Origin: Isoetes taiwanensis
Taxonomy: Eukaryota; Streptophyta; Lycopodiopsida; Isoetales; Isoetaceae
DNA: 64,000 nt
Direction: 5' to 3'
Assembly (NCBI GenBank): GCA_021234155.1
Contig: JAJEKV010000419.1
Span: 124,001-188,000 of the forward strand
Part shown: piece after piece, positions 1-64,000 of the stretch
Numbering within the stretch: position 1 is the stretch's first letter
Layout of the letters: each line of letters begins with the position of its first letter
The notes under the pieces: generated by a model
The model's input: the letters and a program-made list of their open reading frames with translations, nothing else
Databases searched by the model: none
What the model was told of the DNA's origin: nothing
Program-made: the position numbers and the translations under genes

Positions 1-1090
1 GTGTGCCTAGGAAGTTTAACATTTAGTACATGCATTAGGAAATATCAGCCTAGCTGCAAGTCAAGAACCATTCCAGGAGCTCACCTTCTTGCATCGTCTT
101 GTATAAAATACCTCAGAACCATTTCAGGAGCTCATTCCAGGGCTGCTGTTTAATTGCAACACAGGCTACAAACTTCGACCAACATCCTGCAAAAGCTACA
201 AAGGACTGAATAAATATATGCTCAATTTGGCTATGATAGATTTAAAACTTACAGGAATAGCTTTAGTTTACCACAGCGATCACCACATTAACCTCAAAAC
301 CTTGTAAAGCTTTGGGGCTTCTCCAAATGTGTGCAGGGGTTTAACTTCTGCAAGCAATCCTCCGACTATAGGTCTTCGCTTCTATGAAGGGTTTCGTGTA
401 GTTGGGATATTAGCCTCTGCCATTTTCAGTCTTAGGCTCTATAATGTAAGCTCTTATCCATTCAAAGCAAAATACCTTAGGACACCGGCTTTATAAAAAT
501 AAGAGCTGGATGGTGATGCAGCATCGTCCCTACTTACAGTAGGCGCCCTGCTTCAAGAATGCAACCACGAATGCGGCTATTTGGAACTAAGATAATGAAA
601 GAAATGGTTGGAGCCTTTGCATCATAGCCATAGACGCCGCCGCCGCGTCTCCGAATCGATTCAAGGTATTCAAGGGATCGGGAGGAAGCAACATCCGAAG
701 GTAAAATCTGGACCATCAAACTCACAGGTAAAATCTGGGCCGTCAGATCTAGGGCGACATACACAACAGACAAACACTAAAATTTTATTATATAGGATAA
801 GTTCAAGGCTATATAAGCTTCATAACATAATCAGAACACTCTCTATCTATAAGACTTTGTTCAGAGATGCCACGTCAGCACAAAAGCGCCATTTTCCTTG
901 AATCTTTTGTCTCATCTGATTCAAATAGTTTCTTGAAGAATTTCATCAAGAGCTTCAGTAATTGAATCGGATCTTAGATAGAATTCATTGCTGGCTTTGC
1001 AGAGGCCAAGCAATAAACAGATTCTCCTTGTTTTAGGCTTCATATAGATGGGAATTTCTTTGTAATTATGAAACAAGATCAGAAAATTAC
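1..1090. other. gene-free flank
   Basis: I see no convincing coding exon here; the short ORFs lack family resemblance. A short stretch (740-800) resembles 28034-28095: both have CCGTCAGATCTAGGGCG followed about 30 bases later by an AT-rich CACTAAAA..TTAT segment. This suggests a shared small repeat or conserved gene-start flank. Confidence 0.5.
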
Positions 1091-1141
1091 ATGTGGTTTC
1101 CTTCAAGGTTCTTTCTCAGAACTCTGGGAGTATTTGTGCTA

Positions 1142-1199
1142 GGGAACCGCCCCCTTTGAGGGGTTTCCAGCCGGAAACCCCGAAAAGGGGGCGGCTCCC
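1142..1199. repeat. GC-rich hairpin with 27-bp arms
   Basis: Left arm 1142-1168 and right arm 1173-1199 are reverse complements with about three mismatches, separated by a 4-base AGCC loop. The arms carry GGTTTCC and CCGCCCCCTTT blocks. It lies just upstream of the Crypton-like gene and could be part of its promoter or an element terminus. Function unknown. Confidence 0.8.
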
Positions 1200-1491
1200 A
1201 GCCGTAATCCCCTGCTCCCCTGGAAATTCCGTGTACCATTTTTTTTCTCTCTCTCCTCTCTGTTTCGCGATGGCGGAGGTCCGGCGATGGCGGAGTCCGG
1301 CGATCTTGGCGTAGGTATTGGCGCTGGGCGCCATTTTTGCAGCAATGGTAAGCAGGGATGCCGGGGCGACCTTAGGGATGTTTTGTTCCTGATTTTTCAT
1401 TCTTTTTTTTTTCTTTCTAATCTTTTCTTCTTTCTTTTTTCAAGGATTTGGTTCTAGGTGAAGGCGCTGGATAGAAGTAAGGTAAATATTT

Positions 1492-1896
1492 AGTTTTATT
1501 TCTAGTTTTGATTCAATCTGTAAAGTTACTAATGTTTCTTCTGTTCTTTTAGGTTCTGCTCCCGTTCTTGAGGTAGATACGCGAGTTTTCAGTTTTTGAC
1601 ACAACATTCTGGAGTTTCTGAGCAACATAGGCGAGTTTCCGACCAACATGCAAAAATTTGGAGTTTCGAGCAGAAGTAAGTTAAACATTTAGTTTTATTT
1701 CGATTTTTTATTCAATGGTTAAACTTAGTAATGTTTGTTCTGTTCTTGTAGGTTCTGCTCCCGTTCTTGAGGTAGATACGCGAGTTTTCAGTTTTTGAGA
1801 CAATATTCTGGAGTTTCTGAGCAAGATAGACGAGTTTTCAACCAACATACTCGAGTTTCTGAGGCAAAAATTTGGAGTTTCGAGCAGAAGTAAGTT
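1492..1896 (+). repeat. tandem duplication of a noncoding exon and its intron
   Basis: About 200 bases are present twice (roughly 1492-1682 and 1689-1893). Each copy has a T-rich intron end (TTCTTTTAG or TTCTTGTAG), then an exon starting GTTCTGCTCCCGTTCTTGAG, then a donor at AGAA|GTAAGTT. A third partial copy of the acceptor side lies near 1905-1945. These look like duplicated 5'-UTR exons of the downstream Crypton-like gene. Confidence 0.75.
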
Positions 1897-2035
1897 AAAC
1901 ATTTAGTTCTGCTAGGTTCTGTTCTTTTAGGTTCTTTTAGGTTCTGTTTTCTGCAGGGGTTACGTTTCTATTTTTGTTTCTTAGATATATTATCTAACAA
2001 GTTTTTGCTGTTGCAGATTTGTTGCTCTTGCAGAA

Positions 2036-4294
2036 ATGGGGGAAGCAAGGTTTATTGAAGTGTTTTTAGTTCTTTATGTTGCTAGAGGGGTTTCTGATTC
2101 ATGTTGCAGTTTCTCGTTTACACTTGTCGAGGATCATCTGTTGGATGATAATGCTTTGGAAGAAGACGAGACTGCTGTTGCTGAGCATGTTATCAAGTCC
2201 ACAGATCCGTTAGAGGTAGAAAACCTGTTGAGGGATATAGAGAAGGAGCCATGGTTTAGTGAGGGTTTTGTGGATAAAGAAGTGGAGAAGGATACAAAAG
2301 AATACGCTGGTATTGATGTTGAGATGCTTAGAGATGTTGATACGGGGGGAAAGGACAAGTCTAAGAAGCAAACAAACTGGGCAAGGGCAAAGTTTGATGG
2401 ATGGAGGAGATTTGCTAAAAAAACTTCTGACTTACCTTTTCCAATTGACTTGAGTATTCCAATTGAGGACATACCTGATGATCAGCTGAACGAGATGCTT
2501 GTTCGATTTATGATACAAGTTAGGAAGAAAGATGGGAGCATGTTTCCTGCTGACAGGTAACTTTTTTTTATTTTTGTTTAAGTTCTGTTAGGGTTCTAAT
2601 GTTTCTGTATTTTTGTTGTAGTTTAAATTCTTTGCTGAAAGCAATAGGGAAGATTCTTAGGAAGAACCAGGAATCAAAGACGCCTCATGCAAAAGAACAA
2701 CTGGGTTTAATATCTTACGTGATCCTGCATATGTTAGGGCTAGGGCTGCCTTTGTTGCTGCAGCTGATAGGTCTAGGAAACTAGGAGTTGGCGTCAGCAG
2801 GAAAAAAGCACAGGCTATTCCATTTAATTCTGAAAAAGACCTGTTAGAAGACATAGACTTTCAGATAAACACTCCTAAGGGTCTTCAGAAACGTCTTTGT
2901 TTCTATCTTTGCACTAGGTTTGCAATTAGGGGTGCAAGTGAGTTGTATGAAGTGAAAGATGTGGATTTGACACTTGAGACTGATGGACTTTCCGAGTATG
3001 TGCTTTACAATGAAAGGACAAGTAAGACGTGGGGCACTACAGTGATGAAATTTGATCCAAGCCATTTTCATCCTCCAATTTGGAGTTTTGAAGAAAACTT
3101 TGTTCTGACATACAAACAGTATTTGAGGCATCTACCTCCAAAGGAAAATTCTGCGCCAAGACTTTTCTTCCTACAAGCAATTTCAAATTATAAATCTCAG
3201 GTCAGATTTCTCTATTGTTTAATTGTATTTATTTTATTTGGTAACTCTAATCAATTGTTTGTTGTGTTAGATTTGGTTTCAAAAGGGCAGGGTTGGGTGT
3301 AATAATATATCAAAGTGGATTCAGAATATGGGAGCAATCATTGATGTGGATATATCCAACAAGAGCGGTCGTGTGTCTACCGTAACACGAATGTCAATGG
3401 CTGGTATTCCGCCGGAAGTTGGAAAGCTTATTACAGGGCATCGCAGAACATAATCTTATCAGAAGTAAGTCAAATTTTTTGTTATGTTTATATTGAATTT
3501 ATAGTTTATTTGTTTTCACATGCTGGTTCTTGTCTAGGTATGATCGCAGTAAAGAAATTCAAGTTAATGCTGCCATGAGTATCAACAACAAACCATATAA
3601 TGATGATGGCAGCTTGCGTTTGTACTCTAACGTACTTCACGAGATGATCAAGAATAAAGAAAATATATTGCTTGGTTCACGTTCTGCAAAATGTTTGACT
3701 GACAAGCCTTCTGCCTCAGGTATTTATTGTTTATAGTTAGTGCTAGTAGGTTACTTGCAGGTTCCAGGTTTCTTTGGTGGTTGTTTTATTTTAGGTGTTG
3801 TCATGCAGGTTCTTCATCCGACCAGACTATTTTAATTGAAAAGCAATGCAATATTCTAGTTGTTTCTGGCATGATGGTGTACCTGTTAGTGAGCATCGTG
3901 TGGCATCATCAAGTGATGCAATGATCTGTGATCAACAGAATGTTGTATCTGATGTAAGTGGTAGAAGTAATCAAATTCAAGTTTCTGGAGTTGATGAGGA
4001 AGACAAGAATTTGGTAGATTACTGGGCTTTTGAAGAATTCCTGAAGTCAAATCCTCAGCTTCACAAATATTTTCCACCCACTGTTGAAGTCAAGAATGTT
4101 GGTAAGTTTAATTATATTGTGTATTATTTTTATTTATCTTTATTACACTATCTAATTACACTGTATTAAACTGCAGGTGGTCACTCCTTTGTTGGTGCAA
4201 CTTTTAATAACTGCACATTCATTCAAGTTCCAGATTCTAGTAATGTACCTTTAATGTTGGAGAGGGGAAACAGCGGTTCAAGTCTGCCTTCATG
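2036..4294 (+). pseudogene. Crypton-type tyrosine recombinase (DUF3504-like), broken
   Basis: Exons can be read at 2036-2556, 2622-3200, 3271-3464, 3538-3719, about 3809-4102 and about 4177-4294, all with GT-AG introns. The protein matches the DUF3504/Crypton YR layout. It has an N-terminal block with WARAKFDGWRRF and RKKDGSMFP, the first catalytic Arg in CTRFAIRGASELY, a box II region reading NKSGR where the family has NHSxR, then ITGHR, and the presumed nucleophile Tyr in KYDRSKEIQ. It ends NNCTFIQVP..SLPS. The copy is dead: there is a frameshift near 2700-2706, an in-frame TAA at 3451-3453 (between GHR and the Tyr), and a further frame change near 3840. The HxxR histidine is replaced by Lys. 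Cryptons move by site-specific recombination through a circular intermediate (known for the family); whether this lineage was active is inference. A host-domesticated DUF3504 gene is the alternative. Confidence 0.78.
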
Positions 4295-4623
4295 ATAACT
4301 GTTGTGTTGGGAATTTCTGTGATAAGTTCAAGTTCTTTGAACTTCTACTGGTAACTTGTGTTGCGAACTTCTATGATAAGTTCATGATCTCTTTTTTGTT
4401 TAATTTTGACGTGCAAACCTTCATGGAAAGTTGTATCTTGAAAACCTTCATGGAAAGTTGTAAACCTTCATGGAAATTTGTATCTTGAAGTGCAAACCTT
4501 GATGGAAACTGTATCTGAATTATTAAAATTTTAATGTTTTGTTGCACCTTGTTATGAAAAATTTAATGTATTAATGTTTTTGTCTGTAGTGGCGACGCTG
4601 TAAGCGGCGCCGCCAGGAAACTT

Positions 4624-4881
4624 TTGCCTAAAAAATACCAAAAGAAACTTAGAGGAATTTCCAGGGGACAGGGGTTTATGATTTTCAAACAGATCTTTCC
4701 GGATCATCTGTTCAAACCTGAATATACCTTCACCCCCTGCTCGGAAGAATTTGAGTATGAAATCACAGATTCTTGGCTCCTTGAATTCATAGGAAAGAAA
4801 AATATTTCTCCAACAGCAATCTTTCATGCTTTTTGCAACTGGGCAGACAAAAAGATCTCGGTTAAGGTGTTCTCGGAATGA
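4624..4881 (+). CDS. unidentified 85-codon ORF
   Basis: The ORF contains FKPEYTFTPCSEEFEYEI and HAFCNWADKKISVKV and could be a fragment of a longer element-encoded protein. It sits between the end of the Crypton-like gene and the LINE 5' region, with a GC-rich GGCGCCGCC block just upstream (near 4598-4610). I do not recognise a family. It may belong to the 5' part of the LINE or to an older element. Confidence 0.3.
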   Translation: MPKKYQKKLRGISRGQGFMIFKQIFPDHLFKPEYTFTPCSEEFEYEITDSWLLEFIGKKNISPTAIFHAFCNWADKKISVKVFSE

Positions 4882-5078
4882 TTTTTGGATTCAATAGCTC
4901 TGGTTCTTGTATTTTCTGGCATTAATTTGGTTTTTCTTCTCGATCTTTCTCTCATTTCCTTAAACTTCCTTTAATCTCCTTAATTTTCCTTCTTTCTTCC
5001 CTGATTGTCTTCTTTATTTTACTTTCTCTATCGATCTTGCTATCTCTTTCCTCTGAGCTCTGTTTTTTCCCTTTTTCA

Positions 5079-7722
5079 ATGGCTAACTTTACCAAAAATC
5101 CTAAAAATTCAAATATTCCTAAAAACCTAAGTGCCAACTCCCTCATTCTTCTTCACAAGTTCATGCTTCTTCCTTCAAACCAAAGAGGCGATCTACTCAA
5201 TCAGTTAAGCTCTTTTCACTCTAATCCTTCCAATGTGCTAAAATTTGGGGACTTTGCTGATTTAAATTTCCTTTCAAAAGAAATGCAATACTTTCCCACA
5301 GATGTTCCTCACTGGGACAATCTTTCTAAGGATCCGAGAGTGCCCATTCCTTATGGTGATCCAAGGCCTATTCAGGAAATTCATTCAGATCAGGACCTCA
5401 CCCAAGAGTTCTATAACCTGCAGTACCTGACTCGGCCAAATCTCCAGCTCTTTAAAGGTATTCATCTGAACAGTTCTTCCATAGCTTCCAAGATCGAATC
5501 CTTGTTTTCAACTGTTGTTATTATTTGTATTGATAAAGTTGGAGTTAATATTCAACACCTATGGGATCACCTTCTTAGATTACACAAAGGAATTGTTATC
5601 AACTCCATCTATTGGCTAAATTATCCCTACCTTTTAATGGAATGTGGGAATAGCAGAACTGCAAACTTCATGCTCAAATTGGGTCACTCAACCTTTAATA
5701 CCTTTCAAATTTCATTTATAAAGTGGAGTCCCTCTCTGCCTATTAGTGAATTTGGAAAATCCTTTTTTGCCTCTGTGAGTATGAATGACATGTCCCCTAT
5801 CTATTGGAATGAGGATTGTTTCTCAAAATTTTTTAACTCCATTGGATCCTATATCTTCTCTGAATTCTCCCCCTACAAGCCACCTAAATGCTATATCCAG
5901 CTTGACATTTCCAAACCCATTCCTACTTCCATCCCCCTGATTGACTTCTTTGGCAAACCTATGAATCTTCATCTGAGATGGGTAGGATTACCAAATTTTT
6001 GCCAGAATTGCAATACTAGACATTTCTATCACTTAGCTTGCAGCACTAAAGTGGTCAAAGGAGATTCAGAGGACCAGGTTCAAGAGAGTTCACCCAAAGG
6101 GATATTAAAAACATTAACAAGTCTGACAAGTCTTCAGGACAAAGGCAGACCAATGATTCTCAGAGAAATTTATCTGGTGCACGAGACTCCATGAGTCAAC
6201 AAAATCAATGTCAGAAATACAGCAAAATCAAAGATAATTTTCAACAATGGATTCCATATGCAAAAGTTAATGGTAGCAAGAGAAGAATTCTCAAAAAAAG
6301 AGAATTTAAAGAGAAGCATTTGGAACATAAAGAAAACATGACCAACAGCTCAATATCTCAGGGCTTGACAGTTTTTCACCTTGCACCTTCAACAATCAAG
6401 GTCCTTAACAAGGGTGCATTTTTCAAGAACAATAGCAACAAAGATTTAGCTATTGGAAAAAATGATTTAGACAGTCAACCTCAGAAGGTAGAAGTGACCA
6501 GCATTGAGCATAACAAATTAATGCTCAAAGGAAAGGCCCCTATTCATCATCAGCAATATGATTTACATAAAACATTAAAGGGCATTATGCTGGAAGCTCA
6601 AAAAGCAGCATCAGAAAGGCATAAAGGGATAAACATTCTTGACAATCCTACAAAAAATTGCAAATCAACCTTAGGGATCAAGATTTTCTCTCCAGTCCCA
6701 AAAGGTAAAGATGGCTCAAAGGTTAAAGAAGAGTCATTAATTATGGAAAACAAAGAAGTTGGTACAGATATTGCAGATAATGCAGAATCCCAAAGCAAGA
6801 TACAGTGCTCAAACAGTTTTGGAATTCTAGCTCAGTTAAACAATGACTTCTGTGCAGACAGTGTTGAGTCATTGACCCCTTTCAATACATTGGATTCCAC
6901 TTTGCCTACTTGTACACCGACCTTGAATCTTGATTCTTCCCCTTTTTCTCCATTAATAGACCTAACAGACACCCATGTATATCCTGCTAATCCTTTACAA
7001 CCTGAAAACTCCTGTTACAATGGTTCAATCTCCAGCCATATAGCTCAGCAGCTTGTAGAATTGCATGTGGAAATTGATGGACAAAGCATTCAAAATAGAA
7101 ATTTAGATCATCTGGCAGCAATAGATGACAGTGACACTTCAATGCAGAATAATGGGAATATACATAAAAAAGCTTAGGCTACTGGATCAAAAAATGGGAA
7201 ACAATGGAACAGAGTTAGAGTTAGGACAGGAAAATAATATGGCAAAATTTCTAGATACAGAAGGCAATTGTATCAAAGCACAGGATGTACCTTCAAGAAA
7301 CACAAATGAGGAGTTGGCAATTTCCAGGCAAGATCTAATCCCTCTTGATAATAATTTTAGTATCTACTGGTAAAAATTATGTTACAAGCCTAGAGCAAAG
7401 CCTTTGTTGTGAATCAAAATTTTGGAGTTGTTCTCACCAAAAAGACCAGGTAACTTCTGACACTGAGAACTCTGACAAAGAAAATGAGAATGATAATTGT
7501 CTCCAAATTAATGCTGATAATGAATCTTGGGGAGAATATACCTATCTATCATGTTCTTTATCTTCCAATCCCAAGACAAAAAGGGGGAGAAATAAAGCTA
7601 AGTCTAAAGTTAAGCATTCAAATAGAATTCTTAACATATTAGAAACCCCTGCCAACAACAGCAGGAAAAAAGTGAAAGAGAATTTAAAGGAATTGATCTC
7701 TTTTCGCCTTTTCTTCTATTGA
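5079..7722 (+). pseudogene. LINE ORF1 protein (DUF4283/zinc-knuckle type), frameshifted
   Basis: The start chosen is the ATG at 5079 (MANFTKNPKN); an upstream in-frame TTG is less likely. The first 370 residues form one open frame with a knuckle-like CQNCNTRHFYHLAC, a degenerate CX2C-H-C where the canonical His spacing is off by one. The frame closes at 6194 with TGA overlapping the ATG at 6191 (ATGA). Reading then continues in other frames through 7177, 7373 and 7722 as a Lys/Ser/Asn-rich tail with a basic KRGRNKAKSK patch. ORF1 of plant L1 elements binds the element RNA (known of the family). At least three frame changes make this a pseudogene. Confidence 0.8.
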
Positions 7723-9237
7723 GTTTTAGCCTATGAAGATCCTTTCCTGGAATTTAAGAGGGATCAAAGGTCCTTTAAAGAGAAGAAGAGCTATCTCTCA
7801 GATTAGAAAATATAATGATGATATAATTCTTTTGCAAGAATTGAGGCTTCCTAATTTTGAATGCTCAAATCTTGCTGATTGGATTGGCCCTGGCCAGTCT
7901 TCTATTTGGATTGAAGCTACAAACCCTCGGGTGGCCTTTGCATGATTTGGAAAAATCTAAATCACTCTCTTTTCTATAATAGCCCTTGTAAAAGGTGGGA
8001 GGCAGTTATCTTTAATTATTTAAACTCTCCTTTTGGAGTTGTCAATATTTATGCCCCCACCATTTCCAGGGATCAGATCATCCATCTCAATCCCTTCAGA
8101 CTAAACATTCTCTGTATGTTAAGAGACAAGGTAATATCCCTTTTAAGCTTAATTGCTCGATCTTAAATAATGAGAAGTTCTATGCTGATTTTATTGATTT
8201 TTATGACAATCTCCCAAGAGTCCAAGCTAATAACTCCATGAAGCCTTTTATTCTAATATAAAGGCTTCCAAATCTTGGATCAAGCAATGGTCCAAAAATC
8301 TTCATGAGCAGAGGAGAGAGAATAAAAGTAAGCTTCTGTTAGATATGAAAGATGTTAGATATAAATTTTGGGAAGTTATCAAATCTGATCTTACTCATTT
8401 GGTTAAAGGTTTTTGGCATACAAATCATCTGCACCCTGCCTTGTCTTCTGGATTTTTATTTCCCTCATTCCTAAAACTGATAACCTCGAGACTTTCAGTG
8501 ATTAAAGGCCTATATCCTTGACCAACACGACTTACAAGCTCTGTGCCAAAATCATAGCAAACAGAATTAAAGGTTATCTTCAAAAAAATATCAGTTTGCA
8601 TCAATCTGCTTTCTTGCCAAACAGATATATACTTGACAATTATATTGCTGCTATGGAGAGCATGCATTGGGCTAGAATCTCCAATCAAAATTGTGTTCTT
8701 CTGAAGCTAGATTTCTCTAAGGCCTTTGACACCGTAAGATGAGACTTCTTAATTCTTGCTCTTCAAAAATTGGCTTTCCTTCAAAATTAATTGACTTGAT
8801 CATGGGTCGTAACTTAAGATCTCAGTCTTCGATTATAAAACACGATTGCAAATTAAACGGGAGTGTTGCATCACTCCCGTTTCAAAGATTCCCTTAAAAA
8901 AAACACCAGGATTTACAAAATGATCATTTTCAAAAGAAGTTGGGGATTTCAAGTGAAACAAAATATTTTATCGTGCATTTTGGGCTCTTTTGAAGTGATG
9001 ATCTTGCATTTGTAGAAAAGAGCACTTGGAAATGGCAAAATTTCAGACATTAATACACCAGAAATATTACTATGAATTCGAGGACGTCAAAAAAACGCAA
9101 AAAATAAATAAAAAAAATTTATTAATTTCTTTCAGTACATCAAATATGGCATAAATTTATAGCCAGTAGTAAATAATTTAGAAAAAACTAACTCAGAGGT
9201 CTAAATCGAAGTCCTCAGTGTGTGGTTTGCTCTTTCG

Positions 9238-10335
9238 TCACCTTTTTTCTATCTCTACGCTTTGCTCCTTTGGCCTTGCCTTATCTTTGTTGGTGTCAAT
9301 AGTCTCTTCAGGAATAGTAGCTAGAGCTACTTCTTTGAGCTCTGCAAAGGTAGCTTCATCTTCCAGAGAGCTTGTGAAAGGAGGTTGTATCTCAGAAGAT
9401 GTCATTTTGACAAAATTTGATGATGATTTGGCTCCCAACTCTTGATTTTCATCTGGTAGAGTTGGTAGAGCAGACAACCGCATCTTAATAAAGTCTACTG
9501 AGACTCTCTATCAATGTCAACAAAGAACACAATTACGGCCCTTTTAAGTGCACATGCTATTGTTGTACGCAGCCGAGAGAAAGCATCTAGGACCCAATCT
9601 CACGGACGTGAAAACATATCCGAATATGGTTAATTAACCGTGGCTTCCGGTAATGATTCACAATTTTGCCTTTGTGCACTTGGGTCCCGGAGCTTCGTAA
9701 TACTACCGGGAACTCGGGACATTAGAAAAAGTTTTGGCGGTGTCATTGTGTTAAAGTGCTCCATGGTACGCTTCCCGTCGAAACTCCAGTAAGCTACATG
9801 GAGATACTCAACCTTGCTCAGCAGCCTCGGTCCTCCACCATGGTAGTTAATATTAGTTTTGTACCTGCAAGATCGTATTCCAGAATAGTAAGTACGTATT
9901 CCAGAATAGGACATGACGAGTTACAACTGCAACAATGACTCACAACTGCACTCGAGATTTGAAGACTCACCAGACCATATTTTCATAACCGGCTTGCACA
10001 GGAGAACCGAAGTGGTTCTTGAAAGTAGCTTCCACAAGTCCGAATTGCATGCTGGAGTGGAACACAACAAGACGCCAGTGTTTTGCTGTGGTAACCTGCT
10101 TAATTCCATCGACGAAAGCATTGAATTCTGAGTGTTTGAATGGCTGATCGTCGTAGCGGCTATCCTTTAGCTTAAACCCATACGGCAAGTCTGCTATGAC
10201 CAAAGTAAAATCTTGTGGCTTTATACTTCCAGCCAGCTTAGTGCAGTCCCCATGAACGATAGAATAATAGTTATTTTGATCAAACATGGAAAACCTCTCG
10301 TAATCGGACGGCTCAACATCAACAATACGCCTATC
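9238..10335 (-). pseudogene. DNA N4-cytosine/N6-adenine methyltransferase-like, broken
   Basis: Exon 10335-9971 encodes a GDCTKLAG start and motif IV-like VIADLPYGF (a DPPY-type catalytic loop with D-L-P-Y). It ends at a GTGAGT donor. The intron is 9970-9865 (CTTGCAG acceptor) and the next exon starts at 9864 with a phase that completes the Trp in NMVWYKTN. Downstream is a motif I-like segment, DWVLDAFS..TTIACAL then VDIDRES, then FIKMRLSALP. Motif IV before motif I is the beta-class order known from bacterial-type amino-methyltransferases. The glycines expected in FxGxG read as R-L-R. In-frame stops (TAA near 9633, TGA before DWVLD) and a shift near 9495 show inactivation. The C-terminal 80 residues are acidic and Lys-rich. 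Confidence 0.72.
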
Positions 10336-10688
10336 CTAGAGTCCTCTCTTCTCTGACAGTCCTTACCAGGTGCATAAAACCTTCTGGTAGGTCCTTGTTC
10401 TTCTTCTTGCTTTGTTAGTAAAAGATGTTAGGCAGGCAACACAAAAGAAAAACATTAAAAACATGAAAAAGACGTACCCAGCCCTCAAAATTTGGAGCGT
10501 ATTGGGTAATACGCTCGTCGGAAGTTGCTATGGGATAGAGCTCTTTACATCGTCCCCTACCGTCCACGCTCAACCGCTCCATTAAACATGTTTGGCACGT
10601 AATAACATTTTTCCGCTGGAAGTCAAGAACAATTAAACAAAGGTGAGTATTGTTTTACGAAAAAGAAAAGCAATAAGAAAAAGCCCCG

Positions 10689-10876
10689 ATGTATTCGAAT
10701 ACCCTTTGTCTTACAATCCAAAAGCAAAAGTGTATTCCGGAATACACTTTCGCTTTACGTTCAAAGCAAAAGTGTATTCCGGAATACACTTTCGCTTTAT
10801 TTGTAAGCCAAAGTGTATTCGAATACATATTGGACTATTTACGAAGCCAAAGTGTATTGGGAATACACCTTGGCTT
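10689..10876. repeat. palindrome array 1 (five GTATTC..GAATAC units)
   Basis: Two units contain the full perfect 24-bp palindrome AAAGTGTATTCC/GGAATACACTTT. The others are shortened to TTCGAA or altered to TTGGGAA centres. Spacing is about 30-45 bases with CGCTTT or GCCAAA linkers. The array lies upstream (on the - strand) of the methyltransferase exons. It is probably a cluster of protein-binding sites; its role is inferred only from symmetry and repetition. Confidence 0.85.
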
Positions 10877-11908
10877 CCCAAAAACATTTCTTGCTCTGGA
10901 AGGAAAATTTAAATGAAAGTTACGTGGTTCTTACTTGTGCGGTTCCTTGGACATTTCTTGAGCGTAAACTCTTTATCAACGACCTTACTGCGGTAGCCTT
11001 TCTAGTATGTATACGTATCGTAAAGCCCCCGCATTTCTCTCCGCATCGTGATCGTCATTTCCTTCTTTGGACGCCGAACCTTTCTTCTTTTTTCGAGACC
11101 TTCCCTTTACTTTTTAAATTCACCACGCCGAACATGGTAAAAATTTCATTTTGTAGGTCCCATATCCGCACGGTAATGACAAGGTTAATTTCTCGTGATG
11201 GTTATTCCGTATCACGAAAAGAAACTTACCCCGCCGTCTCTAAAGGCTAGTTGAAACCGGTTGTCATGCGGTATGAGAGGCGCCATTTATTAGCTTCATC
11301 GTACTTTAAGGCAAAGACTCCCTACAAGACGCTTCCTTCAGTTCTAACGAGTATGCGGTTTCTTCAAATCTTCTCCATATTTTTCCCAAAAATCATGTAC
11401 CCCCGTGCATGAATCGGATCTTGTCTAATTTTAAGCTCATCTTTAATTTATACTTTCGTTGTCGGCATTATGGGTGTTGGCAACGATTTTAGCTTCCTCG
11501 TCGGTGAGACCACAAAGAAGTCGCAAGACAAGACGAGAGGTACACCGGTTTTTCTTTTTCTTTATACGTTTTGCCTTCTTGCCTTGAAGCTATGATTTCC
11601 TCCCGTGGCGTAGTGTGTGTATGTTTTCTGCGTTTTCCTCGTCATATTCGGGGGTTTTGCATTGCTCCACATCAACAAGGACAACTATTGGGGCCACATG
11701 AGCATTTGGATTGCTCCTAATTTCTGTCCTTCAAGTTCCTTAAGTGGTCGGCATAAATTTTTCGAACTTGAAGGCGGCCTTTTCGCCCTGACTCATTCTT
11801 TGGGTGCAGACCTCATGCTAGTCATAGGAAGATACATTACCCCTTGTACAAATTTTTCTCTGTTAATAACCTCCATTCTTTCAGAGGTCTTATCAACCTT
11901 CTTTTCCT

Positions 11909-12430
11909 TTATTGCTTTTCCTTTTCCCTTTTGTTTTTGAGCTTTCCTCGGGGACTTCGTGATTTCAATTTCTTTGTACTTTTCGCTTCTTTGGTTCTCA
12001 GAGTAGCTATCGTTGCCCTTGGTTTGCTAAGTTTCTTTGGCCGCCAGGGGTTCTTCCTCGCCCCGTTCTCTCGAACCTCCATCCGATGACCTCCGGGAAG
12101 AACTAGCGGAAGGTGGTGATTGTGACCTTTCTCGCCGGACTCCGGCGGGGAAAGTCCTCGCCAGGCTTTGGAACAAACTCGCCTAATACATGAACACAGG
12201 CTTCGTTTTGTCCGGTAGTGTGAAAAGAATTTGTACAGTGCCGGTGGTTGCACACTGACAATTTTAAAGAATGCGATGTCCACAACAATGAAGCCTTGGG
12301 AGGTCTTGAAGGATAGCCTCCCCACCTGACCTCCTTGTCCGGCAACCTCGGAGACATCTTTTATTGTCCCAAGGTTAACAAACTCGGAGTCGGCGTACCT
12401 TTTGTTACCAGCACTTTTACAGACGTACAA
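11909..12430 (-). pseudogene. possible upstream exon(s) of the methyltransferase gene
   Basis: The 173-codon open frame begins with an ordered-looking part (YADSEFVNLGTIKDVSEV, then VVDIAFFKIVSVQPP) and ends in a strongly basic tail (RKNPWRPKKLSKPR, KSTKKLKSRSPRGK) resembling a nuclear-localising linker. It lies on the same strand and upstream of the methyltransferase exons inside the transposon. A further coding-like patch ending KYDEANKWRLSYRM lies near 11240-11310 on the same strand. Joining these into one gene is inference. No family was recognised, though the first part could be a small reader-type domain. Confidence 0.35.
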
Positions 12431-12848
12431 AAACGTCAGTGTGCTGTATTTTCCATCTGCACCCCTGCGTCACGAACCATTGCGTTTGAAAGTTCTCGTA
12501 AATTGGGGCTCGTGTCTGTCACGGTGCTTTCGAGGGTGTGGACGCTTAGGCTTCTGAGATTTCTTTGATGCCCTCTTGCTTCCTTCTTCCCTGCCACAGA
12601 AACGTTTAAAACAACCATGTCAAGACAGAAATTCAAACGAAATTTGTATTCCAGAATAACATTTACTAATCTTGTGCCCTGAAGGCCAGAAAAAGACAGG
12701 AAAACAAGCTAAAATATTGTCACTCTAAGTCAATTTCTTGTGCCTTAATTGGACTCGAAAGAGTAATTTCTAACCTAAAAAGTTGTCTGTTGCAGCTAAA
12801 ACGTGTGTTATTTTAGTGCAAAAAAGCAAGCGTTCTAAAAAATACAAG

Positions 12849-13168
12849 CAAAATGTATTCCGGAATACACTTTGCTTACTGGCGAAGTGCAAAGTGTATT
12901 CCAAAATACACTTTGCCCAACTGGCGACGTGCAAAGTGTATTCCGGAATACACTTTGCCCATCATGCGAAGTGCAAAGTGTATTCCGGAATACACTTTGC
13001 CCTTCCGGCGTAGAGTAAAGTGTGTATTCCGAATCACCGAAGGCAAAAGTGTATTCGAATACACTTTGCACTCGCCAAATGAGCAAAGTGTATTCCAGAA
13101 TACACTATATTCCAGAATACACTTTGCTCTTCGCCAGATGGGCAAAGTGTATTCTGGAATACACTTTG
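12849..13168. repeat. palindrome array 2 (about nine units)
   Basis: Units of AAAGTGTATTCC/GGAATACACTTT are spaced about 40 bases apart with GCCCAxxTGGCGA-like linkers. Three keep the CCGG centre. Others have CCAGAA or CTGGAA, as expected from CpG deamination, or a TTCGAA centre. Isolated weaker sites also occur near 9885-9910, 12646, 13409 and 13468. The array lies between the divergently arranged methyltransferase-side and transposase-side genes, where a shared promoter would be expected. Confidence 0.85.
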
Positions 13169-13544
13169 GCCTACAGAAGCAAATCAGAAAACAAAAGAAA
13201 GACGTACTATGTACTTTACATGCTTACCTGTCCATTGTTTTCGCTATGTAACCGGAATCTGACAAATGTATATTGATCTAAGGCGCTCGATGGGCGACTA
13301 AATCTCTCGGAAGCGAATACGCAAGGTATTTCGAATTTTCCTTTTAAAGGTAGGCCTTGTCGGTTGTGTTTTCTATGTGATGCGAACGCCTTGTCCAAAC
13401 ACTCTGGATAAGTGTATTCTGGAATAGCATTCTTGCACACACACAACAAATGCTGCACACAAAATACTATTCCAGAATAGCATTTGTATTCTCGAATATC
13501 ATTAGTCCAATCGACTTGTGAGTTAGTAACAAGCCCACAATTTT

Positions 13545-15310
13545 TTGCAGTTGTTTGACATGGTTAACCGCTTCGTGAACAAACTTCCACCACCATTTGT
13601 TTGCCCAAGTACCTCTACTTCAGATGGAACACAAGACGGAGATACTTCTTCAACACCTACCTCGACAAGGTCTTTGTTGCTTCTCGAAGACACTCCGAGT
13701 CCAGTAACTAGTAGACTGCCACCACCTTTCCAACCCTCTCCAAGTCCAGTAGGAAACCGGCTGCCACCACCTTTCCAACCCTCACCTGTTGCACATAGCA
13801 ATCTTCCACCACCATTTGTACCATCCCCCGACACTACAATGGCTCGACCTCAAAGAAATTTTTTGAACGGACTACCTCCGTCGTTTGTTGTTTCTCCATC
13901 TTCACTTACACATGCCAGAATACAAAGACGTCAAGAGGCTGCGAGATTCTCCATCGTTTCTCCCACCACGATTTCACTACAAATGAAGACGACCCTGCAG
14001 CATCTACTCCTCTTCACACAAACGTGGTGACACATGGGTTTGCAGAATTTCAGTCTGCTATAAGAGAGATGTTTGATCGAACTCCCTGTGAAGACGCTAC
14101 AACAACTTTCACGGCACGCCATATCTTGGCCCATCTCCTTCATTCAACACCGCACCTCGCCTTTATCAGGGTATAGCTTCACGTGGTTTTATTCTCCTCT
14201 ACAAGCACACCACTAAGGGCAGAGGAGGTCACCCCCAGAGTAGAACTCTCTTCAGAAGATGAAGACACCAACGAAATGCAACGAGATTACACGTTCTCTA
14301 GCCAGTCCACCAAGAAATTCAAGGTGGATTATGGTGTAAGAGCATGCTCCTCTCAGAAGAAGAAGAAACCTTATGGGCCGAGCATAAAATGAGAAGACTT
14401 TTAAGAAGTAAATGCTGCTCATTGGGTTGCATCAACAAATTTAACATGTCTAAATTACGAGCAATTAGAGACAACTACTGGTTCAATGACATTGGCTGAC
14501 CGGAATGCCTACTTGGCCTATCATGTAAGGCCGGACCGCAACACCTTCTTGCACTACATTAACCGGCCAAGAAGTTTGCAGAAATGCTTTATGGTTGTCC
14601 ACCGTTTAGGGTCCACCAGAATGTCTAGAATACACAAAAGACTGGACAAAAATCCAGCAATTGATGATCATTGTGGACCAAGAAGAGTTGTAACCATGCA
14701 TGCCCTTGCTGCTGTGTCATGGATGGAGAAATATTTTAGAGAAACATGTGAGAAGCTGCCTAACAGCAACATGTATCATTTAACTGATGCCTCAAGGTAA
14801 TATCACAGAAATTACTAAGGGTATGCTAATTGCTCTTCCAACTGAGGAGGATGACAAAGGTCGACCTTTCTGGATAGCAAAAGTGCTTGACACAGTCAAG
14901 GAGGAAGGCTTAGTCACTAAACTCAAGATTCATTGGCTTGCAACACACTCAGAAAATGCTTTTGAAGGTAGATATGAGTTAGAAATGAGAAGCCAAGGAA
15001 AAGGAAGAAAGTCCAAGAAGGTGGGTTGTAGGGATGAGTGACTATATTGTGCTTTGATTTGAAATTGAAATCTGACAATCGTCTACGCCAGAGGACTATC
15101 AATTTGCTTAAAAAAACTTGTAATTACGAAGAAGAGGATGAAGAAGGTGGTGGCAATGCTACACCATCTGTTGATAGTGATGAGGAAGATAACTCAAGCA
15201 CTTCCTCTAGTGACAGTGAAAGAAGTGAAGGTGATGAGGATGGCATAAATGAATATGATGATGTCCTAGATCCCTCTCTCATCACTCCTCACACTTTTGT
15301 ACATAACTGA
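13545..15310 (+). pseudogene. transposase-like protein with LPPPF repeats, internally deleted
   Basis: The N-terminal part has five spaced copies of a LPPPF/LPPSF motif (NKLPPPFVCPS, SRLPPPFQPSPS, NRLPPPF.., SNLPPPF.., NGLPPSF..). An acidic/basic linker (VELSSEDEDTNE, KKFKVDYG) follows. Next comes a cysteine block CCSLGC..LRAIRDNYWFN (about 14409-14490), a frameshift near 14490, and RNAYLAYHV..VVTMHALAAVSWMEKYF..LPNSNMYHL. After about 14795 it jumps to PFWIAKVLD..KLKIHWLATHSE, a small chromatin-reader-like C-terminal domain, and an acidic Ser-rich tail. The layout resembles a widespread eukaryotic DDE-type transposase family as I remember it. The catalytic core expected between the last two blocks is absent, so this copy cannot be autonomous. 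Confidence 0.5.
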
Positions 15311-16460
15311 GTCTTAGAAAAAGACTGTAAATTTTGCATGTGAATATGAAGATTCTATCTTCAAATTTTGAGAATACTACAGTTTCAGTTACGGACTAAC
15401 TTCAATTTTTTGTTAAATATTTTATCCTCTGAAATTAGGGTTTCTCACGTAAAATATACTTCAAGAACATTCTGTTTGCTAAGAAAAATGACACTTTAAA
15501 AAAGTCAATTCTTTCGTTGCACAAAAAAATTAGTCACTTTTGGGGGGGTCAAAATAGAATTTCATGCATCTTTTTTTTTTTAACCTCGTTTTACCCCCTT
15601 TTTGTAAAAAAAAAAGGTCGATGATTTGCTCCCGTTTAATACGCAATCTTGTTATAATCAATGGCTCTCCTAGCAGATTTTTCTCCCTGAACAAAGGAGT
15701 AAGACAGGGTTGTCCTTTAGCCCTCTACCTTTTTATTATTGTAGCTGAAATGCTTACAAGAGTTATTCATCATCACCAGCAGGTTGGAAATATTAAAGGC
15801 TTAAGGCTTCCTGATAATATGAGTCAATTAACTTTAATGCAATATGCTGATGACTCTTTCAGTTTTTTGCTGAATGAGAAAAAAAACATTGAGTTCTTTC
15901 TAGATATTATCAAGGGTTTTAGTGTTGCCTCTGGGATTTACCTTAATCAGCAAAAATGTATCATCCTAGGTGAATCTGCTCAGTCTGATATCCTTGGCAT
16001 TAGATGGTTTGATTTCAGTCATTCAACATCACTTCTTGGTATGCCTCTTTCTCTGGACACAAGTGTTAAGAATCTTTGGTCTCCAATTGTCTCTAAGATC
16101 AGGAGAAAGCTCAATAATTATGGAAGTTGTCTCTCTTTGGCTGGAAGAACTATCATTGCAACTTCAGTGCTCTCTAGCTCCCATATTTATTTCTCGTCTG
16201 CTCTTTTGGCCCCTAAATGTATTTATCAGCAAATTGAGAGAATTGTTAGGAATTATATTTGGGGAAAAAACTATATTGTTAACTGGAACTATGTTACCCA
16301 AAGAAAAGACAAAGGGGGACTAGGTTGTAAGAATTTACTTTTGCAAGGTTATGCTCTTGCAGGTAAATATGTCTGGAAATCTCTGTTTAATCATGGCAGT
16401 CCTGCTACTTCCTTCATCAAATATTGGCTTTAAAACAGTAAATTCGAGGGGCACCCTTCT

Positions 16461-16782
16461 GGGTAAAAGCATGTTAGGGTGTCCCTTAAAAAGTATTATT
16501 TAGTGACTAAAAAGGTACCTAAAAAGGTAGCCAGGAATGGGTACTGGGTACCTGTATAATATCTCAATATAAGGTATGTTTTAGAACTTTTTATATATAT
16601 ATTGGTCTCCGATAGCATTATCTTTACCTTAACTTTGAATATTACCATGTCCTTGACTTTTATTTTGGATTTTTGTATTAGTTTTAATGAAAAGAAAAAT
16701 GAGAAAGTACCTAGTTCAGAAGTACCTAGTGTATGTACTTTTGCAGGTTCCAAAAGTGGTACACCCTAACATGCTTTTACCC
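16461..16782. mobile_element. 322-bp MITE with perfect 22-bp TIRs
   Basis: Ends 16461-16482 and 16761-16782 are exact reverse complements (starting GGGTAAAAGC). TTCT occurs directly on both sides (16457-16460 and 16783-16786), a 4-bp target duplication. Removing the element and one TTCT joins the LINE frame as ..EGHPSVNHHLPHSVFFGI, so the insertion is recent relative to the LINE. The interior has several GGTACC/GGTACT blocks and no coding capacity. The superfamily is not assignable from these ends alone. Confidence 0.92.
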
Positions 16783-18310
16783 TTCTGTCAATCATCATTT
16801 GCCTCACTCTGTCTTCTTTGGTATTAAACCAGGTGCCAATACTTCTCCTCTAATGAGGAACCTTATTATAGCCTGGAACAAGGTCTCCAAGGCTTACTCT
16901 CATGCTCACATTCATGAGACTTGTCACAATACCAGCATTTTCTGGAATCCAAACTTAGCCTTTAGAGATCAAAAACCTTTAGCTCTAAAGCATCCTAGAA
17001 TTTATTAGAAAATGGCTAGAAAAGGATATTACATCCCTAGGTGACTTGTGGCTTAATAATAGATGGATATCTTGGACTAGACTTAAATCTAAAATTGGAG
17101 GCACATCTTCTGACAGAATCTTATTTGACAATTTAATGAGAATTGTGAGGGCAATCAATCTAGACTCCAATGTGATGTGCAATATCCACTGGTCATGCAG
17201 AGATAAAAAAACTTACAAAGTCTCCAATATTTATGCCTATTTAACTCGAGATTATCCTCAGTCAAAAGCTGGTAAATACTGGAATATAAGTTCTGATCTT
17301 GAGTCTATTCTTTTTTAAAATATTTGGAGATCTTATTGTCCACCAAAAGTAGCCTTCTTCATCTGGCTTTTAGCTAATAGAAGTATCCCATGTCTGGAAC
17401 TTGTTCATAGGATTTATTCAAATTCAGATCATAACATTTCTCAGCACTGTCCTCTTGGTTGTAATTCTAATGAAAGTGTACATCATATTTTTACATGTCC
17501 TAAAATTAATTGTCTTTGGGACTGGATCTCTATCAATTTTGGATCTTAGAAACCTAGGAATATCATTGAATTCCTTTCCAATAATGATCCTCTCAGAAAC
17601 TCAATCTGTTACATTATTTTTTGGAACATATGGAAACATAGAAATAGGTGTCTTTATGGTGGTCATAAAATTTCAATTGCTTGGGTTAAGCTTCAAATTA
17701 TTTATGACATTGAATTGATGGTCACTTGCCCATAAAAATAAATATGCAAAAAAATATGATAACAGATGGAATTGGTTTGGAAATTTTATTGGTCCTTTCA
17801 GCAGTTTTAAGCTAAATTGTCATGATCCTTTTACTAACTCTGATACTCCTGATGCTAGATTATTTTTGGAACTGCAAACATAAGCTCGACCTTCAATATG
17901 ATCTGGCTGAAGAGACCATAATTGCAAAAGCTAAGCACTAGGGCAGATACATTTCAGTTCAATTATGATTACAGCTTTTGGACAGGGACAGTAAAGGGAA
18001 AATTAATGGACAGTTTGAATGAAATCCCAACAAAGGAGATACAGTGGGCTGAAGAGTTCTGCAAAGGAACTCATCTCATGCATGCTTTATTTTGGTTCAT
18101 CAGCAGATATGGCAGGGAGATGACCGATTCTCAATTTGAGTTCTACAGGGATTCTCACAGAGGAAGAGCTGACGCTTTGGCACTTTGATCCATCTAATGG
18201 CCACATGCAATTCAGTGAGGCTGCTTAAGCTAGTGGATTGGGGAAGCAATCAAATTCCTATTTATCAGGCTCAGATCCGTGATCATTTCCATTTCCTTCA
18301 ATCATATAAC

Positions 18311-18619
18311 TTCTAAATTTTCTTTGTTTTTTACCAGGTTCAGTGGCACAATTTAATGTAATCTGCACAGAGGTTGTCACGACCATAGCCTATAAAGGCT
18401 GGCGTGAAATTAATTTCGTAGGCTACGATTTTAGGATTTTCGTACCATTAGTATCTTAATCGTAATGATTTAGTAGGATACGAAGTGAAATGTAATTACC
18501 TCGAAATGACCATAATTTTATTTTCTAAAACATTAAAAAAAAAATATCTATCCTGAAAAGGCCATTCTTTTTTGGACACCAATCATCTTATGTTGGCTTG
18601 GCACTTGTTTAATAATTGT
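18311..18619. other. gene-free, short inverted motifs
   Basis: I see no coding exon. The stretch includes small inverted motifs such as TCGTAGGCTACGA (18416-18428) and a run of A near 18534-18543. It links the LINE tail to the satellite that follows. Confidence 0.4.
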
Positions 18620-19565
18620 AATTATGATTAGTTAGAGTAAATTGCTTGTTGACTTCAAAATTGTTGACTTACGCTTCACCAAACATATTGGTCAATGAAA
18701 GTCAAACATGTAACAAAGGGGGTGTGATTCATACTTGTTGACTTGAAAATTGTTGTCTTACACAATATGCCTTAACATAATGCATAGAATAGCATAGGTC
18801 AAAATTGTTGACTTACGCTTTACCAAATGTTTGGGGGTGATTCACACTTGTTGACTTGAAAATTGTTGACTCACGCTTTTTGAAACATGTTGGTCAATGA
18901 AAGTAAAACTTTAGCTTAGGGGTGATTCACACTTGTTGACTTGAAATTTGTTGTCTTACACAATATGCCTTAACATAATGCATAGAATAGCATAGGTCAA
19001 AATTGATGACTTACATTTTACCAAATGCTTGGGGGTGATTCACACTTGTTGACTTGAAAATTGTTGACTCACGCTTTACGAAACATGTTAGTCAATGAAA
19101 GTAAAACTTTAGCTTAGGGGTGATTCATACTTGTTGACTTGAAAATTGTTGACTTACGCTTTACCAAAGATGTTGGTCAATAAAAGTCAAACATTTGCTT
19201 GGGGGTGATTCACACTTCTTGACTTGAAAGTTGTTGACTTACACAATATGCCTTAACATAATGCATAGAATAGGATAGGTCAAAATTGTTGACACGTGCT
19301 TTACCAAATGCTTGGGGGTGATTCACAATTGTTGACTTGAACTTGAAAATTGTTGACTCACGCTTTACCAAACATGTTGGTCAATGAAAGTAAAACTTTA
19401 GTTTACGGGTGATTCATACTTGTTGACTTACACAATATGCCTTAACGTAATGCATAGAATAGCATAGGTCAAAATTGCATAGGTACACAATATGCCTTAA
19501 CATAATCCATTCATTTGGCATTTGTTGATTTGGCAATTGTTGATTTGGTAACATGTGGAACATTG
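18620..19565. repeat. TTGAC-rich complex tandem repeat
   Basis: Degenerate units of roughly 90 and 180 bases alternate two modules. One is GTGATTCACACTTGTTGACT followed by GAAAATTGTTGACT. The other is ACAATATGCCTTAACATAAT followed by GCATAGAATAGCATAGGTC. TTGACT/TTGACTT, the core of the plant W-box, recurs dozens of times. This may simply reflect the satellite unit and does not prove regulation. Confidence 0.85.
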
Positions 19566-20235
19566 AATGCATGTGGGATATTTGAGCCCATTACTAAAAA
19601 AAAGGGTGGACGAGGATTACATTTTGAAAGGTCATGACACTCTGGCCTGTAACTGAAGATTATAAGCCAGAGAGCCATAACTTTTCATCATCTAATCTCT
19701 ATCCACACTCTTCAATGAAGCAGCAAAAAACTATTTATATATGCGCACGAATTTTTGTAATATATACATGTGGGATATTGCTAACTTTGTGTTAGGTTTG
19801 TGCTAATTTTGGGGTTGCTATTTTGGGGATATTTTGTGGCCAAAGCATGCGGGATATTTGAGCCCATTATAACGGGAACTGCATACCAGAGAATTATAAA
19901 GTTCTTTAAACGTTTGTGGTGTTGATAAACACCAAATTACCAAGGGGGGTTCACATAGTTTTGGCCGTACAAACCACGTGAGTGACCCAAAAGGGTTTGT
20001 TTTCCCCTTAAACCGTACATATACTCGTACCTAGGGGTAGTTTTTTGGGGCTTTTAGGGCGATTTTGGCACTGTATGTGGCTGGAAAGGGGGTTTTTGAA
20101 AAAATTCAAACACGTATACAAGGGGGTTTTTGCCAACCCCTTGCACGCAGGTGGCATACTCCCTATATAATAGGTGCATCCCCCGGAAAACTTACAATAA
20201 AAAAGGGATCTAATATTAAAAACACATACAACAGT
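19566..20235. other. gene-free with one short direct repeat
   Basis: A phrase GGGATATTTGAGCCCATTA occurs near 19576 and again near 19852. Between and after these copies I see no exon. The end lies just beyond the terminator of the FCP1-like pseudogene. Confidence 0.45.
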
Positions 20236-21661
20236 TTAGGACAAGTCCATGGTCTTTAGTACCTCCAAAATTTTTGTGCTTTTCTCATCATACTGATTTC
20301 GAAAATGCACAGACCTCTGTACATAAGCACTTACGTCCACTTCTGTTATTAGCTTCTCCAAGTAAGGTACCATAGTCTTCAACAGGTAATCACCGTCATT
20401 TATGTCAGGCATGAAGGACCTTGGTGTGATGAGGAATCTGCATTATTCTTAAAATTCACGTACCTGTAAGGATCAATCAGCAAAGTTGTCTTCATGCTAA
20501 ATTCTGGACATTTCTCATAAACTTTTGTGAGTTTTTTGATGTAGCAAGAAGTTCCTCCATTCATTTTCAAAGGATGCACCATCCATTTGAAAAGAAACTT
20601 ATCCACTAAGGACTGAGGAATGAAAGACCTCAGGCAGCTAATCACTGAGTGATTGGAAGACCATATACCAACAACAAAATGTTTGGTGGCGAAATGCATG
20701 AACTGCACTGTCCCTGGCCTGACAGCAAGAGCCTCTTTTCTTGATGGAAGAAGTTGGACACCTTCCACCACATCAGGTACTGCTTTAGCCTTTTTGAAAA
20801 CCTTGTACAAGAAATCCTCTGGCTCAATAACCAGAAGCTTCTTGCCAACAACACTAGCACTGTGCAATGACAACTATTAGAGAAATTATATCGATTATTA
20901 ACGCGTAGAAAGAAACACACTAGAATCACCTTAGTTTCTTAGTTATTGATCTGGATGGAGCTCGTTTGATGGAGGAAACCTGCTTGGAATTATTCTTAGA
21001 AGGATATTCTCCAACTGATGCCAGCATTGACGACAAGAATGTAATGACACTGGAGTGCTCACACGTGGCCTTTGCTGCTTCAATTTGCTTCCACCTCGTA
21101 ACTGCACTTCTTCCACAACTTCCTTTTTTTCTTCATTTCACTGACTGCACTTTTAACTCTAACATTCAAGTCATCCTTCTGTTTATCTAACTCAGCAATC
21201 AAGGAGTTGATGACAGAATAGTCCACTACATAACCAACAACGTTTGTATGAGGAAATAAGGACTCATACTCATCTTCTTTCTCAACCTTAGTTTGTAACA
21301 CTTTTCTTCGTTTTAACCACAAATGACCGGTTAATCTTTTGTCCTCTCACATGCAAAGTGAATGCCGTGCAAAAAACTTCCCAATCTCTCCAACACAAAC
21401 ATCGGGTTCTTTGGTAACATCTTCGTAGATGTTCATAAACCGATCCACAAATAGTGGATTCATTCGACTAGACTTATAAATTTGCTTGGTACCCACCGTT
21501 TTTACCTGACCAAATATTTTGCTTATCTCATCTTCACCACATACGCTTTTCTTACATCTAAAGAGGTCATGCCCTCGAGAAGAGCAAACGGATGTGTCAA
21601 ACATCCTCCTTGCTTCCTCTTCGCCTATGGTCACTTTAGGTTGAGTTTTCTTTGTTGCCAT
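20236..21661 (-). pseudogene. FCP1/NIF-domain phosphatase-like, inactivated
   Basis: It starts MATKKTQPKVTIGEEEARR at 21661. Exon 1 runs to 20930; the intron is 20929-20860; exon 2 is 20859-20236. The phosphatase-like region has GKKLLVIEPEDFLY, RPGTVQFMHFA, VGIWSSNHSV, TLLIDPYRY and the C-terminal VPYLEKLITEVDVSAYV, the usual order of the NIF/FCP1 fold. The DxD catalytic aspartates appear as E-P-E. Three lesions are visible: an in-frame TGA at 21349-21347 (after HSLCM), a frame change near 21078 (VEA to EAAKATCEHSS), and another near 20435 (before FLITPRSFMPD). The family dephosphorylates Ser/Thr of protein tails. This copy should be inactive on both counts. Confidence 0.75.
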
Positions 21662-21829
21662 TCTATCGCACCAGCTTTGAAATTATATATCATTGGAAGT
21701 TCTTCATTGTGTGCAAAAACTAAACCAATCCAAATCATAGCACTAAGTATCCTGAATAGTACTAACTCTAAGAGCTTAGCAATGAACGCTACTTTTTCCA
21801 AATAATTACTAATTGTCATCAACACCAAT

Positions 21830-22449
21830 TACCTTGGGCCCATCATGCGCGCCAAAATAGCAAATGCTTAGCATGTCATGCTAAATAGCGATTAACTCTT
21901 TCTAACTTAGCACCGAACTTCATCTTCTTAGCAACCGTAGCTAATAACAATTTGAGCCTGCAAGTGTAGCACAAAATTCGCGTTCTTAATGTCACTGCTA
22001 CTTAGCAAATGTTGCACCGCAAACATAGAGCGAAATCACTAAGTAACTTCGCACACAAAGACATACTAACTAGCAAAATCTTGCTGCGAAACATAGTACC
22101 AATATAACATGTTAGCATAATTTGCTAACCGATTGTCTCAGAACATAGTACCAAATGCTTAACTTTCGTTAGCATCAACTCTTGAACTTGCGACCAAACA
22201 TTCATTTCGCGATGTACTTTTTTTGATGCCAAGCCCAAAAAAATTCTAGCTTGAAATATCACACTAATAAAGAGATGAATCAAAGCAAGATGGAATGCAA
22301 TCCTCCACACCTGCTACATTAACCTTTGTCTTCAATATAGAAGCATGAAATATAATAGAATGAAACCATTTCCACATTACTTACCATTCCCAAAGATTTG
22401 TCAACAAAGATTAGATGCTTACCACTAAAACAACTTTTCTTGAGTCTGA
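21830..22449. other. upstream region of the FCP1-like pseudogene
   Basis: It has no convincing coding exon. It is rich in short TTAGCA/CTTAGCAA motifs spaced irregularly between 21860 and 22150, suggesting a decayed tandem repeat. On the - strand it would be leader or intron of the pseudogene. Confidence 0.4.
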
Positions 22450-22451
22450 GA

Positions 22452-22775
22452 AATTGTTCAGCAATTTGATCCGAGCTCTTTACCAAGCAGGGTAATGGGA
22501 TCTCGATTGTCTAGCAATCGATTGTTTAGAATGGTACAAATAGCCGAATTCGATAATTACTGCTGTGGAAGCAGCACAGTCACAGCAATTTAATCTGGCC
22601 AGTTAACCAAGCAGGGAAATGGGATCTCGATTGGGGATTTTGTTGAATCTAATGACTGACAATTGTTTATAATGGTACAAATAACGGATTTCGATACTTA
22701 CTGCTGTAGGAGCAGTATAGTCACAGCAATTTGATCCGGCCAGTTAACCAAGCAGAGTACGGGGATCTCGATGGG
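22452..22775. repeat. three imperfect tandem copies in a leader region
   Basis: The module CAGCAATTTGATCC..TTAACCAAGCAG..GGGATCTCGAT occurs near 22452, 22585 and 22723, about 135-150 bases apart. The second and third copies share a preceding ACTGCTGT..AGCAG..AGTCACAG. It lies about 0.8-1.1 kb upstream of the FCP1-like start and may be duplicated leader sequence. Confidence 0.75.
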
Positions 22776-22859
22776 GAGCAGCTATGTTTCTGAATCCGAT
22801 CCAAGAAACTCCAAGAAAGAAGGAAAGGAGGAAAGGTTCGACGGTTTAGGATCCCATGG

Positions 22860-23640
22860 GCGGGATTTAGTGCTAAAATAAAATTTAAAAATTCAGTTAA
22901 ACCCCCTTAATTAGCGCTATTATTTAGGGCTAAAAATGGCGTCATTTATGCCACCCGTAGCATGCGAGGACCCTTCTATCTATCATTCAATTATTATTGA
23001 ATGATAGGGAGTAAAGGGATAGAGGTTTGTAGTTGTGTTTGAAAAAATTGGTGCATGAATTTTGTGCTTGGATGACATGATGAATATTGCTCTTTATTAC
23101 ACACATGATGGAAAGTTAAATCTAAATTCGGACCAGCTCCTCATATTACTTATTATCTTTGATATTATATAAGGTTAGAAAATTTATCAACTTGAGGAGA
23201 AATAATGATAATAATTCTTGGAGGCACAATTAAATGCATAAATATAGAAAGCAAGTCATATTCTGAACTAACCTCTGATTTTTAGACTTGGAGCATAAGC
23301 TAATGATTAACGACCTTGCCCTTGATTTTTAGAAATATTAAATGGCAAAAAACACAATCTGTATATTATGGACTTTGTAGAGCTTTATCTCTAACTATGC
23401 CAAATAAAAGAGAGCAATTTTCTTGTAATTAAAGAATGCCACTTATATTATTGCTAGAGAACCCTGAACCTCCACCATTTAGAAGGTAACAGAAGGAAAA
23501 TAACATGTAATAGACGTACAAATTTTTAACAATGCTTGCATGTAAACTTTTAGATGCTTCAACCTAAAAAGGGAAAATCATTGCTTGTAAAGAAATATCA
23601 AATGCAATTTGTGCGCTCAAATTCTGTGGCATGTAACTAA
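22860..23640. other. gene-free AT-rich stretch
   Basis: I see no coding exon. The stretch includes a small inverted repeat around TCATTCAATTATTATTGAATGA (22983-23004). Confidence 0.45.
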
Positions 23641-23649
23641 CAACTTACT

Positions 23650-24022
23650 CAGCAATTAGCTTACATATCTCAGACCTTACCGCAGAGTTGCCCGCAACAG
23701 AAGATTTTTTATAAGGAGAAGCTCCTCGTCCAATACAACATTTGGATGTTGGCATTCCAAAACTGGAGATTGAGATTGGTTGAGTTGGACCCATTATATG
23801 ATTTGAATATAGCGATCTGAGGCACATATCATTTTTACCTGCCGTATTATACCATAAGAGGAACCCAAATCCTCAAAAATAAGATTTACTCTGTTGCAGA
23901 AAATAGATAGTGGAAATCTAATTGGGAAAGTATCCACTGAACCGTTCAACATGCCAGCCCTTAAATCCTTGCGAGTGGGATGTTTATTGCCTTCATATAA
24001 TATGTAGGTTCTAACATATTGC
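23650..24022 (-). other. two possible exons of an unidentified gene
   Basis: On the - strand, one open stretch (about 24022-23842) ends GSSYGIIRQ at a CAG|GTAAAA donor. A second (about 23823-23650) follows GCCTCAG and reads MGPTQPISISSFGMPTSKCC..RSEICKLIAE up to GCTGA|GTAAGTT. The gap between donor and acceptor is only about 20 bases, so they cannot both be used as written. The stretches are plausible as coding but no family is recognised. Confidence 0.25.
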
Positions 24023-27000
24023 ATTTTGTATACAGATCACTTATCTCAAATGAACTCAAGGGACTGTTAAACCTTTCAAATTTAGAGGGAAATCTAGTTT
24101 AAGTGAATCTACATCTGTGATTGGACCAGGAAATAACACAGCTCTTAACTACAGGCAAATGTCTAGCCATAATTCTCTTTTAGTACTAGTAATGGTGCCC
24201 AGCGTTGCTGGGCATAAGTTTGGCCTGTAAATGTTTTGGCCGCAATTAGAAAAGCTTGCAGTGATAATCTAACTTTTGTAACTTTTTATTATAATAAAAA
24301 CTTTTGTTTAACATCATGTTAAACAAAACCTAATTCCATGCAAGATAGTATTGCATTCGTATTTTTTCGAGCTTTGAGTGGTGAGCAAGTCCGAGTGAGG
24401 AAAATGTTAAGCTGAGCATGTTTTGAGGTAACACTATAGTCAAAGCCTATAACTATAGACTATACTCAAAGCTTTTAATTATAGTCAAAGTCTATAACTC
24501 TTTGTGACGACGCTGAACATAAGATGCACATTGTAAATGATGAATTGGAGTCATCATTCTCGATATACATTAAGATCATACCTGCCTGCCCAAAAAGTTG
24601 TAGTGAGACACTAATGTTGGAATATAATATGTGAATATTACAGATTGTTATGAAGCTGGACACTAACATTATCAATATCGTGAGTGCTACTACTATTGTA
24701 GTATCGTTCTAGCAAAATGTAACATCGCCTTACATTGTAATATTATCTCCAACTTTTTCTACCCTTAAACAAAGTTGGAAACTTGTTAATGATAGAACCA
24801 AGTCCCTGTTCCATGCCATTGTGGACTCATGTTTTGTAATAAGCATGTCTAAATGCTCGCCAAAAGTCACACTTGACAATATCATGCATTTGAACTACAT
24901 TCTAGGTATTTTGTTGTCTCTAAAGCAACGTACCTACCCTAAGTTGCACCAAGTAACACAGTTATAAAATCCACTACCACAAATTCACACATGCAACAAT
25001 CTGAGTTAATTGTAATCTCGGCGCCTTGTTCCAATATTTTGGCCCATAATTATAAAATCCACTACCACAGATTCACACATGCAACAACTTGAATTAGTTG
25101 TAACCTTGGTGCCTTGTCCCAATATTTTGCAACTGGCATTCTACTCTATAGAAACGTGTGCTTAGAAATGCCGGGCACATGTAGGTGGAATACAATATAG
25201 TACAAATAAAATCATCATCATGAATAATAAATTAATTGGGCATTTATCCTTTGTTTCCGGAGGTATATGTTATGCCGGGCATTAGTTGTACAATAGTAGT
25301 AGTACAAATAAAATCATGTCGCAGAGCAAAGAATTGAGGGGTAGTTTGCATGATTGTAATTGAAGATGAACCATATAATATCATTACAAAGGATAAGAGA
25401 ACAAATCTTGCTTAAGTAGGAACGTGAATGAAAAGTAGGAACATCAAGTTCAAAATTACACTTGCAATATTACCATTGGGCAAGGGTAGTTGATGTTTCC
25501 ATAACCATAATTATGGGAGAAAACATTGTATATCATACATGTCTATATCAGATTGATTGAACGATGTGTTAACTTATTATCCAACCTATCCAGGAATCTA
25601 AGAATGTTTGGCACAACTCTGGTGTGCATTTAACAACAATATAGATGGTAACACTAATAGTTCAAAGCTCTTTATATTTGCAAGATAGACATTTTAAATA
25701 AGATATCTTGGCACAAATACCCTCTAAAATGGTTGGCATCCACAAAAACTATGATTATTAGTAGACCATAGTTGTGTTTGGAACTACTGAGTTTTGTCAA
25801 AGGTTCTTCATTAATGAAACCGCACATTGGAGCAAAGAATTGTCTAGGGTTAGAAGTGGAAAGCTAGTATTACAATTGAAGTTGATGCAGACGCCCCGGC
25901 AGGTTGTTCCAAATTGCCTAGAAAGAGTGGACACCAAAGAGACAAAAAATGAGGAAATTTTCGCCTTTATATTATAAAGGATAAGGCCACTTTCCCTCAC
26001 TTTGAAATTCAGATTTGAGGTCTCCGCCTTTGCTGAAATTCCAAGGCATGCTTTTCAACATCCTTCGGAGGGAAGGTGAAGTATGAAGCAACATTGCAGA
26101 CAGAAGAAAATTTTTCAGATCGAGGATGTACCAAAGTTGCCAAGCAAGAACACGGTGAATTGTATAAACTCATGGACCATCCAAGTAGCAAACCCCGCTT
26201 GCAAGCCAATCATTTTACGACTAAATCCCTTTGTGTTAGATTAGATTACTCCTCTTGACCACATTACCCAAGCCTTTTCATGTAGTCCAGTTCTTGCACT
26301 TGCATCCTTGAAATGTACAGTGCGGAGACTCAAGCATTTGGGTATCAAACCCGTGAGATCCTAATTTTGGGATCAAACTTGCTCTTTGGAGGTGCAGTAG
26401 CGCATACAATGTAGGTATAAATTAGCGGCTATCTTTTAGAACTTGGCTAAAGTTTAGATCGGAAATTAGGATTCCGCAATTAATCATGTTTTAGCCAAAG
26501 ATATCTACATGTATTCAAACTTCCCAAAGATACGTCCAATTTCATAAAGTGCAGCTTCCTAAATTGTATTACTCATGTAACAAATTGACTTTTGCAGAGA
26601 CCAAGCTTGGCATACAAAATCACAAGACAATGGTGACATGTTGACCTTTTATCGACATTTATGCCGCAAAGACTCTCATAAATAGGGATTGATGTCGACC
26701 GGGCTTTTCCTTCTCGATATAGTCCCACGAAGAGTACAAAACCTCGGGAATGACAGATCTCTCTCAAGGAGAAGAAAGGCGATGTCTCAACCAATCAAAA
26801 TGGCTTCTTACATGAAGAAACAAAATCGATATGTTGATGGCACGACTCATTGATACTCATGAGCTTAACTCTTTAGGAGGCCACATTGAGTGAGCAACAT
26901 GTTACAGAATTTAAGATGCCACTTGCAACTTGATGCCTTTCCCCGGCGACACAACATATAGCATTGCCATTATAAATAGTGTGAGAAATGTAAAATATCA

Positions 27001-27640
27001 TACTTTGACATTACAAATATAAGAGCAGATGAAATGTTCATCTACAAACAATCATATTAATCAATGCTCCTAAAGATGGAAAATAAAACCATGAAAATAA
27101 AGACAATGCGAAAAGCTAAAGCCACATACCAAGCAGATATGAAAGCTTGATGTTTGCCTAAACCTTGCCATAGGTGAATGCAAAGAACCTCAACATCTCA
27201 AGGACGACAAAGATTTTGGCAAAATGTCAATTGTAACTTAGGCATATCGGATGCATTCTTTTTTAGCGCTTGCGATTGCCGATAGCACGCAAAGCAGACT
27301 CTTTCAACTTGGATAGACAATGGCAAAGGCATTCTTCTCGCACCACAGACTTAATTAATCGCCCTTCTCTAAGCAAACATCAAAGAAAATATGCATGTAG
27401 AGTGGGCTGGAATGCATATAATTCATAAGCAAAAATGCAACTTACAAAAACTACCTGCCTCGTCAACAATAAAGCCAGATTAGCAAGACCTCCAGATTTT
27501 ATGTCGGTTTGTAGATGCATGCACATGTCTTTTTCTGAGTATCTTTGGAAGTCTCGGAAGAGCAAAGGAATTTTAAAGTCATCCGCTCCGAAGTCTCAAG
27601 TCCAACTGAACTGGGTTAATCAAGATCATCATTCTACTAC

Positions 27641-27975
27641 TCAAGATATCTTCTTCATGCAAAGGGAGCCGTTTGAAGAAGAGCTCCCACGGCCAATAAA
27701 GACCGGCCTGCACTCCTGCGACAAAAGCATCCGAAGCCTTTCACAAAATAGACAGCCCGATTTGCCACGATTTGCCATAGCCGATTCTTTATCCGCTCCA
27801 CCTTCTACCGGTGGCATACTATGGGAATGAAGCATGTCGATTCAGCTTGGTGAAGAAGAGAGAACAGAGGAAGAGAGAAAATTGCAATGGAAACCAAAAC
27901 CCTAGCATCTCGGCCTTTAGATTAGGCTGTGATGCCGAAGCCACCTCCATCGCCATACCCGAGGAAGCCCTAAAT
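27641..27975 (-). other. possible 5' exons of a captured gene fragment
   Basis: On the - strand an ATG-rich start (MAMEVASASQPN, from about 27958) is followed by a separate open stretch at 27835-27641 reading MPPVEGGADKESAMANRGKS then LFCERLRMLLSQEC. The AAACCCTAG context at 27896-27904 resembles plant gene leaders. It lies inside the inverted-repeat-bounded element, so a captured host gene start is possible. No family recognised. Confidence 0.25.
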
Positions 27976-28064
27976 CGCTAGAACGAAAACTAAAGGGCTA
28001 TCTCGACCATCCAATTTTCTAATCAAATCTTAACCGTCAGATCTAGGGCGTGGTCCATTACTTG

Positions 28065-28166
28065 CACTAAAACATTATAATATAAGATAGGACATGGACA
28101 TGGTGCTAAAATTTAAATATGATTCCAGACTTGCCAATAATCATCTTATATTATAAAGTTTTAGCG
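28065..28166. repeat. short AT-rich inverted repeat
   Basis: The segment near 28067-28089 (CTAAAACATTATAATATAAG) and the segment near 28141-28164 are reverse complements with about one mismatch. Together they form a stem with a loop of about 50 bases just left of the purine tract. Confidence 0.6.
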
Positions 28167-28261
28167 TATGTCTTCAATCAAACCCTAATTTAGATAGTTG
28201 AGATCGTCTGATTGCATTCGAAGGCCGAGATTTATCGCACAACTTCCCACCACCGAGATTG

Positions 28262-29905
28262 GCCATGCTCTGATCTCTTAAGAGGAAAGGGAAAATGGCA
28301 GAGAAAAGGGCAAAGTGAGAGGCAAAAAGGCATGGGTAAAAGGGAAAGACGGAGAAGGGAAAAGGAAAGGGAAAAGAGCACGAAAAAGGGAAAGAAAAAG
28401 AAAGGGAGAAAAAGGAAGGAAAAAAGGACACTATGAAAAGGAAAAGGGGGAAAGGGTGAGGACAGAATAAGGGAAAAGAAAAGGGGAAGGGAGGAAAAGG
28501 AAGAAAAATAGGGCAACGAGAAAAAGGTGAAGACGGAAATGGTGACGGAAGGGAAAAAGGGGAAGATAAGAATGATGGAGAGAAGGAAAAAAGGGCATGG
28601 AAAAATAGAAAGGGAAGGAAAAAGGAAAAAGGAGGCAAAAAAGGGAAAAGGGCATGAGGAAAAGGGAGAGGGAAATCAGAGAAGAAGGAGAAAGTGGCAC
28701 GAGAAGAGGAAAAGGGTGAGGAAAGGAAAAAAAGAAAGGGAAAAAGAGATGGAAAAAGGGAAAAGCGAAAAGCAAAAAGAGAATAGAAAACATGGAATAG
28801 GAAAAGAGGAAAAGGGAAAAGGGGAAGAGGGTGGGAAAAGGAGGAAAAAGGGCATGTGAAAAAGGTGGAAAAATGGAATGGAAAAGGGTGTGGGAAAATG
28901 GAAAGGAAATGAGAGAAGGAAAAAAAAAGGGTGGAAAGGAAAGAGGAAAAGGGCATGGAAAAAGAGAAAAGGATGAAAAAAAGAAGGAAAAGGAAAAAGG
29001 AAATGGGAGGCGAAAGGGGAAAGGGGAAAGAAAAAAGAACACGAGGAATAAGGAGGGAAATGGAAAAAGAGGAAGGAAAAAGGGCAAGAAAAAAAAACTA
29101 GAAGAGGGAAAGGGTGAGGAAAGGGTAAAAAATAAAGGGAAAAAGAGCATAGGAAAGGGAAAAGAAAAAAAAAGAAAAAGGGGAATAGGGACGGGAAAAG
29201 GGGAAGAGGGTAGGGAAAGGCGGAAGAAAAGGCAAGTAAAAAAAGTGGAAAAAAAGGAATGGAAAAATACATGGGAAAAAGGGAAAAGGAAAAGGGAAAG
29301 GGAAAGGGAAAGGGAAATGGAAAGGGAAAGGAAAGGGAAAGGGAAAGGAAAGAGAAAAGGAAGGGGGGGGAAGGAAAGAGGAAAAGTGCACCTGAAAAAA
29401 GGGAAAGGGTGGGAAAAATGATGAAAAAAAGAAGGAAAGGGAAAAAGAAAAAGGGAGGCGGAAAGGGGGGAAGGAAAGGAAAAAAGGCATGAGAAAAAAA
29501 GAAGAAGAAAATGGGAAAAAAGAGACATGAGATAAAGAAGAAGAGGGTGAGGAGAGGAAGAAAAACATCAAAAAAAGGTGGGGAAAAGGGAATGCAAAAA
29601 GGACATGAGAAAAGGGAAGGGAAAAGAGAAAAGCAAAAGGAATGGGAAAAGGAAAGGGAAAAAAGAGCATGAGAAAAATGGGAAGGGTGGAGAAAGGTGA
29701 AAAGGGAAGGAAAAAAGCCGTCAAAAAAGGGAAAGGGAAAGGGAAAAATGAGAAGGAGAAAAGGAAGGAAAAGAGGAGGGAGAAGAGGGTAAAAAAGAAA
29801 AGAAAAAAAAAGAGAGAGAAGGAGAAAAGTAAATGTGCAGGAAAAATAAGAAAAGGGAAAAAAGAAAGTGTATAAGAAAATGAGGAAAAAAGGATATGCA
29901 GGATA
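28262..29905. repeat. about 1.65-kb purine-rich (GGGAAA/GGAAAA) tract
   Basis: The + strand is almost entirely A and G in degenerate GGGAAAAG/GGAAAGG runs, with occasional GCATG or TGTG interruptions spaced about every 40-60 bases. Some parts are nearly perfect (GGGAAA)n, for example 29279-29360. Long open frames on either strand here (Lys/Glu/Gly-rich or Phe/Ser/Pro-rich) are composition artefacts. The tract lies just inside the right end of the inverted-repeat-bounded element. Confidence 0.95.
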
Positions 29906-30613
29906 GAGCAAAGGGAAGGTTATCAAATGCACACCTCTTATAGCCTAGATATGATGGACTTGGTTAATGAGTCTAAGCTGAATAGGTTTCCATCCACAAA
30001 TGTTCCCAACATTTGCCCAGCAACGCTGGGCACCATTACTAGTGTTCATATTACAGTTTTTTCAACTAACACATGCAACTGAAATGCTTCAGGCTAGTGG
30101 ATTCATAACTTCACATGCGCATCAGCATGTTCTGCAGATGATAATGATATAAGTACCAATCTATGCGAATGTTCTCAACTTTCTTTACGTCGACTGTTCT
30201 ATTTCTTGCACCATCATTGCTGACATTACATGATTCACAAGTCTCTCGAACCAGCTTGTAAAACAATTGAAATTGCAAACATGGGTCAAGAATGGTTCCA
30301 CAAGTAATTACAGGCTATATGCAACTGTTCAATTTTTTCCAGCTAAGGGTGATCAATCTTCATGATCAATCTTTGTCAACTGAAACCAGACAATATATCT
30401 TCAACAACTTAAGTCAACATATGTTGAAGTGCTTCTATAGAGTTTTATGCCCTATCAGAGGTATATGCACGGATTTCAAAAATCGTTTTCTTCATAAACT
30501 TCACATAAGCATCGGGACTGTCTTGCAGACATAGTTAAAAATTTCAGCAATTGCCTCTGCTAGAACAGTATTACAATGTATTAAAATTTCCTAGCAAATA
30601 GAAGAAATCTTAC

Positions 30614-30740
30614 TGGGTCATCAAGTTCTTATTTGGTACCGCAATATCATTAGTTTTGACCCCATCCTTGTCTCCACCCTTGTCTGCTAATGTTTCCCTA
30701 AGGTGCATTGAAGAACTAAATGCATGGGACTGTGGCAATG
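30614..30740 (-). other. candidate 127-base exon
   Basis: It is bordered by ATTTTGCAG on the 5' side and a CCCA|GTAAGA donor. One frame is open throughout, with SSSMHLRETLADKGGDKDG and NDIAVPNKNLM. A tiny possible exon with good splice signals (GTTTTGCTGATCACAA) lies further upstream near 30965-30980. No partner exons or family were identified. Confidence 0.35.
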
Positions 30741-31276
30741 CTGCAAAATCATTATGTAGTTAATATAACAACCAACCAAAATTATAAATAGCCTTGAATA
30801 CAACGGAGGACTCTAATGTATTGTTAATAAACTGAAATTGCAATCATATGGTGCAAATTTCTGTGCTCAATTTCTGTTCTCAACATTTTTGTGCTTGATG
30901 TTGCAATAAAAATGGGTGGAAATGGTTGCCAAACTCTGAAGATAAGGCACATACTCACTTGTGATCAGCAAAACCTAGGAGGATAGAAACAACATTAACC
31001 AAATGTGAACAAAATGCTGCTAATCAACCTGCATGGTATGTTGGGCAAAGGACGAAGTCCTTAGGAGAAATAACACCACCCCGTAGAAGGAATGAAATCC
31101 AGGCCATAATTGTATAAACTTAAGCAATTTAAAGAGGCTCAATTTAAAGCATTGAAGTGTATCAAATATAAGACAGATATGCATTTCCAAATTGGAAATG
31201 TAGTTATAATTGACATTATTATGAAGCAAGAACCTCACATATATTCTTTCTAATGCGCCAGTCAGTGCACAACAAT

Positions 31277-31397
31277 CCCATCGATCCGAGCCATCGGATC
31301 GCCATTCTGGGAAAGGACGAGCGCCTATATTAGGCCATTGTCGTTTTCCGCCTGGTTATCGGCGTCTTCTCACAGCAGCATTCTTCGTTCTCGTAGC
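31277..31397 (+). repeat. dispersed module A, copy 1
   Basis: About 120 bases beginning CCCATCGATCCGA and including TATTAGGCCATTGTCG, TTATCGGCG and GCATTCTTCGTTC match 40537-40656 at roughly 80-85 percent by eye. Similarity fades at both ends. Copy 1 opens the T-rich block, suggesting a repeated leader or element end. Confidence 0.7.
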
Positions 31398-31399
31398 TT

Positions 31400-37787
<6,388 letters not shown>

Positions 37788-37827
<40 letters not shown>
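37788..37827. repeat. (CT)n tract at the LINE 3' end
   Basis: About 20 CT units follow the ATTTCATTTCATTTT tail of the LINE directly and give way to unique DNA at CACATTGTGC. Confidence 0.97.
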
Positions 37828-37830
<3 letters not shown>

Positions 37831-38688
37831 TTGTGCAAATGTGGTTTTAGCGTGCTTCCTATTTGCTGCATTTGCTCCCATGTCCATTTCATTTCGTAAT
37901 CCTTAGCATCATATTTTGGGGTTATTTGTTACGATTCATCTTGTTACAGATTCAATTTTGTCTGGACATGCGTCCTTCCTGTTGGTTTGGAATTTCTTTA
38001 GGATGATGGGAGAGCATTGGCCTTTTGCACTTATGGGTGCATTTGTATGGGTTTCACTTGATCATTACAGTGTTTTTTCATAAGGTGTGTTTTTGCACGT
38101 GTATATTGCTGTTAGCATAGGGGGTTAACCGTCCGCGGTGGCATATTATCCTACATGTATTGTCCTTTTCATCTCTGGCACCTTATGTTTTTCGTCATTC
38201 TTGTTGTTTACCTTGATATTATCCCTATATTGCATTCATGTGATCTATTTTAACTTTTTATGTTCGGCATCATTTCACTTTGCCTTTTTCTAATAGGGTA
38301 TGGGGTCCAAGTTTGAGCTATGATATAATTGCCATTTTTATTTGGGATATAACCTGTGATTTTACAAATTTTAGACCTTTTTATGCACATTTTTGGATGT
38401 TGTCAATCTCTTGTGTTTGGAACCTTGGTGCCTAGGGCTTTTATTCCACATTTACGTTCCCTTCCTCACAAATTTCATGCTTGTTAGGGTTCTTAGGATG
38501 GTGCATGAGGTATTATCTTGGGCGCATTTTATTTTTGTGCATGGTGCTAGTCTTGGGGAATTCCTTTCTAGCTGGTTGTTGCGATTTTTTTTCACTATAA
38601 ATTGTGCTCTCTTATTGCAGTTACTTGTTATTCTTTTTTATTATTTATCGTTATTGTTGGGATCCATGATGAGGGGTTCCGTTTCCTC
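37828..38688. other. T-rich, no gene seen
   Basis: The texture is similar to 31.4-35.8 kb (T-rich, intron-like). No exon could be defended. Confidence 0.45.
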
Positions 38689-38775
38689 CGTTTTTTTGCT
38701 CGCTATGCAGGGTCCACATGTTGAGGTTCGTACTCACGGTTGCTGGCGGTCCTCGTCCTCTCGGGCTTGCTACGT
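38689..38775 (+). repeat. dispersed module B, copy 1
   Basis: TTTTGCTCGCTATGCAGGG and about 65 following bases (through TGCTGGCGGTCCTCGTCCTC) recur at 39719-39806 at over 90 percent. Each copy begins at a TATGCAG|GGTCC acceptor-like site, so this may be a duplicated exon start. Confidence 0.85.
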
Positions 38776-38970
38776 GTTTGCCGCTTCGCCGCTTGGTCGT
38801 TGGCGCCCCTCTTCGTCTCACCCTCGCTACGTGCTTCGTGCCCGACTCGACCCTTGGAGTTTTCGCGGCGGCTAGGCTTATAGTTTATGCAGTTCCGCCT
38901 CATTTTATTGTTGTGCTCCGTTCGCTACGTGCTTCGTGACCAAACTCCACGCTTGGCGGTTTCGCGGCGA

Positions 38971-38993
38971 CTCTCTCTCTCTCTCTCTCTCTA
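38971..38993. repeat. short (CT)n tract
   Basis: About 11 CT units without an adjoining LINE. This is one of several empty CT tracts in the block. Confidence 0.9.
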
Positions 38994-39131
38994 GAATTGT
39001 TCTGTCTGTCTGAATGTTAATATTTAATTTTTTCCAAAGGAATACCTTACGGTCACATTTATTATACTGTCTTACATTTATTTAGTTAAGGTTTGGCTTC
39101 AATGGGTTTAGCTTTTGCTAAGGTGTTCTAC

Positions 39132-39144
39132 GTCTCTCTCTCTC

Positions 39145-39216
<72 letters not shown>
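39132..39216. repeat. (CT)n tract
   Basis: About 40 CT units with one CCCC interruption near 39144. No LINE adjoins it. Confidence 0.95.
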
Positions 39217-39220
<4 letters not shown>

Positions 39221-39718
39221 TTTGTCGTTCGCCCTTTTCTGTCCCATTCAAGTATTTTGTGACACATTTTCCACCTCTTTGTCCTTTGTGGCTATATTTC
39301 TTCTATGTATATTCTATATTTGGTTTGGTCTGATACTGGGACTTGAATATTTGGGGATTGCATTTAAGATTTTTTCTTCTTTTTTGGCATGATCATCGGG
39401 GAGCTTTAGTGTTTGTTGGTTCCTTTGTTCACTTTATTAGTGCACTTATTTGTTGTTTCCTGAAGTTGTATTTTCTAATCTCGACCATGGGTGACGGGTG
39501 ATATTGGTTCGGTGTACCAATTTTATGGATTTGGGAGCTTCTTTGTTTTCGTTAGCTCCACTTTGTCATGTTCATGATGGGCTTATTTTTCGTGCATAGC
39601 TTTGCTCACTATATATGATATAATATTACATAATCATTGTGTCAGTTTCGAGACGTTAGACGTGGTTGACTTTTCATGTTCTTTTAGCCCATAGTTTTTA
39701 TCATTCTTCCCCGTTTTC

Positions 39719-39806
39719 TCCGTTTTTTGCTCGATATGCAGGGTCCACATGTTGAGGTTCGTACTTACGGTTGCTGGCGGTCCTCGTCCTCTCGCGCTCG
39801 CTACGT
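39719..39806 (+). repeat. dispersed module B, copy 2
   Basis: This is the second copy of the sequence at 38689-38775, about 1.03 kb downstream, with few substitutions. After CTACGTG the copies diverge. Confidence 0.85.
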
Positions 39807-40204
39807 GGTGTGCGACTCTCCTCAACATCTCCATGTTTCTCATTCCATCTTTAGGTCTATGCATTTTTACATTCCTATGCGGTTCCTTTGTTCACTTATC
39901 TCCCTCTAGATGTTGACCACAGGTTCGGCAGGCATAATGGCCATTCACGGACTTCGTCCGTAACCGTGATTCATATCATATGTGCATTGTACGCATTAAC
40001 GTGGTTTGTTTTTTCATCGCCTTGTTGCCTTGTTCGCCTCGCTTTATCATCCTCAGATGTCTCCTTCCTCCATTTCTTCGGCCTCGGCGGCCATATCCTT
40101 TTTTCATCAAATCTTCAACCTTCCCCTCCTCGATCCTCTCTCCGGCGGCCCTCTTTTTCGTTCCTCGCCTTCTTCTTTACGTCCTTTATCTTATCCGACC
40201 GCCG

Positions 40205-40302
40205 GGGGTGGTGGTGGGAGTGTCTTTCGCTATAGGCTTGAATCCATCCCAAAGGGGTGGTGGTGGGAGTGTCTTCTGGCTATAGGCTTGAATCCATCCC
40301 AA
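40205..40302. repeat. two-copy tandem repeat
   Basis: A unit of about 52 bases (GGTGGTGGGAGTGTCTT, then CTATAGGCTTGAATCCATCC) is repeated twice with one or two differences. Confidence 0.9.
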
Positions 40303-40536
40303 TATGGTACTCATTCGGCTCATCGGGGAGGAGCTTCAGCAGCTGCGGCTCGGGGAGTTCCGCATGAGGTCGCGTGCTCACTTTGCCGGTCCGGGCGCTT
40401 CTTCTTCTCTCTCTCGTTATGTAGCCCGGCGATCCCGACTCAACACTTGGAGGTGTCGCGCGGCCGGGCTTATAGTGGAGGAAGTCCTTTGGTAGTCGGC
40501 GGTTTTGTGTCTTTCATGAGTCCTTTCCTTGAATCC

Positions 40537-40656
40537 CATCGATCCGAAAGCCATCCGATCGCCATTCGGGGAAAGGACCGGCATATTAGGCCATTGTCGC
40601 TTTTCCCTACCGGTTATCGGCGCCTTCTCACAAAGAGCATTCTTCGTTCGTGAAGT
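40537..40656 (+). repeat. dispersed module A, copy 2
   Basis: It matches 31277-31397 (see copy 1) in the same orientation, 9.26 kb apart. The preceding 40 bases (CGGTTTTGTGTCTTTCATGA) also recur near 41404-41440, giving a second overlapping repeat family. Confidence 0.75.
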
Positions 40657-40719
40657 TTCCCCTTTCCCCCGCTGCGTGCATACCTCTTTTTCATTTATAT
40701 ATATTTTTATTTGTTCATG

Positions 40720-40890
40720 CACTTTTTCCACTTGTGGGTGTGGCTTTTCCATGTTGTTGTTTCCTTCGCATTCTACTATGTTATTCTCCACCTGTGGGTG
40801 CTGCTATTTTTTTCCACCTTGCGGGTGAGGCATATTTTGATATAGTGAATTTCCACCCGCTGGGTGCTGCTTTTTCCACCCTAGGGGTGA
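40720..40890. repeat. degenerate CCACCxGTGGGTG repeats
   Basis: Five short copies of a TTCCAC(C/T)..GGGTG phrase occur at about 40728, 40787, 40815, 40850 and 40876, separated by T-rich spacers. Confidence 0.7.
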
Positions 40891-42055
40891 TGCTATCTTT
40901 TCCTGTTATGTTCTTTTTCTACCTATTTTTATTTCTCATCTCTTCGGTCCTTTGTTGATCCAGTTTTTTTATGGTTATGCTTGTTTTGCGGTTCTAACCA
41001 TTACGGGTGTTTTTGGGAGTTCTTTGGTCTTGCAGGTTTTCTTATATTCCACCAGTTCCTGGGGACTTGCCGCGTTTCTGTTCGTCCTCCTCTTCGTTAC
41101 CTTCGGGGATCTCACCATTGGCTGGGGTCGTGCTCTATGTTCACCTTCGCTCTCGTCCGGTTTCTCTCTGTTCTCCAGGCAACACATTCGAGGTTGGTGG
41201 CGACCATTTCTCATTAGGGTTTTCCTCGAAAACCCGAAAGGGCGAGGATTTTTATCCCGATGAGAAGTTGTCGCCATTGCCCTCCTATATTGCCTTGGCA
41301 TATTTTTTTATGGGGTAGTTCGATATTGTTCCTATGGTCAGCTACCCCTCTCTCTTCCAAACATTGTATACTGCTGCTGTGATGAATGACAAGCCTACCT
41401 ACGCCGGTTTTGTGTCTCTTGCGAGTCCTTTCCCAGAATTTCTGAGTTATTATTTGATTTGGAGCAAAAAGGAAAGGATCAGATGTTTAAACCCTAAAGG
41501 CTTACAAAGGCATGGATCGAGCTACAAATAGAATAGAATAGAATAGTTTTTTTAACGTCCACGGAAGAACGACTATAAGCTCATTGAAATTGGAAAAAAG
41601 TCTGGCATTGATTTTACTCTGCAAAATATATAACATTTAGGAACGGAGCTGAGATGTAGAAGTGGGTGAGTTGGTTGCATCACCTCAACGCTTTTCACTA
41701 CACTAACGTGATACATTCTGGACAGTATCCATTTCATGTTGGAATTCTAGACCGAGAAACCAAATCCAAAAATTCTAAGAACAGATTGAATCATACCTTT
41801 GAGTTTTCAATGCAGAACCTGCAGAACTGGTTGAGCTCTCAGACATCCATGCTCTGCTCAGTCTCTCAGTGAAGAAGTATAAAAAGGTCAGCAAATATTG
41901 GTAAAAGAAAACAGGAAAAATGTGCACAAAATAGAAGAAGAAAATGTGCACATAGAAGGAGCCCCATTCGGCCCACTCAAAGTGATATAGCCATGGAAAT
42001 AGGGGAAAAATGTAAGGAGCTCACACACGGCAGATCAAAAAAGAAAAAATATTAG

Positions 42056-42538
42056 GTGATATGCCGGATTGCAATACAATGCAACATCGAACAGGCTTTT
42101 CTTCGGACCAAACCTGCCGGAGGTGCCATAGCCAAGAAAATAAAGGTTCCACTTCTTGAACGAATAGATCTGAGATGCAGAGGCCAGAGGCAAGTCCAGC
42201 TATATGGGCGCTTTGAAAAAATGATTCGAACTGAGAATTACCTGAGTTCAATTGTGGCACCTGAGTTCAAATTCTTGGCATTCAATTCTGCCAACAATAA
42301 TTCCGCAAGGGGAACACAAACGGGAAGGGAACGCCGCATGCGGCGTAACATGTGGTGTTCCATGGCACGGAACCCAACCACATCCAAAAATAAAAAAGAA
42401 GGTTTGGGAACAATAAATAATGGGGCATATTCAAATACAAGGGATATTGATAAGGATGTAAGTGAAGCAGATCTGGCACCTGAGCATATTGATAAAGCTA
42501 GAGAAATAAGATCCATGGAAGATCCTAATGGAGAATAG
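42056..42538 (+). CDS. unidentified open frame, doubtful
   Basis: The frame contains SSIVAPEFKFLAFNSA and an acidic stretch DIDKDVSEADLAPEHIDKAR near its end. The opposite strand is also open, with a GTAATTCTCAG boundary. No family is recognised. It could be a remnant of an element protein; I would not treat it as a gene without expression. Confidence 0.2.
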   Translation: MICRIAIQCNIEQAFLRTKPAGGAIAKKIKVPLLERIDLRCRGQRQVQLYGRFEKMIRTENYLSSIVAPEFKFLAFNSANNNSARGTQTGRERRMRRNMWCSMARNPTTSKNKKEGLGTINNGAYSNTRDIDKDVSEADLAPEHIDKAREIRSMEDPNGE

Positions 42539-42599
42539 CAAAGCGTCAAGTACATTCCCACAATCAAGAACTCCAAAGCTGGTGCACAAGATACCACTC

Positions 42600-44600
42600 T
42601 CAAATCCAGAACGATCGGGTTTGATTTAGGAGATTTGAAATTTCTAGTTAAAAACTAAAATAGATAAAGGACGCAATATAGATAGTAGAGTACGGAAAAT
42701 TTTTATGCTCTATGCTTAGAAATCTGAAATGACAATTGTAATTTATTCATACAAGATATTTATCGCGGCAGCCAAGGTCCTTGCGAACATTTTCTCTTCA
42801 CCAACATGCTTATTGATTTGAATTATATCTATTTGATATCAACACATGGTGATATGTTGTGTGTAGTCAAAATTATATGAAGATCCCAAGGCTGAGTGAT
42901 TCTTCATGAAGGGATAATGATATTTATGAGACGCTCTAAGACGGCTGATGGGGAATCCCAAGGGGGGCAGGATATAAATACACAAAGGGGAGAAGACACT
43001 TCAACTAGACTCAAGAAGCGGATTTATCTGCTTATCTCAAAACGCAGATAAATCGTACTTATGAATGTTTGGACTTGATGTCATAAGGTCAAGTCTTTCC
43101 AATAATGGAATTATGGAAATTATGGCTATAAACCATGAAGTGGAAGCAACAAAACTACCACAAATGCCGATTATGCATTAATGGATGCAACTTTTGTGAC
43201 CGTCTTATATAATGGCTAAAGGCATTGAGAGTGGTCAAGTGGGAGCCACGCGACCTATCTATGATGGAATTAGGATTTGGATAATAAGAATGAATGTTGC
43301 AATTCCTATGGCTTCACTAATCCCTTAACAAAGAAACTATTTTGGTCTATTCTATTCTCTAAAAAAGCTATAGTGGCCAAGCAGACTCACAAAAGAAAAA
43401 ACCAATAAAAAAAATCCATAAACAATATGACAGGTTGAAATTCACAATAAAAAGATGTAAGCATTAAAAAACTCATGAATCAAAGATCAATCTAGCACAA
43501 TGAGGAGACCCCAAAATAGTCTCAACTCTGTTGGGCTTTGAATACCCTTGCCTTATGAATTTTTAGGACTCTTTGCAGAACCTTTTTCCCTCTTTTAACA
43601 AACTATGGCAGTGAAGCAAAGGAACTTTTGCAGCTAAGGAACTGAAGGTGGAGAATTTCTATAATCATTAGAAGATACGTTTGCTTTTTATGTGATTGAA
43701 GATGCAATTTCGATGACTATTCCGAAATGGTTACAGGATTAGCTTAAGTACTGCAAAATCCTTCCACGCCAAATCAATCATTGCATAAGTCGAATCTTCC
43801 CACATCAATTCCTCCACAAATTGACTCTTGCAGAAAGATTCTTTTAATTAACTCTTGCACATCCAAGCTTCCTAGAAATTTGCAAATTAATCCTTGCTTG
43901 CCAATTTATTGCTTCCGTCTTTCATTTCTTGCAAAATAGTTGCTCTTGCAAGTAGATATTTTTTACTTGGCAAAAATAATGAGAGGAAAAAGGAAATCAT
44001 CAGGAGTCCTAACTTCTTGCCAGAAGATGTTTTTAGAATAAGAAATGTCTATAATGGCTTGATAGCTTTATCATCATCATAGTTACTACCAGATGAACCA
44101 TTTGTGTTTTTGTGCACTTCAAGCGCAAAAGCAAGGAATCTCCTCAAAACCGATCTACTAGTTAAAATCAACCAGTAGCAGCCCAAATCGGTTGAAGCAT
44201 TAGCAGTGTTGGTTTGGTCACAAGATTTGTCAGAAGAGAATTTTCAAGCGTTTGTGAAGGAATACAAAAGCAGGGATTATTCTTACCATAGTGGCTACAG
44301 AGAAAGCATGCGAACAATTGATTTGCCAAGCCTATGAAGCCACCAAAGTACTGGAAAATAACTCCAAAAGCACCCACTACAAAAACTGGGAAACTTTGGC
44401 GTAGACTTCATAAATTCTTCTTTTGAGAAAATTCTTGCCTCTTTTCCTCAATCCACATGGTAACTAAAATACCGTGGATTTAAAGCAAGCGAAGTAAAGT
44501 ACAGAGACTGATTGCTTGTAGGGCAAGAAATGGAAAGATCCACCCGAGGAATCCCCCAAATCTGATGGGTTTAATTTTGGCTATGGTCTTCTCTGTGTCA
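42600..44600. other. no gene seen
   Basis: Mixed AT-rich DNA with short ORFs only. I see no splice-framed exon and no clear repeat. Confidence 0.45.
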
Positions 44601-45145
44601 AGCCAAATGCATCCTCAGCATAAAAAAAATTAGGTTCAATAAAATATTAGAATCAAGCAAAACAAGGTGCTGCGCACAGAGGGTTGCCCTCCGTGTCCTG
44701 AAGGTGAAGTGGCTTAAATCATACTTCAAAGCCATGTTTTCACAATCAATCAAAATTGCTACTTCAGACCATACAATACTTGATACCATGACTTTATAAA
44801 GATTGGCCTAAAGAAATCACTAGTTCTTGTCATCATAACAACCCCAAAATTTGTGCTACGTGTAGTTTTTTGTTGTGTTTTTTGTAAAAAAACAACTAAG
44901 ATGCGTATTTTTTGTATGTGGTTTTTTACACAACAGAACACAGAACACGCGTAGTTTTTAAGGGTGGTTTTTAGACAAAAATAACGCGTGTACTTTTGAT
45001 GTACTTTTTAAAAGTTGCCATTGTTTTTAATGGTTGTTTTTCTCAAAAAGTATATGTAATTTTAAAGAAGACTCTACAATGGTCTTTCATTAATCTTGAC
45101 GTGTTGTTTTTACACAATATGATATGTAGTTAATAAAAAGATTAA

Positions 45146-45337
45146 CACATTATTTTTTAAAACAAGGTATTGTTTCAAGTGTTGTTTTTGCTAAAAAGGA
45201 ATGAAAACCACCCAAGGCCTTTGTTTCAACTATTGTTATAACACATTGTTTTTTAAAACTAGATATTGTTTCAAGTGTTGTTTTTTCTAAAAAAAAATAA
45301 AAACCCCCGATAGCCTTTGTTTCAACTATTGTTTTTA
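45146..45337. repeat. two-copy tandem repeat of about 95 bases
   Basis: The phrase ATTGTTTCAAGTGTTGTTTT..CTAAAAA..CCTTTGTTTCAACTATTGTT occurs twice. The surrounding 44.85-45.35 kb is rich in GTAGTTTTT..ACACAAC phrases that also occur near 58.18-58.40 kb, so it may belong to a small dispersed repeat family. Confidence 0.75.
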
Positions 45338-46409
45338 CACAATACAAGAATTTGTCGCTGTGGCCTTCGCCGCCGCTTTGTGCTTTTTGGTTTGTATGTT
45401 CAAAGATAAAAGAAGCTATAGGTAATATGAAGCATATGGAATATATGATATTACTATGAGAAAGGAATACATGCCTCTAACGACATGGATGATGAAATAT
45501 AAATTGATAAGAATAAGAAAAAAAATCAAAACTAATACAAAGCAAATATCATAGGGTACTTGGTTTACCATCCAAATGGACCATCTAGAAACATCATCTC
45601 CAAGGTAAGTTCCCAATCAGCATGACTAGATAAGAATAGACACTTCATAGCCACTAACCACTGGTGTTGCCGAAACTCCTCTTAAGGATTTGATCAAGCA
45701 AGAGGCTGGGGAAAGTACCCAAGATATAAGACTGTGCTTTTGGGAATGAACACAATTCAAGAAAGAGGCCATAACTAGTTGGGCAATCCGATTAGACTCT
45801 CTCCACATATTCAGTAATATTTCCACTCTTTTTGCTTCTCCGTCATGTTAAGGCTTTTTTTTTTTCCCTTTTTTTCTTTCTTTTTTCTTAACATGTGCTT
45901 CAAGAGGCGATACGTGGAAAAGTTCGGAGGGCAAAGTTACATCATGTTTCACCAAGAATGTATTTTTTCCTGGCTTTCTGATGTAGCCTCCTACTTTATA
46001 TTATCCTGATGTAGCCTCCTACTTTATGTTATGCTTTCATGTAGATGTGTTTTAGATGAATGCTGGTGGAGACATGCATAAAGGCTGTTGTAGGACGGAC
46101 CGACGAGTACATATAGTTCTCTTGGGCCTGATGTAGCCCAGGTTTAAATCCTAAGGGGTATTGTCTCGTATTTTTATATGTTCCCTATTTTTCATTTTAA
46201 ATTTTTACATCATGTGAAAGTGGACCATTGATCCCAGGAATATCCTGGATGTCATAGTCCCATAGCTTGATTAGGCTTCATGCATTTCAATTTTGATTGT
46301 TTATAATCCTGAAGTAACGACAAATTTTTCCGTGCAACATATGGAGAATATGGAGTTTAAAGTAGTAAATGGAAGTGGCAATATATGCACCAAAGTAATC
46401 TCTCCATTT

Positions 46410-47958
46410 TCACTCTAAGAATACCTGGAAACGATCTCCATTACTATCTACAATATCCAATAGCTGCTGTCCACTTTCCAATTCCCCATTCAAATTCACT
46501 GCTGAGTTCTCCACTGCGGCTCGCAAGTCCAATCCAGACACTCCTGTGTCATTTAAAATGCAAATGCACCTCAATCATAAGATGACGACAAGGGTATCTA
46601 TTTTCTTAGAAACTGATGTTAACATTACCAGTCACGATGTTTGACAAACCATCCAGAAAACCAGCCTGCAGATAAAAGTGTCCGTTAGACAGAAGACAAT
46701 AGGTGAAATTTTCAAGTCTTAACATCTTTATAGAAGCACACTTACTGGGATCCTGAAATCAAGCTTGACTTTGCCATTATTTGGTCGGACCACTACCCTC
46801 AAAAGGCGCGACCATAGTCCTGGGAGAGACCTCTGATTGTCTTCTTCAGTCATAGTCACAATTTCCGTTTCTGATTGTTTATGTTCTTCATCAATTTCAG
46901 GTATGCTTAACGGAGTGTTGCATGGTGTGGACTCTTCCGCACTTGAGAAGGATATCATTGACTTTTCTGTAGAAGTAGAAAACGTTATTCAAAGGATGGA
47001 AAATGCAAATGATTACTAATAGCTTTTTCGACAACAAAGGTTGTTCAACTTTTACTGATATCTGCAGATGACATAGGATCCACATATGAAACATAGTGCT
47101 TTGCATCTTCGTAGTACTGATTAAACCCCATTATTTCTTTGATCTCCATAAAAGATGGCATCATGCTCGGCCGTGGGAGGCGTCCACCCTTAAGAGCATC
47201 TAAGGCATCCTGCAGATAGCTATCAGAGTGAGTGCATCCTTCTATGGTAGCAAATTGTGACCATTCAATCCATTATGTTTTTGATAAACTACGCTTGTTG
47301 GTGCATTAGACACCGAAACCCTATGAATTCAGTTTAAGTTTATTTTCATGATGCTACTATTATCATAGAATCCAAGGTGTATAAAGCAAGAGACCATTCG
47401 GCGGACTCACATGGTATGTTCTTCCTACAAAACAAATGAGAACTTGCAATGGGTGTAAAAAAAGTGCCCTAAGGAAATGGAGCAAGCTTAGGGGCAGTTA
47501 TCACATAAAGGAAAGAATCTAAAATTAAGTACATGACAAATGCTAATAGAACTGACAGAACGTGGTATTTCCACAGAAACTGTGATTTGGATCAACAAGA
47601 ATAAATAATCATTGTACAAGCTATTCCTCAAGTGAAAGTAGCTTCCAAGCATTCAAAAAGGCCATGCACTTAAAGCATCGTGACATGCTGAACCCAAATA
47701 CAAGTCTGGAGACTTTAAAATACGTCTGAGAGTAACCACAGGAAGCTCTTTATAGGAAGCTAAGCATATCCGCTTATTCGATGTACGTGAAGAAGCATTG
47801 CACGGATTATTTCTGACATTTGGTAGGATATGCAAATGCAGGTTAGCTCTTAAGCCAGTCCACCGATGAAGACTAGAGCTTCTGCGTGCTGTTTTGAATG
47901 AAATGCTTGGATCAGCAGCGCGAGAAGGCTGTGAAATAGAGCAGTGAAGAGCTGCCAT
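46410..47958 (-). CDS. probable plastid-targeted protein with YvlB-like C-terminal motif
   Basis: Four exons fit with consistent phases: 47209-47056, 46966-46746, 46665-46629 and 46543-46410 (TGA at 46412-46410). All have GT-AG borders. A first exon starting MAALHCSISQPSRAADPSIS at 47958 has the Ser/Arg-rich, acid-poor character of a chloroplast transit peptide. Its junction to the next exon was not resolved and another small exon may lie between. The mature part has a Pro/Met-rich segment (GGRLPRPSMMPSFMEIKEIM), an acidic linker, then KVKLDFRIPAGFLDGLSNIV, VSGLDLRAAVENS and VDSNGDRFQVFLE at the very end. That tail resembles the SHOCT/YvlB-type motif (hydrophobic IP.., leucine-rich, G-ending strand); the match is tentative. 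No lesions are seen. The function is unknown. Confidence 0.7.
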
Positions 47959-48066
47959 CTCTATTTCTGCTCCGATCCTTGCAACTGCGGACATAAATTC
48001 TGAAAGGAAAATCTTCGGTCTGCCCTGCCAGTTACTCGGTTGGAGCATCCTGGATCCAGAATGCAA

Positions 48067-49411
48067 ATGACCGAGAGTTTACAGCGAATAGTAGGTTTGG
48101 AGCAGTCATCAGCATATTCTAGGTATATTTTAGCATATACCTAGGATATGCCATAAACCCAGATAAACAAGGGTTTGCCCCCCTAGGGGCAACCCTAAAA
48201 TGAAACTGCATTATATATATTGTGACAAATATATTAGTATCATTACCTATTTAGTTGCCATCCTACTTTTGATGCTTTTATAGTGCTACACGCTTCAACT
48301 ACGTCTGTTTCAGTTGTTGATAAGCTCTAGATGTGGTTCATCATGTTTCAGATTTGTATTATGTAGAGATGTCCCGTTATACAATTGTACCTTTGTTGTT
48401 AATGTTGCTAGTTCCTTTCAGCAGCCTAAGAGTATCATCAATCAGGGTGATGCTCGGATATGTGTCCCTCTTAAGAGGAAGTTCGACAAAAAAAATATCC
48501 AGCAGTTATATTAGCAATTTGAAATCTGGGGCTTACTTTGGTTATAGAAACTCTAAGGCTACAAGTAGCTCTGCACATAGGGACTATTTTCCTTTGGGCT
48601 TTTAACGTGTACTTTAGTCTCATGTACTTGTTTTCATGATTCAGTGATGAATATATATGTCATCCTTATAAAAAGAAAAAAAAAGTTATGATGTACAAAC
48701 CTCTTCACTGCACCTGGAAATCCAAACTTTCAAAGCGCTTTCTTGATCCTCTTCTAAATTTCATTGGCAACCACCCAATTAAAGGTAACTTAACAATAGA
48801 AAGAATTTTAACTTAAACTTAACAGCGGGTGCTAATGTACCCTTATTATCTAAGTATTGTTTGCTAAACAGTTTTGGTAATGATTCTACCTTTCATTGTC
48901 TACTTCTCATGAATTATTGTTAAAATAAAATGACTAGTTTGATAGGCATGTGTTTCTTCAATAAACGCAGTTGGCATACATGGAGTAATTACCAAGAGGT
49001 GGGAACACAACATGCGTAAGATAGTAAAGGGACGTGCACTGGAAATGTGTAAGAAGAATTAAAAAAAAAAGGAGGAAAAGAAGAAAGAAAGAATGATTTA
49101 CATCGTCCACGGAAACCAATTGGCCTATAGTTGGAAAAAGAACGATGAAAAGTGATTTAACAATAAATATAGCACTAGATACCTTGTGTTTGATCCGTAT
49201 GCACTTAGATGATAGCAATATGCCTTCCTGAATGATACAGGTACATGTACATATATGGCACTAGATACCTGTGCGCGATTAAGATGCATTTAAGATGATA
49301 ATAATATGCCTTCCTGAATGATACATGCTTGTATTTCTACGACAAATACATATTTCTAAGGAGTAGCATTCCTACTTGCAAAAGATGGACATTGATTTTC
49401 AAGTATATACC
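48067..49411. other. probable upstream/intergenic DNA
   Basis: No exon is defended. It contains a palindromic TTGCCCCCCTAGGGGCAA (48174-48191) and two near-identical copies of ATGCCTTCCTGAATGATACA at 49219 and 49307. Confidence 0.45.
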
Positions 49412-49606
49412 TCAAGGAACCGCCTTCTCCAGATTCTGTAGACTCAGAATGAGTGGCTGTGATGGATAATAACTAGTTGGCTTCATCTCAGATGGATAGA
49501 TGAATGCGAGCACCAAGAGAGGAGCAAAAGCTAATAGAGGAAGAAATAACATGAAGGTGGGAGGAGGGGCAGGAGGGGGCAATATGATAGGGAATACCAA
49601 GAGCAT
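49412..49606 (-). CDS. ARGOS/OSR-like small membrane protein (possible fragment)
   Basis: The 64-codon frame has two hydrophobic stretches around a proline cluster: LLVFPIILPPPAPPPTFMLF then LPLLAFAPLLVLAFIYPS. The Leu-rich, LPPxPPP, Leu-rich order is the OSR domain of ARGOS-family proteins, small endomembrane proteins affecting organ size and ethylene response. Family members usually have an N-terminal extension. Here the frame upstream reads GYSSYYYSI and then a stop, so the N-terminus may be in another exon or lost. The C-terminal 20 residues have no counterpart that I recall. Confidence 0.45.
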   Translation of the reverse strand: MLLVFPIILPPPAPPPTFMLFLPLLAFAPLLVLAFIYPSEMKPTSYYPSQPLILSLQNLEKAVP

Positions 49607-49732
49607 AATAGAATAATAATAGGAGCTATAGCCATATCTACTCTTTAAAAGCCCTTATCCCTTTTAGAACTATTTATATGAAGGAATGGAGGCCGATTCC
49701 ATCCTCCATTACGATTTGCCTTATTGCCCACT

Positions 49733-49860
49733 TGCATTTGTTTATGCAAACCAAGGTGAAATATTGGTGCTGCCAGTAGGGTATGGTCGTCCTGTGTTGC
49801 CAAATGCAAACCAACGTGAAATGTCAGTGCCGCCAGTAGGGTATGGTCGCCTTGCATTGC
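49733..49860. repeat. two-copy tandem repeat (about 62 bases)
   Basis: A unit with TGCAAACCAA(G/C)GTGAAAT and GCCAGTAGGGTATGGTCG is repeated twice. No function is evident. Confidence 0.85.
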
Positions 49861-50586
49861 GCATGTACCTTAGGCCCTGAGGTACCGTTTCGTGTACACG
49901 AGCCCTGCAATCATCGCCAAGTGTCGCACATGTACTTAAGACCCTCGGGTACTATCTCGTGTAATTCGAGAGTGTTTCCCCCTTGCAATCGGCATCTGTA
50001 CACTATACACCATCAGGGTATAAATTCTTTTTAGCACTAGCAAATTTTGGTATAAAAATAGAATATAGAATAAAATATTATCAAAAAAAAATTTAACTCC
50101 AAAGGAAAGTGGCTTTGCGTAGTACTTTTTAGTGTACATCCGCGTTAAAATCTCTTCTTCTTCTTCTTCTATAAAAGGGGTCCTTTTAGGGGTACTTTAT
50201 CCTTCTCTGATAATGGCGGCATCTGCTGTTGCTTAGTCCTTAGTTTTCCGGCATCTGTTGCTGCTTAATCCTTGGTTTTTATTTTAGATTTGGTGGCTAT
50301 CTGCTAGTAGCTTATCTCCGTTCTTCTTACTTCTTCCTTTTAAGAACGTGGGTCTGCCACCAAGCACCTGGGGTCTGCCGAGGTCTGTAATAGCCAAAAT
50401 CTGTTCATTTGTTTTGCTTCTTGGCATTTTTACGCTTTTCGTTCAGATCTGTTGACCTTTTGTTCATTTTTGTGTAATTTTGGCAGATCTTTTGTTCTTA
50501 ATCCCTCTTGTTTTTATGAGCGAGAGCGGATCTTTTTGCGGATGGAACACTACACAACGAAAAAACGTGCTCATATCCCTTGAAAA

Positions 50587-50608
50587 TCCCCGATTGAGGA
50601 ATCGGGGG
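50587..50608. repeat. perfect 8-bp-stem hairpin
   Basis: CCCCGATT/GAGG/AATCGGGG sits just before a run of degenerate GGGGTATTTTC-like repeats (50611-50940). Confidence 0.7.
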
Positions 50609-50610
50609 AC

Positions 50611-50940
50611 TTGAGAACAATGGGTTATTTGCTTTGCAAGCGGGGAATTCTTGAAAAAAGAGGTATATTATGCAGGGGGACATTAGTAGTAATGGGGATT
50701 CTTGAAAAAAAGGTATATCCTAATGGGGAAATTAATAGAAATAGGGGGATTGCAAAATGCCTGCGTGGGTATTTTCATGAAAGAGGATTGGGTCAAAAGG
50801 ATTTTTTGCGAATGTATTGGGGTATTTTCAAGAAAAGGGGACTAATTAAAAAGGGAATTTGCAAATGGATTGGGGTACTTTCAAGAGGGACTGGTTCAAA
50901 AAGAGAACTTGTGAATGGATTGGGGTATTTTTAAATAAAG
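50611..50940. repeat. degenerate tandem repeat rich in GGGTATTTTC
   Basis: At least four copies of a G-rich phrase (GATTGGGGTATTTTCAAG-like) occur about 60 bases apart. An open frame across it is probably a result of the repeat and not a gene. Confidence 0.6.
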
Positions 50941-51726
50941 GAGGATTGAGTGAAAGGGGAATTACCGAAAAAATGGAGGATTGCAATAAGTATGGCCCAA
51001 TTTGGCGAGAGCTCTATATCCAATAAAAGAGCATCAAATAGCTGCTAAGACTTTCCATTCTTCAAATTAGGCATCTTGAGGGATTTGTGCTCAAAACACG
51101 CATGATGAAATCGCACAATACCACGCGTGTGCTAGTTTTGACCCGATCCCGTATGACCGAAAAAGTATATTTATCAAGATTATCTTATACAGGCCATCAA
51201 TGGTCGGAAAAGGATCTGCCCAAACGATGAGTTCCCATGATGACGCCACCGGTGCAGCTGGTCTCTCTCCCAGTTTACGGGTCAGAGCATCGAATGTTCG
51301 AGAGAGCAAAAGGGCAGCGAAGGGCAAAACGGACTAGATCGGCCTCTCAATCCGTCCGGCTATGGCAGGCCTGAAGGGCTTTAGTTCAGCTCTGGAAAAA
51401 AAAAGATTTGGCTTAAATCCAGCTATTTATGCCTCGAATCTTGAGTAATTATGGCGATTTGCTTCAGCATTTTATTCCGTGTACTCCCTGGTTTTTTCTG
51501 CCGGAAGTGCTTCATTTTCATTTTTCTAGTTTTTTTTTATGAATCCTTTTAAACGAAGAAGCGTGAGAAAAAAAACTACTTCTTTGTCCCGAAAGTTCTC
51601 CATTTCTTTGTTTCTAGCTTGTAAAAAAATCTTCTAGTATGGATGTTAAAATCAACTGAAGGATTACGCGGGGTTTAGATATTTAGGGTTTGTTTTTCTT
51701 GTTTACGTTTTCGAAGAGAGGGTACT

Positions 51727-52697
51727 CATGGCTATGGCGTGCAGCCCCTTGGCAACATGCTTCAGACGTCTCAAGGCAATGCTAGAGATAGTGGTCTTGG
51801 AAGCCTTCACATATTAAGCCCGACATGGTTTTATGTGACATTTTTGGACTAGTGAGTGCAAAAGATTTGGGATGTTTGAGCTTAGTTAGCGAGAGCCATG
51901 TATGTATTTTGCCATCGGGATAATCTTTGGAGAAACACGGTTTTAGAAGAAATGAAGGGAGACTTTACTTTTAACACACATTTGTAGCAAAAGAAGTATC
52001 CGGGCTTTCATCATCGTCATCATGTACCCCTCAAGGTATGCAATTTGTTTGTTATATTAGTATAATAAAAAGGCTAGAATTTGTCTTGCATCTTCTAAAT
52101 GTCGAACATAAACTGTGATTCCTTGTCTCGGGTAAAAGCACATTTACTCGATTATCTGTTCCAAAGCTGGCTCGTGCTAGTTTGGAGATAAAAAGGAATG
52201 GTTAATAAGAGACAACATTGAGCGAAGAAGTAAATTGTCCCTGGAAGAGTTTATCGGTGAATTTGAGGAACCCAATACACTGTACTTATATGAGATGCTC
52301 TTGAGGCCCGGCCCTTTGGTAAAAGTGGGATAGGGATTACCTGCTAAAACATGCACAAAATGTGTCAATGGCTGCAGGACCTGTAAGCATGAAGCTGGAA
52401 GACTACTTTGTGTATGCAGAGGTTAAGGAAGAACGGCCGCTATACATTTTTGATTCCAACTTTGGGAAAAAATGTCCACAGTTGGCAGCAGATTATGACA
52501 TTCCAATTTATTTCAAGAATGACCTGTTTTCAATCCTTGGCAATGATAGACCAGATTTTCAGTGGCTTATAATGGGACCAGCGAGATCTGGTTCTTCTTT
52601 CCATATTGACCCTAACAGCACTTCTGCATGGAATGCGGTGATCAGAGGTTCTAAGAAGTGGATCCTTTGCAGTAATCCATACGAATTAATACCTTAG
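51727..52697 (+). pseudogene. JMJ21-like F-box/JmjC protein, broken and truncated
   Basis: The first part reads, across several frames, LGSLHILSP, DMVLCDIFGLVSAKDLGCLS and DNLWRNTVLEEMKGDFTFN, an F-box-like start. A middle part (about 52140-52330) gives KKEWLIRDNIERRSKLSLEE and FIGEFEEPN. The last part (from an acceptor at 52377) is one clean frame with KLEDYFVYAEVKEERPLYIF and WLIMGPARSGSSFHIDP..TSAWNAVIRGSKKW. H-I-D is the iron-binding HxD of JmjC oxygenases. After KKW the frame ends, so the C-terminal half, with the second metal His, is missing. Frame shifts and stops in the first two parts show decay. The order matches plant JMJ21/JMJD6-type genes. Confidence 0.75.
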
Positions 52698-53379
52698 TAA
52701 TCCTTTGCAGTATCTATCTATAGCAGGATGTGCAATATTTCTTCAAAAGGGAAAGCTTTTAGCTTTGTTAAATCTCAATCCCTATGTTCTTTCCCTTTTA
52801 GGTTCTCCACTTGTTGCCGGCAGTAGCTTAGCATATGTTTTTCATGAGCTTCTTTCTATCAATCTTTGTCTAACTCGAGCAATTTTTCGTGCACATGACT
52901 TATGAAGCTTTTATCTTGTGAGGGAGCTGGTTTTGGTGAACTCAATGCTAGGTCTGCAACTTAGTGCGGTGAGTTACAAGTTTATTTCTTTATGTTTGGA
53001 ATTTGGAATACTTTTCACAGACTAATTTTTATTTTAAATCTACCTTTTGCTAATTTGCACCATTTGAGCTAACGTCCTGTTTGACCAGACACAATGAATG
53101 TGTTAAAATGGACCGATATGGGATGTGCAAAAGCAACAGACCCCCTTACCACCGGACTCTGTTAAAATGGCTACAGCAATGGAGAGGGATATTAGAAGAA
53201 TATGGCTACAGCAATCAAGAGGGATATTAGAAGAATTGAAAGGAGCAACAGAGCAGGGGATAAGAGCAGGGGATAATATTAGCTGAAAAATATGACAGAT
53301 TGATAAGACTCTAATATGAACTCTATTTGTTACTCTTGTTTCTGAAATAATAAGAAATCTATCAAATTGTTATCGATCT

Positions 53380-53710
53380 AAAGAGTATTATTTTCAAATG
53401 ATAGCAGAATATTATCTTACAAATGATATCTATTATTTAAAACAGAGCATTACCTTGCATTACCTTACAAATGACAGCAGGGTATCTTATTGAAACAGGG
53501 TATTATATGGTATTATATGAAACAGGGTATTATGTTACAAATTACAATAGGGTATTATCTTACAAATTACAATAGGGTATCATATGAAACGGAGTATTAT
53601 CTGAAATCTGAAATGGGGTATTATCTTACAAAATAAGAATAGGGTATAAATTTACAATCATTGAATGGGGGATTGTGGCACCAGCATAACAGGGTATTAT
53701 CTTACAAATG
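53380..53710. repeat. GGGTATTATCTTACAAAT minisatellite
   Basis: About ten degenerate copies of an ACAGGGTATTATCTTACAAA-like unit with variable spacers (ACAGCAG, AATAG). The sequence changes into G-rich GGGGGATTGTGGC phrases at 53660-53730. Confidence 0.8.
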
Positions 53711-54334
53711 AGGGAAAGGGGGATTGTGGCCAAATACCCCGATTCTAAAAATCCATTTTATCCCCCATTGTTTTATAGGAAAGGGGGATTTAATAGGCAC
53801 TTTTGGGGGGTGTTTTTTGGGGTATAGGAGCATTTTTTTCGTTGTGCTATATTCTTTAAAGGAATTTTCATTTGCATGTTTTTTTATTCTTCCATTCAAT
53901 GTCCGCAATCGTGAAATGCTAAATTGTTGCCTGGACGTTTGGTTTCAACGGGATCCCCAGCTAGTAAATTTGAAACTTCTTTAACTTTAAGCAGAACGGG
54001 AGGCGGAGAATGCAAATGATCGCAATAGAAATCTCGAAATGCAAGTAAAGTTCCCATAGAAGATTTTTTGGATTACCTTTAGCAAGGACTCTTTTCTAAT
54101 GGCTTCAAGGATATTCAATAGTATATTCTATTGTCTTTGCAAATTTTTCTCAAGGACAGACTCCACAGCTTTCAAGTCTTGTAAACTATTAAACCCATCC
54201 ACAATCTGGTGCAGGTTCGGTCCAGAATGTGACCTTGCTCTTTTGACAATTGAGAATGATTAATTTTGGAAGGGTGTTGATGCATTGCAATTTGATAGCT
54301 TACTAGGACTCCAGATACTTATAATGAAGTTTGT

Positions 54335-54531
54335 GTGACCTCTCATATCTGTGATTTTTCTATATGCACACCATATGCCAAAGGTGTTCTCTTTTGTATT
54401 CTTTCATTGGGTTTAAGAGCCATCAAACCATGTGTGGCTGCACTTAGAGCAGATCAGTTTGATCGAAATGATCCTAAGCAGAAGAAACAATCATTCTGTA
54501 TTTTCAATTGGTATTATTTTGAGCTTGGTTA
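54335..54531 (+). pseudogene. NPF/PTR (nitrate/peptide) transporter fragment
   Basis: The frame contains GVLFCILSLGLRAIKPCVAA and LRADQFDRNDPKQKKQSF then CIFNWYYFELG and a stop. This matches the conserved GIKPC..FGADQFD..SFFNWFYF region of plant NPF transporters, with the usual G before IKPC replaced by A. Only about 65 of the roughly 600 residues are present and no other part is seen nearby. Confidence 0.8.
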
Positions 54532-54663
54532 GCAGTTCTATTATATAAAATTTGGGTGGAGCATTTTCTGCCCCATCCGCCTATCCCTGTGTGCCACGTG
54601 GCACACATTCTTTCCAAGAATCAGTGATTCTTCAAGTCCATTTTTCAGGAATCACTCATTCTC

Positions 54664-54691
<28 letters not shown>
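54664..54691. repeat. poly(A) run of about 28
   Basis: The run follows a stretch with a palindromic GTGCCACGTGGCAC (54589-54602). It could be the tail of a retroposed sequence inserted near the NPF fragment, but the 5' end and target duplication were not found. Confidence 0.6.
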
Positions 54692-54694
<3 letters not shown>

Positions 54695-54719
54695 TGTTTT
54701 TCACTAATTAGGTGTGTTT

Positions 54720-55560
54720 TCCAGTGATTTCTCAATCCCAGACAGAGTTGTAAAACCAACTGAAAAATTAGAGGCCGCAAAACTCAGTAGACAAAATCAG
54801 AGGCTGAAAAATCAGAGGTTGAAAAACTCAGTAGACAAATAGATGAATCAAGTGTAAGAATAAGCTAAAGAAACACAAAATAAAAGCTCATTGCCATGCT
54901 ACTCAACATAAAATAAAGACAAAGAATTGCACAAATCCATTTTTGGTCTCAAATCCGAGTCAATCCATCCAATCTTCAAGCTCATGCCATGGCCCTGCTT
55001 CATTCCCCTGGCCCTGCTTCGCCCCTGCTTCAGTCTGGCATCACAGGTGCTCCATTCTAACGACCCTACTTCTGGCCATCGCCCCTGCCTAAAGAGAAAG
55101 ATCCACAGGAAGTAAGCTCAGGAAGTAGAGATCCACAGCTATAAGCCTGCCAGCTCCAAGAAACTCGTCCACAACTATAAGCCAACTCTAAGAAACTCGT
55201 CCACGGCACGAAACTCGTCCAAGAAACTCCAAGGAGCTCGAAAAATGATAGGAAAGACACAATAAACTAAAGATCCTCCACACGCTTACAAAATCGTAGG
55301 CGCTCTTGAAAATGGGATTAAAAGAATGATCAGGCACAGGCACCTCAGAAAATGGCAAGAACAAACGGATCCAAGATACCTAGAGCCCTAGCGTCACGTC
55401 GACGCCATAGCCGGAGCTCGTCCGGCAAGACCAAAATGTGAACAATGAAATTGGCCACGTCAACAGAAAATTCTCCATCAAAATTTCACATTACATTAAT
55501 GTTCGTTTGGAAGGGATTCCGGCCTAGAAAATTGGCCGACGCGCGAAAATATAGGCTGGG
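54720..55560. other. no gene defended; small repeats
   Basis: Short duplications such as AGAGG(C/T)TGAAAAA near 54790-54830 and GAAACTCGTCCA near 55158-55230 occur. The open frames are short and not family-like. Confidence 0.4.
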
Positions 55561-58500
55561 TTTGGGGCTGGCCATATTAATATGCTTAAGTAGTAGTGTT
55601 TGTAGTTGAATCCCCTTTATATTGCCATGTGAATTTCAAAGGAAGCTCTTTTACAAGGCTTTGCCACATTCTGTAAAAGAAAATTGAATCTACCACTTCA
55701 TTCTGATATGTTGAGAATCATTGTAAGTTATGAAAAAAGGAACTGCATGACTAAAGCATATAGATTAATTCTAGTTTATATTTCTTTCATACATTTACAA
55801 GTAATAGATGTTGCTAAGTAATGTTGTCTTCAGTATAGGTTACATAAGTGTACGATACGTGTTAAACTACTTAGATACCATACCTGAATGTATGATACAT
55901 ATTGATTTATAAAATTTCGGCCTATACCTTTAATTGTACGTATAATGTACTACATAATATATTAAGCATGGAGAAAACAATGTTGTTCTTTTGTTATTTG
56001 TCAGCCATAGTCCATTAAATCCCAATCATTTTTGTATCCATTTGTAATAATCATGTGCTTAAAACCTACTATCCCTATATATTCGTCAGGATGGCAATGG
56101 TAGCAGCTTTTACTCTGAAATTGGCTTTCCAAACCAAGGGGATGTTGAAGGTTTTCTAATATCTATTTTAGCTTCCTGCTAAAGGTGTTTATTCGGCTTT
56201 ATTTCAGTGTATTCAAAGTCCTCTTGTTGTGTCTGCAAACTTCAAGAAACTTCTAGAACCCTTTTCTGTAAATTACCATAGGAGTGATGAATTAGCAATA
56301 ATTTGTGTACCACTACTAAATGAATTGAAGACAATAGCATCGAGTAAGCTAATACGGAGTATGATTACATGTGGCCTTGAATCGCATAAGGTTTGAGGAT
56401 CCATAAGTTGTTCAAAATCAACAAGGATTGTCAATATCAGTAATATCCATCTTCCCCTCCTCCCCCTCTTTTTTTTGTTGTCGAAGGACGCCATTCTTTA
56501 TTTAACCAAAAGTCAGATACAAGTGAAGATGCAAAGATAGGAATAAATCTCAGAGGGTAAGTATGAAAACCCACTGAGTGAAGCAACCTGCCTATGCATA
56601 AGAGCGCACATTCAAAACTCATTTCTAATCTCTTAGTCATTTTCAATGCCAAAGTTGTAAACGCGCAGGCTTGAATTATACGAAAGGATCTTCATAATAT
56701 CCTTAATGAAAACTCTGTTGAAAAAAGCAAAAGGAAGCATATTTCACCTAAATCTGTTTGTCTAGAATGTGGCTTGTATCCTTGCTAGATGACATAAATG
56801 GTGCAAAGATTAATGGCCATGTTATTACTAACATTTTGATGGTATAACCAATGTCAATGCACGTTATAACATGATGGCAAAACTTTATCGTATTCGTATT
56901 ACCTCGAAAATGTCATTGTGATAAATGGATTTACACAGATAATATTATAAAGGCTAGACTTGTTGAAGCTTGTTTAACCTTATATATGGCAAGAAACAAG
57001 CACCTAGAAAATAGATGCTTTTCTAAAATATACGCTTTTCTCAAATGACTCGGCTATGGTTCTGTAGCTGACTTGATTATACCATTGTGTCGAAGTCCAT
57101 CCATTTCTTTAGTTGTGCTTCATATTGATGGTGGATGATCATATTGTATCGGTTAAATGACATTGGGCTGAAAATAAAGTTCCCCTTAGATGGGACTACG
57201 TATTGCTCTATTATTGGTGCATATTGAATGGCTTTACAGCCTAGCCCAAAGCAATCACATCTGGAAAGTAGTAAAGAAGGCATTGTTTCTGCTAAATCCA
57301 TGTGATTAGCCAAAATCTTGGAAATCGACACCTATATTAGAGATGTTCTTCATTGTAGAAAACCAACGCTCCTTACAGCCTCCAAAGAAGAATCCAACGT
57401 TTCATGCTATCACTGTTTCATGCTTGCACAAACACATTGAAACGCATTATCATTCTGCTACAGGGCATATCATTATTGGTCAGTTGGATGTTCACCATTA
57501 CTATGAAATATCTATTGCATAATAAAGCTATTAATATGCTCAACATTCAATTCAGCAATTTATAGATGTCAAAAACTTCAACTTTGGAAAACTATGGCAT
57601 TTTCTTTGTACTCCATGGAACATTAGCTGAGGAATAGCAAAGTAGAATTCATTCCACGTGCTCCATTGTCACTATATTTGTCAAAATTCAATTTCCATTT
57701 TCTGCCTTCTTCACTCCTGCCTTTTTTGCTTGTGGTTGTTTCAAGCATGAATCTCCATTCTTATCAAATGCGACAAAAGGATGGCCGACCATAAAGTAAT
57801 TAGTATATGTAGGTCAATTGTTTGTTAAATTATTTGTCAATGACAAAGCAGCTTCCATGTGCAAAGGAGCTTTAAACTAAAAAATCTACATCATTAAGTT
57901 TTTTAAAGTACAAAAGGTTGTTATCATTTTTAGGATTGACAAAGCACCAAGATTCTTAAGGTAGAGGGTCCAGGAAGAGGCCATGATTCATTGGTTGGTT
58001 GATGCAAATACACCTTCAAATTGCAAAATAGCATCTTTATATAGCACAGTATGTTATCTATCAAAAAGAGAAAAGTAGTGTCTTTCTTCTTCCCAAGCAA
58101 TCGGCGCCCTCATTCACAAGGCCCTAAAAAACGAACGGTCACGTAAAAACAATATCAGATTATATAAAAACCATGTTGAATGTAGTTTTTTATACAACAA
58201 TTTATTTGATAGAAGAAAATCATATCCTATAGTGATTTTTCAAAACTTTTAATCGCTTACAACATGGTTATCGATGGTGGTTTTGAAAGCATAGTGGTTT
58301 GATAAAACTGGTTATAGTTTATGAGATGGTTTCACTACAAGCATTGTATATCATGTGATTTGTTAGAACTATTATTGATTTATTAGAATATGTAGCATAA
58401 TAATAGGGGGTTTTTTTTTGTATTTTTATACGCGGCGTATTGCAACGGACCTACTGATCAGTACATCTAGAGTGCACACGGTATTCTTATATCTAAATGG

Positions 58501-58820
58501 CATATTTATCTATGGTTTTGTAATGGTTTCATATTAGATATTATTTATTGACAAAATAAAATATTTTTAAATTCCAAATAAAGACATGCAAGCATCGAGG
58601 TCCACTGTTTTAGGGTTCATGTAAAAAAAAAAGGGCATCGAGGTGCTCTGTTTTAGGGTTCATGTGCTTTCGAGTGCGGTTAGGATTGCCAAATTTCCTT
58701 CGATTTCAGGAGGACAGAGCAGCGGTTGAAGCTATGCTTATGAAGCAGCGGCGGAAGCTATCAACAATGGAGCAATTCTTGCTTGCATCCTTGTCACGGC
58801 AGAATATCTAGGTTGTAGAA
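55561..58820. other. gene-free AT-rich region
   Basis: I see no exon or recognisable element. A phrase CATCGAGGT..TTTTAGGGTTCATGT occurs twice near 58596 and 58637, just before the PPR fragment. Confidence 0.45.
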
Positions 58821-58845
58821 GCGTGGATCTGTAGAACCTTGTGAT

Positions 58846-59500
58846 ATGGGCACTTGGAAAGGGAAAAACATCTGGCTGTCATTGCTCACAGATCGTTTTG
58901 CCCAACTGCTTTGGGCTGACGAGGTAAGGATTGATAATAAGGTTGTTTTGCATTTCTGTATCAGGTTGTTCCGAAGGGGTTTGCCATTATTTCCAACATT
59001 GACATTGACTCAAATCTGGAACAACATGGAATGCTGATTTCCAGAGAAGTTGTATACACCCTCATACAGAAATGCACAAAAAAACCAGATTTGGGCATGT
59101 GCAGACGTGTAGAGGCTTTAATGGTTTGCAGCACGCTATATTCTATTCCTGTCTTCGCTGGTCATCTTATTCGCCTTTTTTTTCTGCCTTTGAAAGCTTG
59201 GTTGAAGCCAATCAAGTATTTTGCAAGGTTACAAGACCAAGTGAGTATATTTGGAATGCAATTATTGATGCCCATGCCAAGCTTGGGGAACTGGATTTGG
59301 CCTTTCAGTTTTATGATAAAATGCAGCATCTGGGCACTGAGCCAGATAAGTTTACATTCTTAAGCACGTTGAAGGGTTGCAGCATCACAAGCCACTATTT
59401 CAATTTCATTCAGTCTGTTCTTACATATCTCAGGAATTCCATGTTGTATTGCTCTTTATATTTTTTGTCTGACGGCATTCTCCCTCATCATTTGAGATGA
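58846..59500 (+). pseudogene. PPR protein fragment
   Basis: Starting from SREVVYTLIQKCTKKPD near 59040 and passing through a frameshift at about 59080-59190, the sequence gives SLVEANQVFCKV. A full pentatricopeptide unit follows: YIWNAIIDAHAKLGELDLAF and QFYDKMQHLGTEPDKFTFLS. It ends TLKGCS before losing similarity. PPR proteins bind organellar RNA. The family normally has many repeats; here only about two are visible, so this is a fragment or decayed copy. The first ORF (58846-59037) is not recognisably PPR. Confidence 0.7.
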
Positions 59501-60037
59501 AACAAGGATCTGCAGCAGCATAGACACCCACAACTGGGTATGTATTTGGTTCTGTAAGTTAAATTCTTGCTTTCATTCCAAATGCTAAGAGGATTGCTTT
59601 TTCTAAAAACGAAATCCATTTTGTCTCCGAGAATTAAGAATCATCAGCTATACGGTAAGCTTAATCTGGAGTAGTTGGTTTAATTTGAAAGTTAAAACCA
59701 ATGGATCCAATTAGTTTGAAAGGTTTTTGAACTGTTATTATGCTACATATTTGAGCTGTTCTTAGATATTGGACTACAGAACATCTGTCAGTATCCAGTA
59801 TCCAGGTTCAGACAGAGCCAAGATACATTTGAAGCTGCAAACATGCACATTACATGCATCAATCAATAGTATCACATCTTACATTGCTACAATATTCAAG
59901 CCTTTAAACTTTATATCATGGTTTCTATTTCTTTTTGTTATTTTAAATTCTTAAATAAATAGGTATCAATAAAATGTTTCTAATTGTGTCAATAGTATCA
60001 TTACAAATGTTTTCTACTTCGTTCATCAATTCTTACG

Positions 60038-60052
60038 GCCCCGAAGGGGCCA
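60038..60052. repeat. short GC palindrome
   Basis: GGCCCCGAAGGGGCC lies 12 bases left of the TTAA that flanks the foldback MITE. Confidence 0.8.
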
Positions 60053-60068
60053 AAATTTTTTGGGTTAA

Positions 60069-60455
60069 CACACAAACCATTACATTAATCACTCTAAAAT
60101 TAAATCCCCCTTGAAACCCCCTGTGGTTTGGGTGCATATTCACACGGGGGGTTACTTCGGGCAACGAGAGCTGTCGGATGGGCATATTTGCCCTTTATTC
60201 CAAGATCTAGACCGTATATAGCGATCCTCGTTTGTGGGGTATGCATGTACAAGATTTTGTATACTGTATATTAAGGTTTATAAAATACTATAAGGTTTGA
60301 AAAAATATACTTAATGGTGTTAATTTTGTACATGTATTGTAAATTTTTTGGGGCTCTCGCTGCCCGAAGTAACCCCCCGTGTGAATATGCACCCAAACCA
60401 CAGGGGGTTTCAAGGGGGATTTAATTTTAGAGTGATTAATGTAATGGTTTGTGTG
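60069..60455. mobile_element. 387-bp foldback MITE with TTAA flanks
   Basis: Arms 60069-60170 and 60354-60455 are reverse complements over 102 bases with one mismatch, starting CACACAAACCATTAC. TTAA lies on both sides (60065-60068 and 60456-60459), the target used by piggyBac and Kolobok-type elements. The inner part is AT-rich and noncoding. The near-perfect arms imply recent insertion. Confidence 0.93.
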
Positions 60456-60459
60456 TTAA

Positions 60460-62600
60460 TGATTTGTTGAAACCCCTGAATGATAATGGCATGATAGATA
60501 GATCTAAAGATTACTTCACTATGTTCAAGAACCATGAACAATATCAGTATGTTTTTCTTTACTCATCTAATGGTTCATGAATAAGCATTAAACCTTAGTT
60601 TGGTGTATATGAGATGATGAACCTTGCCACTTTGAAGTGATTCCATATATTCAAATTGGATCACCATACCCACATGCATTGCTTACATTTTTTCATCTTT
60701 ATCATTTATGCACCACTTACTTTTGGCCTGGCTTCAATTCTCCACCTCTTAACTTGGACATTGTTTTATTCTTTTGTTACCTTAGCTTGGTGGTCAGTCC
60801 ATTGGGCTAGTAACCATGAGGTTTGTGTTATATTGAGACTGTCGTAGAAGAGGGCCAACAACCCCGATTGCCAGTGCCTTAAATATTGGGTGTAGTCATG
60901 TTTAAACCATGGGGATATCTATGGTATATATGCTCTTTTCCTTTTTGAAGGATCTGTCCGTTCCTTCGCCTCCAATTCTGCCTCAATTTTGCTCCTTCTT
61001 GTTGCCCCAATATATATGCAAAAGCTCAAATTTGGTGATGGCAAGCTCAAATCCAGCGATGGGCTCCAGTATTTCAAAACCAATCTATGGATAAGGAAGA
61101 ATAAAGGGAATCAAAATCGGAAATCTCAGCCATGAAGGCCAAAACATTGGGCATCAATGCATTTGTTAAGATTTTTGTCACAGCAGCCACTTCAACTCCT
61201 CGTACTCTTTGTCATGCATTTCAACAACCATTGAATTACCTTTTTTAGTATCCATTGACCTCATGAGGTCGAAACATGGCCGTTTGGCCCCATCTTCATT
61301 TCATCCCATGCCTCCAAAGGGATATTAACCGAATGGCTTGGCTTGTTCCAATATATGAACAATGTCTTGTCGCATAGAAGGTTGCCCGTAAGGAGCCAAA
61401 ACTAACCCAAGACTAACCCGAAGATCTGAAGCTCATTCTTGGGATATTTGAAAACCAGATAAGGCACTGGCTTCAAAAAATTAGGATGGACACTTAACTT
61501 TTGATTGTGACGAGGAGCCTAACATGGCAAATTCAAGGCAAAAGAGATTGTTAGTGACCAAGCTAAGAATTTTGTAATTGGATAAAAAATTACTCACTGA
61601 ATGGCTTTGACGAAAGGCTTGTTCAACGTTTTGAGCCTTTTTTGCGTTTCTGGCACCTTAAAGTGGCTACGACTAAAGAAAACCCAAAAAATACACACCC
61701 AAATTGCCGGAAGGATTTGTGATGGGTCAAATCACTTCGAAAGAGAAAACGCTCAACATAAACCGTTGCAGAAGCTTCAATACCATGGAACTCAGAATTC
61801 GGCACTCAAAATCCATTGCAGGAGCTTCGAAATCGTGACAAAAACCTATTATAAATTCTTTTGGTACATCACGTCAAAAACCCCAGTAAACCTTGTGCAA
61901 TGGAAGCATAACGAAGAATCTGAGACGAAATTATGAGAAACCCCGTAGAACTCAATATAAGGAGTTGTGACTAAGAAAATAAAAAACTAGAACAGAATCT
62001 TGGTGAAAAACATGTCTTTGCATCAGGATGTTGAAGGCATGGAGTGCATATTGGTGGAGCAGCCGATCAAGCCTAGCTGAAGACTTAATTCCAGCAGCCA
62101 CATTGCATGCAATCCTGGTACTTCATGCAAACTCTCAGACCTCAGCATATTCAACTTCTCTCCGTTTAGCAAGTATTGTAGGTTTGAAATCTTTTTGTTT
62201 TTGTTTTTTTTTTTCATATCTATGGCAGTGAACTAAGTAAATTCATTGCAAGATGCTGCCTCAACACGCATCTCCTCCACACATTACGAATTTCGTTGGA
62301 ATATGCCTAACTCCTCACAACCACCCCTAGGGATTTCCCTATGGGCAACCCAAAATTGGTTGCCTCAAGAAGACAAATGTCTAATACAACATAGAATGGC
62401 AAGGCAATAAGAAACCGTTCGCATTTGCTTGTCATTTTTTAAAAAATGTAAAGCCATGATTTTTTGCAAGATAGAAGGCGGCAATTAGGGTTAGAGTTGT
62501 GCTATAAAAGTGCATTTTGGATCAACAGGGCAGAGTAGAAGGGCGGCTATGGATTCTGAGTAGGCTATCTATTTTTATCTAGCAAAGCGAATGTAGACTC
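60460..62600. other. no gene defended
   Basis: Short open frames exist (for example 61601-61936 on +), but none shows family features or a framed splice structure. On the - strand 61.2-61.5 kb reads partly protein-like (WNKPSHSVNIPLEAWDEM) with stops, possibly an old element remnant. Confidence 0.35.
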
Positions 62601-62601
62601 G

Positions 62602-63147
62602 ATGTGGAAGGCGCCAAATAATTGGCAAGCAAGGTTATGGCAGTTCTTGGATCCCCTGAAACTCGACATTCTAGCATCCAGATGTGCGTGCCATGGGGTA
62701 TTTATCATATTTCATCTAGTTTACTTGCTACTTAGAAGGAAACTCCGCCTCATGCGGCCTCATGCTGATAGAATAGGTTGGATGTACGTAGTGTATGATA
62801 TGTTTTAAATTTTTTTTTTCTATGAATCATTACTGATGGTTTGGGAGGCCTTCCTTATTTATCGTTCATTGTTCTTTACTGCATGGCAACACAATGAAGG
62901 TAAGTTTGTGTATGTGGTGTTAGGAAGCTTGGTTATAATGTTGATAATGCAAGCAGTCTTTCTCATAGGCTGTCTTTGTGATGTCGAAGTGCTTTTAGGA
63001 TGGGTGTTGGAAATACGTTTTGTTGCTAGGAATTCAAGATTTTATAAGCTTTCAATCCCATTACCTGTAAAAATTGTTGTTTCTTTCTTGTTATTTTGTT
63101 CCTGTAAACTAGAATGGGAACGATTTAAATATAATCAAAGATTTTGA
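62602..63147 (+). other. two hydrophobic open frames, unidentified
   Basis: 62602-62808 reads WQARLWQFLDPLKLDILASR then a hydrophobic VFIIFHLVYLLL. 62836-63147 has two strongly hydrophobic stretches (VYVVLGSLVIMLIMQAVFLI and LPVKIVVSFLLFC). They could be exons of a membrane protein or a decayed transporter. I cannot name a family. Confidence 0.25.
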
Positions 63148-64000
63148 CAGTTTGCTGATTGATAATAAGGGCCTTGTTGTGCAGTTTCTTCTTTCATTTT
63201 ATGAATGGATAAAACTGTACGACTATGGCATATTACATATCAAGATAGTCTGCAAGACTTCTCACATAATACCTATGGTAAGACTGCAGAGAAAGTCCTG
63301 AAAATAGCATCATTTATTGTCTTCATTTTGATGCATGTGTTTATTTCCATCCAGTAGTTGATAATTATTTTCTGAATGGTGCTAGAAATGTTTGCACTTG
63401 GAAGTATCTCAAATAAGCAGGTTATTCTGGACGGACTTGGGATAAAACAAGGAATACTATTTCGTATACATCTTTTGGCAAGGTAAAGTTATTTCTTACA
63501 CTCCTTTTCTTGCCCTTTTGTTGGGACTGCCAGCATCTAACCAGGCATGGAACATAAAAACGTACATGCTGGCTGTTCAAGTTAAGTAGATTGATTAACA
63601 CGTTGTTATAATCAGAGTAAGAATGAAGATCTTCATAAGCATCACTTTTGCTTTGGTCAAACTAAATGTAACCTACATTCCTACATGAGTTTCTACTTCT
63701 AAGATAAGCGTGTATCTGCCAATGAAGTGTCCCTCAACTTTTCAAGTAAAGCAATAAAATTCAAGTCATTTTGTTCATATTGCTTGTCATGAGTACACCA
63801 TTTTGAATTGGAAGTGCATGTTTAAGTCACTGCTAACTCACTAAAACTTATCTAATCTGACTTCTCCTTGTCACAATATTTACCTACCAAAAGTTAGAAT
63901 TTTAGTTACATTTTCCATATATGTATACATGATCTGCTGGAAAACTTGGGGGTTTATCCAAAGTACTGAAGCCATAACCTTTGCTAGATGACCACCTGAA
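63148..64000. other. no gene seen at the right edge
   Basis: AT-rich DNA with no exon, repeat or element I can support. Confidence 0.45.

Follow-up and report, generated by a model that had tools for sequence, protein, structure and literature searches.

The element at the locus and its genes

The window, by which we mean the whole 64,000-nucleotide stretch that was analysed, carries an element that is, judged from its ends and insertion site, a DNA transposon of Isoetes taiwanensis belonging to a cut-and-paste family. It spans 8839..15653 and is an internally deleted copy of a family of ~8.3-kb elements with 25-bp terminal inverted repeats (TIRs) and a 4-bp target-site duplication (TSD), of which 11 other complete copies were found. 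The left TIR (AACACGATTGCAAATTAAACGGGAG; 8839..8863, + strand) is identical at 22/25 positions to the right TIR with which it pairs (AACAAGATTGCGTATTAAACGGGAG; 15629..15653, - strand), and the TSD ATAA lies on either side (8835..8838 and 15654..15657). The inverted ends gave 2 matches in the window versus a mean of 0.00 in 100 shuffles. The insertion interrupts a LINE, whose reverse transcriptase frame (...RSQSSIIINGSPSRFFSLNKGVRQGCPL...) is restored when the two flanks are joined with a single TSD kept. Ends, TSD and empty-site frame agree with the single mobile unit proposed in the first-pass annotation, but its limits (8841..15651, with 23-bp ends) have to be moved: since the ends of other copies reach 2 bp further out (AACA...TGTT), the element is 8839-15653. 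Members of the CACTA/EnSpm superfamily have a 3-bp TSD and ends that start with CACTA, and this identity was rejected because the TSDs of the Isoetes element are 4 bp long; its ends read AACACG/AACAGG.

The + strand holds the transposase gene (13560..15310). The window copy is without ~1.5 kb after 14788, a segment that is kept in 11/11 full copies and holds the DUF7869 domain; the corresponding ORF of copy L009 matches PF25273 (DUF7869) at E=3.2e-51 (174.1 bits, cut-off 26). The transposase-like gene noted earlier is confirmed as a DUF7869 transposase by way of the full copies, and the description of the locus as a DNA transposon with an adjacent transposase gene stands, corrected in that the window copy is a deleted derivative.

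The neighboring gene lies on the - strand. Its last exon (9193..9864) carries motif I (9587-9561) and the C-terminal tail, and is separated by a predicted GT-AG intron (9865..9970, with two palindromes; splice signals and frame agree, in phase) from an exon with motif IV, DLPYGF (9971..10393; motif at 10191-10174). A cysteine-containing upstream exon (TCQTC...RCKELYPIATSDERI; 10478..10615, - strand) is identical at 107/139 positions between L009 and the diverged copy L064. The order of motif IV (DLPYGF) before motif I (DAFSGSGTT) is that of beta-class amino-methyltransferases, the joined exons of L009 match PF01555 at E=1.8e-19 (71 bits, cut-off 26.7), and the nearest solved structure to the family methyltransferase is CcrM (E=1e-12). 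The window's own damaged reading gave only PF01170 (E=0.022 and 0.08) in the HMM search, where PF01555 was not found. Thus the window copy by itself comes close to the lack of a methyltransferase match that the first-pass annotation had named as evidence against its reading, whereas L009 passes. Out of 223 candidates, the same window reading matched three PF01555-annotated proteins (lowest E=4.9e-34), with 52-58% of residues identical across 42-47% of the query. At the level of sequence, the earlier assignment is confirmed: the product is a bacterial-type beta-class amino-methyltransferase in its C-terminal part. Phage methyltransferases are distant, the 17 longer matches among the best 25 of 51 records being 21-25% identical, and a pattern scan of IMG/VR for the methyltransferase matched 2 stretches with no relative among them.

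A test for intact copies with FxGxG and DPPY had been suggested, and the two motifs fared differently. FSGSGTT is retained in 29/40 copies and in proteins P0001-P0003, but DPPY occurs in 0 of the 39 copies readable at motif IV; 32 have DLPY, 7 have another sequence, and DLPY is present in L058 and L064 too. The reading frame is undamaged over 364 codons in 3/40 copies (L009, L010 and L027), and L009 alone among the 40 combines this with both motifs unchanged. The replacement of DPPY by DLPY raises the question of whether the protein has lost its methylation activity and is retained because it binds DNA or serves as a structural partner. We consider this quite improbable, given the persistence of the SAM-binding motif FSGSGTT and the presence of DVPY in the bacterial ParB-methyltransferases P0044 and P0049, from which it follows that position 2 of motif IV tolerates change. 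A simple text search of the 62 proteins found had DVPY in 3 and detected no motif in 19.

Further upstream on the - strand, one or more exons (11231..12590) with a tentatively ParB-like motif (GGNHSFKARRQL) correspond to a 446-aa ORF in copy L019, the frame of which is broken in the window assembly. Comparison of this upstream ORF with a ParB profile gave an hhalign probability of 0.2 (reversed control, 0.1), and PF02195 (ParB) was not found at E<=1. Among phage profiles there were weak matches to phrog_723 (ParB-like, E=0.37) and phrog_30771 (E=0.0032). Searches with the 446-aa ORF returned 5855 candidate proteins with 0 at E<=0.1, no match in the PDB at E<=10, and 6 phage records with a best E=2.

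Copies, linkage and selection

Matches across the genome indicate that the element family is high-copy. First-look candidates numbered 1125 with the methyltransferase DNA as query, 2167 with the DNA of the transposase C-terminus and 3059 with the P0003 protein, of which 40, 40 and 150, respectively, were scored. All 150 scored protein candidates match P0003, and the copies may number in the thousands. Methyltransferase-bearing subfamilies are 64-84% identical to P0003, and ~100/150 scored matches are stop-free by hand count. Both ends were found in 11/20 fetched copies, one end being missing from the fetched stretch in the other 9; all 11 two-ended copies have 25-bp TIRs and a perfect 4-bp TSD, as the window copy does, and measure 8.1-8.4 kb.

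The proposal of a methyltransferase-bearing transposon would have been weakened had other copies consistently lacked the methyltransferase, and they do not. Transposase matches filled 41 rows, which come down to 40 places once an additional piece at C970 is omitted. At least 14 of these places, the window included, have a correctly oriented methyltransferase match at a distance of 5.2-7.1 kb, with the partner places chosen by eye from the matches listed. Six more of the 40 places were fetched, and the methyltransferase was found within a 1.3-kb peep-hole in 4/6 and was absent from the piece read in 2/6. The linkage count covers these 14 + 6 places, and by their matching positions the transposase and methyltransferase genes are shown to be co-mobile in the examined copies.

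What keeps the methyltransferase in the family? One answer is that nothing does, and that it is a captured gene hitch-hiking as a neutral passenger while it decays, as the damaged reading of most single copies might suggest, part of which may be assembly error. In a 39-copy tree, internal branches had an N:S of 37:63 (omega 0.23) and no stops, and terminal branches had 166:82 (omega 0.78) and 7 stops; the contrast is significant (Fisher p=3.8e-7), as is the internal-branch bias itself (binomial p=5e-13). The internal-branch selection led us to reject the decayed passenger gene, and the retention of the methyltransferase in the diverged subfamilies likewise argues against neutrality, which we regard as very improbable. 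The DUF7869 ORF (omega 0.22 internal versus 0.85 terminal) and the upstream ORF (0.26 versus 0.63) have similar values, but the N-terminal transposase ORF gave no contrast between internal and terminal branches (0.55 versus 0.69, p=0.69), so the outcome of the selection test varies along the element. As far as substitution patterns can tell, purifying selection is shown to have acted on the methyltransferase while the family spread.

Some of the damage probably has a different origin. The broken motif I of the window copy (FSRLRTT) and its stops fall inside a block with garbled CAG/CTG sites, and at least 25% of 48 such sites are altered in 21/39 copies. Host methylation of the element at CHG would be expected to produce such alterations. 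We rejected FSRLRTT and the stops as signs of decay; they are probably nanopore assembly errors at CHG-methylated DNA, the published assembly having been made with nanopore R9.4.1. If this reading is right, many copies are still methylated by the host, and any anti-silencing activity of the element must be incomplete.

Palindrome arrays and a possible self-marking role

Copies of the palindrome TGTATTCCGGAATACA are arrayed in predicted introns and intergenic space in 12/12 copies, with 11-19 palindromes per copy. In the window, array A (TATTC-NN-GAATA, ~42-bp spacing; 10690..10860) lies in a predicted intron of the methyltransferase gene, array B (12848..13170) in its predicted upstream intron, and further palindromes (13408..13505) near the starts of the two divergent genes. 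Between L009 and the diverged L064, 73/96 palindrome positions are identical versus 147/360 in intron spacers, an alignment by which the arrays are shown to be conserved.

Retention of the methyltransferase by selection beside the transposase suggests that the element marks DNA chemically to aid its own spread. The reading that we favor, at a little short of even odds, is that the element encodes a self-targeted DNA-marking or anti-silencing module. The methyltransferase would be brought to the element's internal palindrome arrays, either by its own N-terminal region, which is possibly ParB-like, or by a partner, and would write a methyl group on the element's own regulatory DNA. Since the first residue of motif IV is D, 6mA would be a more likely mark than 4mC, and the mark might keep the promoters or ends of the element usable despite 5mC silencing by the host. 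For other eukaryotes, an association of 6mA with permissive chromatin is described (PMC12695648). It may also be that the transposase, instead of the methyltransferase, binds the palindromes.

An alternative role for the methyltransferase is in transposition itself, where it might mark the ends or the excised DNA with no part in silencing, either timing transposition to replication or allowing the transposase to tell the element from host DNA. Dam methylation controls bacterial IS10 and Tn5 and provides a precedent. Selection on the methyltransferase matches that on the DUF7869 ORF in strength, and most examined copies carry both genes together. The palindrome arrays, however, occupy predicted introns and the space between genes and do not adjoin the ends, and we consider a purely transpositional role unlikely, if the strongest competitor. 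Less probable still is that the enzyme acts on host or rival DNA, altering the host epigenome or silencing competing elements. A benefit in trans could be selected too, and the N4CMT of bdelloid rotifers is described as an acquired PF01555 enzyme able to mark transposons, on which it acts to the benefit of its host (PMC8885841). The Isoetes gene, however, exists in many copies and not as one domesticated gene, and its dense self-repeats point to self-targeting.

Returning to self-marking, the reality of 6mA and 4mC in land plants is disputed, and how transposons counter silencing is an active field of inquiry. A multi-copy element with a methyltransferase under selection is a concrete candidate writer of 6mA or 4mC with a predicted mark site, its own palindrome arrays, and the nanopore reads of the host on which the published assembly is based could settle whether the mark is present. 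If it is, a bacterial base mark foreign to the host would have been placed in a land-plant genome, and a selfish element would have an epigenetic system of its own. Searches of the open-licence literature, judged by the titles and abstract openings listed, turned up no account of a plant DNA transposon with a PF01555 enzyme. The full claim, that this is the first plant transposon known to us with its own selected N6-adenine (or N4-cytosine) methyltransferase that marks its own palindrome arrays and stays active under 5mC silencing, is one that we put forward tentatively and with more doubt than the self-marking module alone.

Comparison with known systems

Several known systems share parts of this arrangement. 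Mariner-2_PGv and Mariner-1_OLpv of algal viruses also carry a methyltransferase beside the transposase of a DNA transposon, but they are virus-borne, have a Mariner transposase and an endonuclease, and their methyltransferases are of the Methyltransf_26 and C5 types (PMC3627910). The Sola superfamily resembles the element in its 4-bp TSD (stated for Sola2), its short TIRs and its known capacity to acquire an extra gene, Fanzor (PMC3627910). N4CMT is likewise a bacterial PF01555 permuted amino-methyltransferase that is linked to transposons in a eukaryote, but it has been domesticated by its host and has a chromodomain and SPPY, whereas the Isoetes gene is mobile and multi-copy with DLPY (PMC8885841). 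In bacterial and phage fusions of a ParB-CTPase fold with an N6_N4 methyltransferase, a ParB domain at the N-terminus is followed by a beta-class enzyme, the order suggested here (PMC12704722). Six such fusions (P0044, P0049, P0052, P0054, P0060 and P0061) match at 28-50% identity over 14-62% of the query; their ParB domain sets them apart, the upstream ORF of the element being only tentatively ParB-like.

VANDAL elements differ from the Isoetes element in transposase, TSD length and ends, and no VANC-type domain (DUF1985, the VANC homology domain) was found at E<=1 in a Pfam search of five family proteins. Arabidopsis VANDAL, a MULE, is described as a plant DNA transposon encoding a second, non-transposase protein, VANC; short motifs are arrayed in tandem within the introns and upstream non-coding DNA of the element and differ from one related element to the next, all of which is paralleled here (PMC5735166). 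VANC differs in that it causes loss of 5mC and, in that account, is no methyltransferase (PMC5735166). Its motif YAGTATTAY is non-palindromic and its binding has been demonstrated (PMC5735166), whereas for the palindromes described here binding is a prediction. In its anatomy the element appears to be like VANDAL with VANC, and its methyltransferase may work like VANC while being no VANC.

The element, its insertion site and its copies

The transposon lies within the reverse transcriptase gene of a LINE, has inverted ends, and leaves a restored LINE frame once its flanks are joined. The inverted-end mobile unit proposed on these grounds by the first-pass annotation holds, while comparison with other copies places each boundary 2 bp further out, giving a true span of 8839-15653, TIR identity of 22/25 and a target site duplication (TSD) of ATAA. 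The interrupted LINE-like element (4926-8834 and 15658 to about 17700) comprises ORF1 and an ORF2 with the reverse transcriptase, inside which the transposon inserted; several breaks were also seen in its own frame. About 1.5 kb after 14788, present in 11 of 11 full copies, is missing from the window copy. Elsewhere in the window, tandemly repeated DNA at 18645-19477 has periods near 85, 198 and 283 bp, about 1.8 kb of low-complexity DNA at 28174-29944 has several frames open on both strands, and a 615-aa ORF at 35834-37681, whose frame starts inside a 146-bp (CT)n run (35858-36003), resembles by eye a second reverse transcriptase.

A search of the genome (1,658,258,908 bases, 1110 contigs) with the methyltransferase DNA yielded 40 scored places from 1125 first-look candidates, namely the window and 39 others that are 87-93% identical, one of them partial. 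Among 20 copies fetched with flanks, both ends fell within the stretch in 11, the left end only in eight and the right end only in one. All 11 two-ended copies (8071-8437 bp) have, like the window copy, a perfect 4-bp TSD (GTTT, ATAT, ACAG, AGCA, AAAG, TAAG, ATGA, GTGT, GATA, CAGC and CTAA). The 12 bp flanking the element on the left are identical in L012 and L022, which may represent a single insertion that the assembly contains twice; the left flanks of L018 and L020 differ at 1 of 12 positions. Some copies are young: outside CAG/CTG sites, the 39 methyltransferase copies compared differ from their nearest neighbours by as little as 0.4%.

The transposase C-terminal DNA as query gave at least 41 matches from 2167 first-look candidates, those listed being counted as 40 places with a second piece at contig C970 omitted. 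At least 14 of these 40, the window included, have a listed methyltransferase match 5.2-7.1 kb away in the correct orientation (partners were chosen by eye from the listed matches), and six further places, read as 1.3-kb pieces, contained the methyltransferase in four cases and lacked it in two. Thus, other copies do not consistently lack the methyltransferase, in keeping with the single mobile unit first proposed, and from the 20 of 40 transposase places covered, co-transport of the two genes appears usual, if not demonstrably universal.

Two genes and their relatives

The pairing of a methyltransferase with a transposase-like gene, as initially described, is borne out by L009, the least damaged copy. 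Its + strand encodes a PF25273/DUF7869 protein (E=3.2e-51) spread over two ORFs (517 and 552 aa), the longer and shorter parts of one gene product aside, and its - strand encodes a methyltransferase in two exons separated by an in-phase GT-AG intron (reading ...IADLPYGF...DWVLDAFSGSGTTIACALKKGRNCVAVDID), which when joined give a PF01555 domain (E=1.8e-19); introns in the element are predicted from splice signals and reading frame. Further upstream, the same strand carries a cysteine-containing exon as well as an ORF, at most 446 aa long, that includes the ParB-like stretch GGNHSFKARRQL; domain, protein, PDB, phage and profile comparisons did not establish ParB homology for this ORF.

The nearest solved structures to the methyltransferase are CcrM (6pbd, E=1.1e-12), then MboIIA and RsrI, phage relatives are distant, and even the damaged reading of the window copy matched three proteins with FSGSGTT at 52-58% identity. 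A search with a family profile scored 7992 candidates and recovered 62 proteins, six of which combine ParBc with PF01555 (P0044, P0049, P0052, P0054, P0060 and P0061). Another, Gb_14868 (P0005), carries a eukaryotic source label, is 42% identical over 27% of the query, and has the motifs IADIPHG and DRFSGLGTTIACSLKKGRNC. Its gene model is apparently mis-spliced. We take the Gb_ prefix to denote Ginkgo biloba, and this likely Ginkgo relative suggests that the methyltransferase family is wider in land plants. From these relatives, the domain is bacterial in kind, with at least one near relative that is eukaryotic.

Damage at CAG/CTG sites and selection on the genes

Relative to the majority of 39 copies, the window copy is altered at 20 of 48 CAG/CTG sites, as against 2/67 CWC/GWG sites (Fisher p=1.7e-7), 4/29 GWC, 25/171 WWW and 20/180 CWT/AWG-type sites (p=7.8e-7 for the four classes pooled). 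By eye, the changes lie mostly between the HFNT and VDID segments, with a few elsewhere; the TGA and the alteration in motif I sit at CAG/CTG sites, and the TAA results from frame changes in the HFNT-VDID stretch. The number of altered sites varies by copy, from 35 of 48 in L040 to 1 in L010 and 0 in L009. Deamination-type outcomes (CAA, TAG, TTG and CTA) make up 42 of 226 alterations in the types tabulated, a hand sum over 12 copies picked for many CAG/CTG changes, and the remainder are other substitutions and indels. The published assembly has 1658.30 Mb in 204 scaffolds and 909 contigs (1113), from nanopore v9.4.1 reads polished with racon and pilon (PMC8566536). The damage to the window copy is probably assembly error, and we infer that it is best explained by nanopore base-calling error at 5mCHG, beyond the reach of short-read polishing in a repeat. 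If that is the case, the host methylates CHG sites in the element. At 11000-12300 of the window, the - strand upstream exons are broken by many small changes relative to L009 and L019, seemingly of the same CAG/CTG kind. In this assembly, gene predictions within repeats may not be reliable.

Because of this artefact, codons near CAG/CTG were masked (238 of 364 retained) and substitutions were counted by parsimony, rather than with a codon model, on a tree of 39 copies that excluded the partial copy L057. Internal branches of the methyltransferase tree had 37 nonsynonymous and 63 synonymous changes and no stops (omega 0.23; codon positions 16/20/64), compared with 166, 82 and seven on terminal branches (omega 0.78; 81/82/92), a significant contrast (Fisher p=3.8e-7; internal branches against neutrality, binomial p=4.6e-13). 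For the other ORFs, 21 sequences were offered for each test. Internal and terminal omega were 0.22 and 0.85 for the DUF7869 ORF (15 used; three unmatched and three below the coverage filter) and 0.26 and 0.63 for the upstream ORF (20 used); the contrast was not significant for the N-terminal transposase ORF (0.55 and 0.69; 20 used). In transposing lineages, then, constraint on the methyltransferase protein was about as tight as on the transposase core.

Palindrome arrays and a possible role for the methyltransferase

The palindrome TATTC-(0-2 nt)-GAATA occurs 11-19 times per copy in 12 of 12 copies, against about 0.05 expected from base composition, with many units at about 42-bp spacing in the predicted methyltransferase introns and near both gene starts. 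The commonest centre is CG (80 of 188), followed by CA (55) and TG (24). Among the six 1.3-kb pieces L058-L063, motif sites number 5, 1 and 2 in three, and the other three have none. One piece also holds a perfect 60-bp palindrome around a TATTCCGGAATA core (L058:674-733), far longer than the usual unit. The diverged subfamily copy L064 has an array in the corresponding intron, with outer bases AATGTG versus AAAGTG; in this comparison of one diverged copy with L009, where repeats are easier to align than unique DNA, identity was 73/96 at palindrome positions, 147/360 in intron spacers, and 115/159, 107/139 and 232/341 in exons. The pattern suits a putative dimer-binding site kept by selection.

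At the level of sequence, the element's anatomy, the co-mobility of its genes, selection and the palindrome arrays are established, and we propose that the methyltransferase product would mark control regions of its own element. The D in motif IV suggests 6mA as the base, since D corresponds to N6A and S to N4C, yet the domain evolved either specificity repeatedly (PMC8885841). 6mA accompanies permissive chromatin in other systems (PMC12695648).

Published work already describes transposon-borne methyltransferases (PMC3627910), transposon anti-silencing (PMC5735166), acquired PF01555 enzymes of eukaryotes (PMC8885841) and ParB-methyltransferase fusions (PMC12704722). In a review on how plant transposons capture genes, a term search found VANC mentioned but no instance of the word 'methyltransferase' (PMC13317346), and the combination of a methyltransferase, a multi-copy plant element and selection was not found among the titles and abstract openings listed in searches of the open-licence literature. 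In VANDAL21, VANC21 motifs are repeated in tandem within introns and in upstream regions, and the action of VANC leads to loss of DNA methylation at its targets (PMC5735166). The motif lay-out of the Isoetes taiwanensis element is the same, whereas its second gene differs in being a methyltransferase.
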